NCBI GenBank assembly: GCA_021732845.1
Contig: JAKFUF010000152.1
Location: 1-46,714, forward strand
Source: Planctomycetaceae bacterium
Lineage (GTDB): Bacteria > Planctomycetota > Planctomycetia > Planctomycetales > Planctomycetaceae
DNA length: 46,714 nt
Direction: 5' to 3'
Positions 1-46,714 of the stretch are shown here, in pieces; the stretch's first letter is position 1, and each line of letters begins with the position of its first letter. A program made the position numbers and the translations under genes. The notes below the pieces were generated by a model. It saw nothing but the letters and a program-made list of their open reading frames with translations. It ran no database searches and had not been told where the DNA came from.

Positions 1-791
1 TGTCTGAGAAGTCTTGCTTGTGCTGCCGACGCGTAAACCATGTCCTGAAGTGTATAAGCGATTCCTCTTCCCCTTCCTCCGCAATACAGAAAAGAAATGT
101 CATTAGTGGTCAAGGCTCGATCGTATACGCGAATGTCATCGACTGCTCCACTGTATGGGCTGCCTCCAGTCTCATCTGTTCCCAGAAGAAGCCTTCCGTT
201 TGAATACGCGAGGTTTCCCGAGGTTGAAAGTGTGGCTTCCTGAACCCCATTGACATAGAGCCGAGCAATCGCCCCGTCATATGTCCCTGCCAGAAATACT
301 TGAACACCTGCTGAGGGGCTTGTTGATCCTATGACCTGTCGAATTGCACCTCCGTTTGCGAACTCGAATTTGTATTTCTGACTTCCTGAAACTCCGAATT
401 TGTAAGAGCAAAAGGGAGAACCCCTGGGATTTGAATATTCCTTGGACAAGATCGAGGCATCCGTGGCTTGAGTTGAAACTGTTGGAATGACCCAGGCTGT
501 GATCGAAACTCTGAAACTGGGTTCGAGGCAGGCAAGGTCTCCCATGACGATCTGGTCATTTGAACCATCAAGCAGAACGGCATATTTCCCGGAGGAGATT
601 GTCCAGGCTGTTGAAAGGGTTGTATTCGTGAGGATTCCGTGGCTGCCCAATCCAGACCAGTCCCTGAGAACCAATCCCGTTGGACCAAGGCTTGGGCACC
701 AGGCTCCGATGCATCCATCCCAAAGCCGAGGGCATGCTGGAAAGCCATCCCTGGGAGCGAACCCTGTGTAATATGTGGATGGGAAAATCAT
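1..791 (-). CDS. LamG / concanavalin-A-like domain protein, cut by left window edge
   Basis: I translated the minus strand from an ATG at 791 and found an open frame of 263 codons running off the left edge. The N-terminal part contains LWDGCIGAWCPSLGPTG followed by LRDWSGLGSHG, a pattern I associate with planctomycete LamG proteins. The stretch ARLYVNGVQEATLS, then RLLLGTDETG, then AVDDIRVYDRALT is the typical end of a LamG jelly-roll domain. Such domains bind glycans or act as surface or tail-fibre modules. The start ATG overlaps the stop of the upstream gene as ATGA, so the two are probably translated together. No signal peptide is visible, which fits a phage- or particle-like structural protein better than a simple secreted lectin. 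The gene is less GC-rich than the housekeeping genes to the right. The domain call is fairly sure; the role is inferred. Confidence 0.8.
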   Translation of the reverse strand, partial: MIFPSTYYTGFAPRDGFPACPRLWDGCIGAWCPSLGPTGLVLRDWSGLGSHGILTNTTLSTAWTISSGKYAVLLDGSNDQIVMGDLACLEPSFRVSITAWVIPTVSTQATDASILSKEYSNPRGSPFCSYKFGVSGSQKYKFEFANGGAIRQVIGSTSPSAGVQVFLAGTYDGAIARLYVNGVQEATLSTSGNLAYSNGRLLLGTDETGGSPYSGAVDDIRVYDRALTTNDISFLYCGGRGRGIAYTLQDMVYASAAQARLLR

Positions 792-1309
792 GAGGATTCG
801 CTGGTATCCTCAATCGGTGTGAACGTGATGACTGAATTGGAATCTGAACTGTGGAAGGCAGCCCCAGATTCGTTGTCGACCACGAGATTCAGGTATCTGG
901 CTTTGGGGCAGACCACGCAGGCGGGCCTTGATTTCTGGACCGTGGAAGTTGCCTGTGTGGTGCACACATGTGATCCCAGGAATTCCAGTTGCTTGACGGA
1001 TGCCGAGGCATTGCTGGAATAGCCAGTGTAGGCTGCATCGGAACCTGTGGTGTTTGCCCCGCCTGCCCCTGTGGAGTTCTGCCATGACCCAAACAGGTTC
1101 ACGGTTGCTCCTGCCGTCGGTGTGGCTGCGAGTTCAAAGTCGCAATCAACCCTGTAGGCTCTGGCTCGGGTTGCTCCCAGGTCCAGTGTGCCTGATTGCC
1201 GATAGGAGGCGGTCGCCAGGGAAGCCAGGGTAATGGCTGCATCACCTGACGAAGATTTGACTGTCTTGGATGTTCCCGTTTGCTGCCTGAAAACTGCCGT
1301 AATCGCCAT
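788..1309 (-). CDS. Small structural-looking hypothetical protein, coupled to LamG gene
   Basis: A 173-residue protein beginning MAITAVFRQQTG. It is rich in Thr, Ser, Ala and Val with short alternating beta-strand-like segments (ITLASLATASYRQSG, ARAYRVDCDFELA, ATVNLFGSWQNS) and no signal peptide or membrane segment. It ends in an acidic Ser-rich tail. Its TGA stop at 788-790 overlaps the ATG of the downstream LamG gene. I do not recognise a named family. The beta-rich composition, small size and coupling to a LamG gene suggest a subunit of a phage-tail-like or surface structure. That role is inference only. The coding assignment is well supported by the overlap and by the absence of a competing gene. 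Confidence 0.65.
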   Translation of the reverse strand: MAITAVFRQQTGTSKTVKSSSGDAAITLASLATASYRQSGTLDLGATRARAYRVDCDFELAATPTAGATVNLFGSWQNSTGAGGANTTGSDAAYTGYSSNASASVKQLEFLGSHVCTTQATSTVQKSRPACVVCPKARYLNLVVDNESGAAFHSSDSNSVITFTPIEDTSESS

Positions 1310-1359
1310 TGTTTAAGTTAAAATCATGTGTTGTTCCTGTATTTAGTGTGATGGAAACG

Positions 1360-1391
1360 AAAAAAGCCCTTCCTTTTCAGGGGAAAGGCTT
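1360..1391 (-). terminator. Rho-independent terminator-like hairpin with U6 tract (minus strand)
   Basis: The arms 1364-1373 (AAGCCCTTCC) and 1382-1391 (GGAAAGGCTT) pair over ten positions with one G-U-type mismatch and an eight-base loop. Read on the minus strand, the stem is followed by six T residues (A1360-A1365 on the plus strand). This is the layout of an intrinsic terminator for leftward transcription. It lies about 50 bases upstream of the 173-residue gene, so it either ends a transcript arriving from the right or acts as a leader attenuator for the two leftward genes. Confidence 0.6.
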
Positions 1392-1483
1392 GGGGGCTAG
1401 CTGAAACCTGAATACCTGTTGAATAAAAATGCAAATATGAGGCTATATTAGAAAGGCAATGTTGCCGTAGAAAAGCAAGTCAG

Positions 1484-1918
1484 ATGAAGTTTTGCAAGAC
1501 CGAAGCAAAGTGGAAGGCATACCCAGGCGACGAAAGATATTTATTATCAAAAGAAGGGGAAGTTCTTTCAACGATTCTGGAGGTGCGATTAAAACCCTAT
1601 GAAGATGCAGCAGGATATCGTCATGTTGTGATTGGCGGAAAGAGAAGGAAGATTCATCAACTTGTTCTCGAAACTTTTGTTGGACCAAGACCAGAAGGCT
1701 TCATTACCAGACACTTGGACGGAAACCCAAAAAATAACAACGTAGAGAATTTGGCTTGGGGAACACATCAAGAGAATCACGAGGATTCAGTCAGGCATGG
1801 AACCGCCTTTTTTTTTTCGGTGGAAAACCATTGTCGATCGCACACCGTATTTCAACAACACTTGCTGGTATGTCAAAAGCGATGGCAAAAAGATCACGGT
1901 TTGCTCGGGAACCGATGA
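1484..1918 (+). CDS. HNH endonuclease with NUMOD4-like N-terminus (C-terminus probably frameshifted)
   Basis: Residues 10-27 (WKAYPGDERYLLSKEGEV) match the NUMOD4 pattern found in homing-type endonucleases, followed by LKPYEDAAGYRHVVI. Residues 58-99 carry an HNH_3-like core: IHQLVLETFVG, then RHLDGNPKNN, then VENLAWGT and QENH. Such enzymes nick or cut DNA and are typical of phages and mobile introns. After residue 107 the sequence (AFFFSVENHC onward) loses family character. The change coincides with a ten-base T run at 1808-1817. Removing one T, or a +1 slip there, would join this frame to the tandem-domain frame that continues to 2291 and give a protein of about 268 residues. The gene is AT-rich compared with the chromosome to its right, consistent with recent transfer. 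The HNH core is confident; the true C-terminus is uncertain. Confidence 0.8.
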   Translation: MKFCKTEAKWKAYPGDERYLLSKEGEVLSTILEVRLKPYEDAAGYRHVVIGGKRRKIHQLVLETFVGPRPEGFITRHLDGNPKNNNVENLAWGTHQENHEDSVRHGTAFFFSVENHCRSHTVFQQHLLVCQKRWQKDHGLLGNR

Positions 1919-2291
1919 GGAAAAGGAATTGCATCGGCAGAAAATCAAGTTGACGCCTTCCGATGATGTGATGAAGACCGTGGCTGACATTCAAAACCGA
2001 ATGATGGCTGGTCTGCCACTGACTCCATTCAGCCCTGCCTCAAAGAGACCGACTCCGTATTTCAACAACACTTGCTGGTATGTCAAAATCGAAGGCAAAA
2101 AAATAACCGTAGCTTCAGGAACGGCAGAAGAGAAAGACTTGCACAAACAGAAAGTTAAAGTTCTACCTTCTGAGGCTGTGCAAAGTGCGTTGACTGAAAT
2201 ATTGGATCAAATGAAGGCTGACGCGAAAGCAGAACCTGCGGCAGGTATTATGGAATACCGATCTCTGAACAACTGCCGTCAAAAACCCTGA
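1797..2291 (+). CDS. Tandem-domain protein, likely the C-terminal half of the HNH endonuclease
   Basis: The frame contains two copies of a roughly 54-residue unit at about residues 16-69 and 86-139. Each begins TPYFNNTCWYVK and continues with GKKIT, SGT, EEK-LH-QK and a predicted helix. The unit resembles the short beta-sheet modules at the N-terminus of some planctomycete integrases (aromatic-Trp-Tyr-Val followed by GKK). That suggests DNA binding, but I could not test it. The first unit starts directly after the T10 tract shared with the HNH frame, so this is probably not an independent gene but the continuation of that endonuclease. The ATG at 1797 lies inside the HNH coding frame and has no clear ribosome site. 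The last residues (about 150-164) look non-conserved. Confidence 0.55.
   Translation: MEPPFFFRWKTIVDRTPYFNNTCWYVKSDGKKITVCSGTDEEKELHRQKIKLTPSDDVMKTVADIQNRMMAGLPLTPFSPASKRPTPYFNNTCWYVKIEGKKITVASGTAEEKDLHKQKVKVLPSEAVQSALTEILDQMKADAKAEPAAGIMEYRSLNNCRQKP
1845..2088 (+). repeat. 34-bp exact direct repeat, two copies 210 bp apart
   Basis: Positions 1845-1878 and 2055-2088 are identical over 34 bases, starting CCGTATTTCAACAACACTTG. Similarity continues less perfectly for about 100 more bases. The 210-base period is an exact multiple of three and encodes the two tandem protein units described for the 1797-2291 frame. Identity at the DNA level within otherwise diverged units suggests either a recent partial gene conversion or strong selection on the core YFNNTCWYVK. 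Confidence 0.9.
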
Positions 2292-2410
2292 TTTCCCGTC
2301 AAATTCAACGAAGTTCAGGATCAGAAGCCAGAAAAGCAGAGAACGCAAACCATTGGAAACAATGAGCTTACAGTCTCCTTTGTAGATCCAGGCAGGAAGA
2401 AATATTGTCC

Positions 2411-2708
2411 CGGAGGGATCACAGCTCTTAGCCGGGGGTTGAGCGAAGTGTCGACAGACACGCAGCGACACCCCCGGAAAAGCAGGTGTGACGAACGCAC
2501 CCCGGCAGGGGTGCCAGCACCGTTCCTCGCTGTATCAAATTGCGAGATTCCGGAACACCTATCGTGAAGCCATTCGCTCTGGCTCCGCTGGCGGTGTCCC
2601 GGAATCACGCAAGGCTTGCTGCGATCCCTCCGGGATCGGAGCATTTCCTGGTTCCTAACCAGGGGTGTCGCTTCGCTCAACCCCCGGCTAAGAGCTTTCA
2701 TCCCTCCG
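2411..2708. repeat. Long imperfect inverted repeat (40-bp arms) around a GC-rich palindromic core
   Basis: The left arm 2411-2450 and the right arm 2669-2708 are reverse complements with three mismatches in 40 positions. Both contain the segment reading GCTCAACCCCCGGCTAAGAG on one strand. Between them lies a perfect hairpin, CACCCC-GGCA-GGGGTG, at 2498-2513. The structure looks like a REP/REPIN-type or small non-autonomous element. No transposase is visible nearby. Confidence 0.75.
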
Positions 2709-2830
2709 GGATGATCTTTTGGCATCGTCGCCCGGGAGAGTAATTCGTTCCAAGAATGCGACAGTTATTCTTTCTCCGACCCTTACATCGAATTCAGAGA
2801 CGGGATTTTTGTCGGAATCGTCAAATTTGA

Positions 2831-2917
2831 GGTCTCCGACAAAAGTCGGGCGTCTCTGTTTCATGGAATTTCAAATTTCAGATTTCAAATTTCACAGTAA
2901 AATGTCTTTTGGCGACA
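2831..2917. repeat. Dispersed AT-rich intergenic repeat, copy 1
   Basis: The 37 bases 2867-2903 are identical to 36018-36054. They consist of repeated AATTTCAAATTTC-type units followed by ACAGTAAAAT. Similarity continues on both sides: TCCGACAAA upstream, and CTTTT followed by GCGACA downstream. The copy lies between the repeat block and the 3' end of the aldolase gene. Related short pieces (GAATTTCAAATTTCAG) occur near 10378 and, inverted, near 29822 and 30784, always between genes. Confidence 0.8.
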
Positions 2918-2965
2918 TTCAATTGGCGCGGCGAGAATTATGTCCTGCACCGCGGGTCTCCCGGC

Positions 2966-3622
2966 TCACTTGGCCATCGCCGCCCGTGTCTCGCGAACGA
3001 GGGAGACGTACTGTTCGGCCATGCTGCGGATCTTGCCCATGTCGCGCGCGGCAATCGCCTTGGGGTCAACCAGGGCACCGCCCAGGCCGACCGCGCAGGC
3101 ACCAGCCTTCAAGAATCCGGCAATCGTCTCCAGGTTGACGCCACCCGTGGGCATCAGCCGCACCTGTGGCAGCGGGCCGGCCAGCGTCTTCAGGTAGCCG
3201 GGACCGCCGATGTCCGCGGGAAACACCTTGACGACATCCGCCCCCGCCTCCCACGCCGTGAGAATCTCGGTGGGAGTGAACGCTCCGGCCATCATCAGCT
3301 TGTCGTACCGATTGCAGAGGCTGATGACATCGCGGTTGACCGTCGGCGAAACGACGAATTCGGCACCAGCCAGAATTGCGGCGCGGGCACTCTCGGTGTC
3401 CAGCACCGTTCCAGCGCCCAGCAGAATCTTGTCGCCCAGGGCTCTGCGCACCTGTGAGAGAATGTCGAGAACGCCCGGAACGGTGAACGTCACCTCCAGC
3501 ACATCGACACCACCCGCCACGAGAGCATGCGCGACATCGACGAGCTGCTCGGGCGACTGCGAACGGATAATGGCCACGATTCCACTGTCCAAGACCCGCG
3601 TCAGATCCGCATGCCGACTCAT
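2966..3622 (-). CDS. eda: KDPG/KHG-type aldolase
   Basis: This 218-residue protein is a class I aldolase of the 2-keto-3-deoxy-6-phosphogluconate / 4-hydroxy-2-oxoglutarate family, which cleaves a keto-deoxy sugar acid to pyruvate and an aldehyde in the cytoplasm. Expected residues are visible: Glu43 in VLEVTF, the Schiff-base lysine Lys132 in VVKVFPADIGGPG, and Thr159 in LMPTGGV. The stretch after Glu43 reads FTVPG instead of the LRT motif of the E. coli enzyme, so the true sugar substrate may differ. I chose the ATG at 3622 because GGGAG lies about seven bases upstream; longer upstream extensions lack family similarity. The gene is divergent from the MFS transporter, with 243 bp between, consistent with uptake and breakdown of a sugar acid. 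Confidence 0.88.
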   Translation of the reverse strand: MSRHADLTRVLDSGIVAIIRSQSPEQLVDVAHALVAGGVDVLEVTFTVPGVLDILSQVRRALGDKILLGAGTVLDTESARAAILAGAEFVVSPTVNRDVISLCNRYDKLMMAGAFTPTEILTAWEAGADVVKVFPADIGGPGYLKTLAGPLPQVRLMPTGGVNLETIAGFLKAGACAVGLGGALVDPKAIAARDMGKIRSMAEQYVSLVRETRAAMAK

Positions 3623-3865
3623 GTTCGCTCCCGTGTTTGTAAGACGTGATAGTTGACGCTCTACGATAGAGAGTTGAGCCACGCCAGTCCATTTTGCGGG
3701 CGAAGCGACCTGTATTGCGTGAACCCGACGAAAGGAAAACGTCACGGTCGAGGGCGGGGCGGGGCGAACGGTTGCGGCGCGGGCAGTTGGGCAGTTGCCG
3801 ACTCAGATTCCATTCTCACGGCGGGTTGCATACGATGCAGCAGGTCCGTTCCTGCCTGCCGTGAC

Positions 3866-5263
3866 ATGCCTTCCCCATCACTTCCGTCCGTTGCCAGTCC
3901 TGCCGGTGTCATTGAGCCACGCGCGGAGCCTTCGATCTACGGACGGGCGTTCTGGCTGGCGTATCTGGCGAATGTGCTGCTGGTGTGTGCCAACTCCCTG
4001 ACGTTCCGCTTCGCGGAGTTTGTGCGGGAGCTGGGCGGCACGGAAACGAACTCCGGCGAGATTGTGCGGGCCGGCCTGATCGCGGCGATGGTTTCAAGAT
4101 TCTGGCTTGGCGGAGCCATTGACCGCCACGGGGCGGGCCGCGTGTGGATCGCCTCAGGGGTCCTGTATGTCATTGGCGCACTGGCAATTCTCTCCTGCAC
4201 ACAATTGTCCCCGTTGATCTGGTGCGCGCGGATTGCCTACACCGTCGGGCTGGCGGGGATGTTTTCCTGCTCGATGGTCCATATTCAGGCGCAAGCCCCG
4301 CCGCATCGGCGGACGGAGCTGATTGGCAGCCTGGGAAGCAGTGGCTTCATCGGCACGATCGTCGGCACACAACTGAACGACCTGCTCTTCAACTCGATGG
4401 TGCGGGCGGCCGGCAGCGGCGCACTGGTCCCGTCGCCGTTTCGGTTCACGTGGCTGTTCGGCGGCGCGGCGGTGCTGGGAGGGCTGCACATGCTGGTGGT
4501 CTACCTGCTCACCCGCGGTGAGAACCATCGGGCACCGGCGCGGACTCCCGCCGCACATCACCTGCTGTTCCAACACTGGCCGGGGCTGATTTTGCTCGTG
4601 GCCGCGACGATGGGCAGCGGGTTCGTGGTGACCACCGTGTTTCTCACCCGCTTTGCGACGGCGACGCATCTGCAAGGCATCAGCACGTTCTTCCTCGCGT
4701 ACTCGGTGACCGCCTTCAGTTGCCGCTGGATCTTCCGTGGCTTCAGCCAGCAGGCGGGGCGGCATCGAATGGTGCTGTATGGTCTGTTTGGCATGGCCAT
4801 CGGGCAATGGCTGTTCATGGCGGTCAAAAACGACTGGCAGTTTCTGTTTCCAGCCGTCGCCAGTGGTTTCGGCCACGCGCTGTTGTTCCCCGCCGTCGTC
4901 TCGCTGGGGGCCGGCCGCTTTCCCGTCCAATACCGTGGCACCGGCACAACCTTGGTGCTGGGGTTCACCGAACTGGGCACAGCGATCGCGGCCCCGCTGC
5001 AGGGGCAGTTGATCGACATGGGCAACGCGCGGGCACCGGGCCTGGGGTTCACATGGATGTTTCTCGCGGCGGGGATCGCGGCGCTGCTGACCGGATTGAT
5101 CTACGCAGCCACGGCCGCTCGCGTTCCCGATGCTGATCCCACCTTCCCCCTGATTGCCGATCTGGATGGAATGGGGGAGGAATGCGCGGATACGACGGAA
5201 GACCTTGAGAATGACGCAGATGACGGTCGGAACTTGAGCAAAGCAGAGCCTGCTTCTTCGTAA
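3866..5263 (+). CDS. Major facilitator superfamily transporter
   Basis: A 465-residue inner-membrane protein with about twelve hydrophobic segments, beginning around FWLAYLANVLLVCANSLTF. The RFWLGGAIDRHGAGRVW loop between the second and third segments is the MFS signature. A long central loop (about residues 215-230) separates two six-helix halves. The C-terminus after the last helix is acidic and cytoplasmic. I chose the ATG at 3866; the upstream extension is Arg/Gly-rich and not transporter-like, although no strong ribosome site is seen. The sulfatase gene begins ten bases after its stop, so the two form an operon. The substrate is not predictable; linkage to a sulfatase and a keto-sugar aldolase hints at a carbohydrate or sugar acid. 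Confidence 0.85.
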   Translation: MPSPSLPSVASPAGVIEPRAEPSIYGRAFWLAYLANVLLVCANSLTFRFAEFVRELGGTETNSGEIVRAGLIAAMVSRFWLGGAIDRHGAGRVWIASGVLYVIGALAILSCTQLSPLIWCARIAYTVGLAGMFSCSMVHIQAQAPPHRRTELIGSLGSSGFIGTIVGTQLNDLLFNSMVRAAGSGALVPSPFRFTWLFGGAAVLGGLHMLVVYLLTRGENHRAPARTPAAHHLLFQHWPGLILLVAATMGSGFVVTTVFLTRFATATHLQGISTFFLAYSVTAFSCRWIFRGFSQQAGRHRMVLYGLFGMAIGQWLFMAVKNDWQFLFPAVASGFGHALLFPAVVSLGAGRFPVQYRGTGTTLVLGFTELGTAIAAPLQGQLIDMGNARAPGLGFTWMFLAAGIAALLTGLIYAATAARVPDADPTFPLIADLDGMGEECADTTEDLENDADDGRNLSKAEPASS

Positions 5264-5273
5264 AGGTGATGTC

Positions 5274-6914
5274 ATGCTGGTAGTCTGGCGAATGCGTCTC
5301 GTTTTCTGGACGGTGACTGCTCTGTTCGTGGTCGCTCCACAGACGACAATTCGGGCCGCGGAGCCCAAGCGGCCGAACATCGTCTTCGCCTTTGCCGATG
5401 ACTGGGGCCGGTTCGCCAGTGCCTATGCCAGCGTTGATGGGCCGGGCACCCCCAACGATGTCGTCAAGACCCCAAATTTCGACCGCGTGGCCCGCGAAGG
5501 CGTGCTGTTCCGCCACGCCTTTGTGTCCGCCCCAAGCTGCACCCCCTGCCGCAGTGCCCTGCTGTCCGGCCAGCACTTTTGGCGCACGGGCCGCGGGGCG
5601 ATTTTGCGCGGGGCGGTGTGGGACAGCCAGATCCCCAGCTATCCCCTGCTGCTGCGCGACAACGGCTATCACATCGGTGAGACCTACAAGGTCTGGAGCC
5701 CCGGCACGCCGAACGATGCTCCGTACGGCGCGGGCCTGTTTGCGTTTGAAAAGGCGGGCGGAAAGTTCAACCAGTTCTCGACCAACGCGACGAAATTGGT
5801 TGCTGCTGGCAAATCCGTCGAAGAGGCCAAGCAGACGCTCTACGCCGATGTGGCGGGAAACTTGAATGCCTTTCTCGCCGCCCGCCCACCGGAAAAACCG
5901 TTCTGTTACTGGTTCGGCCCAACCAATGTGCATCGGAAATGGCGGAAGGGCACGGGCAAGGCGCTGTGGGGCATCGACCCCGAATCGCTGCGCGGCAAGC
6001 TGCCACCGTTTCTGGCCGACGTGCCGGAAATTCGCGAAGATTTTGCGGATTATCTGGGAGAAGCCCAGGCATTCGATGCGGCACTGGGGATCCTGCTCGC
6101 GCGGCTCGAAGAGGCCGGTGAACTGGAAAACACTATCGTGGTGGTCAGCGGGGATCACGGTCCCCCCGGATTTCCGCATGGCAAGTGCAACCTCTACGAT
6201 TTTGGCACCAGCGTTTCCTTGGCGATCCGCTGGGGCGGCAGCGTGGCCAAAACCCGTGGCCGCGTTGTCGATGACCTCGTGAGTCTGACCGACCTGGCAC
6301 CGACGTTTTTGGAAGCGGCTGGCACACCGATCCCGCCCACCATGACCGGGCGCAGTCTTGTCGGCCTGTTGCACTCCACGGCTTCGGGACAAGTTGAGCC
6401 CCAGAGAAAGGCCATTTTCACGGGGCGAGAACGGCATGTGGAAAGCGCGCGGGCCGATTTCAAGCCGTATCCCCAACGGGCGATCCGCACGCCAGACTAC
6501 CTCTACATTGTCAACTTCAAGCCGGAGCGGTGGCCGCTGGGCGACCCGTACCGGCTCGACGGCGACAATCCTCCCACACCGCAAGAACTCACCGAAGAAA
6601 CGTTCGTGACGTTCTCGGATGAAGACGCCGGCCCCGCCAAAGCGTGGCTCGTTTCCCAACGTGCCAACCCGGAGTGGAAAGCACTGTTCGAACTGGCTTA
6701 CGGCAAACGTCCGCGGGAAGAGTTGTACGACCTGAAAACCGATCCGCATCAGGTCAAGAACGTCGCGGCCGACCCCGCCCATGCCACGGCACGGGCGGAA
6801 CTGGAGAACCAGTTGATGGAGGAACTTCGCCGCACGGGCGATCCGCGGGTCATTGACGATGGCAAGTTTTTCGAGTCACCGCCGCTGGCCGGGCCGCTCA
6901 CCAAGCCACGCTGA
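5274..6914 (+). CDS. Secreted type I sulfatase (formylglycine-dependent)
   Basis: This 546-residue protein has an N-terminal signal peptide (hydrophobic FWTVTALFVVA, ending near AEP) followed by PNIVFAFADDWG, the metal-binding start of arylsulfatases (Asp42, Asp43). The modification motif is C89-T-P-C-R93 followed by SALLSGQ, matching CxPxR; Cys89 would be oxidised to formylglycine. Later VVVSGDHGPPGFPHGK supplies further metal and sulfate ligands. It hydrolyses sulfate esters, probably on an algal or other sulfated polysaccharide outside the cytoplasm. AGGTG lies upstream of the ATG at 5274. It follows the transporter gene by ten bases. No sulfatase-maturing enzyme is encoded in the window. 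Substrate class is unknown. Confidence 0.9.
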   Translation: MLVVWRMRLVFWTVTALFVVAPQTTIRAAEPKRPNIVFAFADDWGRFASAYASVDGPGTPNDVVKTPNFDRVAREGVLFRHAFVSAPSCTPCRSALLSGQHFWRTGRGAILRGAVWDSQIPSYPLLLRDNGYHIGETYKVWSPGTPNDAPYGAGLFAFEKAGGKFNQFSTNATKLVAAGKSVEEAKQTLYADVAGNLNAFLAARPPEKPFCYWFGPTNVHRKWRKGTGKALWGIDPESLRGKLPPFLADVPEIREDFADYLGEAQAFDAALGILLARLEEAGELENTIVVVSGDHGPPGFPHGKCNLYDFGTSVSLAIRWGGSVAKTRGRVVDDLVSLTDLAPTFLEAAGTPIPPTMTGRSLVGLLHSTASGQVEPQRKAIFTGRERHVESARADFKPYPQRAIRTPDYLYIVNFKPERWPLGDPYRLDGDNPPTPQELTEETFVTFSDEDAGPAKAWLVSQRANPEWKALFELAYGKRPREELYDLKTDPHQVKNVAADPAHATARAELENQLMEELRRTGDPRVIDDGKFFESPPLAGPLTKPR

Positions 6915-6920
6915 ATGATT

Positions 6921-6950
6921 CCGTGGCGTCGACTGACGTCGACGCTACGG
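6921..6950. terminator. Bidirectional hairpin between convergent sulfatase and metX genes
   Basis: Arms 6921-6933 (CCGTGGCGTCGAC) and 6938-6950 (GTCGACGCTACGG) pair over 13 positions with a single G-U wobble and a TGAC loop. The structure starts six bases after the sulfatase stop and includes the metX stop codon at 6945-6947 in its right arm. It sits where a shared terminator is expected, but neither side has a T tract, so termination would have to be factor-assisted or U-independent. Confidence 0.55.
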
Positions 6951-8135
6951 AGCCGCTTTGCGCGTCTGTTCCAAGAACGGCCGCAGCAACTGTTCCAGCG
7001 GGTCCACTTCCAGCAGGAACGAGTCGTGGCCGTAGGGGCTGGGAAGTTCCACGAAGGTCACATGGCGGCGGGCGGCGACGAGGGCGTTCACCAGTTCGTG
7101 GCTCTGCACCGTGGGGAACAGCCAGTCGGTGGTGTATGACGTGATCAGGAACCGCGCCTCGGTCTTCTCAAACGCCTGCTCCAGCGAGCCGTATTTGTCG
7201 GCCATGTCGAAGTAGTCCATGGCACGCGTCAGGTACAGATAGCTGTTGGCGTCGAAGCGGGCGACGAACCGTTTGCCCTGGTGATGCAGGTAGCTTTCGA
7301 TCTGGAACTCGGTCTCCTTCATGAGTTCGTAGGCGAACTGCGTGCTGTTTTGCAGCCGCCGGCCGAACTTCATTTCGATCGATGCTTCGGACAGGTAGGT
7401 GATGTGAGCCACCATGCGGGCGAGTGCCAGGCCCATCTTGGGGCCGTTCTCCTGGCTGTAAAAGTCGCCCTTATGGAAGTTCGGGTCGGTGACGATCGCC
7501 CGGCGTCCCACGGCGTTGAAGGCGATCCCCTGGGCCGTCAACTTGGCGGCGGAGGCAAGGATCACCGCGCCGCGGACCTGGCGCGGATACTTGGCGACCC
7601 ATTCCAGCACCTGCATCCCGCCGAGACTGCCGCCAATCACCGCCAGCAGCCGGTCGATCCCCAGGTGCCGCACCAGGGCGGCATGCGCCTCCACCATGTC
7701 GGCGACAGTCAGAAAGGGGAACCGCAGCCCGAACGGCTGTCCGGTCTGCGGGTCGATGCTGCTGGGGCCGGTGGTTCCCTTGCAGCCACCGAGAATGTTG
7801 GCACAGATCACAAAATAGCGGTTGGTATCGAGCCCCTTGCCCGGTCCGACGAGGTCGTCCCACCAGCCGGGCTTGGCCCCCTCCACGTCATGCAGTCCCG
7901 CGACATGCGCATCGCCCGTCAGCGCGTGACAGACAAAGATGGCGTTGTCCTTGGCCGGCGACAGCTCGCCGTAAGTCTCGTAGGCCACCCGCACCGGACT
8001 CAGCTTCGCCCCCACGGACATCAACAGTTCATGGGGCGGTGCGAACAGGTCGACATACTTTGTCTCGACCGTTCCCACAGTCTGTGTGATCTTTTCCCGG
8101 GGACCCGTGAGTTCGTCTGCACCATCAACGGACAT
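6945..8135 (-). CDS. metX: Homoserine O-acyltransferase (MetX)
   Basis: This 396-residue cytoplasmic alpha/beta-hydrolase transfers an acyl group (acetyl or succinyl) from acyl-CoA to homoserine, the first committed step of methionine synthesis. Family motifs are clear: VCHALTGDAHVAG, ANILGGCKGTTGPSS, the nucleophile elbow VIGGSLGG with Ser170, Asp337 in SYTTDWLFP, and His370 in YGHDSFLLE. Length matches the family. Acetyl versus succinyl specificity cannot be decided by eye. The ATG at 8135 lacks a good ribosome site but gives the usual N-terminal length. The stop codon lies within a hairpin shared with the convergent sulfatase gene. No MetW gene is adjacent, although MetX is often paired with it. 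Confidence 0.93.
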   Translation of the reverse strand: MSVDGADELTGPREKITQTVGTVETKYVDLFAPPHELLMSVGAKLSPVRVAYETYGELSPAKDNAIFVCHALTGDAHVAGLHDVEGAKPGWWDDLVGPGKGLDTNRYFVICANILGGCKGTTGPSSIDPQTGQPFGLRFPFLTVADMVEAHAALVRHLGIDRLLAVIGGSLGGMQVLEWVAKYPRQVRGAVILASAAKLTAQGIAFNAVGRRAIVTDPNFHKGDFYSQENGPKMGLALARMVAHITYLSEASIEMKFGRRLQNSTQFAYELMKETEFQIESYLHHQGKRFVARFDANSYLYLTRAMDYFDMADKYGSLEQAFEKTEARFLITSYTTDWLFPTVQSHELVNALVAARRHVTFVELPSPYGHDSFLLEVDPLEQLLRPFLEQTRKAAP

Positions 8136-8204
8136 GAGGAGACTGCGGTGTGAAACTTGGGGATGACTTGGCGACGAAGTGCGAGTTGTCCCATCGTCTC
8201 GGAA

Positions 8205-8756
8205 TCAGCCCGCAGACTCAAGCGTTTGGCGAACATCCATCAGCGCGAACCCCAGCAGATTCTGCCCCTGCCAGGTCTGCGGGTCGCGAGCCCGCGCATC
8301 ATCCGCCTTCATTCCGATGCCCCAGATGCGGTCGAAGGGGCTGGCCTCGACCAGCACCGCCGCCCCCGTGGCCAGAAGAAACGCCTTCAGCTCAGGATGT
8401 TGTCCGAACTTCGCCACGTTTCCCTGGGTAACCAGTTGCCGGGCCTGCGCCTTCCACCGCGTCTCGTCAAAATTCTTCACCTTGCGTCCCAGCGCCTTCG
8501 CCTCGCGAGGCTCAGCCGCCTGCAGGATCTTACCCAGGCTCTCGTCATCGCCAAACAAACGCGCCTTGGCGGCCATCATCCAGTGTTCGGCAGTGTTGTA
8601 AACCACCCCGTCGATGGTAAACGCGGCTGGATACCACTGGCTGAAACAGGCCTTGGTCACACGGCCGTCGGCAGACGCCTGGTGACCCCAGAAGTAGAGG
8701 TAGTTGAATTTCTCGCCCGCCGAGGCTCTTTGCCGGAGTGATTCGAGATCGAGCAT
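8205..8756 (-). CDS. NADAR (YbiA-like) family protein
   Basis: A 183-residue protein with the NADAR pattern: FNYLYFWGHQ, then FSQWYPAAFTIDGVVYNTAEHWMMAAKARLF, later GRKVKNFDETRW, and near the end ILLATG-like FLLATGAAVLVEASPFDRIWGIG. Family members are N-glycosidases acting on ADP-ribose-type or riboflavin-pathway intermediates; E. coli YbiA is the known example. Residues upstream of the ATG at 8756 are repetitive (SHWSLFHWSL, from the nearby inverted repeat) and not conserved, so I excluded them. It lies downstream of tRNA-Glu in the same direction but is separated by a hairpin, so it is probably transcribed alone. Confidence 0.85.
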   Translation of the reverse strand: MLDLESLRQRASAGEKFNYLYFWGHQASADGRVTKACFSQWYPAAFTIDGVVYNTAEHWMMAAKARLFGDDESLGKILQAAEPREAKALGRKVKNFDETRWKAQARQLVTQGNVAKFGQHPELKAFLLATGAAVLVEASPFDRIWGIGMKADDARARDPQTWQGQNLLGFALMDVRQTLESAG

Positions 8757-8762
8757 GATGGA

Positions 8763-8949
8763 GGAATGACTCAATGACCAATGAAATAATGACCAATGGG
8801 ACAACCGTGGAGCAGATCGTTCCCAGAACAAGAGTCTTAAGGCGACCCATCGGTTCGCTCCACCTCTTCATATCCTCATTGCTCCTTCCAACCGCGCCCC
8901 GCACCAGCCATCTCATTGGTCATTATTTCATTGGTCATTGGGTCATTCC
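8763..8949. repeat. Near-perfect 36-bp inverted repeat enclosing 115 bp
   Basis: Positions 8772-8798 and 8914-8940 are perfect reverse complements over 27 bases (units such as CAATGACCAATGAAATAATG). After a single mismatch the pairing continues to 8763 and 8949, giving a 36-base stem with one mismatch. The enclosed 8799-8913 contains no gene. The arms themselves contain a duplicated AATGACCAATG-like unit. It lies just upstream of the NADAR start codon. It could be a small non-autonomous element or a folded leader. Confidence 0.85.
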
Positions 8950-8975
8950 GCAGAATGCGGTCTGGCCAAAAGCGA

Positions 8976-8997
8976 CAAGCCACCAATCGGTGGCTTG
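8976..8997 (-). terminator. Hairpin downstream of tRNA-Glu
   Basis: CAAGCCACC (8976-8984) and GGTGGCTTG (8989-8997) form a perfect nine-base stem with an AATC loop. On the minus strand it starts 10 bases after the tRNA-Glu gene and is followed by TCGCTTTTGG, a weak T tract. It is the likely terminator of the tRNA transcript. Confidence 0.6.
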
Positions 8998-9007
8998 AAG
9001 GCTCCAA

Positions 9008-9081
9008 TGACCCCAGCGGGATTTGAACCCGCATTGCAGGGATGAAAACCCTGTGTCCTAACCTGGTTAGACGATGGGGCC
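9008..9081 (-). tRNA. tRNA-Glu (anticodon UUC)
   Basis: On the minus strand the sequence begins GGCCCCATCGTCTAACCAGG and folds as a cloverleaf. The acceptor stem GGCCCCA pairs with TGGGGTC with one G-U pair. The anticodon stem CAGGG/CCCTG encloses the loop TTTTCAT, giving anticodon TTC. The T arm is GCGGG-TTCAAAT-CCCGC. No 3' CCA is encoded. The D-arm sequence and the TTC anticodon are typical of bacterial tRNA-Glu. Confidence 0.95.
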
Positions 9082-9219
9082 GTTGCTGCTCAGCGGCATG
9101 TGAAGAATGTTAGCGGGCCAGTCGGGAGCTGTCAAGCACGCCGGGCCGGAGATTTTGGACAGCAGGTTCTGACGCAAAATGCAACTAGGCTTGAACTTGA
9201 CGACGCCGGCGAGTCCTGA

Positions 9220-10290
9220 TCACACCTCCCACGGCACTGTCAGTTTTGCCTTCGCTGCTGCCTCCGCCAGTTCCCTCAAGTGCTCCCGGTGGAGCGGGAT
9301 GCCGGCGGTGGTCCAGGCCTGCTCGCGTTCCCATTCCATGTCCCCGGGCAGCCGCACGCGGTCCAACCCCTCCACGGGGGGGAGCTGCCGGATGTCAGTC
9401 ATCGAGCCTTCCAGTTCCTTGTAGAAGACCTCCGGGTCGACGAATTTTGAGAAGTCGATGACGTAGAAGAAATGCTCCGAGCCATCCGCCTCCGGGCTGC
9501 GGCTCTTGTGGATCGGCATGTGACCGCCAGCGAGTGGACCGGCCAAGAGCGATGAGACGAAGGCCAGACCGTAGCCACGGGCTCCGGCGGCGGGCATGAG
9601 AATCTTGGCGGCCGCCGGGTCTGTGGTGGAGTTCCCGTCGGCGTCCAGGGTCCAGCCGGTGGGGACGACTCCCCCGTAGATTTTCTGGCTGTGAATCTTC
9701 CCCCAGGACGAGGCGGCACAGGCCATGTCCAGACAGAACGGGGCGCCGGAACGCACGGGGGCAGCCCAGGCAAAGGCATTGTTGGCGGTGCCGGGTTTGC
9801 GACTGCCATACGCCGCGACCGTGGCTCCGCCCGTGCTGGTCGTGCAGTAGCCGATCATCCCCGCCTTGGCGGCCATCAGTGCGTAAACCGAAGCCGCCCC
9901 GAAATGCTGGCTGTTCTTCACGGCCACCGTGCCGGTGCCCACTTCGCGCGCCATTTCGATGGCCATCAGCGTGGCTCGCGTGGAAGCCACATGCCCCAGG
10001 TTGCGGCTGCCATCCAGCAGCGCGATCGCCGGGGTTTTGGTGATGGTCAGCGTCTGGCCACGGGGGTCGATGTCGCCCATCCGGATGGCATTCAGGTAGC
10101 GACCGGTGGCTGAGCAGCCGTGCGAGTGAATCCCGCGCAGGTCGGCTTCGACCTGCCGCGCCGCCGCCATCTCGGCCTCAACCTTGAACATCCCCTGTTT
10201 GACATACAGCTTCGTCAACAGCTCCTTCAAAGGCCCCGCCTGAACCAAAACCTCCTGCGTGGCGTCGCGGGGATAATCGGGAGTCTCCAT
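9220..10290 (-). CDS. Malate/L-lactate dehydrogenase family (Ldh_2) oxidoreductase
   Basis: A 356-residue NAD(P)-dependent dehydrogenase of the YbiC/YlbC/Ldh_2 family, which oxidises 2-hydroxy acids such as malate, lactate, ureidoglycolate or sulfolactate. Visible hallmarks are DLRGIHSHGCSATGRYL near the N-terminus, VAVKNSQHFGAASVYA with the catalytic His, and the C-terminal RLPGDMEWEREQA with IPLHREHLREL. The codon at 10293 is TTG; I start at the ATG at 10290, preceded by AGGAA. Substrate cannot be assigned. It follows the DUF1501 gene with about 150 bp between and may be separately transcribed. Confidence 0.87.
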   Translation of the reverse strand: METPDYPRDATQEVLVQAGPLKELLTKLYVKQGMFKVEAEMAAARQVEADLRGIHSHGCSATGRYLNAIRMGDIDPRGQTLTITKTPAIALLDGSRNLGHVASTRATLMAIEMAREVGTGTVAVKNSQHFGAASVYALMAAKAGMIGYCTTSTGGATVAAYGSRKPGTANNAFAWAAPVRSGAPFCLDMACAASSWGKIHSQKIYGGVVPTGWTLDADGNSTTDPAAAKILMPAAGARGYGLAFVSSLLAGPLAGGHMPIHKSRSPEADGSEHFFYVIDFSKFVDPEVFYKELEGSMTDIRQLPPVEGLDRVRLPGDMEWEREQAWTTAGIPLHREHLRELAEAAAKAKLTVPWEV

Positions 10291-10438
10291 CAAGGTGTTC
10301 CTGGGCTGGCGGTCTGAAGGATTGGCGTTTGCCTGGCGTTAACTGGGAAAATTTGTGACTTCACGGTCGACCTAAAGAATTTCAAATTTCAGCAATCATT
10401 CGCCCGACTCAGTGCGGGCAGTACTCCACTCGGTGCCT

Positions 10439-11902
10439 TCAGGCAAGCACGCCCTTCACCACCTGTCCTTCGACATCCGTCAGTCGGAAGTCGCGGCCTT
10501 GGAAGCGGTAGGTCAGGCGGGTGTGGTCGATCCCCATGCAGTGCAGGATCGTGGCGTTGAGGTCGTGGATATGAACCGGGTCTTTGACAATGTTGTAGCT
10601 GAAATCGTCGGTTTCGCCGTGGACCACGCCGCCCTTGATGCCGCCACCGGTCATCCACCAGGCGAAACAGCGCGGATGATGGTCGCGGCCGTAGTTGGTC
10701 TTGGTCAGCGCTCCCTGGCAATAGACGGTGCGGCCGAATTCGCCGCCCCACACCACCAGCGTGTCGTCGAGCATGCCGCGTTGCTTCAGATCCTTGATGA
10801 GCGCCGCCGCCCCCTGATCGATGTCGTGGCATTGATTGGGCAGTTCACCCGGCAGGTTGCCATGCTGGTCCCAGCCTCGGTGGAAGATTTGCACGAACTT
10901 CACGTCGCGCTCGACCATCCGCCGGGCGAGGAGGCAGTTGGAGGCGAAGGTGCCGGGCGTGCCGACTTCCGGACCGTACATCTCCAGCGTCGCCTTCGAC
11001 TCTTCGGCAAAGTGCGTCAGGTCCGGTACCGACGACTGCATGCGGTACGCCATCTCGTACTGGGCAATCCGGGCGTTGATCTCGGGATCGAGCTGCTCGG
11101 CATACTCCTGCTCGTTCAATTCTTGCAGCGCGTCGAGCATCTTGCGGCGCGTGGCACTGGTCACGCCCGGCGGGTTCGTCAGGTACAGAACCGGGTCGCC
11201 TTGAGAGCGAAAGCTGACGCCTTGATTCTCGGACGGCAGAAAACCCGATCCCCACAGCCGCGAGAAGACGGCCTGCGCTGACTTTTGCCCGGTCCAGGTG
11301 GAGTGCAGCACCACGAACGCGGGCAGATCCTTGTTGCCGGAGCCGAGGCCATAGGACACCCACGCACCGATGCTGGGACGTCCCGGTTGCTGGGCGCCGG
11401 TGTAGATGTAGGTGCAAGCGGGGTCGTGATTGATGGCTTCAGTGTGGACGGAACGAACGATGGCCAGATCATCCACGACGGTGGCCAGATGGGGCAGATG
11501 TTCGCAGAGCCACGCCCCGGATTGGCCGCACTGGTTGAACTTCATTGTCGACGGAGCGACGGGGAAGCGGGTCTGCCCCGAGGTCATCGTGCTCAACCGC
11601 TGGCCGTTGCGGATCGATTCGGGCAGATCCTTGTCGAAGTGCTCGTGCAGGTTTGGCTTGTAGTCGAACAGATCGAGCTGCGACGGCGCGCCGTTCATCG
11701 ACATGTAGATCACCCGCTTGGCGCGGGCGGGAAAATGCGAGGCCCCGAGGACTCCATTGCCGGTGGCACTGCTGCCCACGTCGCCGGCAAACAGTTCCGG
11801 GTTTAGGAGCGAGGCCAAAGCCACACCACCGATGCCGGTGGCCGCCTTGCCGAAAAACTTGCGGCGCGTGTGTTGAAGTGCCAGATCAGCGGGACGCAAC
11901 AT
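10439..11902 (-). CDS. DUF1501 protein with Tat-type signal
   Basis: About 487 residues. The N-terminus has [16 protein letters not shown], a twin-arginine export motif followed by a hydrophobic stretch. The body has DUF1501 marks: [47 protein letters not shown] and [14 protein letters not shown]1501 proteins have an alkaline-phosphatase/sulfatase-like fold and are abundant in planctomycetes, usually next to a DUF1549/DUF1553 cytochrome-type gene. No such partner is present here; the upstream neighbour encodes an NPCBM protein. I prefer the ATG at 11902, with GGAG nine bases upstream; an in-frame ATG at 11932 would add ten residues. Function unknown; exported. Confidence 0.88.
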
Positions 11903-12021
11903 GGAGGAAAACTCCGCACCGGAAAGCGGCATCGGTCAGGCAGGCGAGTACGAGTCTTGGAGAGATTGAATCTAACCGATCCTGACAGTCGATGCCATGT
12001 GCCACGCGGTTATAGCGGTGC

Positions 12022-12081
12022 GGCGCAAGCCGTCCGGTCAGCGAGGATCGACCCGTGTTGGCTCACCGGAGGGCTCGCGCC
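12022..12081. repeat. Intergenic palindrome between the NPCBM and DUF1501 genes
   Basis: GGCGCAAGCCGTCCGGT (12022-12038) and ACCGGAGGGCTCGCGCC (12065-12081) are reverse complements with two mismatches around a 26-base loop. It lies in the 201-bp gap upstream of the DUF1501 gene. It looks like a REP-type element; it could also stabilise or end the upstream message. Confidence 0.6.
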
Positions 12082-12103
12082 CTGCCGCTTCCATCGGGTG
12101 CGA

Positions 12104-13309
12104 TCACTTCAGAACGCGGGCGTTGACGAGGTCGACGAAGTCTCCACTGTCGAGTTTGTCGGCTCCGGAGGTGACGGTGATCAGCAGGTCACGGACTTCG
12201 GCGACGTCCAAGTCGAGCTCGAGGAGCTTTTCGCCGTTTTTGATGTCGCCTTCAAACAAAACCTTGCTGTCGCCGAGAATCTTGAGCCGCGCGTTGCCCC
12301 AGCCTTCGGCCACTTCATCGTCAATTCCCACACCGGCTTTGAAGCGGGTGTATTCGGCCCCCAGCCGGTAGCGGATGGTGGTGTCGGGGAAGAGATGCAG
12401 TCCGCGGCGAAAGGCAATGCCGCCGATGGACAACGGTCCGGAACGGCTGCGGTCGCGGCGGAAGTAATTGGGCAGGTTGTGGGGATCGACCTTCGCGCCG
12501 CCCCAGACATGCACTGCCTGCAGGTCACGCGGGTCATCCTGGGAGAGGTAGCGTACTTTTCCAGCGCTGTAATCGACGGACTTCAGCAGTTCCACCGGCA
12601 GCGAGAGTTCCGGTCCAACAGCCAGTTGAACCTTGGCGGTCTGGCCATCCAGTGTCACTTGTTTGGCCTGCCACTGGTCACCGCCCAGCAGCGTCACCTG
12701 GATGCTGGCGGGGCGGCGCGTGGCTTCACGACGGCGGTAGACGATGCCAAAAATCTTCTCGCGCTTCACCTGCAGGTCATCGCCATCGAGCAGGAACTGA
12801 ACCTTCTCGCCGATGTCACCAACAATTCCCGAGAGCCGGTTGAGTGTGCCATCTTTGGTGAGACTGACGAGGGTGTCGTCTTTGGATTCGCGGGCGACGA
12901 TCGCGCGAAAGGCCTCCAACTGGGTTTCCGTGGCGGCCATCAACCGGACATGAGCCACGGTGCTGCCTTGGACAGTCAGCGGGCCATGCTCGGTCTGGAG
13001 GGTGACCTGACTGCGGGCGACCGTGTAATTGGTCCCGGACAGCCGCGTGCCGTCGGTCAGTGTCATCAAGACCGGTGGCGGAGCCGTGAGTGGCGGGCGG
13101 GCCGTGGGGAACCGCAAATCGAGAGCTTCGCTGACAGGCACCGTCAGATCGGCGGCATCGACCTTCAAAGTTACGTGATCGGCGGTGATGCCCGCCAACA
13201 CTCCCTGATGAACTTCACCCTTGAGGGTTTCCAGTTCCGCTGCCAGCGGTTCGGCCAGCCACCCGAACAGTGCCGGGGCAAGAAACAGAATTGACAACAG
13301 GGTAGTCAT
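12104..13309 (-). CDS. Secreted NPCBM-domain protein
   Basis: 401 residues with an N-terminal signal peptide (MTTLLSILFLAPALFGWLAEPLAAE). The C-terminal ~120 residues fit the NPCBM carbohydrate-binding module: DYSAGKVRYLSQDDP, GIAFRRGLHLFPDTTIRYRLG, FKAGVGIDDEVAEGWGNARLKILGD and LELDLDVAEVRDLLITV. The central part has repeated short beta motifs of the kind VTLKVDAADLTVPVSEA and MTLTDGTRLSGTNYTV, common in planctomycete periplasmic proteins that precede NPCBM. It probably binds glycans in the cell envelope. It lies between the TPR-like gene (79 bp away) and the DUF1501 gene, all leftward. Confidence 0.85.
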   Translation of the reverse strand: MTTLLSILFLAPALFGWLAEPLAAELETLKGEVHQGVLAGITADHVTLKVDAADLTVPVSEALDLRFPTARPPLTAPPPVLMTLTDGTRLSGTNYTVARSQVTLQTEHGPLTVQGSTVAHVRLMAATETQLEAFRAIVARESKDDTLVSLTKDGTLNRLSGIVGDIGEKVQFLLDGDDLQVKREKIFGIVYRRREATRRPASIQVTLLGGDQWQAKQVTLDGQTAKVQLAVGPELSLPVELLKSVDYSAGKVRYLSQDDPRDLQAVHVWGGAKVDPHNLPNYFRRDRSRSGPLSIGGIAFRRGLHLFPDTTIRYRLGAEYTRFKAGVGIDDEVAEGWGNARLKILGDSKVLFEGDIKNGEKLLELDLDVAEVRDLLITVTSGADKLDSGDFVDLVNARVLK

Positions 13310-13388
13310 GGAGTTCTGGGTTTGGCGTCACGAAGTTTTTGAGCGGGTCGACCAGCCAGCCTTGGACATTGCCGCATTGGCCATTGGG

Positions 13389-14447
13389 TCATTTCTTCGG
13401 AGCATTCGCTTCCCGTTCCGCCTGCTTGCGGGTGAAGGCTTCAACGGCGTCCTTATAGTAGGAAGGGAAGTCGCGGCCGACGAGGTCTTTGGCCTTTTCG
13501 CGGTCCTTGGGCGGAAGTTTCCCCCACGCACCATCTTTGGAAAGTTTCTTCTGATCGACATTTCCCGGTGCCGTGGCTCCCTTCACGCGGGCCTCGTCGG
13601 CCGGGCTGGAGGACTTGTTGGAATTGCTTGAGCCACTGCCGGAACCGCCACCGCCGCCCTGCTGGTCTTCGATCTTCTTGATCAACTCGTCCAGTTCGGC
13701 AATGACTTCGTCTTCCTTCTTCTGAACACGTTCGCCGCCGCGGCCGAGTTTCAACCGGCGTTCGACATCGGACATTTTCCGCGAAATGCCATCCAAGGGA
13801 TTGCCTTCCGCCTGTTCCAGGTCGAACTGCATCAGGGTCGCCAGGCTGGAGTACCGCATGGGAACCGCTTCGGTCCGCTTGAGCAGCGTCTCCAGCGTCG
13901 CCAAGCCTTCCGTCTTCATCAGCAATTGGTGCTGGCAGACGGCGCGGGCAAACAGGAGCGCAGCGGGGTCGATGATCTGATGCACATCGACAGCCTGCAT
14001 CACCTCGAGTGCCTCGTCATACATCTCGCGCTGGACGAGATACCGGCCGAAGAACACGCGCAGATTAGACTCATAAAACGGCTGTTGTCCATCGGCCTTG
14101 AGGTCGGGGGCGACCAACGGGGCTTCTTGAAGGCGGCACTGCGAGAGGAAGTGCTGGGTGGGCGCGTCGGCTTTGCCAAAGGTCTGGATGGTCAGGTCAA
14201 ACAGGGCTTCGGTGGAGGGTGTCTGGTTGAAAACCCACATCCGGGCAATTTCGTCCAGCACACCGCTGGAGGGGGTCCTTGTGCCAACCCAGTCGAGGAC
14301 CCGCGCTCGGGTGACTTCGGCCGACAAGGGGCTGAGCAGGTCGTTGCTGGCCGGGACGGCTGTTTCGGCTGCGGCAGCCGTGGCTCCCGCAGCGAAGGAG
14401 ACGGCGAACAGCAGGGAAGCATACAGAACTGAGGGGCGGAGTCGCAT
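13389..14447 (-). CDS. Exported TPR-like hypothetical protein
   Basis: About 352 residues starting MRLRPSVLYASLLFAVSF, a clear signal peptide. Residues ~100-220 are helical with TPR-like spacing (FFGRYLVQREMYDEALEVMQAV, ALLFARAVCQHQLLMKTEGLATLETLL). A low-complexity linker (QQGGGGGSGSGSSNSNKSSS) follows, then a conserved-looking C-terminus with KLSKDGAWGKLPPKDREKAKDLVGRDFPSYY. The GxLPPKDREKAxD pattern recurs in proteins encoded with planctomycete VWA/DUF4175 operons. An upstream ATG at 14465 would add six residues. It follows the coiled-coil gene by 47 bp and is probably co-transcribed. Molecular function unknown. Confidence 0.78.
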   Translation of the reverse strand: MRLRPSVLYASLLFAVSFAAGATAAAAETAVPASNDLLSPLSAEVTRARVLDWVGTRTPSSGVLDEIARMWVFNQTPSTEALFDLTIQTFGKADAPTQHFLSQCRLQEAPLVAPDLKADGQQPFYESNLRVFFGRYLVQREMYDEALEVMQAVDVHQIIDPAALLFARAVCQHQLLMKTEGLATLETLLKRTEAVPMRYSSLATLMQFDLEQAEGNPLDGISRKMSDVERRLKLGRGGERVQKKEDEVIAELDELIKKIEDQQGGGGGSGSGSSNSNKSSSPADEARVKGATAPGNVDQKKLSKDGAWGKLPPKDREKAKDLVGRDFPSYYKDAVEAFTRKQAEREANAPKK

Positions 14448-14494
14448 GAAAACCCTCGTGGTCATCTAGAAGGACGTCAGATCAAGTTGATTTG

Positions 14495-16408
14495 CTACTT
14501 GTTTCGCCCTGTCGCCAGGTCGTACGCTGCCTTTTGAATGCGGGCCTGCCGGTCGGCGAGCCCTCTGAGCTGGTCCAGCACGGCCGGGTCCTGGGCCTGT
14601 TCACCGGGAAACATCCGCGCCAGCCGCCGTGTGCGGTTGTTGACGCGGTACTGGAGTGAACGCAGCACCTTCAGTTCCGCTAGTTTGTCGACCAGACCCG
14701 GTTCCTGCTCCTCACCCTGCTGCTGTTGTTGCTGAGGGTCTTTTTTCTTTTCTTCCTTCTTCTCGATTTCCTTTTGCAGCGCCTCGACCATTTCTTCGAG
14801 GGCGTTGATGATGTCCTTTTCGATGACCTGGGTCAGTTCGCCTGTGTCAGGATAGACCTTGCGGGTGTCATCCGGTTGCCGTCCGAGGAATTGTACGACT
14901 TGGAGCATGTCCTCGCGGATTTGTTCTGCGGCTTCCGGGAAAGCCACGGCTGAACCCTCTTCGCGCAGAATGATCAGCGTGCGGTCCATTTCAAGGACGA
15001 TCTCGTCTTCCTTCCGCGACAACTCGTGCGCCTTGGAGTAGTGGACGGTCGTCCGTTCCTTGGGGGGCGTGCGGTCGATGCGGCGCGTGTCATCGTACAC
15101 CTGCAACTGCAGGGTGAGCATGCTTTGGAAGCGGGCTTCAAGAGCCTGGAGTGTCCGCAGGAGTTCTTCCTCCCGCAACTGCCGCAGGATCTCCTCCAGT
15201 TTCTCCTTCGCCTTCTGCAGCTCCTTGACCGCGGCATCCTGATGGTCGGACGCGGGATCGTGGGCCTTTTTCTTCAGCTTTTCGATCGCCTTTTCCATCT
15301 CCTCCTTAGCCTTCTTCAGTTCTTCGCGGCCGGGAGTTTTCTTTTGGTCCTGAGGAGGGGGACTGTCTCCCTCTTTCGACTCGCCCTCTTTGGGCATCCC
15401 GTCCATCGGCATGCCATCTTGCGGCATGCCGTCCATGGGCTTGCCAGCTTTCGGCTCGCCTTCTTTTGGTTCACCAGGCTTTGGCTCACCCTCTTTGGGC
15501 ATTCCGTCTTGAGGATCACCAGGTTTGGCCTCTCCGTCCTTTGGCTTCTCTTCTGGCTTCTCACCATCGGGTTTCTTGCCTACAGGCTTGTCACCCTCTG
15601 GCTTCTTCCCGTCAGGACCCTTGTTCTCTTTGTCGGCGGGTGGCTGGCCCTCTTTGGGCTCGCCCGGTTTGGGCTCGCCCGGTTTGGGCTCGCCCGGTTT
15701 GGCGGCTCCCTCTTTAGGCTTGGACTCGGCTCCTTCCTTGGCGTCTTTGTCGGCATCATCCTTTTGGATCTGTTCGCTCAGATCCTGCGCCTTGTCAGCA
15801 ATTTTCTTTTGTCGTCGCGCGAGAGCGTCCGCATCTTCTTTGCGCTCCGTGGCCGCGCGTGTGTCGCGTTCCTGGTTGATAATCTCATTCAGCTTCTTGA
15901 GATATGCTTCAATCCGCGCCTGCTCGGCCTTGTTTTTCTCCCGTTCGTCCTCGCTCATCAGCAGCTTGAGCAGCAGGTGCATGTCGGCGACAACCTCTTC
16001 CTGGCTGTCGAGGGCATCCTGCAGTTTGGAGTCGGAACGGAGCAGGGTCACGAGCTGGGTCAACTGCCCGGGGATCTGCTCGGCGTTGCTCTTGCCGATG
16101 GCTCGATTCAGCAGTTCCGCGCGTTCGGGATCTGTCTTTCGAATCGATTCGGCGATCTTGCGCATGGTTTCCACAAACCGTGCGTATTTTCTGAGCAACA
16201 GGTCCTGCGAGGAGGCCAGCGCCTGTGGCCGTGATTCAGCCGCCGGCCCACCGGGGGCAGCCTTAGCATCGCCTTCTGGTGCTGCGACTGCCGGCGTGGC
16301 TTCGGCTTTGGGGGCTGCAGGGCTCTCTTGAGCAACACCGGGAGAGGGGAGGCACCCGTAAAACAGGGCGACCAGAAGACTTGTGACGGCGAGACGCTGC
16401 AGCCGCAT
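14495..16408 (-). CDS. Exported coiled-coil protein with Lys/Pro/Glu/Gly repeats
   Basis: About 637 residues from the ATG at 16408: a signal peptide ([20 protein letters not shown], with a possible lipoprotein Cys), an Ala/Pro-rich linker, a helical region, then a low-complexity domain of KPGEPK and DGMPK-type repeats (about residues 230-370). Long charged coiled coils follow ([20 protein letters not shown] and [20 protein letters not shown]), and a QQQQQQ tract lies near the C-terminus. Three perfect 15-base DNA repeats encode part of the KPGEP run. It is probably periplasmic and partners the DUF4175-like membrane protein encoded upstream. A 207-bp gap separates it from that gene and may hold its own promoter. 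Function unknown. Confidence 0.78.
15656..15700. repeat. Three tandem 15-bp repeats inside the coiled-coil gene
   Basis: GGGCTCGCCCGGTTT occurs three times in a row at 15656-15670, 15671-15685 and 15686-15700. On the coding (minus) strand each encodes one KPGEP unit. Perfect identity suggests recent slippage expansion, so copy number may vary between strains. Confidence 0.9.
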
Positions 16409-16615
16409 GGAAATCCCCTTGAGAGAACAAGGCCACAGGTCGAACTGTAGCTCATTCCCGTTGTGTGTGTGCAATCTGCGTTAAGTCGGGCCTCGCTTCA
16501 TCTCGGACAATCTGCCGGGCGGAAATGTTCTCACAATTCTTTCTTTCGATCGAATCCCCAGGGCTTCCGCAGCAGTTTCTGTTCCTGACAACATATTTCA
16601 GGAAGTCGCCCGGAA

Positions 16616-19135
16616 TTAGTCTTGGAGCCCTTCGATGGCCTGCCGTTTCTTTTCCGCCTTCGTTTTGTCCCGCAATTCTTCCTGCTGCATGATGATTTCC
16701 CGCAACAGTTGAATCGCCTCGTTGTACGATTCCAGCTTCAGCATCTGGGCCAGCACCGATTCGAGGTGGGTGATGGTTGTATTGAAATTGTCGACTGTCT
16801 CATCCAGTTGTTGCGTGGACGGCTGCCGCGCTTCCAACCCCTGCTTCAGGGCAGTCAGCGCATTGTCCACTGTCTGGTAGTCCTTAGTATTCACGGAATT
16901 GAGCGGTTTGACAATCCCGTCATCCACGCGCTGCAACAGCGCCTTCACATCTGGGACGGCATTATTCTCCAATTCGTTCCGAATATCCCGAAACGCCTCT
17001 TCGACCGACTGCGTCTCGTTGCGGTTTTTGGCCACCTGCGAAACCGAGCGCTCGGCGATTGCCAGGAATTCCTCAAAGCTCTGACTCAGTGGTGCTTGTG
17101 GCGTTACCTCACCCGTCCCCGTGGGCACCGGAGCAGTCCGGGCCTTCTCAAACCGGGTGAATTCGAGCTGCAGATCGCGGCGCGTATTTTTCACCTCCGA
17201 GATGATCTGCTCCAACCGTTGCCGCAGGTTCAACTCGCGGGCGGCGATCTGTGCCAGCAGTTCTTCGTTGGTGACAATTTCAAAGGTGTACCGCTCCCCC
17301 TGGGACCGGTGGGGGCCCAGCAGTTCATTGGGATCGGGGGCGAACATGGGCAGCGAAAGACCCACAAGCGACAATGGGTCGGTGTGAATGACCGGCAATC
17401 CATCCGCGGCATCCGCCGCCGAGACTGCCAGCACGAGTTTTTGACCGATCATCAAATCGAGCGGAAGAATTTCGAATTTTTCGGAGAAGGCCATCTCCTT
17501 CCGCTGCTGGACATCTCCCACGAAGGGGCGGGTCTCGAAGTGTGATTCCGACTCCAGCTTGAATTCGAATCGTGGAGCCACGACTCCGTAGTCGTCAACA
17601 ATCATCCCTTGGACGGGAATCCGTGCCTGTCGGGTGATCGAATTGCCAATGCCCTTGAGTTCAGCCACGACGGTGGGGGGCGCATCGGGAATCGAGTTCA
17701 GATTGAAGCGGTTGGGTTCCGCGGTGACGATGTCATCCGTGTCATGCAGCAGAATTGCCACGGCCACGGTCGGCGGCAGATGCAAGGGCCAGGCAGGCGG
17801 AGCAGTCTTTTCGCGCATGGCCGCGGGCCGCGTGGTCAACACGCACGGAACCGCCAGTTCCCGCCCGTCTTTGCTCACGAGTGGTTTTTCGGAGGCCAGG
17901 TCGACCGGTTCGGCTTCAGGGGGAGAGCGAAATTTCACTCCGCCAGAGGAGGCCTCCAGCGTCCATAAATCGGTCTGCAACCGAAACCCTTGCAGGGGCT
18001 TGTTGGATTTCGCCCTCAGGATGAAGTCGGTTCCGGCCGGCAGAGCGACATCGCTGCTCTGCACAGGAATGAGTTCCCGGAGCATGGCATTCTTTTCGTC
18101 GCGGCTGTTCTTGTTGGTGTATTCCGGATAGAGACAGTCGAGCACGAGGCCATCGACTTTTGGCGGCCGGACCACCTGGACCGTCAGGGGTGTCCGCGAC
18201 GAATAGTCGCCTCCATAGAACCAGAGCCGTGCCGAACTGTGAACTCCCGGCAGCGTAAATTGGAACTTTCGGTCACCCAGCTTCGCCATGGTCGGGCGGT
18301 CGGCCCGGCCAGTTTCCGGGGAGTAATTGAACCACACCTGGGACGGGACCCGCCGGCCCTCTGGCACCTCGGCAATCAGCGTCAGGTTGGCCCCCTGCGG
18401 ATGCTTGTAGATGCCATCGCGAAATTCCATCATCCGCTCGTCGGGATCGGCCAGCACGTAGATCTTGAGATCCGTCTCGCGGGGCCAGAGTTCCTCCCGC
18501 AGCAGCACGTTGCGGCGGTACCACAGTTCCACGTCGCCCTGGGCATAGGCTGTCCACGCGCCAATCGTGAGCAGGAACATCCCAGCAATCATCACTGTCC
18601 GCAGCAGTGGCCGCAGATTGAAGACCGAGCTGAGCTTCAACTCCGGCAGCAACTGCGTGACCTGGTTGGCGGTCCGCTCCAACATGGAGGCCGTGAGCGG
18701 GGATTGTGCGGTTCGGCCGCTCATCTCGATGGTGGTGATCAGGCCATCATCGAGCCCCGGAAATTTGCGCTCCAGCACCAGCGCCAGTGACCGCAGATTG
18801 AAGTCCCGCATCAGGCGCATCAGCACAAACACGCTGACCAGCCCAAAGCAGGCCAGACCGGTCGCCAGCAGCACGCAGAACCGAATGAGCCGCGACAACT
18901 CGAGCCACCGGTCGAGCCCGAAGCTCAGCCAGAATGTGGCCCCCAAAACGGCCAGGACGAGCGCCGCCCCCTCGACGACGACATACGTGCGGACGAGCGC
19001 CCCCAGGCGCGACAGAATTCGCCGTGCCGCCAGGGGGGGCGCAGGGGGGGGCATGTCGACAGGCAATCTCAGGGGCGTGCGGGGCAGTTCGGGCATGGAA
19101 TTCACGCGAGTCTCAGAAGTTTTCGGGTCAGCCAT
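16616..19135 (-). CDS. DUF4175-like membrane protein
   Basis: About 839 residues from the ATG at 19135, chosen because GGGAG lies just upstream; this start overlaps the preceding VWA gene by 34 bases. A Pro-rich N-terminus is followed by two hydrophobic segments (YVVVEGAALVLAVLGATFWLSF and FCVLLATGLACFGLVSVFVLM), then a third near MIAGMFLLTIGAWTAY. The large remainder is periplasmic, beta-rich in the middle (PPKVDGLVLDCLYPEYTNK) and coiled-coil at the end (AARELNLRQRLEQIISEVKNTRR, ending AEKKRQAIEGLQD). This architecture fits DUF4175-like proteins of planctomycete VWA operons. An alternative start is the ATG at 19096. Probably a scaffold in an envelope complex with the VWA proteins; role inferred. 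Confidence 0.8.
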   Translation of the reverse strand: MADPKTSETRVNSMPELPRTPLRLPVDMPPPAPPLAARRILSRLGALVRTYVVVEGAALVLAVLGATFWLSFGLDRWLELSRLIRFCVLLATGLACFGLVSVFVLMRLMRDFNLRSLALVLERKFPGLDDGLITTIEMSGRTAQSPLTASMLERTANQVTQLLPELKLSSVFNLRPLLRTVMIAGMFLLTIGAWTAYAQGDVELWYRRNVLLREELWPRETDLKIYVLADPDERMMEFRDGIYKHPQGANLTLIAEVPEGRRVPSQVWFNYSPETGRADRPTMAKLGDRKFQFTLPGVHSSARLWFYGGDYSSRTPLTVQVVRPPKVDGLVLDCLYPEYTNKNSRDEKNAMLRELIPVQSSDVALPAGTDFILRAKSNKPLQGFRLQTDLWTLEASSGGVKFRSPPEAEPVDLASEKPLVSKDGRELAVPCVLTTRPAAMREKTAPPAWPLHLPPTVAVAILLHDTDDIVTAEPNRFNLNSIPDAPPTVVAELKGIGNSITRQARIPVQGMIVDDYGVVAPRFEFKLESESHFETRPFVGDVQQRKEMAFSEKFEILPLDLMIGQKLVLAVSAADAADGLPVIHTDPLSLVGLSLPMFAPDPNELLGPHRSQGERYTFEIVTNEELLAQIAARELNLRQRLEQIISEVKNTRRDLQLEFTRFEKARTAPVPTGTGEVTPQAPLSQSFEEFLAIAERSVSQVAKNRNETQSVEEAFRDIRNELENNAVPDVKALLQRVDDGIVKPLNSVNTKDYQTVDNALTALKQGLEARQPSTQQLDETVDNFNTTITHLESVLAQMLKLESYNEAIQLLREIIMQQEELRDKTKAEKKRQAIEGLQD

Positions 19136-21513
19136 TCGACTCCCAGCACCGCCACCAGGAAGTAGATGACCCAGGCCCGGTCCCACAAGGGCCGTGGCAT
19201 TTCGAACACGGTTGTCTGCCGCGAATGGTTGGTGAGTTCCTTGGGCAGGACTTCCGCCGCATTTTCCATGGTCACGTATTTGCCCCCCGAACCGCGGGCC
19301 AGCAGTTTCAGCAGCGACTCGTTTTGCTCCGGCCGGTCAAATTCTAGATTCGGCAGCTTGACGGAGAATGCTCCCGGCACGACATCGACCGAATCGGGAA
19401 CGGCGAGCTTAAGATTGTACAAACCCGAGACGCCCGCCACGAACTGGGCGGTGAAGTCGCCCGGCTTGAGCGGATCTGCCACCAGTTCCACGCGTGGTGT
19501 TTGCGGCCGGCCGCCGGGCAGGACAACTTCCAACGGAAGCTTGGCGGCGGCATACGGCTTGAGCTGCGTGTCCAGCACCCGCGCCCGCACCTGCACGGTG
19601 CTGCCGATGGGATACGACTTTCGGTCCAGGAGCAACAGGGCGCGGTTTGTGCCCCGCAGCAGGCGGCCCTGTCCAATTTCGCGGAGCATGCGGATCCACA
19701 GGCGGTCGTAGTAGTCTTCTTCAACCGACCGCAGCCGCCACAGTTCGGGACTGCCCAAATACAGCACGCGGCCCGAACCGTAGTATTGCGAGGCCAGCAG
19801 AATGGGGGGAGCCGAAGCGCGGGGATCGGCAAACCGCGCAAAAACGGTGGCTCCCGACTTCGCGGTCTTCGCCGGGTAGCATTTGAAGATCCCGGGGAAA
19901 TCCTGCCAACTGGTGGCCGACGACGCCGGATTGTCGCTCAACTGCAAAAATCCGGCCTCCAACCCATCACGGGTGAATTCCACGGGCCAAGGCTGGGCCT
20001 GGTCTTCATCGTCCGAAAACGAGGTGTCCAGCAGGACCGGGTAGAGATCGAACAGCTTTTGCAGCCGCTCGCGGTTCTCCGGGGCGACAGATGCCAGTTC
20101 CGGTGTGTACACATCCCCGCTGATCAGCATCAGGCCGCCGGCATGGGTGTAAACCCACTCGGCCAGCAATGTCGTTCCATTCTCGATTTCACCCTTCTCG
20201 CCACGCTTCGTCTCGCCCGCCACGAGATCCCAGTTGGGGTCGAAGGCGAGCACCGCGTCGTATTTGAACAGTTCGTCGCGCTGCGGGAAGCCGAAGAGAT
20301 ACGTCACCTCTTCTGATTCCTGGCTATAGCCGGGAACGGCTGTCTGCAGCCAGACATCGAGTTTGACCGACTTGTCGCGATACAGCAGATTCTTAACGAA
20401 CTGGAAGTCGCGCATGGGACCGCCGGCAATCACCAACACCCGCGTCGGATCTTCGACTACTTCGACTTTGACTGAGTCTTCGTTGTCTTCGGTGATGAGT
20501 TCGTTGACCGGCTGTTTGGGCTTCACGCGGATGCGAAACAGGCGTTTGACCGCCTCCGTGGGGATGTACTCAAATTCCACGGTGACCGGCACGCCATCCG
20601 CCAGAAGCTGCGTTTCCTTCTCCTGCAGCACTGTCATCTCGCCTTCTTCGCCCTCTTTTTTGGTCAGCAGCTCGACGACCAGCGGGCGTTGCGTCATCCC
20701 CTGCCCAGAGATATAGGCCGACAGCGTGAAACCGTCGCCAACATGGACGTGCGTCGGTGCCTGCACATCGACCAGTTGGATGTTGATGGGGGGGGCCGTG
20801 CTGCCCACGCCCAAGGGAAACAGCTTGACCTTTTCGGCCCGCGCGGCATCGACCACGAGGGCCGCGTCGATTCCCGCGTTATTGACCCCGTCCGTGAACA
20901 GGACCATTCCCGCCAGCGTCTCGCCATGTTCGCGGCGGATGACCTCCAGCACGGACTCGCCGATGCGGGTCTCCAAGCCACGGGGCTTCAGCAGTTCGGT
21001 GAAGTCTGGCGGCGATGCCGACTTCTTGTCGGTGGCACCCGGGATGACTGACGTCACCTTTTTTGCCAGTTCCTGCTGCTGCTGTGGCCTGGAGTCGAAC
21101 GTGTAGAGCGCCACGTTGTGAGTCTGCCGCAGCGTTTCAAGCAGCGGCGACTGCTTGAGGAACTGGGCGACCTGCTCGGCCCGTGGCGGCGCTGTGCCTT
21201 TCTTGTCGGCCAGTTCGTCGCGGATCCCCATCGAGACCGAAGTGTCCAGCAGGAACACGACACGCGAATCCAGTTCTGCCGTGCGCGATTCACGCTGCTG
21301 GGGCTGGAGGGCGACGACAAGCAGCACCAGCAAGGCCAGGCCACGCAATGCGGTGAGCCACGCCCGCCAACCCCAGTGGAGTTCGACGGAGTCGCGGCGG
21401 TACAGCCACCCGGCGAGCAACAGCAGCGCGGCAAATCCGCCGATCCAGGTCGACATCGACCAGCCCGACCTGCCGAACTCAATGCCGGCCCAGAACTGGG
21501 TCCACGCTGCCAT
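19102..21513 (-). CDS. VWA-domain membrane protein (second VWA gene of operon)
   Basis: 803 residues. Two N-terminal hydrophobic segments (STWIGGFAALLLLAGWLY, ALRGLALLVLLVVALQP) are followed by a von Willebrand A domain with a metal-ion site: VVFLLDTSVSMGIRDE (DxSxS) and, later, GMVLFTDGVNNAGIDA. After it come beta-sandwich segments and a glutamine-amidotransferase-like region (RVLVIAGGPMRDFQFVKN, GGLMLISGDVYTP), then another transmembrane helix at the C-terminus (WVIYFLVAVLGVEWLTRKLL). Such proteins accompany MoxR ATPases and BatA-like proteins. The neighbouring BatA-like gene lies upstream but is separated from this one by the nuclease pair. Likely membrane-anchored with the VWA domain in the periplasm or cytoplasm; orientation uncertain. 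Confidence 0.85.
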   Translation of the reverse strand: MAAWTQFWAGIEFGRSGWSMSTWIGGFAALLLLAGWLYRRDSVELHWGWRAWLTALRGLALLVLLVVALQPQQRESRTAELDSRVVFLLDTSVSMGIRDELADKKGTAPPRAEQVAQFLKQSPLLETLRQTHNVALYTFDSRPQQQQELAKKVTSVIPGATDKKSASPPDFTELLKPRGLETRIGESVLEVIRREHGETLAGMVLFTDGVNNAGIDAALVVDAARAEKVKLFPLGVGSTAPPINIQLVDVQAPTHVHVGDGFTLSAYISGQGMTQRPLVVELLTKKEGEEGEMTVLQEKETQLLADGVPVTVEFEYIPTEAVKRLFRIRVKPKQPVNELITEDNEDSVKVEVVEDPTRVLVIAGGPMRDFQFVKNLLYRDKSVKLDVWLQTAVPGYSQESEEVTYLFGFPQRDELFKYDAVLAFDPNWDLVAGETKRGEKGEIENGTTLLAEWVYTHAGGLMLISGDVYTPELASVAPENRERLQKLFDLYPVLLDTSFSDDEDQAQPWPVEFTRDGLEAGFLQLSDNPASSATSWQDFPGIFKCYPAKTAKSGATVFARFADPRASAPPILLASQYYGSGRVLYLGSPELWRLRSVEEDYYDRLWIRMLREIGQGRLLRGTNRALLLLDRKSYPIGSTVQVRARVLDTQLKPYAAAKLPLEVVLPGGRPQTPRVELVADPLKPGDFTAQFVAGVSGLYNLKLAVPDSVDVVPGAFSVKLPNLEFDRPEQNESLLKLLARGSGGKYVTMENAAEVLPKELTNHSRQTTVFEMPRPLWDRAWVIYFLVAVLGVEWLTRKLLRLA

Positions 21514-21577
21514 CCACGAATCTCCGAAAGTTGAACTGCGGCCACGCCATCTGCAAAGGTGAACAATCTTTTGAGCG

Positions 21578-22132
21578 TCAATAAAAGCGTTTGCCGATTT
21601 CTGGCAGTTCGACCGTCAGGCAGAAATTCAGCGCCTCCCTCAGACGATCCACATCCTTCAAGGCCTTCAGCCGAGTGTACATCGACTTGACGCGCGTTTC
21701 CCACACACTGCGAATTGCCACGCGAAGGGCGTGGCGGCTCAATTCGGCACCCTCGTCGTACCCTTCCTTGAACGCACTCTGATAGGCCTCTTTTTGACCA
21801 TTTGCCGATCGGGAACCATTCCAAGAGTCTTCGAACCGTGATGCGGCCAGGGTGTCCAAATCTGCTTCGGAAATCTCTTTCCCCGCAGACGCCTCGTCGT
21901 CACTGGGATCGTCACTTTCGGGCAGCTTTTCAACGAATTCTTTGATTTCGGATAAGGGAGCAGTCAGCGACAACCTGAAGAGTTCATGAAGCCCCGCCAT
22001 ATCGTAGATGGAATACAGCTTCAACAGCAGAGATGCATCCACTGACTCAAAACGTGTTTCCCAAGTCGTGAGGATGACCGCATGCAACGTGTCTTTCTGC
22101 GCGGCCCGTTCAAATGTCGTCAGGTACTGCAC
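21578..22132 (-). CDS. Two-repeat helical partner of the Rpn-type nuclease (GTG start)
   Basis: 184 residues from a GTG at 22132, preceded by AAGGGGA; no ATG fits. I find an internal duplication: residues 17-66 and 136-183 align through WETR (24-27, 144-147), hydrophobic heptads, a D--xL-E pattern and a closing L-EI--F. The same pattern occurs at the C-terminus of the adjacent nuclease (its residues ~250-300: MLVSRFPTIS then LQSVDAKHLERL then LTELEAF). So this protein looks like two nuclease-type C-terminal domains joined by an acidic linker (DDPSDDEASAGKE), without a catalytic domain. It starts 40 bp after the nuclease stop. A role as an inhibitor or specificity factor of the nuclease is inferred. 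Similarity was judged by eye only. Confidence 0.7.
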   Translation of the reverse strand: MQYLTTFERAAQKDTLHAVILTTWETRFESVDASLLLKLYSIYDMAGLHELFRLSLTAPLSEIKEFVEKLPESDDPSDDEASAGKEISEADLDTLAASRFEDSWNGSRSANGQKEAYQSAFKEGYDEGAELSRHALRVAIRSVWETRVKSMYTRLKALKDVDRLREALNFCLTVELPEIGKRFY

Positions 22133-22172
22133 ACGAGTCCCCTTTCAACCTATGTGAATCTGCCGGCAGTTT

Positions 22173-23111
22173 TCAGGCATTCGCCTGGCCGATTTGGGCA
22201 TCCCCGTCGGGATTGAATGCTTCGAGTTCTGTGAGGGTAGCGTTCATTGCCAAGTCAGCCAGCCGTTCCAAGTGTTTGGCGTCCACCGATTGCAGGCGGT
22301 CGAGCAGGTCTTTCGAGATCGTGGGGAATCGGGAGACCAACATTTTTTGGATCCCCCAGCGCTGCCCCTTGGCAATACCGACACGTTCAAATGACGAGAT
22401 GTATGGCACTGGATATCCCTTTTCCAACTCGTTGATTTCCGCTGTCGACTGTTCTTCGAGTTCCGTCGGCAATTGCATCAACCAGTCGATGAACTGCAAC
22501 ACCGACAACCATTGCGGCCGCGTCCATTCAGGTTTGCTCAACCTTTTGAGCAGCCGCATTTTTTCCGTGTAACGCATCGCCGGTGCATTGTGGGTTGCCA
22601 GGGTTCCCAAATGTCCCAGCACCACTCTGGCGAACGGGTTCTTTGATCCCTCGAGTTCCTTTCGCTGGCTTTCGAAGTCGATGAGTTTGATGATGGGAAA
22701 CTGAAACAGCAGACGGCAGCCGAACTCCTCATACTGATAATGATTTGGACGCCAGCGGTTGGCTGTATCGCCGAGAATTGCCAGACTCACGGGATGTACC
22801 CGGTAATTATCGCGAATGCGGTAGTGCGAAGTAAACATCCGCTGGGCAAACTGTGGGTCGGGCTGGTTCTGAACCTCGACGTGGACCAGGAGCCACGTTT
22901 CCTGCCCATCCCGTCGCCAGACCTTGACGAGTTTGTCGGCGACCAACAATCCGACCTCCGCCTCGCGGGAGATACTCCTGAGTTCCTGTTCCAGCGACAC
23001 CACGCCTCGCGACCAGTCCACGGCCGCATGCAGCTCAGGAAAGAAAAACTCCAGGCACTCTTGAAATAGTCCGTCCAGCACCGCTTTCCACGGGTTGTCG
23101 AAATCGGTCAT
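22173..23111 (-). CDS. Rpn-type PD-(D/E)XK nuclease / putative transposase
   Basis: 312 residues. The N-terminal region matches the Rpn/DUF4351-associated nuclease type: LHAAVDWSRGVVSLEQEL, then EVGLLVADKLVKVW with Asp59, and LLVHVEVQNQ with Glu79 and Gln81, giving a D...ExQ catalytic set of the PD-(D/E)XK fold. HYRIRDNYRVHPVSLAIL is also typical. The C-terminal ~50 residues are a helical domain (MLVSRFPTISKDLLDRLQ, LTELEAF). Rpn proteins are DNA endonucleases implicated in recombination and phage defence. The ATG directly follows the TAA of the BatA-like gene (TAAATG), which implies translational coupling within the VWA operon. Such a cargo in this operon is unusual. The family call is good; the biological role is inference. 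Confidence 0.82.
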   Translation of the reverse strand: MTDFDNPWKAVLDGLFQECLEFFFPELHAAVDWSRGVVSLEQELRSISREAEVGLLVADKLVKVWRRDGQETWLLVHVEVQNQPDPQFAQRMFTSHYRIRDNYRVHPVSLAILGDTANRWRPNHYQYEEFGCRLLFQFPIIKLIDFESQRKELEGSKNPFARVVLGHLGTLATHNAPAMRYTEKMRLLKRLSKPEWTRPQWLSVLQFIDWLMQLPTELEEQSTAEINELEKGYPVPYISSFERVGIAKGQRWGIQKMLVSRFPTISKDLLDRLQSVDAKHLERLADLAMNATLTELEAFNPDGDAQIGQANA

Positions 23112-25697
23112 TTACGCCGCCACTGTTGCATGGCGTTTGGGGTGAAAGCTCAACCGCAGCGCCATCATCTGCTCGCAGACCAAAAAGATCAGCAGGCCGA
23201 TCAGCACGAGGTCATGCAGGTCTTGGCCGGCATGCTCTCCGTGAATCCAGTCGAACTGGTCGACCTCCTGAATCTTCAACGGCACCTCCGAGCCGACATT
23301 CTTCCGCAATTTGTCACTCGTGGTCAATTGCAGGCGGCTCTCGGCGGCCGGGACGTTATAGGCAAACCGCTGTGGCTCCTCCCCTCCGGACAGTGGATGC
23401 TTGACCAGCGTGTAAACCCCCGGCAGATCGGTGTCGGTGAATTCGTCGAGATATTGGGTGGAAGCCACGGGTGCGGGGCCGGCCCCGCCGCCCGCGTCAT
23501 CCGTTTTGGGTTTTCCGGCGAGTTCTGGAACGGCGGTCCGTGTCATCACATCGCCGTTGGGGAGACGAATTGAAACGTCGGTCTTGTAGACCGCCGGGTC
23601 GAGCCGTGCCCGGATGGCTTCGCCCACGATCCGGCGTTCGCGTGTGTGATCGCTGCGGGCGATGTGCTTTTCAATTTCCAACTGCAGGATGACATAGCTT
23701 GGAGAGGGGCTCTGGGTCCAGTTGTGCCACGTCGGTCCGGCCGACGTCAGGCAAGTCAACACGGTGCCCTTGCCGTAGCGATGCTCCAAAAACAAAGGAG
23801 CGCGGTTTCTCAGCGAGGCGATGACGCGGACGCCGTCATCAATCGCCCAGTCGGCCAACGGAGAAAAGTAACTGTTGATTTTCACCAAATTGACAAACGG
23901 GTTGTTGCGGCCCTCGAAGACGACGAACAGCGGATGCCGCGTGAATTGCAGGTCGGGCGCGGGGTTCGTCCCGTCATCAATGGGCAGTTGCGTCACCGCT
24001 CCCAGCCGCAACGGAAACAGCCCGTGCCGCGGCGAGGTGAATTCGTCGAATGTCAGGAGGCTGTCCTTGTCGCGGTCCAATTGACCAAACGCCTTCTGCA
24101 GCGCGGCTTGCTCTTGGGCAAGGGTTGCCGGCTGGCCGGAAGCAGCGGCCGTTCCAGCCTCGGCCGGCGGAACAGCCGGAACACCTTCGGTGGGCGGACC
24201 GACGGGCTCAACCCCCTGCCCCAGAAACTCGGCGGCATTGAGTTTTTCGTCGCGATTCAAATCGCGTTTCTTGAATGTCTCCGCCAGCGTGGCTTCCTCG
24301 CGCCCAACGGAAAATCCCGGCCGGTAAAGCTGGGCGTTGTACGCCGTGGCGTTGACGTTCGACCCCAGATACCAGCAGAGCCCACCACCGCCGGCGACGA
24401 AGGCCTCCAGAGCCCTCTGCGCATCGGGATGTACCGTGGCCAGGCTGACCATGTAGATCGCCTGATATTTTTCCAGCGAGTTACGGCGAAGGAAGTCCGG
24501 CGACTGGATGGTCGGCGAGAATCCCGTCGACCCGGGCGAAGGTTCCAGCGCATCGCTCAGCGACAGCGCGTCGCCGTGTTCGGGGTCGCCGTCAATAATC
24601 AACACCGGATTGACCTCCGGCACCTTGAAGGCGAGGAACCGCTGGTTGTCCGCCAGCAGCGAATCGGCGGGGAGACTGACACGGATCTCGTGGTTTCCCG
24701 CCTTGGCAAAGGCCCGGTCGAACTCCCGCGACATCTCCTGCCCCGGCTCGAGGTGCTGCATCGGAATCGTCACCGATTGCTGCTTGCCGTCTTCGAAAAT
24801 ATCCAGATCCACCCGCTCGACCACCTTGTCGCCGTAGTTGCGGACGGTCACCTTGAGCCTTACGGGGATGCCCGGAGCAGCCACTTCCACATTGCCGGTG
24901 AGTTCCGTGATCCCCAGATTCGCGTTCCCCTGGGGCACAACCCGCACCAGGTTGATGGCAAACCGCTTGTCGTTGAGCTGCTGCAGCGACTGTGACAGGG
25001 CACCCGGTGTTTCCCAGTCCTGGCGGCGGAAGTCGGAGATCAGATGGAAGTTTTGGGCCGCCCCCGGCTGGCCATCCAGCACGGAGGCCGCCTTTTGGAC
25101 TGCGGCCGCCATTTCCAGTGACCGATAGGAACAGGTCCAGTTGGACAGCATTCGGTCGAACTCTTTTTGAAAGCTCGGGTCCAGCGTCCGGAGCAGGAAC
25201 GCCGGCTTGTCGGGTTTCGACATGAACGCCAATGTCAGCGTCTGTGTCCCCGGCTGCCGCGCGCCTTCAGAGACGATTTTCTGCACGACATCCAGGGCGG
25301 CGGCGAAGGCCGTTTGCTTGCCGAGTTCGTCGCGCATCGAGCCACTGTCGTCGACAAGGACGACGTGGTGCGTCTTGTTCCCCTGAAACTGCGAAAGTGT
25401 GTCAGGATTCAAAAAGGGACGGGAAATCAGCGCGACAATGGCCAGCACCACCAGCATCCGCAGCAGCAGCAGCAACAACTGCTCCAGCAACAGCCGGCGC
25501 CGGTTGCGCTTCTGGCTGGCCAGCAGGAACTCCATCGCCGCGAACCGCACCCGCTTGAACTGCATGCGGTTGATGAAGTGGATGATCAGCGGGATCGACA
25601 CAAGCAATGTGGCTGGCAGCACGTACGGCCAGTTGAGGAAAAAGCCGCTCAGCCAGGCATTGGCACCGCCGAAAAAGCTCGTCAACCCGGACCACAT
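23112..25697 (-). CDS. BatA-like VWA protein with an EF-hand pair
   Basis: 861 residues. The N-terminus is the BatA type: YVLPATLLVSIPLIIHFINR, then RVRFAAMEFLLASQKRNRRR and the helix LLLEQLLLLLLRMLVVLAIVAL. A VWA domain follows with VVLVDDSGSMRDE (metal site) and later NFHLISDFRRQDWE. A glutamine-amidotransferase-like region (ALEAFVAGGGGLCWYLGSN) comes next. About residues 474-550 hold two EF-hand-like loops, DLNRDEKLNAAEF and DRDKDSLLTFDEF, separated by a Pro/Ala linker. A last transmembrane helix lies near LVLIGLLIFLVCEQ. EF-hands are not a usual part of BatA proteins, so calcium may regulate it. It lies 49 bp after the toroid gene and directly abuts the nuclease gene. Confidence 0.86.
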   Translation of the reverse strand: MWSGLTSFFGGANAWLSGFFLNWPYVLPATLLVSIPLIIHFINRMQFKRVRFAAMEFLLASQKRNRRRLLLEQLLLLLLRMLVVLAIVALISRPFLNPDTLSQFQGNKTHHVVLVDDSGSMRDELGKQTAFAAALDVVQKIVSEGARQPGTQTLTLAFMSKPDKPAFLLRTLDPSFQKEFDRMLSNWTCSYRSLEMAAAVQKAASVLDGQPGAAQNFHLISDFRRQDWETPGALSQSLQQLNDKRFAINLVRVVPQGNANLGITELTGNVEVAAPGIPVRLKVTVRNYGDKVVERVDLDIFEDGKQQSVTIPMQHLEPGQEMSREFDRAFAKAGNHEIRVSLPADSLLADNQRFLAFKVPEVNPVLIIDGDPEHGDALSLSDALEPSPGSTGFSPTIQSPDFLRRNSLEKYQAIYMVSLATVHPDAQRALEAFVAGGGGLCWYLGSNVNATAYNAQLYRPGFSVGREEATLAETFKKRDLNRDEKLNAAEFLGQGVEPVGPPTEGVPAVPPAEAGTAAASGQPATLAQEQAALQKAFGQLDRDKDSLLTFDEFTSPRHGLFPLRLGAVTQLPIDDGTNPAPDLQFTRHPLFVVFEGRNNPFVNLVKINSYFSPLADWAIDDGVRVIASLRNRAPLFLEHRYGKGTVLTCLTSAGPTWHNWTQSPSPSYVILQLEIEKHIARSDHTRERRIVGEAIRARLDPAVYKTDVSIRLPNGDVMTRTAVPELAGKPKTDDAGGGAGPAPVASTQYLDEFTDTDLPGVYTLVKHPLSGGEEPQRFAYNVPAAESRLQLTTSDKLRKNVGSEVPLKIQEVDQFDWIHGEHAGQDLHDLVLIGLLIFLVCEQMMALRLSFHPKRHATVAA

Positions 25698-25746
25698 GGC
25701 TCGCCTTTACTCCCCATTTCCGCCGTCCAGACAGCCCTTCCGGGCA

Positions 25747-27258
25747 TTAGTTCATCGGCGCGTGTGTGCCGTACAGCGGCAGATGCCGATAGTAGACTTC
25801 CAGCGTAAGGATGCACAAGCATGTGACATACAACCGTCCGCCCGCGGCGGCGTACTCATCGCGCTCTCCTGGTGTCCGGGTGGGATGCCAGCTTCCGCGC
25901 TGGACTCCGCCAAGTTCCTGGTTTTTGACCAGTTCATCGCGCAGGGCCGCATTCCACCTGTCCCACGCCTCACCCTGAACATTGTGCAGCACCTGAGTGG
26001 CGTAATACCAGAAGTAAACGTTCCGTTTTCCGGCCGTCCACGCGGGTAACAAGTCTGGCTGCGTGATGAACTTCAATCCGTCCACCATCGCCGGATGGTC
26101 CAGTGGCCAGCCCAGATACTGCCGGCACAGCAGCCCCTCGGCCGTCATGGCCGGGGTGAATGTGCGGTCCGACAGTTCTTCATAGCGGTATCTCGCGCCA
26201 GCATCCGACTGGACGGTGTCCAAAAAATTGGAGGCCCGCGTCAGCACTTCTTCCGGAACTTCGATTCCCGCCATGCGGGCGCTCTGCAGGGCCATCAACT
26301 GCCACCCGAACACCGACAGGTCGCCGTGTGCCCCTGGCGAATACTTCCAGCCTCCCTTTTCGGGATGCTGGGAGGCGTAGATGAACTGCAACGCGTTGCG
26401 GGTTGGCTGTTCCAGCGCCGGGTCACGGGTCATCGCGTAGGCCTCGCACAGCGCGATGGTGGCCTGGCCATGCGAATAAAACATCGACTGGTCGCCACGG
26501 CCGCCGTCATACAGATTGCCGTCTGACTGCTGCGTCTGCTTCAGCCAGTCCAAGCCACGCCGGACCTCCTTCTGATACAGCCCCTGCTGGTGCGTGTGGC
26601 CCGCCCCCAGGAATGCCAATAAGGCCAAGCCAGTGCCTCCCACATCGGCACGGAAGGAAATCGTGCCTTCTTCCGAATAGCCCGGCGGTCCCTCTGTCTT
26701 GTTGATCTGCCAGCGGCCATCCTTCCGCTGGACCCGCTTGAGCCAGTCGAGGCCGAGCTTCACCGCCTTCTCCGACTCTTCGCTGCCGCCCAAATCGGCC
26801 ACCAGCGCGGCCTTGGCGTCGGCACCGCGGCTGGCCAGTGCGCCGCTGACCACGACTTCGGCAGGTTTGCGCACGGCTGGCGGCGGCTTGACCTCGACGG
26901 GATCGTCCCCCCGCGTCCTTGGGACTTTCGGCATCGGAACAACATTGACATCCAGCTCCAGTGGCTTGTCCTCTTCTTCAACCTTGGCCTGTTTGTCATT
27001 GGGATTGATGAACGAACCGATAAATCCCGCCACCGGGTTGTCGCGGGCACCGGGAATGATCCAAAACAACAGCGCAATGCACAGCAGCAAATGAATGGCG
27101 AAGCTGAGGAGCAGCCCTGGGCTGCCGGCACGGAGTTCGCGCACAAAGCGACGGTAATCCGTCCCCCCCTGGATCAATTCCTTGACGCGGGCCGACAGTT
27201 CCGACCTTGTCCGTGGCTTCGCCGTCCGCTTGCGAGGAGTTTCGGACGGGTCTGCCAT
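25747..27258 (-). CDS. Membrane-anchored alpha/alpha-toroid (prenyltransferase/squalene-cyclase-like) protein
   Basis: 503 residues. A basic N-terminus (TPRKRTAKPRTRSE) precedes one transmembrane helix (GLLLSFAIHLLLCIALLFWII). A Pro-rich linker follows, and then a repeated helical domain with the toroid motifs GLDWLKRVQRKDGRW, RGLDWLKQTQQSDGNLY, ATIALCEAYAMT, PEKGGWKYSPG and GLLCRQYLGW. This fold occurs in terpene cyclases and prenyltransferases. Planctomycete members have no known enzyme activity, and I see no DxDD or similar catalytic motif. It is the first gene of the leftward operon. The start at 27258 gives the expected basic N-terminus. Confidence 0.82.
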   Translation of the reverse strand: MADPSETPRKRTAKPRTRSELSARVKELIQGGTDYRRFVRELRAGSPGLLLSFAIHLLLCIALLFWIIPGARDNPVAGFIGSFINPNDKQAKVEEEDKPLELDVNVVPMPKVPRTRGDDPVEVKPPPAVRKPAEVVVSGALASRGADAKAALVADLGGSEESEKAVKLGLDWLKRVQRKDGRWQINKTEGPPGYSEEGTISFRADVGGTGLALLAFLGAGHTHQQGLYQKEVRRGLDWLKQTQQSDGNLYDGGRGDQSMFYSHGQATIALCEAYAMTRDPALEQPTRNALQFIYASQHPEKGGWKYSPGAHGDLSVFGWQLMALQSARMAGIEVPEEVLTRASNFLDTVQSDAGARYRYEELSDRTFTPAMTAEGLLCRQYLGWPLDHPAMVDGLKFITQPDLLPAWTAGKRNVYFWYYATQVLHNVQGEAWDRWNAALRDELVKNQELGGVQRGSWHPTRTPGERDEYAAAGGRLYVTCLCILTLEVYYRHLPLYGTHAPMN

Positions 27259-27518
27259 GCTACGCCATGCACGCGAAAAATGAAGAGGTGCGACCGCAGG
27301 GAGATTAGCATATCCAAATCCTTAACCGTCAGCCATGAAAATGGTCGCGGGCACGGTGTCGGATCTTCTCCCGAGATTCCGTGGACGAGCTGGGAACATT
27401 CAAGGCTGGCACCGTGGCCCTGCGGCCTCTGCATGCAATCTTGAATCAGCGCTCCGATCTCCGTACGGTAGCGGGGCGAGTCAAAGTCTGACCTTTCCCC
27501 AACTCCAAGGCGACTCAC

Positions 27519-27920
27519 ATGAGCAGGAGCAACGTGACGATTGCCCGGCAGTGGTTTGAGAAAATTTGGAACGCGCGCGAAATCAACAAGATTCACGATT
27601 TTCTCAACGAGGACAGCTTCTGCCATTCGGAGGGCGGCAAGCTCACCGGCACCAGGGATTTTATCGACAAGATCTATCAGCCCTTTGTGACGGCCTTTCC
27701 CGACCTGCGGGTGGAAATCGTCAACACGGTCGCGGAAGGTGACCAGGTGGTTGTCGTCTGGGAGGTGACCGCCACGCACTCGGGCGAAGCGTTTGGCAAT
27801 GCACCCACGGGCCGGCAGCTCCGGTCGCATGGTATGACATGGATGCGGATTGTTGACGGCAAGATGATGGAGGGCCGCGACTGCTGGAACCTGGAAGGGT
27901 TCCTCAAGCAACTGGCCTGA
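27519..27920 (+). CDS. SnoaL-like (NTF2-fold) protein
   Basis: 133 residues with the SnoaL polyketide-cyclase-like pattern: ARQWFEKIWNAREINKIHDFL, GTRDFIDKIYQPFVTAFPDLRVEI, DQVVVVWEVTATHSGEAFG, PTGRQLRSHGMTWMRIVDGKMMEGRDCWN. These NTF2-fold proteins bind or convert small hydrophobic molecules; no substrate can be given. AAGG precedes the ATG. It stands alone, divergent from the toroid gene (260 bp between, in which I see no gene) and convergent with the YicG-like gene 21 bp away. Confidence 0.87.
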   Translation: MSRSNVTIARQWFEKIWNAREINKIHDFLNEDSFCHSEGGKLTGTRDFIDKIYQPFVTAFPDLRVEIVNTVAEGDQVVVVWEVTATHSGEAFGNAPTGRQLRSHGMTWMRIVDGKMMEGRDCWNLEGFLKQLA

Positions 27921-27941
27921 GACCCGCACGTTGCTGGCCAA

Positions 27942-28562
27942 TCACAAATCCTTCTCCAGCGCGGGCAGATGGATCCGCCAGCGGATGGCGGCCAGCCTGA
28001 GGGTCAGGATCACCGCCGCGCCGAGCACGAGGTTCAACGGGCGCGGGAGGGTGAGCCACTGTCCGGCCAGAAAGACGATTGAGCCACACGCTGCGGCGGT
28101 TGCATAGAGATACACCGAGGGGCGAAAGAGGATCGGGATTTCTTGAAGCATCACATCGCGGATCATCCCGCCGGCCACACCGGTCATGACTCCCATCAGC
28201 ACGCAGACCGGGATGGCATGTCCCAGGCTGAGTGTCCGGGCGGTTCCCAGCATGGTGACAAAGGCCAGGCTGAAGGCATCCGGAATTTGCAGCCAGTCAC
28301 CGTGCTTTTGCAGTCGGCGAATGAACACGAACGACAGCACCGCCGCGACGAATGCTGACAGCAGAAAGCTTGAGTCATGCACCCAATACACCGGTTGGTC
28401 GAGCAGCACGTCGCGCAGCGTCCCGCCGCCCATGGCAGAAACCAAGCCCAGCACAATCACGCCGAACAGGTCGATCGGCTTGCCTCGCGCCGCCAACGGC
28501 CCCGCCGTGGCACCGAAAATCACGGCGAGGTGTTCGAAAAAATAGCCGGCCGGAGTGGGCAT
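27942..28562 (-). CDS. TRIC/UPF0126 (YicG-like) membrane protein
   Basis: 206 residues with six or seven hydrophobic segments. Two internal repeats are visible: VLGLVSAMGGGTLRDVLL and LMGVMTGVAGGMIRDVML, the duplicated GGG(T/M)xRDV signature of the UPF0126/TRIC family. Members are trimeric inner-membrane channels or carriers; E. coli YicG has been linked to glycine transport. The ATG at 28562 is preferred over a TTG at 28571. Length fits the family. Convergent with the SnoaL-like gene. Confidence 0.9.
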   Translation of the reverse strand: MPTPAGYFFEHLAVIFGATAGPLAARGKPIDLFGVIVLGLVSAMGGGTLRDVLLDQPVYWVHDSSFLLSAFVAAVLSFVFIRRLQKHGDWLQIPDAFSLAFVTMLGTARTLSLGHAIPVCVLMGVMTGVAGGMIRDVMLQEIPILFRPSVYLYATAAACGSIVFLAGQWLTLPRPLNLVLGAAVILTLRLAAIRWRIHLPALEKDL

Positions 28563-28585
28563 GGAGGGCAAGATCTGGGCTCAAC

Positions 28586-28939
28586 TCATGGATCGGAACT
28601 GAGAAAACTCGATGCCATGCGCTCAAAAACTGAAATGCGCTGCAACTCCAGCCTCAAAACCTTGTTCTTCTCCATCTCAAAACTGCCTTCGTATTCAACC
28701 CAGATCACATTCTGCGACCACAGGTCCAACCATCCGCGATTGATCGCCATCACGTCGTACTGCGCACTGTCGTCGAGCATTCCGTATTGTCGATAGCGAT
28801 CGAGAACTGGGTGAACTTCGGCCCGTGTTTTCGCAGTTGTGAGGCGCTGCCATTCAGCCGGAGTGTGGCCGACCGCGAGGGGTATCACCGCAGCCACGAT
28901 GACACTGATCACAGCGGTGACGAGGAGAGCACGAGACAT
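28586..28939 (-). CDS. Small exported hypothetical protein
   Basis: 117 residues: an N-terminal hydrophobic segment (LLVTAVISVIVAAVIPLAVG), then a soluble region with RAEVHPVLDRYRQYGMLDD and INRGWLDLWSQNVIWVEYEG. AAGGGA lies nine bases before the ATG. It is leftward, downstream of pyrH (68 bp) and upstream of the YicG-like gene (23 bp), so it may be co-transcribed. No family recognised. Confidence 0.7.
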   Translation of the reverse strand: MSRALLVTAVISVIVAAVIPLAVGHTPAEWQRLTTAKTRAEVHPVLDRYRQYGMLDDSAQYDVMAINRGWLDLWSQNVIWVEYEGSFEMEKNKVLRLELQRISVFERMASSFLSSDP

Positions 28940-29007
28940 CGCTCGATTCCCTTCGATGCAGCGGACTCACGGGACCATCGACACCGTTTGGGACTGGTGG
29001 CTGGCTT

Positions 29008-29757
29008 TCAATGCACGCGCGACGACACGCGCGTACCAATCGCTTCGCCAGCGATGACGCGGCCGATGTTGCCGGGACGCTTGTAGTTGAACACGATGAT
29101 CGGGAGGTTGTGTTCCTTGCAGTGATGGACCGCCTGGGCGTCCATCACCTGCAGATTCCGCGAAAGCATGTCCTGATAGGTCAGCTCGGCATACCGGACG
29201 GCGTGCGGGTTCTTTTCCGGATCTTCGGCATAGATCCCGTCGACACGCGTGGCTTTGAGCAGCACGTCGACATCGAGTTCCCGCCCCCGCAGCGCGGCGG
29301 CCGTGTCCGTGGTGCAGAACGGGCTGCCGGTGCCGCCAGCCAGGATCACGACGCGGCCCTTTTCGAGGTGGCGGACGCAGCGGCGGCGGATGAACGGTTC
29401 AGCCACGCCTTCGCTGCGGATGGCGGACATCAACCGGGTGGGAACCCCCACATGCTCCAGCGCGTCCTGCAGGGCCAGTCCGTTGATCATCGTCGCCAGC
29501 ATGCCCATGTAGTGGGCCGTGGCCGGCTTGATGGAGGGGCTGGCGGCAAACTCGCGGCCCCGCAGAATGTTGCCGCCACCAACAACGATGGCCAGTTGGA
29601 CATTCGTGGTCGCCACCTGCTTCAACTGCTCGGCGATGTTTTCCAGCGACTGCATGCTCAGGCCGGATTCACCCGACCGACCGAACCCCTCGCCGCTGAG
29701 CTTCAACAACACACGGCCGAAGGGAACGGGAGAGGTTGCCACACTGCCATCAGCCAT
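29008..29757 (-). CDS. pyrH: UMP kinase
   Basis: 249 residues from the ATG at 29757, with GAGG seven bases upstream. It is the bacterial amino-acid-kinase-type UMP kinase that phosphorylates UMP to [70 protein letters not shown] and [19 protein letters not shown] are all canonical. It follows tsf leftward, as in the conserved rpsB-tsf-pyrH order. The usual next gene, frr, is absent; the neighbour is a small exported protein. Confidence 0.96.
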
Positions 29758-29910
29758 GAAGAGCCTCGCCGTGCCTGCGGACACCGGGCAGGCCTAGAAT
29801 TGTCGCAATTGCGTGAAGATGAAATTTGAAATTCACCAGCGTGAGAAGGTCGCGTCCAACGATTGCCGCAGCTTCAACCCAAAATGTGGAAGCTGCGGCC
29901 GTTGAACAAA

Positions 29911-30750
29911 TTACGGCTGGCCGAGCCGCCAGCGGGTGAAGGCAACGGCCTTCAGGCCGGAATCCGCCAGGGCCTTCTCGACCGTCTTGGTGTCGTCTTT
30001 GGCAAAAGCCTGGTCGACGAGCACACCTTCCTGGGCAAAGAACACGCGCATCTTTCCGGCGACAATCTTGTCAATGATGCTGTCCGGCTTGCCGCTTTTC
30101 TTCGCTTCCGCAGCCTGCTTTTCCTTTTCAGCGGCAACGACGGAGGGGTCCATCTCGTCGGAGAGACAGAATTTTGGATTCAGGGCAGCGATGTGCATCG
30201 CCACGTCCTTCAGAACTTCAGCGGTGGGCTTGTCGCCGGTGGCTCGCAGCAGCACACCCAGCGTGCCGTCGTGATGGGTGTAACCGACCACGGGTCCGTC
30301 CAGCTTCAGGATGCGGGCGACGACCAGCTTTTCCCGCAGGCGGTTCATGCAGTCTTCGATGATTCCGCCGAGCGTCGTACCGGGTTTGTCAGGGGCTGGC
30401 TGTGCAATCAGGGCTTCTGGAGTCGCCGCGCCAGGGCCGTTGAGCAGTTGCTTCGTCAACTGGTCGCACAGGAACACGAAATCTTCGCTGCGGCTGACGG
30501 GTGCCGATTCGCACTGGACTTCGATCATCACCGCCGAGCTGCCGTCTTTGGCGGTCAGTGTGGCGACACGGCCTTCGGAAGTGACGCGGTCGCCCGACTT
30601 CATGATGAAGTTCTTGACCCGTTCCTTCAGAATCTTGATCGCCTGCTCTTCGTTGCCGTTCGCCTCAGTCAGGGCCTTTTTGCAATCCATCATCGGCAGG
30701 TCGGTCTTTTCACGCAGCGACCGGACCATCTCAGCGGTAATTTCGGGCAT
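29911..30750 (-). CDS. tsf: Elongation factor Ts
   Basis: 279 residues starting MPEITAEMVRSLREKTDLPMMDCKKAL, the typical EF-Ts N-terminus (UBA-like domain contacting EF-Tu). The body contains EGRVATLTAKDGSSAVMIEVQCESAPV and DVAMHIAALNPKFC, both family hallmarks. It exchanges GDP on EF-Tu. AGGAGA precedes the ATG at 30750. It lies between rpsB and pyrH. A relatively long 371-bp gap with a strong hairpin separates it from rpsB. Confidence 0.96.
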   Translation of the reverse strand: MPEITAEMVRSLREKTDLPMMDCKKALTEANGNEEQAIKILKERVKNFIMKSGDRVTSEGRVATLTAKDGSSAVMIEVQCESAPVSRSEDFVFLCDQLTKQLLNGPGAATPEALIAQPAPDKPGTTLGGIIEDCMNRLREKLVVARILKLDGPVVGYTHHDGTLGVLLRATGDKPTAEVLKDVAMHIAALNPKFCLSDEMDPSVVAAEKEKQAAEAKKSGKPDSIIDKIVAGKMRVFFAQEGVLVDQAFAKDDTKTVEKALADSGLKAVAFTRWRLGQP

Positions 30751-31121
30751 TCCATGTTCTCCTGCGGCAATGCAACAGCGGTGATCTGAAATTTGAATCA
30801 CCCGGGGTCAGTCAGTTGAACCTGCCGGCGGGACGCCGGAGACGCTGAACCAGAGTGCGAGTTCTCGGGACGGTTGTTGGGAACGAGTGTCTCTAATGAG
30901 GCAGACACGTCTGGCGGAACGGATGTTCGCCAGCGGGCACAGGCAGAATAATGCAGGCAGTGGTATCACAGGCCGCAGGGCACCACAAGGGAGCCACAGG
31001 CGAGCAGAGACACAGGGAACACGACCGGGCGGACGACACCTGTCGCCCGCCCGCCATGTGGATTCAAATTGTTGCCTGCGTTCTTCGCCACGTTACCTTG
31101 ATCGCACGGGCGACAGGGTGA
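30751..31121. other. 371-bp spacer between rpsB and tsf
   Basis: No gene is seen. The spacer carries a strong hairpin at 31027-31052 and a smaller CCGGCG/CGCCGG palindrome near 30827-30842. It is longer than the usual rpsB-tsf spacing, so tsf may have its own promoter here or be under attenuation. Confidence 0.6.
31027..31052 (-). terminator. Strong hairpin downstream of rpsB
   Basis: GGGCGGACGACA (31027-31038) and TGTCGCCCGCCC (31041-31052) pair over 12 positions with one A-C mismatch; the tip opens to a small loop. It begins 69 bases after the rpsB stop. No T tract follows, so it could be an attenuator, an RNA-processing site or a leader element of tsf rather than a classical terminator. 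Confidence 0.5.
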
Positions 31122-31859
31122 CTACAGCGACGGCACGGGGGCCGGTGCCGGTTCATCCTTGTCGACCACTTCCGGCAGCGTCGCCTTGCCTTCGAGCACG
31201 GCGTCCGCCAGGTGGTTGATCATCAGCGTGATCGAGCGGATGCTGTCGTCGTTGGCGGGAATGGGCAGGTCGATCAGATCGGGGTCCGAATCAGTGTCGA
31301 TCAGAGCGACAACCTTGATCCCCAAGAGCCGGGCTTCCTTGACCGCGATCCCTTCGCGCTTCGGGTCGATGATGACCAGCGTTTCCGGGAGACGGTTCAT
31401 CGTCCGGATGCCGGACAAGTTTGTGTGAACCTTTTTGCGCTCGCGGTTCAGGGTCGACTGCCGCTTCTTGGAGTAGGTGGCCAGTTCCCCGCTGGCTTCG
31501 AGGTTTTCCAGCTCTTCGAGCCGCTTCAGGCGGCTGCGAATCGTGCGGAAATTCGTCAGCGTCCCACCCAGCCAGCGTTCGCTGACGTAGGGCATCCCAC
31601 AGCGTGTGGCTGCGGCCGACATCGGATCCGCGGCCTGCCGCTTCGTGCCCACGAACAGTATCAGGCTGCCTTGGGAAGCCACGCGGGACAGGTACTTCTT
31701 GGCCCGCAGGAGACCGCGGACGGTTTCCTTCAAGTCGATGATATGAATCTGGTTGCGGCGACCGTAGATATACGGACGCATCTTCGGGTTCCAGCGGCTG
31801 GTACGGTGGCCAAAGTGGACGCCCGCTTCCAGAATGTCCTTCAACACGATCTCTGCCAC
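31122..31859 (-). CDS. rpsB: 30S ribosomal protein S2 (GTG start)
   Basis: 245 residues. Motifs include [67 protein letters not shown] and [22 protein letters not shown] place the start at the GTG at 31859 because AGGAG lies eight bases before it, and [18 protein letters not shown] matches other S2 N-termini; the in-frame GTG at 31868 overlaps that ribosome site. The C-terminus is Pro/Ala-rich. First gene of the leftward translation cluster. S2 joins the 30S subunit late in assembly. Confidence 0.96.
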
Positions 31860-32234
31860 GAATCTCACTCCTGCCGCGGACTTTTAACCCCCATAAACCC
31901 AACGACGCATGTTTGCCGCGAGAACCAATCCCGCTGACCCCGCGTCCGGCTGAGGGTGCCGCATCCTGAAAAATACATCCCGAGCAAACTGTCTTGTTCT
32001 ACATTCGCCGGGATTTGAACGAGGGATCATACTGGCTCGACGAATTCTGGTCAAACCGTGCGACCGAACGCGTCCATGAGATGTAAAATGGCCTTCCTAG
32101 GCCGTTCGGTGGGCGGTTGACGTTCGCTGCCTGACAGACTTTGGGTGAGCGGATCGAGGCGGGAATCTGCACAATCGAAGGCAAAATAGAGTATCAACCG
32201 TTCATCGGGATTTAAGGGAAGCGAGCACCAAACA
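31860..32234. other. 375-bp divergent intergenic region between rpsB and dtd
   Basis: No gene or clear RNA is seen. It must contain the promoters of the leftward rpsB cluster and of dtd. I could not single out a convincing -35/-10 pair. No obvious ribosomal-protein-binding leader structure was recognised. Confidence 0.5.
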
Positions 32235-32693
32235 ATGCGGGCCGTTGTTCAACGCGTCTCACGTGCCAAAGTGACTGTGGCGGGGGAAGTTACGGGTGAG
32301 GTCGGCACCGGATTGCTGGTGCTCTTGGGGGTGGCGGAGGGCGACACCGAACACGAGGCGGTGTGGCTTGCCGAGAAAGTTGGTGGCTTGCGAATCTTTG
32401 AAGATCCCGACGGCAAGATGAACCTGTCGCTGGCGGATGTGCAGGGAGGGATGCTGATTGTCAGCCAGTTCACGCTCCTGGGTGACTGCCGCAAAGGCCG
32501 CCGCCCGAGTTTTGCCAAGGCGGCGCGGCCGGAACTGGCTGAGCCACTGTATCAACGGTTCGTGGCCGCGGTCGCCGCACTCGGCATCGTCACCGCCACG
32601 GGACGGTTCCAGCAGCACATGGACGTGGAACTGGTCAATGACGGACCGGTGACCCTGTTCGTCGACACCGCCGAGCGCGGACCCTCACCCTGA
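32235..32693 (+). CDS. dtd: D-aminoacyl-tRNA deacylase
   Basis: 152 residues beginning [15 protein letters not shown], the family N-terminus. It hydrolyses D-amino acids (and glycine mischarged on tRNA-Ala) from tRNA. Both signature motifs are present: [17 protein letters not shown] and [11 protein letters not shown], which carries the Gly-Pro substrate-gating motif. Length matches. A GGGAAG element lies about 13 bases before the ATG. It is convergent with the aminotransferase gene. Confidence 0.96.
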
Positions 32694-32755
32694 CGACTGG
32701 CGGTGCAATCGCGATCACCAACCAGTTCTCGTCCCTCGGACACGCCGCCTCATAT

Positions 32756-32790
32756 TCAATCGAAAATCCTTCATCGAAAATCGAAAATCC
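32756..32790. repeat. Short ATCGAAAAT intergenic repeats
   Basis: Three copies of ATCGAAAAT lie close together in the 100-bp gap between the convergent dtd and aminotransferase genes. The tract is AT-rich against a GC-rich background. It may be a simple-repeat remnant or help separate the two genes. Confidence 0.6.
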
Positions 32791-32793
32791 CTC

Positions 32794-34176
32794 TCACACC
32801 ACCTTCCCATCCGCCCGCAACAGATCCAGGGCCGAGTCAAAAGCGGCGACGGTCTGGTCGATGTCCGCGGCGGTGTGAACTCCCGACAGCATGCAGCGCC
32901 AGCCACCGAAGAGGTCGATGCCGCTCAGCAGTTGGGCCTGGCGGAAAGCGCGGGACAGCACCGGGTCGAACTTGCGGTCCAGCTTCTCCAGCCGGTTGTC
33001 GTACGGGATGAAGTCGTCGCGGTCGGAGCGCGGGCCGTCGTACTCAGGCAGAATATTGCACGCCGAGTAGTCGCCATAGGCGATCCAGTTGACCTGCTTC
33101 TCCGCGAACAAGGCATTCAAGCCGCCGCGCAGCTTCTTCGCCATCTCGTTGGCGATGCGGCACGGTTCGCCGGTCGCCACGATCTCCAGGCAGGCACTGC
33201 CAGCCACCGCAGAGAGCGGGTTGCCGTTGTAAGTGCCGGGGTGCTTCATCTTCTTGCCGTGGGGATTGTCGAATTCCAGCGCGTTCAGCAAATCCGCCCG
33301 GCCAGCGAGACACCCGCCGGGCAGGCCACCCGCCAGAATCTTGGCCATAGACGTCATGTCGGGCACGACGCCAAACTCGGCCTGCGCTCCTCCCGGCGAA
33401 AGGCGAAATCCGGTGATCACCTCGTCCATGATGAAGATCACGCCGGTCTTTTTCGTCAGGTCGCGGAGTGAGCGCAGAAACTCGGCCCGCATCGGCACCG
33501 CCCCCCAGTGTCCGCCGTTGCCTTCGACAATCAGGCAGGCCGGGTTGTGCTCGGCAATCGCTTGCTCCACTGCGGAAATGTCATTCGGCGGCACCACCAG
33601 TAGATCGCCCAGGACGGCCTCGGTCACGCCCGGTGTCGCATACGTTCCGGTATCATAAGGGCCGTCAGCGGCGGGGATTAGCAGGTCGTGCCAGCCATGA
33701 AAATGGCCCGCAAATTTCAGCACCTTGCGCCGACCGGTGACGATCCGCGAGATCCGCAACGCCATCAGCGTGGCTTCGGTCCCACTGTTGACGAACCGCA
33801 GCCGCTCAGCCGAGGGGATCAGTCGTTGCACCCAGCGACCCCACTCCATCTCCTCTGCATGGCACGACCCCAAGTGTGTGCCCCGTTCGACCTGCTTCTG
33901 CACCGCTTCGACGACGGCTGGGTGACTGTGCCCCAGAATCAGCGACCCATGCCCCATCCAGTAGTCGATGAAGGTGTGGCCCTCAAGGTCATATTTCCGG
34001 ACCCCTTCCGCGCGATCAATGTAGACCGGAAACGGCTGCATGTAGCGGCCGTCGTGGGTGACGCCATTGGGGAAGATCTGCCGGCCTTCAGCAAACAATT
34101 TGGCGGAGCGGGGGAATTCCTGGCAGTAGCGGGCTTCAAGGCTGGCAGTCTTGGGCGGCGTGGTCAGAGTGGTCAT
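32794..34176 (-). CDS. Class-III aminotransferase (glutamate-1-semialdehyde aminomutase-like)
   Basis: 460 residues of a PLP-dependent enzyme: PNGVTHDGRYMQPFPVYIDRAEG, YWMGHGSLILGHSHPAVVEAV, RFVNSGTEATLMALRISR, KFAGHFHGWHD, IFIMDEVITGFRLSPGG, and the likely PLP lysine in TSMAKILAGGLPGG. The family includes HemL, but the protein is longer than a standard HemL (about 430). The N-terminus PRSAKLFAEGRQIFPNGVTHD also differs from HemL, so this is probably a paralogue acting on another amino donor. I chose the ATG at 34176 (MTTLTTPPKT); the upstream extension is not family-like. No haem genes are adjacent. Confidence 0.88.
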   Translation of the reverse strand: MTTLTTPPKTASLEARYCQEFPRSAKLFAEGRQIFPNGVTHDGRYMQPFPVYIDRAEGVRKYDLEGHTFIDYWMGHGSLILGHSHPAVVEAVQKQVERGTHLGSCHAEEMEWGRWVQRLIPSAERLRFVNSGTEATLMALRISRIVTGRRKVLKFAGHFHGWHDLLIPAADGPYDTGTYATPGVTEAVLGDLLVVPPNDISAVEQAIAEHNPACLIVEGNGGHWGAVPMRAEFLRSLRDLTKKTGVIFIMDEVITGFRLSPGGAQAEFGVVPDMTSMAKILAGGLPGGCLAGRADLLNALEFDNPHGKKMKHPGTYNGNPLSAVAGSACLEIVATGEPCRIANEMAKKLRGGLNALFAEKQVNWIAYGDYSACNILPEYDGPRSDRDDFIPYDNRLEKLDRKFDPVLSRAFRQAQLLSGIDLFGGWRCMLSGVHTAADIDQTVAAFDSALDLLRADGKVV

Positions 34177-34357
34177 GTCGCGCTCGGTCGATCTTGGTGG
34201 CGTTGAAGGATCGGTCCCATTGTGCCAGATTTCCGTGCGGGACGGCATGGTGGCAATGGTATTTTCAATTCCAGGCCATGGCACAGGATCGTCGACCTGC
34301 CCCCATGAGGTCATTCTGTCCGGTTCAATTGATCGTCCAATTTCCTAACGAGGTTTC

Positions 34358-34753
34358 ATGCCCCGCACGATTCAACTCGCCGCGTCCCTCCCCGCGCCGC
34401 CAGAGCGTTTGTTTGAAATGTATCTCGACCCGGTCGAGCACGCGGCCATTACTGGCACTCCCGTGACCATCGCTGCTCACGCGGGCTCTCCATTTCGCGC
34501 CTTCGGCGACGTTTTGACCGGCACCATCCTCCAGGTTGTTCCCCAGCGGCTGATTGTTCAGTCTTGGCGGTCTCCCCATTGGGGAGCCGCCGACCTCGAC
34601 TCGACATTGATCCTGACGTTCCTGCCCGAACCGGATGGCGGAAGGATTGAGCTTGTCCAGGTGAATGTCGTCGACAGTGATTTCGCGGGAGTCTGCCACG
34701 GCTGGGAGAAGTTCTACTGGACACCGTGGCGCGCGCACCTCACGCGACAGTGA
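34358..34753 (+). CDS. SRPBCC / AHSA1-like protein
   Basis: 131 residues with the START-like fold pattern: IQLAASLPAPPERLFEMYLDPVEHAAITG, AFGDVLTGTILQVVPQRLIVQSWRS, STLILTFLPEPDGGRIELVQVNV, and the typical ending GWEKFYWTPWRAHL. These helix-grip proteins bind hydrophobic ligands or act as chaperone cofactors. GAGG lies five bases before the ATG. It is divergent from the aminotransferase. Confidence 0.88.
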   Translation: MPRTIQLAASLPAPPERLFEMYLDPVEHAAITGTPVTIAAHAGSPFRAFGDVLTGTILQVVPQRLIVQSWRSPHWGAADLDSTLILTFLPEPDGGRIELVQVNVVDSDFAGVCHGWEKFYWTPWRAHLTRQ

Positions 34754-34763
34754 GCGGAGATCC

Positions 34764-34796
34764 CGCGGACCTCGCATCGGGATGCGGGGAATCTCG
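34764..34796. terminator. Hairpin downstream of the SRPBCC gene
   Basis: CCTCGCATC (34770-34778) pairs with GATGCGGGG (34781-34789) with one wobble, enclosed by an outer GAGATCCCGC/ATCTC partial pairing. It starts about ten bases after the stop. No T tract follows, so this is only a candidate terminator. Confidence 0.4.
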
Positions 34797-34889
34797 GGCT
34801 ACACGTCTTCCAGCGCAGCGCTCTATTATGATCCCCAGTCCAGGTGTTTGAGCCGATCCTCGTAACGCGAACCACCGACCAGACCACTC

Positions 34890-35933
34890 ATGCACTCGAT
34901 CTCACGCTTCGAATCCAATCTGCTCAAGATTCTCCGCTGCCTGCTGCGGCGGGCACCGATGGAGCAATTTGTCGGGTTGGTGCTGATCGAACTGGACCGG
35001 CCGCCCTGTTTGAGCCGCGCGTGCATGGACTTGATCCAGAACCATCTCACCAACGGGTGCCTGGAAATCCTCGTGAAGGGCGGCGGATGGAAAGCCGAAC
35101 GCTTTCTCTCCCGCCGTCAGGTCCGCTCGGGACGGCTCTGGGAGCGGACCGACCCGGAAGAGTTGGGGCTGACCTTTTCCCTCAACTCGCTCCGGCTCCT
35201 GGTGTGGCTCACCGGTGCCGATCCAAGAAACCGCCAATTGAAATTGGCCGAAGGCAGCCTGACGCTGGGGGACCTGTTCCTGCTGTTTCTCACCTATGAT
35301 GCCCTTCGCGTCACGGAAGTTCGTTCTGCGTTACAGAAGTCGCCGCTGTTCGCGAGCCACGCATTGTTGCGGCTGGCGTTCCCGGAAGATTTTTATAACC
35401 GGCAGGAGGTGCCCGACTTCACACCGTGGTTTGATGCCCGCACGACATGGCTGCTCGAAACGCTTCAGCCGTGGCTCGCCGAGCGCTGGCTGGAACAGGA
35501 GCGGAGCAAGCCACTGATGACGGACTGGCAGGAGATGCATCGCGTCGGCGCGGAACAGATCAGCATCCTGGAATCATATCGGGCCTTCGCCGAACAGACC
35601 GGGCGGCGCGACCTCGCCCGGTTTATGCTGATGGTGCTGTCGCGGCTGCTGCAGAACCGGCCCCAAGCGCGGGATTGGGTCAAGAACCTGACGGTCGGGC
35701 AACTGCGCGTCGCCGACCGGATGTCCGCCTATCAATCGGCCCTTGGCTTCCTCACCCAGATCCACGCGCTGGCGCAATGGACACAGCAAACCCGGAACGT
35801 GAGCTACCTCGATCGCGAAGAATACGCAGCCAGCCAGTTGTGGAAATCCGACTGGGACCGCTGGAACGGCGACCAGTTGGTGCAGATCGTCCAGGGGATG
35901 TCGCATGACCTGGACCCGCTGCAGCAGGCCTGA
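34890..35933 (+). CDS. Hypothetical helix-rich protein of 347 residues
   Basis: Begins MHSISRFESNLLKILRCLLRRAPMEQ and is mostly helical, with no signal peptide or convincing transmembrane helix. Notable stretches are LTLGDLFLLFLTYDALR, HALLRLAFPEDFYNRQEVPDF, WLLETLQPWLAERWLEQE and a Trp-rich C-terminus (QLWKSDWDRWNGDQLVQIV). I do not recognise the family. It could be an accessory domain protein of an ATPase-centred complex, but nothing adjacent supports a specific partner. It follows the SRPBCC gene by 136 bp on the same strand. The coding assignment is strong from length and codon bias. Confidence 0.75.
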   Translation: MHSISRFESNLLKILRCLLRRAPMEQFVGLVLIELDRPPCLSRACMDLIQNHLTNGCLEILVKGGGWKAERFLSRRQVRSGRLWERTDPEELGLTFSLNSLRLLVWLTGADPRNRQLKLAEGSLTLGDLFLLFLTYDALRVTEVRSALQKSPLFASHALLRLAFPEDFYNRQEVPDFTPWFDARTTWLLETLQPWLAERWLEQERSKPLMTDWQEMHRVGAEQISILESYRAFAEQTGRRDLARFMLMVLSRLLQNRPQARDWVKNLTVGQLRVADRMSAYQSALGFLTQIHALAQWTQQTRNVSYLDREEYAASQLWKSDWDRWNGDQLVQIVQGMSHDLDPLQQA

Positions 35934-35981
35934 AAAATCCCGCCTTGGCGGTCATGGCCGTCCGACAATCTTCAAGATTGA

Positions 35982-36068
35982 CGTGTCCGACAAATGTCCA
36001 TTTGCTGGTTTCAGCGCAATTTCAAATTTCAGATTTCAAATTTCACAGTAAAATACCTTTTCGCGACA
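35982..36068. repeat. Dispersed AT-rich intergenic repeat, copy 2
   Basis: The 37 bases 36018-36054 are identical to 2867-2903, and the flanks are similar (TCCGACAAA before; CTTTT then GCGACA after). This copy lies in the 203-bp gap between the unknown protein gene and the reductase gene, again next to gene 3' ends. The rest of the gap holds no visible gene. Confidence 0.8.
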
Positions 36069-36136
36069 TCAGGCCTTCCGGGCAAGAGTTACGTACGTCG
36101 CTGCGGAGGCGTGAACGATAGTTCGATGTGGACACC

Positions 36137-36673
36137 TCAAGACTGGGCAGGAACGTACGTCAACCGCATCACATTCTCGTCGATGCGGTCATGCGTCATG
36201 AGGCGGAGCGGCGGTCGGGGTCCGGCGAAATAGGGATTGCCGCGACCCAGCACGACGGGGTGCAGGTAGATGCGGTACTCATCAATCAGGCCCAGTTCGG
36301 TGAGGCTGCGCGCCAAGTCCGGGCCGGCAACTTCGATCTCCCCGTCGCGCCCGGCCTTCAACGCGCGGATCGCACCCTCCAGGTCAGGACCAACCAGCGT
36401 GGCGTTGGGGCCGACCGACTTCAACGAGCGCGAGACGACCCATTTCGGCTGGACCCTCCACGCCGCGGCAAAGGCATGTTCGTCTGCAGTCCATTCAGGG
36501 TGGTCCTCGTCCCAGTACCGCATGATCTCATAAATTTTGCGACCGTAGATGCTGCCCGCCTGCCCCTCAGCCTCCTTGATGAAGTGGCGGAAAAGCGTGA
36601 CGCTTGGGCCAAACTCGGTATGGTCGACGTAGCCATCCAGGGATTGGTTCATTCCGAACACGAGCTTGGCCAT
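36137..36673 (-). CDS. Dihydrofolate reductase / RibD C-terminal family protein
   Basis: 178 residues with the RibD_C-like pattern: LVFGMNQSLDGYVDH, GSIYGRKIYEIMRYWDE, KWVVSRSLKSVGPNATLV, DGEIEVAGPDLARSLTELGLIDEYRIYLHPVVLGRGNPYF. Such proteins are NADPH-dependent reductases of unknown substrate (YyaP/YwjB-like). AGGGAG lies upstream of the ATG at 36673. It stands alone; the 273-bp gap upstream holds no convincing gene. Confidence 0.9.
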   Translation of the reverse strand: MAKLVFGMNQSLDGYVDHTEFGPSVTLFRHFIKEAEGQAGSIYGRKIYEIMRYWDEDHPEWTADEHAFAAAWRVQPKWVVSRSLKSVGPNATLVGPDLEGAIRALKAGRDGEIEVAGPDLARSLTELGLIDEYRIYLHPVVLGRGNPYFAGPRPPLRLMTHDRIDENVMRLTYVPAQS

Positions 36674-36946
36674 GTCACTCCCTTTCCTCGCCCGGAATTT
36701 CGGCGATGATTTATCCCAACCGGGTCATCAGTGAGGTCAAAAATCGAAGTCCAGCCGCCAGCACAAGGCCGGTCGTATTGCAGATGACAGAGATGATCGT
36801 GTTCATGCAATGTGTCCGACTCATCTTTGGCCATGCTTCCAAGAATCCCCGTCAGCAGATGGTCTCCCGACTTGGGCAATTCGATCAAACCGGATGCTAA
36901 CGCAAGTCGGCTCATTGGATGAACACTGCGTCGAAAGCCGAAGGGC

Positions 36947-38680
36947 CTATCTCCACATCGATTCTGGCGGCGTCCGACTCAGGCTGGCCGGGGCCGTGAA
37001 ACGCAGAAAAACCAGGTTTGGTGTGTCATGCGTGGTGGCGGGATGCGGGGGGATTGTTTCCAGGACGAAGACATTCCCCATGGGGGCCAACTGGGTGATC
37101 AGTGGCTCAATGGTCAGGACGAGCAGATCCCGCTCCACGCACAGATAGGGGAGGATGTCGTCGTCGGTCTCGCAGCGAATCATGGGGTCGTCCATGTAGT
37201 AAGCCACGGGCGACTGTCCCATGCCGTAGAGGCAGATCTTTGCGTTCGGATGTGCCTGGCGAAGAGTGCGGGCGAATTCGGCGGCCGGAAGCCGGTAATC
37301 CCGCACCGGCATCATCGCGCCCATCATCGTCGTGTGGCTCACCAAGAACAGCATGACCGCCGTCAACCCCGCCATGGCTGGTTTGCGCTTCGCCAAGAGC
37401 CACAACAGGCCACAGCCACCCACCAACAGCGTGGCGGCGAGCAGCAGCGTTGGGGCCTGCAGCATCGGCCAGTGACGGGTCACCTTGAGCGACACGATCG
37501 TCAGTCCAACAAGGAGTCCAGGCACAACCGCCAGGGGGACCCATCGGGGAAGTTGATACTGGCGTGTTTTCAGGTCCTGCAAGATGGCGGCCAGTGTTGG
37601 TGACAACAGCAGCACCAGTGCCGGCAGGGCCGGAATGATGTAGTTTTTATGTTTGTTGGCGGACAGGCTGAGCAGCACCGTCTGCACGATGATCCACGTC
37701 CACAAGAACCGCTCGCGCGACTGTCCGCTGCAGGGCACCTTTGGTTCCAGTGTCTGGCTGGCCCGCCGCCACGAATCACGCAGCATCCACGGCAACAGCA
37801 AGATTCCCGGAAACGCCAGGCTGGGGATGATCTGCAGGAAATGCCATGCCGGCTCGCGGTTCATTTCCCCCATGGCACGCCCGAGCGTTTCATGCCGCCA
37901 GATGGCGTACGCATAGTCAACGCGCTGGAGAATCAACTCGGGCCAGCTCAGTGCCAGGGCACAAAACAAGAGCACGCCCAGGGGATTGAACAGATTGAGG
38001 AAGCGGCCCGGCCGACGGTCCACGATCCAGTACACAAGAATCGGAGCCACGACCAGCACCGGGCCAAAATGAAACTTTGCCAGAGCCAGGATCCCCAACA
38101 GCCCGTAGATCGCGAGCCACCGGCCGCGTGCCCGCCATCGATTGGCGGCGGTGAGCGGATCCGGTTGCTCGATCACTAGAAACATGCAGACGGTCATCAA
38201 CAGGCATTGCAGCATGTCGACCGTGGCTTCCCGGCTATACAAGGTGTGATAGACCGTCGTCGTCTGGATCAGCATCGCGCAGATGCCAGCGGCCCGGCCA
38301 TACCAGCGCATCGCCCACCACCCCAACAGTGCCACCAGGGCCACACTTGAGATGGCGGCGGGCAGGCGGCAGGTAAACTCCGTCGTGCCCCCCAGGGCGA
38401 GGGCAGTCAGCGAAGCGGTCCAGTACCCCAGCGGAGGCTTGGTCAACCTGGGCAGGCCGCCAAAGCGTGGCACAATCCAGTCGCCACTCTCGACCATCTC
38501 CCGCGTGGTCACGACCAAATAGGCTTCGTGACTGGTCAGCGTCCGGCCCTGGCCGAGATAGAAGAACGGCACAACCAGGGCGCAGAGTACAGCCGCACAC
38601 AATGCAATCGCCGCTTCGCGACTGAGCCCCGCCCAGGCCATCCCGGGCCGCTGCCGCAATCCGAGCGATGGAGATTGCAT
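36947..38680 (-). CDS. ArnT/GT39-like membrane glycosyltransferase
   Basis: 577 residues from the ATG at 38680, with about 11-12 hydrophobic segments and a C-terminal soluble domain. The first periplasmic loop has LTSHEAYLVVTTREMVESGDWIVPRF and LPRLTKPPLGYW, typical of the ArnT/PMT GT-C family, which transfers sugars from polyprenyl-phosphate donors in the inner membrane. In ArnT the loop carries an Asp-Glu pair; here it reads His-Glu (SHEA), which may alter catalysis. SANKHKNYIIPALPALVLLL is the usual KxxxYxxPxxP-type motif. An alternative start is the ATG at 38641. The acceptor is unknown. Confidence 0.87.
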   Translation of the reverse strand: MQSPSLGLRQRPGMAWAGLSREAAIALCAAVLCALVVPFFYLGQGRTLTSHEAYLVVTTREMVESGDWIVPRFGGLPRLTKPPLGYWTASLTALALGGTTEFTCRLPAAISSVALVALLGWWAMRWYGRAAGICAMLIQTTTVYHTLYSREATVDMLQCLLMTVCMFLVIEQPDPLTAANRWRARGRWLAIYGLLGILALAKFHFGPVLVVAPILVYWIVDRRPGRFLNLFNPLGVLLFCALALSWPELILQRVDYAYAIWRHETLGRAMGEMNREPAWHFLQIIPSLAFPGILLLPWMLRDSWRRASQTLEPKVPCSGQSRERFLWTWIIVQTVLLSLSANKHKNYIIPALPALVLLLSPTLAAILQDLKTRQYQLPRWVPLAVVPGLLVGLTIVSLKVTRHWPMLQAPTLLLAATLLVGGCGLLWLLAKRKPAMAGLTAVMLFLVSHTTMMGAMMPVRDYRLPAAEFARTLRQAHPNAKICLYGMGQSPVAYYMDDPMIRCETDDDILPYLCVERDLLVLTIEPLITQLAPMGNVFVLETIPPHPATTHDTPNLVFLRFTAPASLSRTPPESMWR

Positions 38681-38953
38681 GGAAGCGACGGAAATGGGCG
38701 AGACGACTTCAGCCACGACGACTCTTTTTGCACGCAGATGAACCCTGGCAGCCCCGATTTGGGGCTGTTCCGGCCGGCGGTTTATTCCAAATCCTCTGGT
38801 TCTGTCAAGTTCGGTTGCCAGCAGTGCGAACTCACACAACGACTAAAACGGGCAACCGCACTGAGGTGTCGGGCAAACTTCGGTCACTCGGCTCAATCTG
38901 CGATTGTCCTGACCATCGCGTGATTGTCTTGGCACCGGCGGGCCATGGTCCCC

Positions 38954-40561
38954 TTAGAGGTGACTGCCGATCCCCTCGAGCAATTCCCGCACCTTCGCGG
39001 GATCGATCGGCTTGACCAGGTGAATGGCGAAGCCGGCCTCCTTGGTTCTCTGCCGGTCCTTCTCCTGGCCCCATCCGGTGAGGGCCACCAGTTTGGTGGC
39101 GTTCAATTCGGGCATTTGACGCAGCCGGCGGGCGGTTTCAAAGCCGTCCATGCGCGCCATTCCCAAATCCAGCAGGATCAGCTCCGGCTGAAAGGCCTGT
39201 GCGATCTCGATGCCCGCGATGCCGTCGTGCGCCGTCCTGACTGTGTGTCCGTAGAGCGACAACAGCATCGACAGGCTCATCGCCGCATCGGTGTTGTCGT
39301 CCACCACGAGAATTCTGCGGGAGACACTTTGAGCCACGGCTGGCTCGGGGTCGGGATCCAGGCTCAACGGACTGGCTTCGGCATCGAGCGGCAGCCGCAC
39401 GGTGAATTCCGCGCCTTGTCCGTCCCCCGCGCTGTGGGCTGCGATGGTTCCCCCGTGCATTTCCACCAGCCGCCGGACCAGGTTCAGCCCGATCCCCAAG
39501 CCGCCCTGCGACCGCTTCAAATGCCGGTTGACCTGGGTGAACAGTTCAAACACTCGATGCTGCATCTCGGCGGGGATGCCCATCCCGTTGTCGCGCACGC
39601 GGATGACCACCGCAGGCCCGTCGGCCGTCGCCGTGAGGTGGATTTCGCCACCCTCCGGCGTGTACTTGGCGGCATTGTTCAACAGGTTCGCAACGACCTG
39701 CGTGAGCCGCACCGGGTCCGCCTTCATCATCAGTGGCTCAGAAGGCAGATCGACCTGGAATTGATGCCGAGCCGCCTGGATGATCGGGTGGCTGGTTTCC
39801 ACCGCGAATTGCAGGATTTCCCCGAGGTCGACCTGCTCAAGGTGCAGGTCCAGCTTGCCTTCGCTGATGCGGCGAACGTCCATCAAGTCATCCACGAGGC
39901 GAACGAGGTGATTCACCTGGCGTTCGACCACGGACTGAATCTCTTGAAACCGCGGGTCGGGGGCACCCATCGTGCGCAGGACCTGGATGGCACTGCGGAT
40001 GGGGGCCAGCGGGTTGCGGAGTTCATGGGCGAGGGTCGCCAGGAATTCGTCCTTGCGGCGGTCGCTCTCCTGCAGCGCCCGCGCGTACTGCTGGCTTTCT
40101 TCCAGCAGGCGGGAGTTTTCACTGATGGCCGCCCGCAGTTCGTCGCGCTGGCGGGCGACCTCCTGCTGCTGACGGTACAGCTCGAAAAAGACATCGGCCT
40201 TGTTCTTGAGGACATCCGTTTCGATCGGCTTGTGCAGAAAGTCGACGGCCCCGGCCTCGTAGCCCCGGAACCGCCGCTGTCGGTCGGCGGTGCCGGCGGT
40301 GAGAAAAATGATCGGGACGCGCCGGGTGCGCTCCGTCCCGCGCATCACTTCGGCGAGTTCAAACCCGTCCATCCCCGGCATCTGCACGTCGACCAAGGCC
40401 AGTGCGATCTCATGCTTCAGCAGGAATTCCAGCGCGAGCGGTCCAGAACGGGCCTTCAGCAGCACCAGCCCCGGCCGCCTGAGCAGGGCTTCCAGCGCGA
40501 TGAGATTCTCCTCAATGTCATCGACGAGCAGGAAGTAAACAGTGTCGGTGGAACTGATCAT
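38954..40561 (-). CDS. REC-HisKA-HATPase-REC hybrid histidine kinase
   Basis: 535 residues, cytoplasmic (no transmembrane helix). Order: an N-terminal receiver (phospho-acceptor Asp58 in LVDVQMPGMDG), a coiled coil (about 120-165), HisKA with His179 in LATLAHELRNPLAP, HATPase (NLLNNAAKYT, VRDNGMGIP, GGLGIGLNLVRRLVEMHGG), and a C-terminal receiver with Asp465 in LLDLGMARMDGFE. The last motif has Ala where Pro is usual (GMPRMDG). This layout is often encoded with CheB/CheR genes. Indeed its ATG overlaps the TGA of a decayed cheB gene just upstream. Signal input is probably through the first receiver from another kinase. Confidence 0.92.
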   Translation of the reverse strand: MISSTDTVYFLLVDDIEENLIALEALLRRPGLVLLKARSGPLALEFLLKHEIALALVDVQMPGMDGFELAEVMRGTERTRRVPIIFLTAGTADRQRRFRGYEAGAVDFLHKPIETDVLKNKADVFFELYRQQQEVARQRDELRAAISENSRLLEESQQYARALQESDRRKDEFLATLAHELRNPLAPIRSAIQVLRTMGAPDPRFQEIQSVVERQVNHLVRLVDDLMDVRRISEGKLDLHLEQVDLGEILQFAVETSHPIIQAARHQFQVDLPSEPLMMKADPVRLTQVVANLLNNAAKYTPEGGEIHLTATADGPAVVIRVRDNGMGIPAEMQHRVFELFTQVNRHLKRSQGGLGIGLNLVRRLVEMHGGTIAAHSAGDGQGAEFTVRLPLDAEASPLSLDPDPEPAVAQSVSRRILVVDDNTDAAMSLSMLLSLYGHTVRTAHDGIAGIEIAQAFQPELILLDLGMARMDGFETARRLRQMPELNATKLVALTGWGQEKDRQRTKEAGFAIHLVKPIDPAKVRELLEGIGSHL

Positions 40562-40781
40562 CTGTGGGAAGCCACCTGCTTGAGGTATGTCACAATCTCC
40601 TCCAGGCTGTGCGCCAGGGCCTGTGGACAGGCTTCCAGCGCGGCCTGAGGCATCGCCGCGGAGTGGGACGCTGCACCAGTGCCGTTCCTCCAGAATCCAC
40701 CACCGCCTTCAAACCCCGTGCTCCATCGGCGCTGGCCCCGGAAAGAAGCACGCCGACCAGCCCGGCACCGGCCTTCGGCCA
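40558..40781 (-). pseudogene. Decayed 3' end of a cheB methylesterase gene
   Basis: Two minus-strand frames together rebuild the end of a CheB methylesterase. Frame one (from about 40781) gives AGLVGVLLSGASADGARGLKAV then DSGGTALVQ, including the DG motif with the catalytic Asp. Frame two gives AASHSAAMPQAALEACPQA then LAHSLEEIVTYLKQVA and ends at the TGA at 40558-40560. The frame changes near 40675, most simply by a small deletion after ALVQ. The N-terminal part with the catalytic Ser and His is missing; the LuxR-type gene ends at 40817. The TGA overlaps the hybrid kinase ATG, a fossil of a cheB-kinase operon. Confidence 0.72.
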
Positions 40782-40816
40782 GCATCTTGAAGCGTGCCTT
40801 TATTCCTTGTCCGGCC

Positions 40817-41368
40817 CTAAGAGACCTCGTCAATCCGCAGGCCCTTTCCCCGCGCCCATTGGGAGATCAATTGTCCGCGCGTTGTAACAGACATTCTCTT
40901 GTAGATCGCCTTGGCATGGCTATGAACAGTTTCGCGGCTGATTCCCAGGCGGTCGGCGATGTCGCGTTCATCGTGGCCCTCCAGCAGCAGGACATAGACA
41001 CGGCTCTGGGCGGGCGTCAACAACGAAATCGTGCCTTCCCGCACGGTTCTTGGCGAACGCTTTCGCGCAGGCGTTGTGAGCCGCTTGATCACCCTGAGCG
41101 CATGGGAGGCCGAAGTGGCCGACGCGACGAATTTCCTCGCGGCCGCCAGGACCGTTTCGACATCCTCGGCGATGGCAATCAATTCGACGGCCAATGCCAG
41201 AGTCCGAGCGTGGGAGGCCGGTTTCCCCGACATCAGGTTGGCAAATTCCGCTTTCGCGTTCCACGACGCGGGGGCTGGCCGCTTCTTGCCGACGGTGGTT
41301 GTGTTCTTGCTGATGGCAACACCCCATGGCTGGTTGAGGTCTTGTGCGGGTATCAACACCGTCATCAT
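40817..41368 (-). CDS. LuxR-type helix-turn-helix regulator
   Basis: 183 residues. The C-terminal ~60 residues are a LuxR/GerE DNA-binding domain: LLTPAQSRVYVLLLEGHDERDIADRLGISRETVHSHAKAIYKRMSV. The N-terminal ~110 residues have no receiver or sensor motif that I recognise; they include ARTLALAVELIAIAEDVETVLAAARKF. The ATG at 41368 overlaps the TGA of the NHL-repeat gene by four bases (ATGA), so it is translationally coupled. It probably regulates this group of genes or a distant target; no cognate site was identified. Confidence 0.85.
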   Translation of the reverse strand: MMTVLIPAQDLNQPWGVAISKNTTTVGKKRPAPASWNAKAEFANLMSGKPASHARTLALAVELIAIAEDVETVLAAARKFVASATSASHALRVIKRLTTPARKRSPRTVREGTISLLTPAQSRVYVLLLEGHDERDIADRLGISRETVHSHAKAIYKRMSVTTRGQLISQWARGKGLRIDEVS

Positions 41369-42471
41369 TTCGCGCGTTCAATCTTCAGCACGCGGTGGTT
41401 CCCGCTGTCGGAGATGTACAATATTCCCTGCCCATCCACCACCACTCCGTGTGGCTGGAACAGCTCCGCCTGCAATGGCGGTCCGCCCACGCCCGTGGCT
41501 CCTTTTTTGCCAGTCCCAGCGATGCGCACAATCTTGCCATCGTGCGGGGTGTAGCGGCGGATGACGTGGTTCTCGGTGTCGGCGATGAGCAGCCCGCCGT
41601 CGCGGTCGAGGCACAGGTGCTTCGGCCCATTGAGCTGTGCCGACCTGGCCTCGCCTCCATCGCCCATCGAGCCGGCCTTGCCGTTGCCGATCAGCGTCTT
41701 GATCTTGCCCGCGGGATCCACCACTCGCAACGCATGACCGCCGCGCTCCAGAATGTAGATGTTGCCCGCCGCGTCGGCGCAGGCCGCGCGGGGATCCACC
41801 AGGGGAGCCTCCGTTGCCACGGCCCCGTCCATCGGAACTCCCTTCTGGCCGTTGCCAGCCACGGTTGAGATCAGTCCGGTCTTGAGATCGACCACACGAA
41901 TCTTGCGATCGTCCAGATCGGTGAGCAGCAGCTTGGTTTTATCCGGATTGAAGGCGATGCAGTAGATCGCCCCCACCACGGCCTCGGCGGCCGGTACCTT
42001 GTCCGCCTTGTCACCCTTGGCTCCGGTGCCGGCAAACGCGGTGATGATCCCGGTTGTGGCATCAATCCGGCGAACGCGGTTGTTCAGTGTGTCAGCCACC
42101 AGGATGTGGCCGGCCGCATCGACCGCCACGGCATGCATGGCGTTGAACGTCGCCATTGCGGCGGGACCGCCATCCCCGCTGTTCCCCTTGGCACCGGTTC
42201 CGCCATGATGCCGCAACACGCCCTTGGTGTCGATCTTGAAGACATGGTGGCCGGAAATCTCGACGAGGAACGCCTCGCCGGCCGCATTGAAGTCGACACC
42301 GAACGGCCCGTCCAGCTTCGCCTGGGTGGCTGGCACGTCAGCCGTACCGGCACCGCCGCCGGCGACCAACACAAGGCGGTCCTCTGCCTGGGCCGCCACA
42401 GAACAACATAGCCCGACACAGCCGGTCAGCACACACAAGGCGAGTGCCCGCACAAGACGCATGTCATTCAT
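41365..42471 (-). CDS. Secreted NHL-repeat beta-propeller protein
   Basis: About 368 residues with a signal peptide (LVRALALCVLTGCVGLCCSVAAQAED) and about six NHL repeats, for example GPFGVDFNAAGEAFLVEISGHHVFKID, HAVAVDAAGHILVADTLNNRVRRID, GPKHLCLDRDGGLLIADTENHVIRRY and HGVVVDGQGILYISDSGNHRVLKIE. This makes a six-bladed propeller, probably a periplasmic binding or scaffold protein. ATGs at 42471 and 42462 are both possible; GGAG lies upstream of the first. It follows the membrane protein gene by 40 bp and overlaps the LuxR-type gene. Confidence 0.9.
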   Translation of the reverse strand: MNDMRLVRALALCVLTGCVGLCCSVAAQAEDRLVLVAGGGAGTADVPATQAKLDGPFGVDFNAAGEAFLVEISGHHVFKIDTKGVLRHHGGTGAKGNSGDGGPAAMATFNAMHAVAVDAAGHILVADTLNNRVRRIDATTGIITAFAGTGAKGDKADKVPAAEAVVGAIYCIAFNPDKTKLLLTDLDDRKIRVVDLKTGLISTVAGNGQKGVPMDGAVATEAPLVDPRAACADAAGNIYILERGGHALRVVDPAGKIKTLIGNGKAGSMGDGGEARSAQLNGPKHLCLDRDGGLLIADTENHVIRRYTPHDGKIVRIAGTGKKGATGVGGPPLQAELFQPHGVVVDGQGILYISDSGNHRVLKIERAK

Positions 42472-42511
42472 GGGTGATGACTCCGCGAGGTGAAATGAAT
42501 TGGCCTGCCGC

Positions 42512-43828
42512 TTACGGCAATGAGTCAACGGGTGCTCCCGCCAGACGTTCGCTGCTGACCGGCGGGGGTGGAGCCGTGGCTCCGTTGTCCATCAGGGCCT
42601 GCAGGTGATCGCGCTCCGGATCGGCGACAAACTGAATTTCGTCCAATTCCTTGCCGTCGACCGACCGCCGCAGCAGAAAGTAGATGATCGTGGTCGAAGA
42701 CCAGAACTGGCTGTAGACGAACCCCATCACCAGCACCGCCGCCGCCCGCAGCCAGATCCCGACGAGCACCGGCCCCGGCCCAATTGGGCTTTTCCCCGCC
42801 ACATTGGCGGCCTCCGGCATCAGCACGCGCGGGACAACAAGCGGCGGACTGTCCGCCATGAACGTCCGCGCCGCTTCAAACCCCAGGCCCCACGCCATGG
42901 TGAGCGCGGTCAGGTAGACCACCAGTTGGGTAACAAGCCACACAAAGAACACGGAAAACGAGCTGAACGCGACGCAGACAATGGCATAACCCAAATACTG
43001 CAGCGGCCGTTCGTAGACGTAGTTGAAGCCCCGGCTCAAACCGTCAAAGCCGTCCGTGCCTTCGACGTTGATGGTCGCGAACATCAGCGGCCAGCCGGCA
43101 CTGACGCCGATCAGAATCAGCGTCATCAGGAATCCAGCCACGAGGCCCAGGCCCCAGATGATTCCCACCAGGGTGCTGCCCACGACCGGAATCAACCCCA
43201 ACAAACCCGCCCCCGCGCAGGCCACCCACAGGCCCGCCAATCCTGCCAATGGCAGCAGCGTGGCACAGAAGTAATGCCCAAAATTTCGCAACGAATACCG
43301 CAGGCCGCTCCAGATGCCGATCTGCTGATCGCGGGCGAACTGCACCGCCGCCATCCGCCCCATCGCGCCACCGGCCACGGACCAGACGACCAGCCCCCAG
43401 AACAAGTGCAGGGTGCTATGGGCCATCTCGAACCAGGTGGCATTTCCGCTCAGCAGTTTGACCAGCGGATCGGCGACATCAGTGATCGGGCGGAGACCGA
43501 TCTTCCAGTTGGTGCCAATCCGCTGGAGCGTGTTCCACGGGTCATGCAGCCCGCCGACAACTTCCGCCAGCGGTGCTTCGGCCCGGTCGAGGTGATACTC
43601 CAGCGATTGCTGCCACGGCCAGCGGCTGAGTTCGCGTTCAGCCACCGCCTGCGGGTCGAGAAACCACTGGTCAAAGAGCCACGACCCTCCGGAGTAGGCC
43701 ACGAGGGCCACGCCGGCGAGTACCATTTTCCGCAGATCGACCGCAATCCAGAACGCCCGCAACAGATGGAGCGCGGGGATCAGCCGACGAAAGTCGGGAA
43801 GATCAACGCGTCGAAGGGGCTCTGGCAT
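42512..43828 (-). CDS. Polytopic membrane protein of unknown function
   Basis: 438 residues with about seven hydrophobic segments, including MVLAGVALVAYSGGSWLF, LHLFWGLVVWSVAGGAMGRM, LPLAGLAGLWVACAGAGLLGLIPVVG, GLGLVAGFLMTLILIGVSAGWPL and YAIVCVAFSSFSVFFVWLVTQLV. The motif FATINVEGTDGFDGLSRGFNYVYERPL sits in a cytoplasmic loop and recurs in planctomycete membrane proteins I recall as uncharacterised. The C-terminal tail is soluble and Pro-rich. It is the first gene of the leftward group. Two ATAACGGTCA repeats lie immediately upstream of its ATG. Confidence 0.8.
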   Translation of the reverse strand: MPEPLRRVDLPDFRRLIPALHLLRAFWIAVDLRKMVLAGVALVAYSGGSWLFDQWFLDPQAVAERELSRWPWQQSLEYHLDRAEAPLAEVVGGLHDPWNTLQRIGTNWKIGLRPITDVADPLVKLLSGNATWFEMAHSTLHLFWGLVVWSVAGGAMGRMAAVQFARDQQIGIWSGLRYSLRNFGHYFCATLLPLAGLAGLWVACAGAGLLGLIPVVGSTLVGIIWGLGLVAGFLMTLILIGVSAGWPLMFATINVEGTDGFDGLSRGFNYVYERPLQYLGYAIVCVAFSSFSVFFVWLVTQLVVYLTALTMAWGLGFEAARTFMADSPPLVVPRVLMPEAANVAGKSPIGPGPVLVGIWLRAAAVLVMGFVYSQFWSSTTIIYFLLRRSVDGKELDEIQFVADPERDHLQALMDNGATAPPPPVSSERLAGAPVDSLP

Positions 43829-44131
43829 CGAAATAACGGTCAGAAGATAACGGTCAAAGACATCGGCACGGCCAGGGTGTCAGGTTATCACACCCGCCGC
43901 CGGTCCGCACCCGCCCAAGAGACTCCACCCGGGAGATTCCGCGCCGAGTTGCTGTCGTTGCTGTCGCTGGTCGCCTTGAGATTCAATCGGGGAGTGTGTA
44001 GCATTTTGAAACGGGTGCCGAATCAAGAGAGGGGTTTGGCTTGGCCACGTTGTCCGTTCGGGCCGCTGCGGACCTTCCCGAGCTTCGACAGAAACGACCA
44101 TTGCAATTGATGTTACGGGTCAGACGCGCCA
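43829..44131. other. 303-bp divergent intergenic region
   Basis: It separates the leftward membrane protein from the rightward kinase. Besides the paired ATAACGGTCA direct repeat at its left end I see no gene and no clear hairpin. It should hold both promoters. Confidence 0.55.
43833..43856. promoter_or_regulatory. Paired ATAACGGTCA direct repeat, possible operator
   Basis: ATAACGGTCA occurs at 43833-43842 and again at 43847-43856, a spacing of 14 bases. It lies 4-28 bases upstream of the ATG of the membrane protein gene. It could be a binding site for a regulator, for example the LuxR-type protein encoded in the same group, or simply a chance duplication. Confidence 0.4.
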
Positions 44132-46021
44132 ATGCCCAAGCGTTGCCCTCATTGCAGTTCGGTGATCGACATGGCCGATGTCGCCCCGGGGTCGGCGATT
44201 TGCCCCGGTTGCGGCCGGGAGGTGCGGTCCACCCATTCCATGCAGCGGTTGGACGAGACGCGCGTGGGCGGCGAAAAGTCGGCGCAGATCACGATCACGT
44301 ACCAAAAGAACGCGGAAGATTTCGCGAAGAATGCCGGCGTCCTCCCCAAAGCTTTGGGCCGCTATGAGTTGCTCGAAGAATTGGGCTCCGGGGCGTTTGG
44401 GCGGGTGTTTCGGGGCCACGACACCGAACTGCGGCGGACAGTGGCCATCAAGATCCTCAAGAAAGAGCAGTTCGCCTCGCAGGCCGATCTGGACAGCTTC
44501 TTTGAGGAAGCGCGTCTTATGGCCAGTGTGCATCATCCCGGCATCGTCATGGTGCATGATGTCGGGACCGATCAGGGGCTGGACTACATCGTCACCCAGC
44601 ACGTCGCCGGTGGCACGCTTCACGACCGATTGTCACGCGGCGCCCTCACCCACACGGAATCCGCGGAGCTGATCAGTCAATGTGCCCGGGCCGTTCATGC
44701 GGCCCACCGGGTCCAGCTCTACCACCGCGACTTGAAGCCCAGAAACATCCTGCTGGATGAGCAGGGCCGGGCCGTTGTCGCGGATTTCGGACTGGCGATC
44801 CGCCGCCGCGACCAGAATGACCGGGTTGGCGAAATCTCGGGCTCGGCCAATTTCATGGCTCCCGAACAGGTTCGGGGAGACGTGAACTTGATCGATGGGC
44901 GAACGGACTTGTGGGCGCTGGGTGTCATCCTCTACCTGATGCTGACGAACGAGTTGCCGTTTCAGGGATCGATGCACTCCCTCATCACGGACATTCAAAA
45001 GCGTGTTCCCGTGCCGCCGCGGCAGCTCAACGAGTCCATCCCGCGCGAACTGGAACAGATTTGCCTGAAGTGTCTCGAAAAAACGATGGGCAACCGCTAC
45101 TCCACCGCCTTCGACCTGGCGGAGGACCTGGACCGGTGGCTCACGAGCCGGCCAGGTTCAGCTCACGAGGTTTTCGAACTGCCGACCGTCAAAACGATGG
45201 CGGCACCATCCGCGCCGGCCGACGCGCCACCGACTCGGCGGCCCCCCTGGCGAAACATTCTGGTGTCGCTGGTAATCCTCGCCGGGTTGGGGTGGATTGC
45301 CCACGGTCTGTATTTCAGCGCGCCGAATTCGACGACGGGGGACAAACCACCGGATCCGTTCCGCGTGGATGAAGTGGCGGTGGTCAGGCGGCCCTTCACA
45401 TTACTTGAAGTTGCGCCCAAACCCACCGTGTGGCCAGACAAGGAGGCCATCACAACAGCCCGCTGGTTCTTTGATGAAAAGCATCAGGAACTCCTGGTGG
45501 ACGTTCCCGAGGTTGGCCTGATGGGACTTGGCCAGACAGGTTCCCAGAATTTTCGCATCCGCTCGGCCGTCAGCTTGAACTCCACCGTGGGTACCGCAGG
45601 TATCTTCTGGGGCCACAAAGAGGGTGTCAGCAAACTTGGTGTCAAGGAATGGAAATGCCATGCCGTGGTCGTCGAGGGAATTCTCGTCCCGCGACTGGGG
45701 CAGGTGAAAAACAAGCTCTGCTACCGTGAGATCACATTTACCGAAGCCCCAGGGTTCGCAGTGCCGGGCATGTCCAGTCATCCCTACCTGTCGACCGACG
45801 TGATCATCAGCAATCCGGGTGAACTGGTACTCACCGTACATCAGGACCGGCTGACAAACATCCAATGGGGTGGCCAGGACTTTTCCAGCATCTTGGAAAA
45901 GCAGGCTGGATCACTCCCCATTGAACTCAACAGTCAGGGAGTTTTTGGCGTTCTGGCACTCGGCACTTCAGCAGTGTTCAGTGATGCGCGCGTGACGTTG
46001 TTCGAGAAGTTCTCCGATTAA
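44132..46021 (+). CDS. Zinc-ribbon Ser/Thr protein kinase with extracytoplasmic domain
   Basis: 629 residues. The N-terminus is a zinc ribbon (Cys5, Cys8, Cys24, Cys27). The kinase domain starts near residue 76: LLEELGSGAFGRVFRG (P-loop), VAIKILKK (Lys), LYHRDLKPRNILLD (catalytic Asp), VVADFGLAI (DFG), FMAPEQV. A Pro-rich linker and one transmembrane helix (NILVSLVILAGLGWIAHGLYF, about 373-393) follow. The extracytoplasmic ~235 residues are beta-rich (SQNFRIRSAVSLNSTVGTAGIFWGH) and may be concanavalin-A-like, a sensor for glycans or other ligands. A further gene begins 23 bases after its stop on the same strand. Confidence 0.92.
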   Translation: MPKRCPHCSSVIDMADVAPGSAICPGCGREVRSTHSMQRLDETRVGGEKSAQITITYQKNAEDFAKNAGVLPKALGRYELLEELGSGAFGRVFRGHDTELRRTVAIKILKKEQFASQADLDSFFEEARLMASVHHPGIVMVHDVGTDQGLDYIVTQHVAGGTLHDRLSRGALTHTESAELISQCARAVHAAHRVQLYHRDLKPRNILLDEQGRAVVADFGLAIRRRDQNDRVGEISGSANFMAPEQVRGDVNLIDGRTDLWALGVILYLMLTNELPFQGSMHSLITDIQKRVPVPPRQLNESIPRELEQICLKCLEKTMGNRYSTAFDLAEDLDRWLTSRPGSAHEVFELPTVKTMAAPSAPADAPPTRRPPWRNILVSLVILAGLGWIAHGLYFSAPNSTTGDKPPDPFRVDEVAVVRRPFTLLEVAPKPTVWPDKEAITTARWFFDEKHQELLVDVPEVGLMGLGQTGSQNFRIRSAVSLNSTVGTAGIFWGHKEGVSKLGVKEWKCHAVVVEGILVPRLGQVKNKLCYREITFTEAPGFAVPGMSSHPYLSTDVIISNPGELVLTVHQDRLTNIQWGGQDFSSILEKQAGSLPIELNSQGVFGVLALGTSAVFSDARVTLFEKFSD

Positions 46022-46044
46022 ATTGGGCCACAATGGAGAAGCTG

Positions 46045-46714
46045 ATGAGTACACTGCGATTAGAATCGATCACAACCATCGATGTGGAAATCACGAGCGT
46101 CTCAGTGATCAAGGTGTCGGGCACGGCCACGCGAGTCTTGGCAAACGGAAACCCGGCCACCTTGGCGAGCATTCGCGTCCTCTGCAAGCCGTTTTCTGGT
46201 GCCACACCGCCCACTGCCCCCACCGAAACTGACTGGACCAGTTCCACCTGTCCTCAGGTTCCCTCTGGCAATCTCACACATTCTGGTGCAAATCACACTT
46301 GGTGGATCACTCCGATTGTGGGCACGGGGGGAGAGACCAACCGATTTTACGCCCGCGCCGAGTGGATCCTTTCCATGTGGCCAGAGGAGAGGTCGATTGA
46401 ATATGCGACTCCCGTGGATGTTGAGGTAGAAGATGTGAAGAGGCTTGGCGCGAAGGCCGAGGTGGAGGAGAAGCAAGCTCCAGATCCGCTGTTCGCGGAT
46501 GTGCTGCCGATATGCGCCCAGAAGGGATGGTTGCTCTATGAGATCCCAGCCCCACTGGTGAAATTCGGAGCACGCCTCATGCTGAATGCGACAACGCCCC
46601 TGCGCGCAATGGACATAGGCATCGCAGCCACGGATGTGGACTGGAATATTGGCCACATCGGCATCCCCCTCATCGGGATTCGTCGGGCCTCCGGCCCCGT
46701 GCTGGCCCCCGCCC
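46045..46714 (+). CDS. Unknown beta-rich protein, cut by right window edge
   Basis: Open frame of at least 223 codons from the ATG at 46045, preceded by GGAG at 46035-46038; an in-frame ATG at 46033 is the alternative. The N-terminal ~130 residues are beta-rich (LESITTIDVEITSVSVIKVSG, VLANGNPATLASIRVLCKPFSG, NHTWWITPIVGTGGETNRFYARAEW). A linker with VEVEDVKRLGAKAEVEEKQ follows, then GWLLYEIPAPLVKFGARLMLN and DIGIAATDVDWNIGHIGI. No family recognised; no signal peptide seen. It is 23 bp downstream of the Ser/Thr kinase and so probably in the same transcript, perhaps its target or an adhesin-like partner. Codon use is less GC-biased than in the kinase. Confidence 0.65.
   Translation, partial: MSTLRLESITTIDVEITSVSVIKVSGTATRVLANGNPATLASIRVLCKPFSGATPPTAPTETDWTSSTCPQVPSGNLTHSGANHTWWITPIVGTGGETNRFYARAEWILSMWPEERSIEYATPVDVEVEDVKRLGAKAEVEEKQAPDPLFADVLPICAQKGWLLYEIPAPLVKFGARLMLNATTPLRAMDIGIAATDVDWNIGHIGIPLIGIRRASGPVLAPA

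Follow-up and report, generated by a model that had tools for sequence, protein, structure and literature searches.

A predicted Rpn-type nuclease gene followed by a gene for two copies of its C-terminal domain in a Planctomycetaceae bacterium

The nuclease gene and its neighbourhood

The window analysed here is a stretch of 46,714 nucleotides, in which two genes, P0001 and P0002, lie on the (-) strand between two longer neighbours (Table 1). The original prediction had described them as a nuclease of 312 residues and, 40 bp further downstream (gap 22133-22172), a protein of 184 residues with a GTG start, and all of these particulars are as it gave them. The ATG of P0001 abuts the TAA stop of the upstream gene, and no Shine-Dalgarno sequence is evident there by eye. 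The same gene row also holds a 659-aa ORF with a long repeat (14495-16474, (-) strand).

Table 1. Features of the P0001-P0002 locus, in window coordinates
Feature	Position	Strand	Basis
P0001, predicted Rpn-like PD-(D/E)XK nuclease, 312 aa	22173..23111	(-)	ORF call, alignment, AF2 model
P0001 CTD, residues 236-312, RpnS-like	22176..22406	(-)	profile and AF2 model
P0001 predicted internal start codon GTG, residue 235; upstream AAAAGGGA	22407..22409	(-)	family position ATG or GTG
P0002, partner, 184 aa, two CTD copies, GTG start, AAAGGGG upstream	21578..22132	(-)	
P0002 CTD copy 1 (r1), residues 1-69, begins at the internal-start motif	21926..22132	(-)	
P0002 acidic linker separating the two CTD copies	21797..21925	(-)	
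P0002 CTD copy 2 (r2), from about residue 113, without the PYxTSFER start motif	21581..21796	(-)	
Upstream neighbour, 861 aa, vWA/BatA-like (label by eye), conserved insertion flank	23112..25697	(-)	
Downstream neighbour, 803 aa, conserved insertion flank	19102..21513	(-)	

A search of 40 genomes recovered the upstream flank gene in 24 of 29 relatives' loci (one locus each; 5 not found). In 23 of those 24 the two flank BLAST matches end within 360 nt, the remaining one giving 792 nt, and in the window about 1.6 kb, the P0001-P0002 pair, stands between the two flank genes. Since the flank genes adjoin in relatives, the pair is one insertion holding both genes. Gain and loss of rpn genes as single clusters is reported by Zhong et al. 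(2023; PMC10327210).

Sequence and AF2 model (pLDDT 84) together predict that P0001 is a PD-(D/E)XK nuclease ending in a helical C-terminal domain (CTD). The D..ExQ set named in the original prediction (D59, E79 and Q81) is present; D59 and E79 are invariant in 16/16 aligned sequences and Q81 is not, two divergent members having ExE. Residues 1-147 of the model gave their best structural alignments with nucleases of the EndoMS/NucS type; the leading matches were EndoMS 5gkj/5gke (Z 7.5), 2vld (7.3) and Card1 (6.7), all of which we take to be PD-(D/E)XK enzymes. The top four rows of the match list are all of the nuclease kind, restriction-type nucleases come lower, and rows 5-7, proteins other than nucleases, match the model only in its helical stretch beyond residue 147. 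Because Z stays under 8, a middling value, the fold match is supportive and not proof; Foldseek with the same model gave a best E of 0.21, though nuclease entries recur. The model places a low-confidence linker at 236-238, followed by the helical CTD at 240-297 with helices at 240-248/250-261, 267-274, 278-290 and 293-297, the first helix being the shortest of its subfamily.

P0001 returned nothing above cut-off against Pfam, NCBIfam, PADLOC and PHROGs, and no relatives of it were found in named genomes. Family labels attach in part to its relatives: 12/16 hit the Rpn nuclease model TIGR01784 (COG5464), with E values up to 0.1 and 4.7e-4 at best, which P0001 itself does not, 9/16 and 6/16 match DUF4351 (PF14261) and Transposase_31 (PF04754), respectively, at E up to 0.1, and 5/16 match the PADLOC candidate C3a178 ('putative invertase'; best E 1.4e-6), which neither P0001 nor P0002 matches. 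Against DUF4351, P0001 reaches 14.9 bits (cut-off 25) and P0002 has no match at E up to 1.

A partner made of two C-terminal domains

P0002 consists of two copies of the P0001-type CTD and has no nuclease domain. For this comparison we used a CTD profile of nine rows that contained no window sequence, two of the nine being paralogues from the same genome. P0002 scored 47.7 bits, with main domains at 11-69 and 115-179 and a third piece of 3.3 bits at 2-13, and P0001 scored 31.2 bits. These scores lie far above the best of 10,000 shuffles (8.9 bits; 5,000 shuffles per protein), so the relation between P0002 and the CTD exceeds chance. The claim of two copies, for which the original prediction had proposed just such a profile check, is borne out by the match of both halves, and the motifs that it listed are in place: WETR at 24 and 144, and the closing LSEIKEF (60) and LPEIGKRF (176). 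A profile without P0002 rows also found the two halves separately in a search of 170 genomes (E = 1.5e-5 and 0.007).

The two copies are strongly diverged. They align with each other at a score of 59 (z 8.5; 16/47 aligned residues identical), and about two thirds of residues are changed both between the two and relative to the CTD with which each scores best. At the DNA level, likeness to the nuclease gene starts slightly upstream of the GTG (39 bp, 71.8%, 22107-22145 vs 22384-22422), a match that alone is weak (BLAST E = 1.2). In the structural model of P0002, copy 1 has the helix order of the nuclease CTD, with pLDDT block means of 89-97 over residues 11-70, and copy 2 is helical too, at lower confidence. 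The codon-position GC of P0002 is 0.573/0.411/0.616, compared with 0.604/0.374/0.681 for P0001.

Searches with P0002 against Pfam, NCBIfam, PADLOC and PHROGs gave nothing above cut-off. Among the matches listed, Foldseek and VIA-align with the model gave only generic helical proteins, the RpnAS structure 7TH0 not being one of them, and a PDB sequence search with the CTD and nuclease profiles gave E values of 0.11 or worse, 7TH0 again not being among the rows. No relatives of P0002 appeared in named genomes, viral contigs or plasmids, and no close relative in 170 family genomes. It is the only ORF with two full CTDs among 174 selected loci; the class-level CTD search sampled 397 genomes, and this uniqueness holds among the matches listed, beyond which other double-CTD ORFs may exist. 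One candidate second partner, L006 (G076), was rejected as a lone CTD fragment.

Internal starts, duplicated tails and coil length

The GTG of P0002 coincides, by sequence alignment, with the family's conserved internal start position. In the P0002 GTG column, 23 of 28 aligned relatives have Met, P0001 and its paralogue L002 have a Val encoded by GTG, and the remaining three, which form a divergent clade, have other Val codons in the column and a Met three residues later (two fragments and the duplicate copies were left out of this alignment). A larger start-site set held 60 distinct nuclease ORFs, of which a Met-or-Val rule placed 55; four were set aside (three of the divergent clade and one frame-broken) and one more of that clade was likewise unplaced. 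Of 44 representatives (up to 80% identity), 38 use ATG and 6 use GTG. Met or Val itself follows from the construction of the rule, but every one of the six Val codons is GTG, although GTG supplies 37% of the Val codons of these genes (probability 0.0026).

The context of the codon points the same way. Mean Shine-Dalgarno duplex energy at these sites is -7.76, as against -5.27 (sd 0.43) for synonymous recodings, a level reached by 0/300, and at least five matched Shine-Dalgarno bases are found at 75% of sites compared with 1.1% of 185 other in-frame ATGs. On the strength of these codon and Shine-Dalgarno statistics, which apply at the level of the family, translation in the P0001 family seems to have a second, internal start where the CTD begins. 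The internal site of P0001 taken alone is no stronger than its synonymous null (dG -5.1 vs -5.5, p 0.63; match length p 1.00). Free CTD copies of the P0001 subfamily (L072, L155, L157 and L158) have a Shine-Dalgarno-like start at the same site, with open frames that extend 8 to 82 codons upstream of it. In E. coli the antitoxin RpnS begins at such an internal start inside rpn genes, and Zhong et al. (2023; PMC10327210) report the start for five E. coli rpn genes and for one C. difficile rpn gene expressed in E. coli.

Nuclease genes followed by separate CTD genes also occur elsewhere. Our count took every CTD-bearing ORF of at least 250 aa that has a shorter CTD ORF behind it in the same orientation. 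It came to 12 distinct loci, the window among them, spread over 10 genomes; two of the others (on contigs C79 and C12) are in the genome of the window. The loci were selected for short CTD ORFs, so these counts are not a rate. The idea that the two-gene arrangement is peculiar to the window was rejected on the other 11. At 8 of these a nuclease domain was matched in the long ORF (E up to 1e-3, or Pfam Transposase_31); the long ORF of L071 has a weak match (E 0.031), and those of L068 and L171 have none. Protein identity between free copy and duplicated tail exceeds 80% at 7/11, is 61-69% at three and is 35% at L068. DNA duplications of the tail, at 77-88%, were found in five of seven loci tested (L064, L067, L070, L071 and L072), with none at L069, which lies outside the 12, and none of the tail at L068.

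Three of these loci deserve separate mention. L064 (1854-2798, G000:C79) and L067 (1159-2135, G000:C12) each hold a Transposase_31-type nuclease and a free CTD in the same genome as the window, and with 83-88% DNA identity between tail and copy they are recent 3'-end duplications. At L171 (310-2122, G239:C336) two separate CTD ORFs stand behind one long CTD-bearing ORF, a layout that is a plausible forerunner of a double-CTD gene.

Wide occurrence of the partner without the nuclease, which the original prediction had named as evidence against it, was not seen for the double-CTD protein, but single orphan CTD ORFs do exist. Two in this genome, L065 (1632-1967, C52, 112 aa) and L066 (1643-2053, C12, 137 aa), have no nuclease detected nearby; in the genomes studied, CTD ORFs of this orphan kind and fragments are a common sight, and frame-broken nucleases occur at L074, L075 and L101. 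Such ORFs, together with the lack of a close relative of P0002 in the 170 family genomes, would fit P0002 being what remains, without function or in decay, of a nuclease gene that was duplicated or truncated, its start region kept by chance. We consider this unlikely, given that the 184-codon frame has stayed intact despite divergence at about two thirds of residues, that the start is Shine-Dalgarno-like and the codon-position GC like that of P0001, and that both halves are predicted to be helical, copy 1 with high confidence. A single long nuclease with three CTDs, split by a sequencing error or a recent mutation, would for its part explain the place of P0002 right behind the nuclease gene and its start at a domain boundary. 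The two genes do not share a reading frame, however, P0001 ends in a stop codon of its own and a TGA stands five codons upstream of the P0002 GTG, so that one error would not join them; with independent two-gene loci existing besides, such a split is highly improbable and largely excluded.

Coil (first-helix) length varies in steps across the family. Measured by profile alignment, the start-to-RF length equals 26 plus a multiple of 4 in 35/41 placeable representatives. We compared 11 duplicate pairs, leaving out the poorly alignable L068 pair and counting L171 as two; coils differ in eight (free copies L155, L158, L064, L067, L072, L156, L171 and L070), by 4, 8, 8, 12, 12, 16, 20 and 28 residues, and are equal in three. 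The L156 pair has an extra five-residue gap outside the coil. Very long (QEGLQQGI/M)n coils were seen in the CTDs of L159 and L165 at contig starts (G378 C23 and C90). For Rpn proteins, Zhong et al. (2023; PMC10327210) describe four-residue steps in the helix, with repeat number governing pairing, and one extra repeat in E. coli RpnC that abolished inhibition. Because such a coil change stops inhibition in E. coli, many fresh free copies may be non-cognate. P0001 and r1 both measure 26 residues, the shortest length, which 3 of the other 40 placed representatives share. This equality fits cognate pairing; chance, at about 7%, is possible. The coil of r2 is longer than that of r1.

Relation to known Rpn systems and a possible function

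The original prediction stated that no description of this arrangement was known, a statement that does not survive comparison with the published E. coli pairs. Zhong et al. (2023; PMC10327210) report that RpnS may be encoded by a gene of its own: ypaA/rpnES lies downstream of rpnE, and rpnC is followed by rpnCS. With the loci described above, the layout is thus a known one. A nuclease gene followed by a separate CTD gene is common to these pairs and ours. The E. coli downstream genes are described as derived from the upstream gene and as a second copy of a single RpnS, whereas P0002 holds two strongly diverged CTDs in one chain and belongs to a distant Rpn subfamily. Compared with a free-standing RpnS of the YpaA type, P0002 agrees in lying downstream of an rpn gene and in starting at the internal-start position, and departs in having more than a single CTD. 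The intragenic RpnL/RpnS systems (RpnAS, PDB 7TH0) resemble the pair in three respects: the nuclease has a helical CTD, an internal start lies at the domain boundary, and coil indels among relatives come in multiples of four residues. Inhibition, the dimer and the L:S complex were demonstrated with E. coli proteins only. In the literature on Rpn nucleases, DUF4351 and intragenic antitoxins we recognised no double-domain RpnS, the text of Zhong et al., in part, being the only one examined in detail. What sets the pair apart is two CTDs in one protein, a putative tandem inhibitor that would be new.

Since P0002 starts at the position of the RpnS internal start, the best reading of it is a free-standing tandem RpnS. 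The pair would then probably be an Rpn-type nuclease toxin with a separately encoded, doubled antitoxin. A Shine-Dalgarno sequence at the internal start and at P0002, with none evident by eye at the ATG of P0001, would favour the inhibitor. The nuclease/inhibitor module of the original prediction is supported in part, through the two CTD copies, the internal-start coincidence and the joint insertion, and loses its novelty of layout.

How might such a module work? Rpn nucleases are a type known from phage defence; nuclease activity, binding, inhibition and a role in defence are all ascribed to the pair by analogy. P0001, the RpnL-like member, is predicted to be a PD-(D/E)XK DNase in which the helical CTD mediates pairing, and a short form of it is probably translated from the same gene, beginning at the internal GTG. 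P0002 may have arisen by 3'-end duplications of an rpn gene in which the internal start was kept as an ordinary gene start, the two CTD copies becoming one chain through the acidic linker. According to the literature on E. coli Rpn proteins, RpnS inhibits RpnL, and RpnAS is a dimer that enters a complex fitting a pair of RpnAL and a pair of RpnAS. P0002 would accordingly most likely act as a pre-joined RpnS dimer, docking on the nuclease CTDs and preventing cleavage until a cue from infection or stress sets the nuclease free.

Which nuclease each copy would recognise can be approached through kinship. Among 43 distinct CTDs, r1 scores best with P0001 (64), practically equal to L009 and L002 (63 each), and r2 with L002 (107, z 18.9; next rank 70; P0001 34, z 2.8). 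Contig C35 carries L002, a paralogue that shares 60% identity with P0001 across the nuclease domain. The CTDs of r1, r2, P0001 and L002 form one group, with support of 94/88 that falls short of the level at which the program marks a branch as trusted, and within the group L002 has a short branch and r2 and P0001 have long ones. AU tests rejected none of the pairings (p-AU for r2+L002 0.40, r1+P0001 0.11, r1+L002 0.41, r2+P0001 0.11 and r1+r2 0.51). The r2-L002 match may reflect pairing, or little change in L002.

The equal helix length and joint best score of r1 with P0001, taken with the best match of r2 to L002, suggest as a special case of the doubled antitoxin a two-headed one: copy 1 would fit P0001 and copy 2 the C35 paralogue, so that one protein would restrain two nucleases and couple their release. 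We hold this special case to be doubtful. P0002 might also serve another nuclease altogether, as an antidote that acts on the C35 paralogue or on related nucleases entering the cell. The far closer score of r2 with L002 than with any other CTD and its longer coil would suit such a role, as would the several CTD-bearing long ORFs in the genome, but the short branch of L002 means that this closeness may be retained ancestry, the AU tests reject no pairing, and r1 shares both its helix length and its insertion with P0001, which makes service to another nuclease alone quite unlikely.

If P0002 inhibits P0001 as a doubled antitoxin, it would be a natural single-chain RpnS dimer, which lets one ask how many CTDs are needed per nuclease, and the two-headed form, if true, would be a new wiring of several nucleases. 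The apparent conserved internal start would extend the genes-within-genes rule to a distant Rpn-like branch, and the repeated 3'-end duplications illustrate how an antitoxin encoded inside another gene can turn into an ordinary gene.
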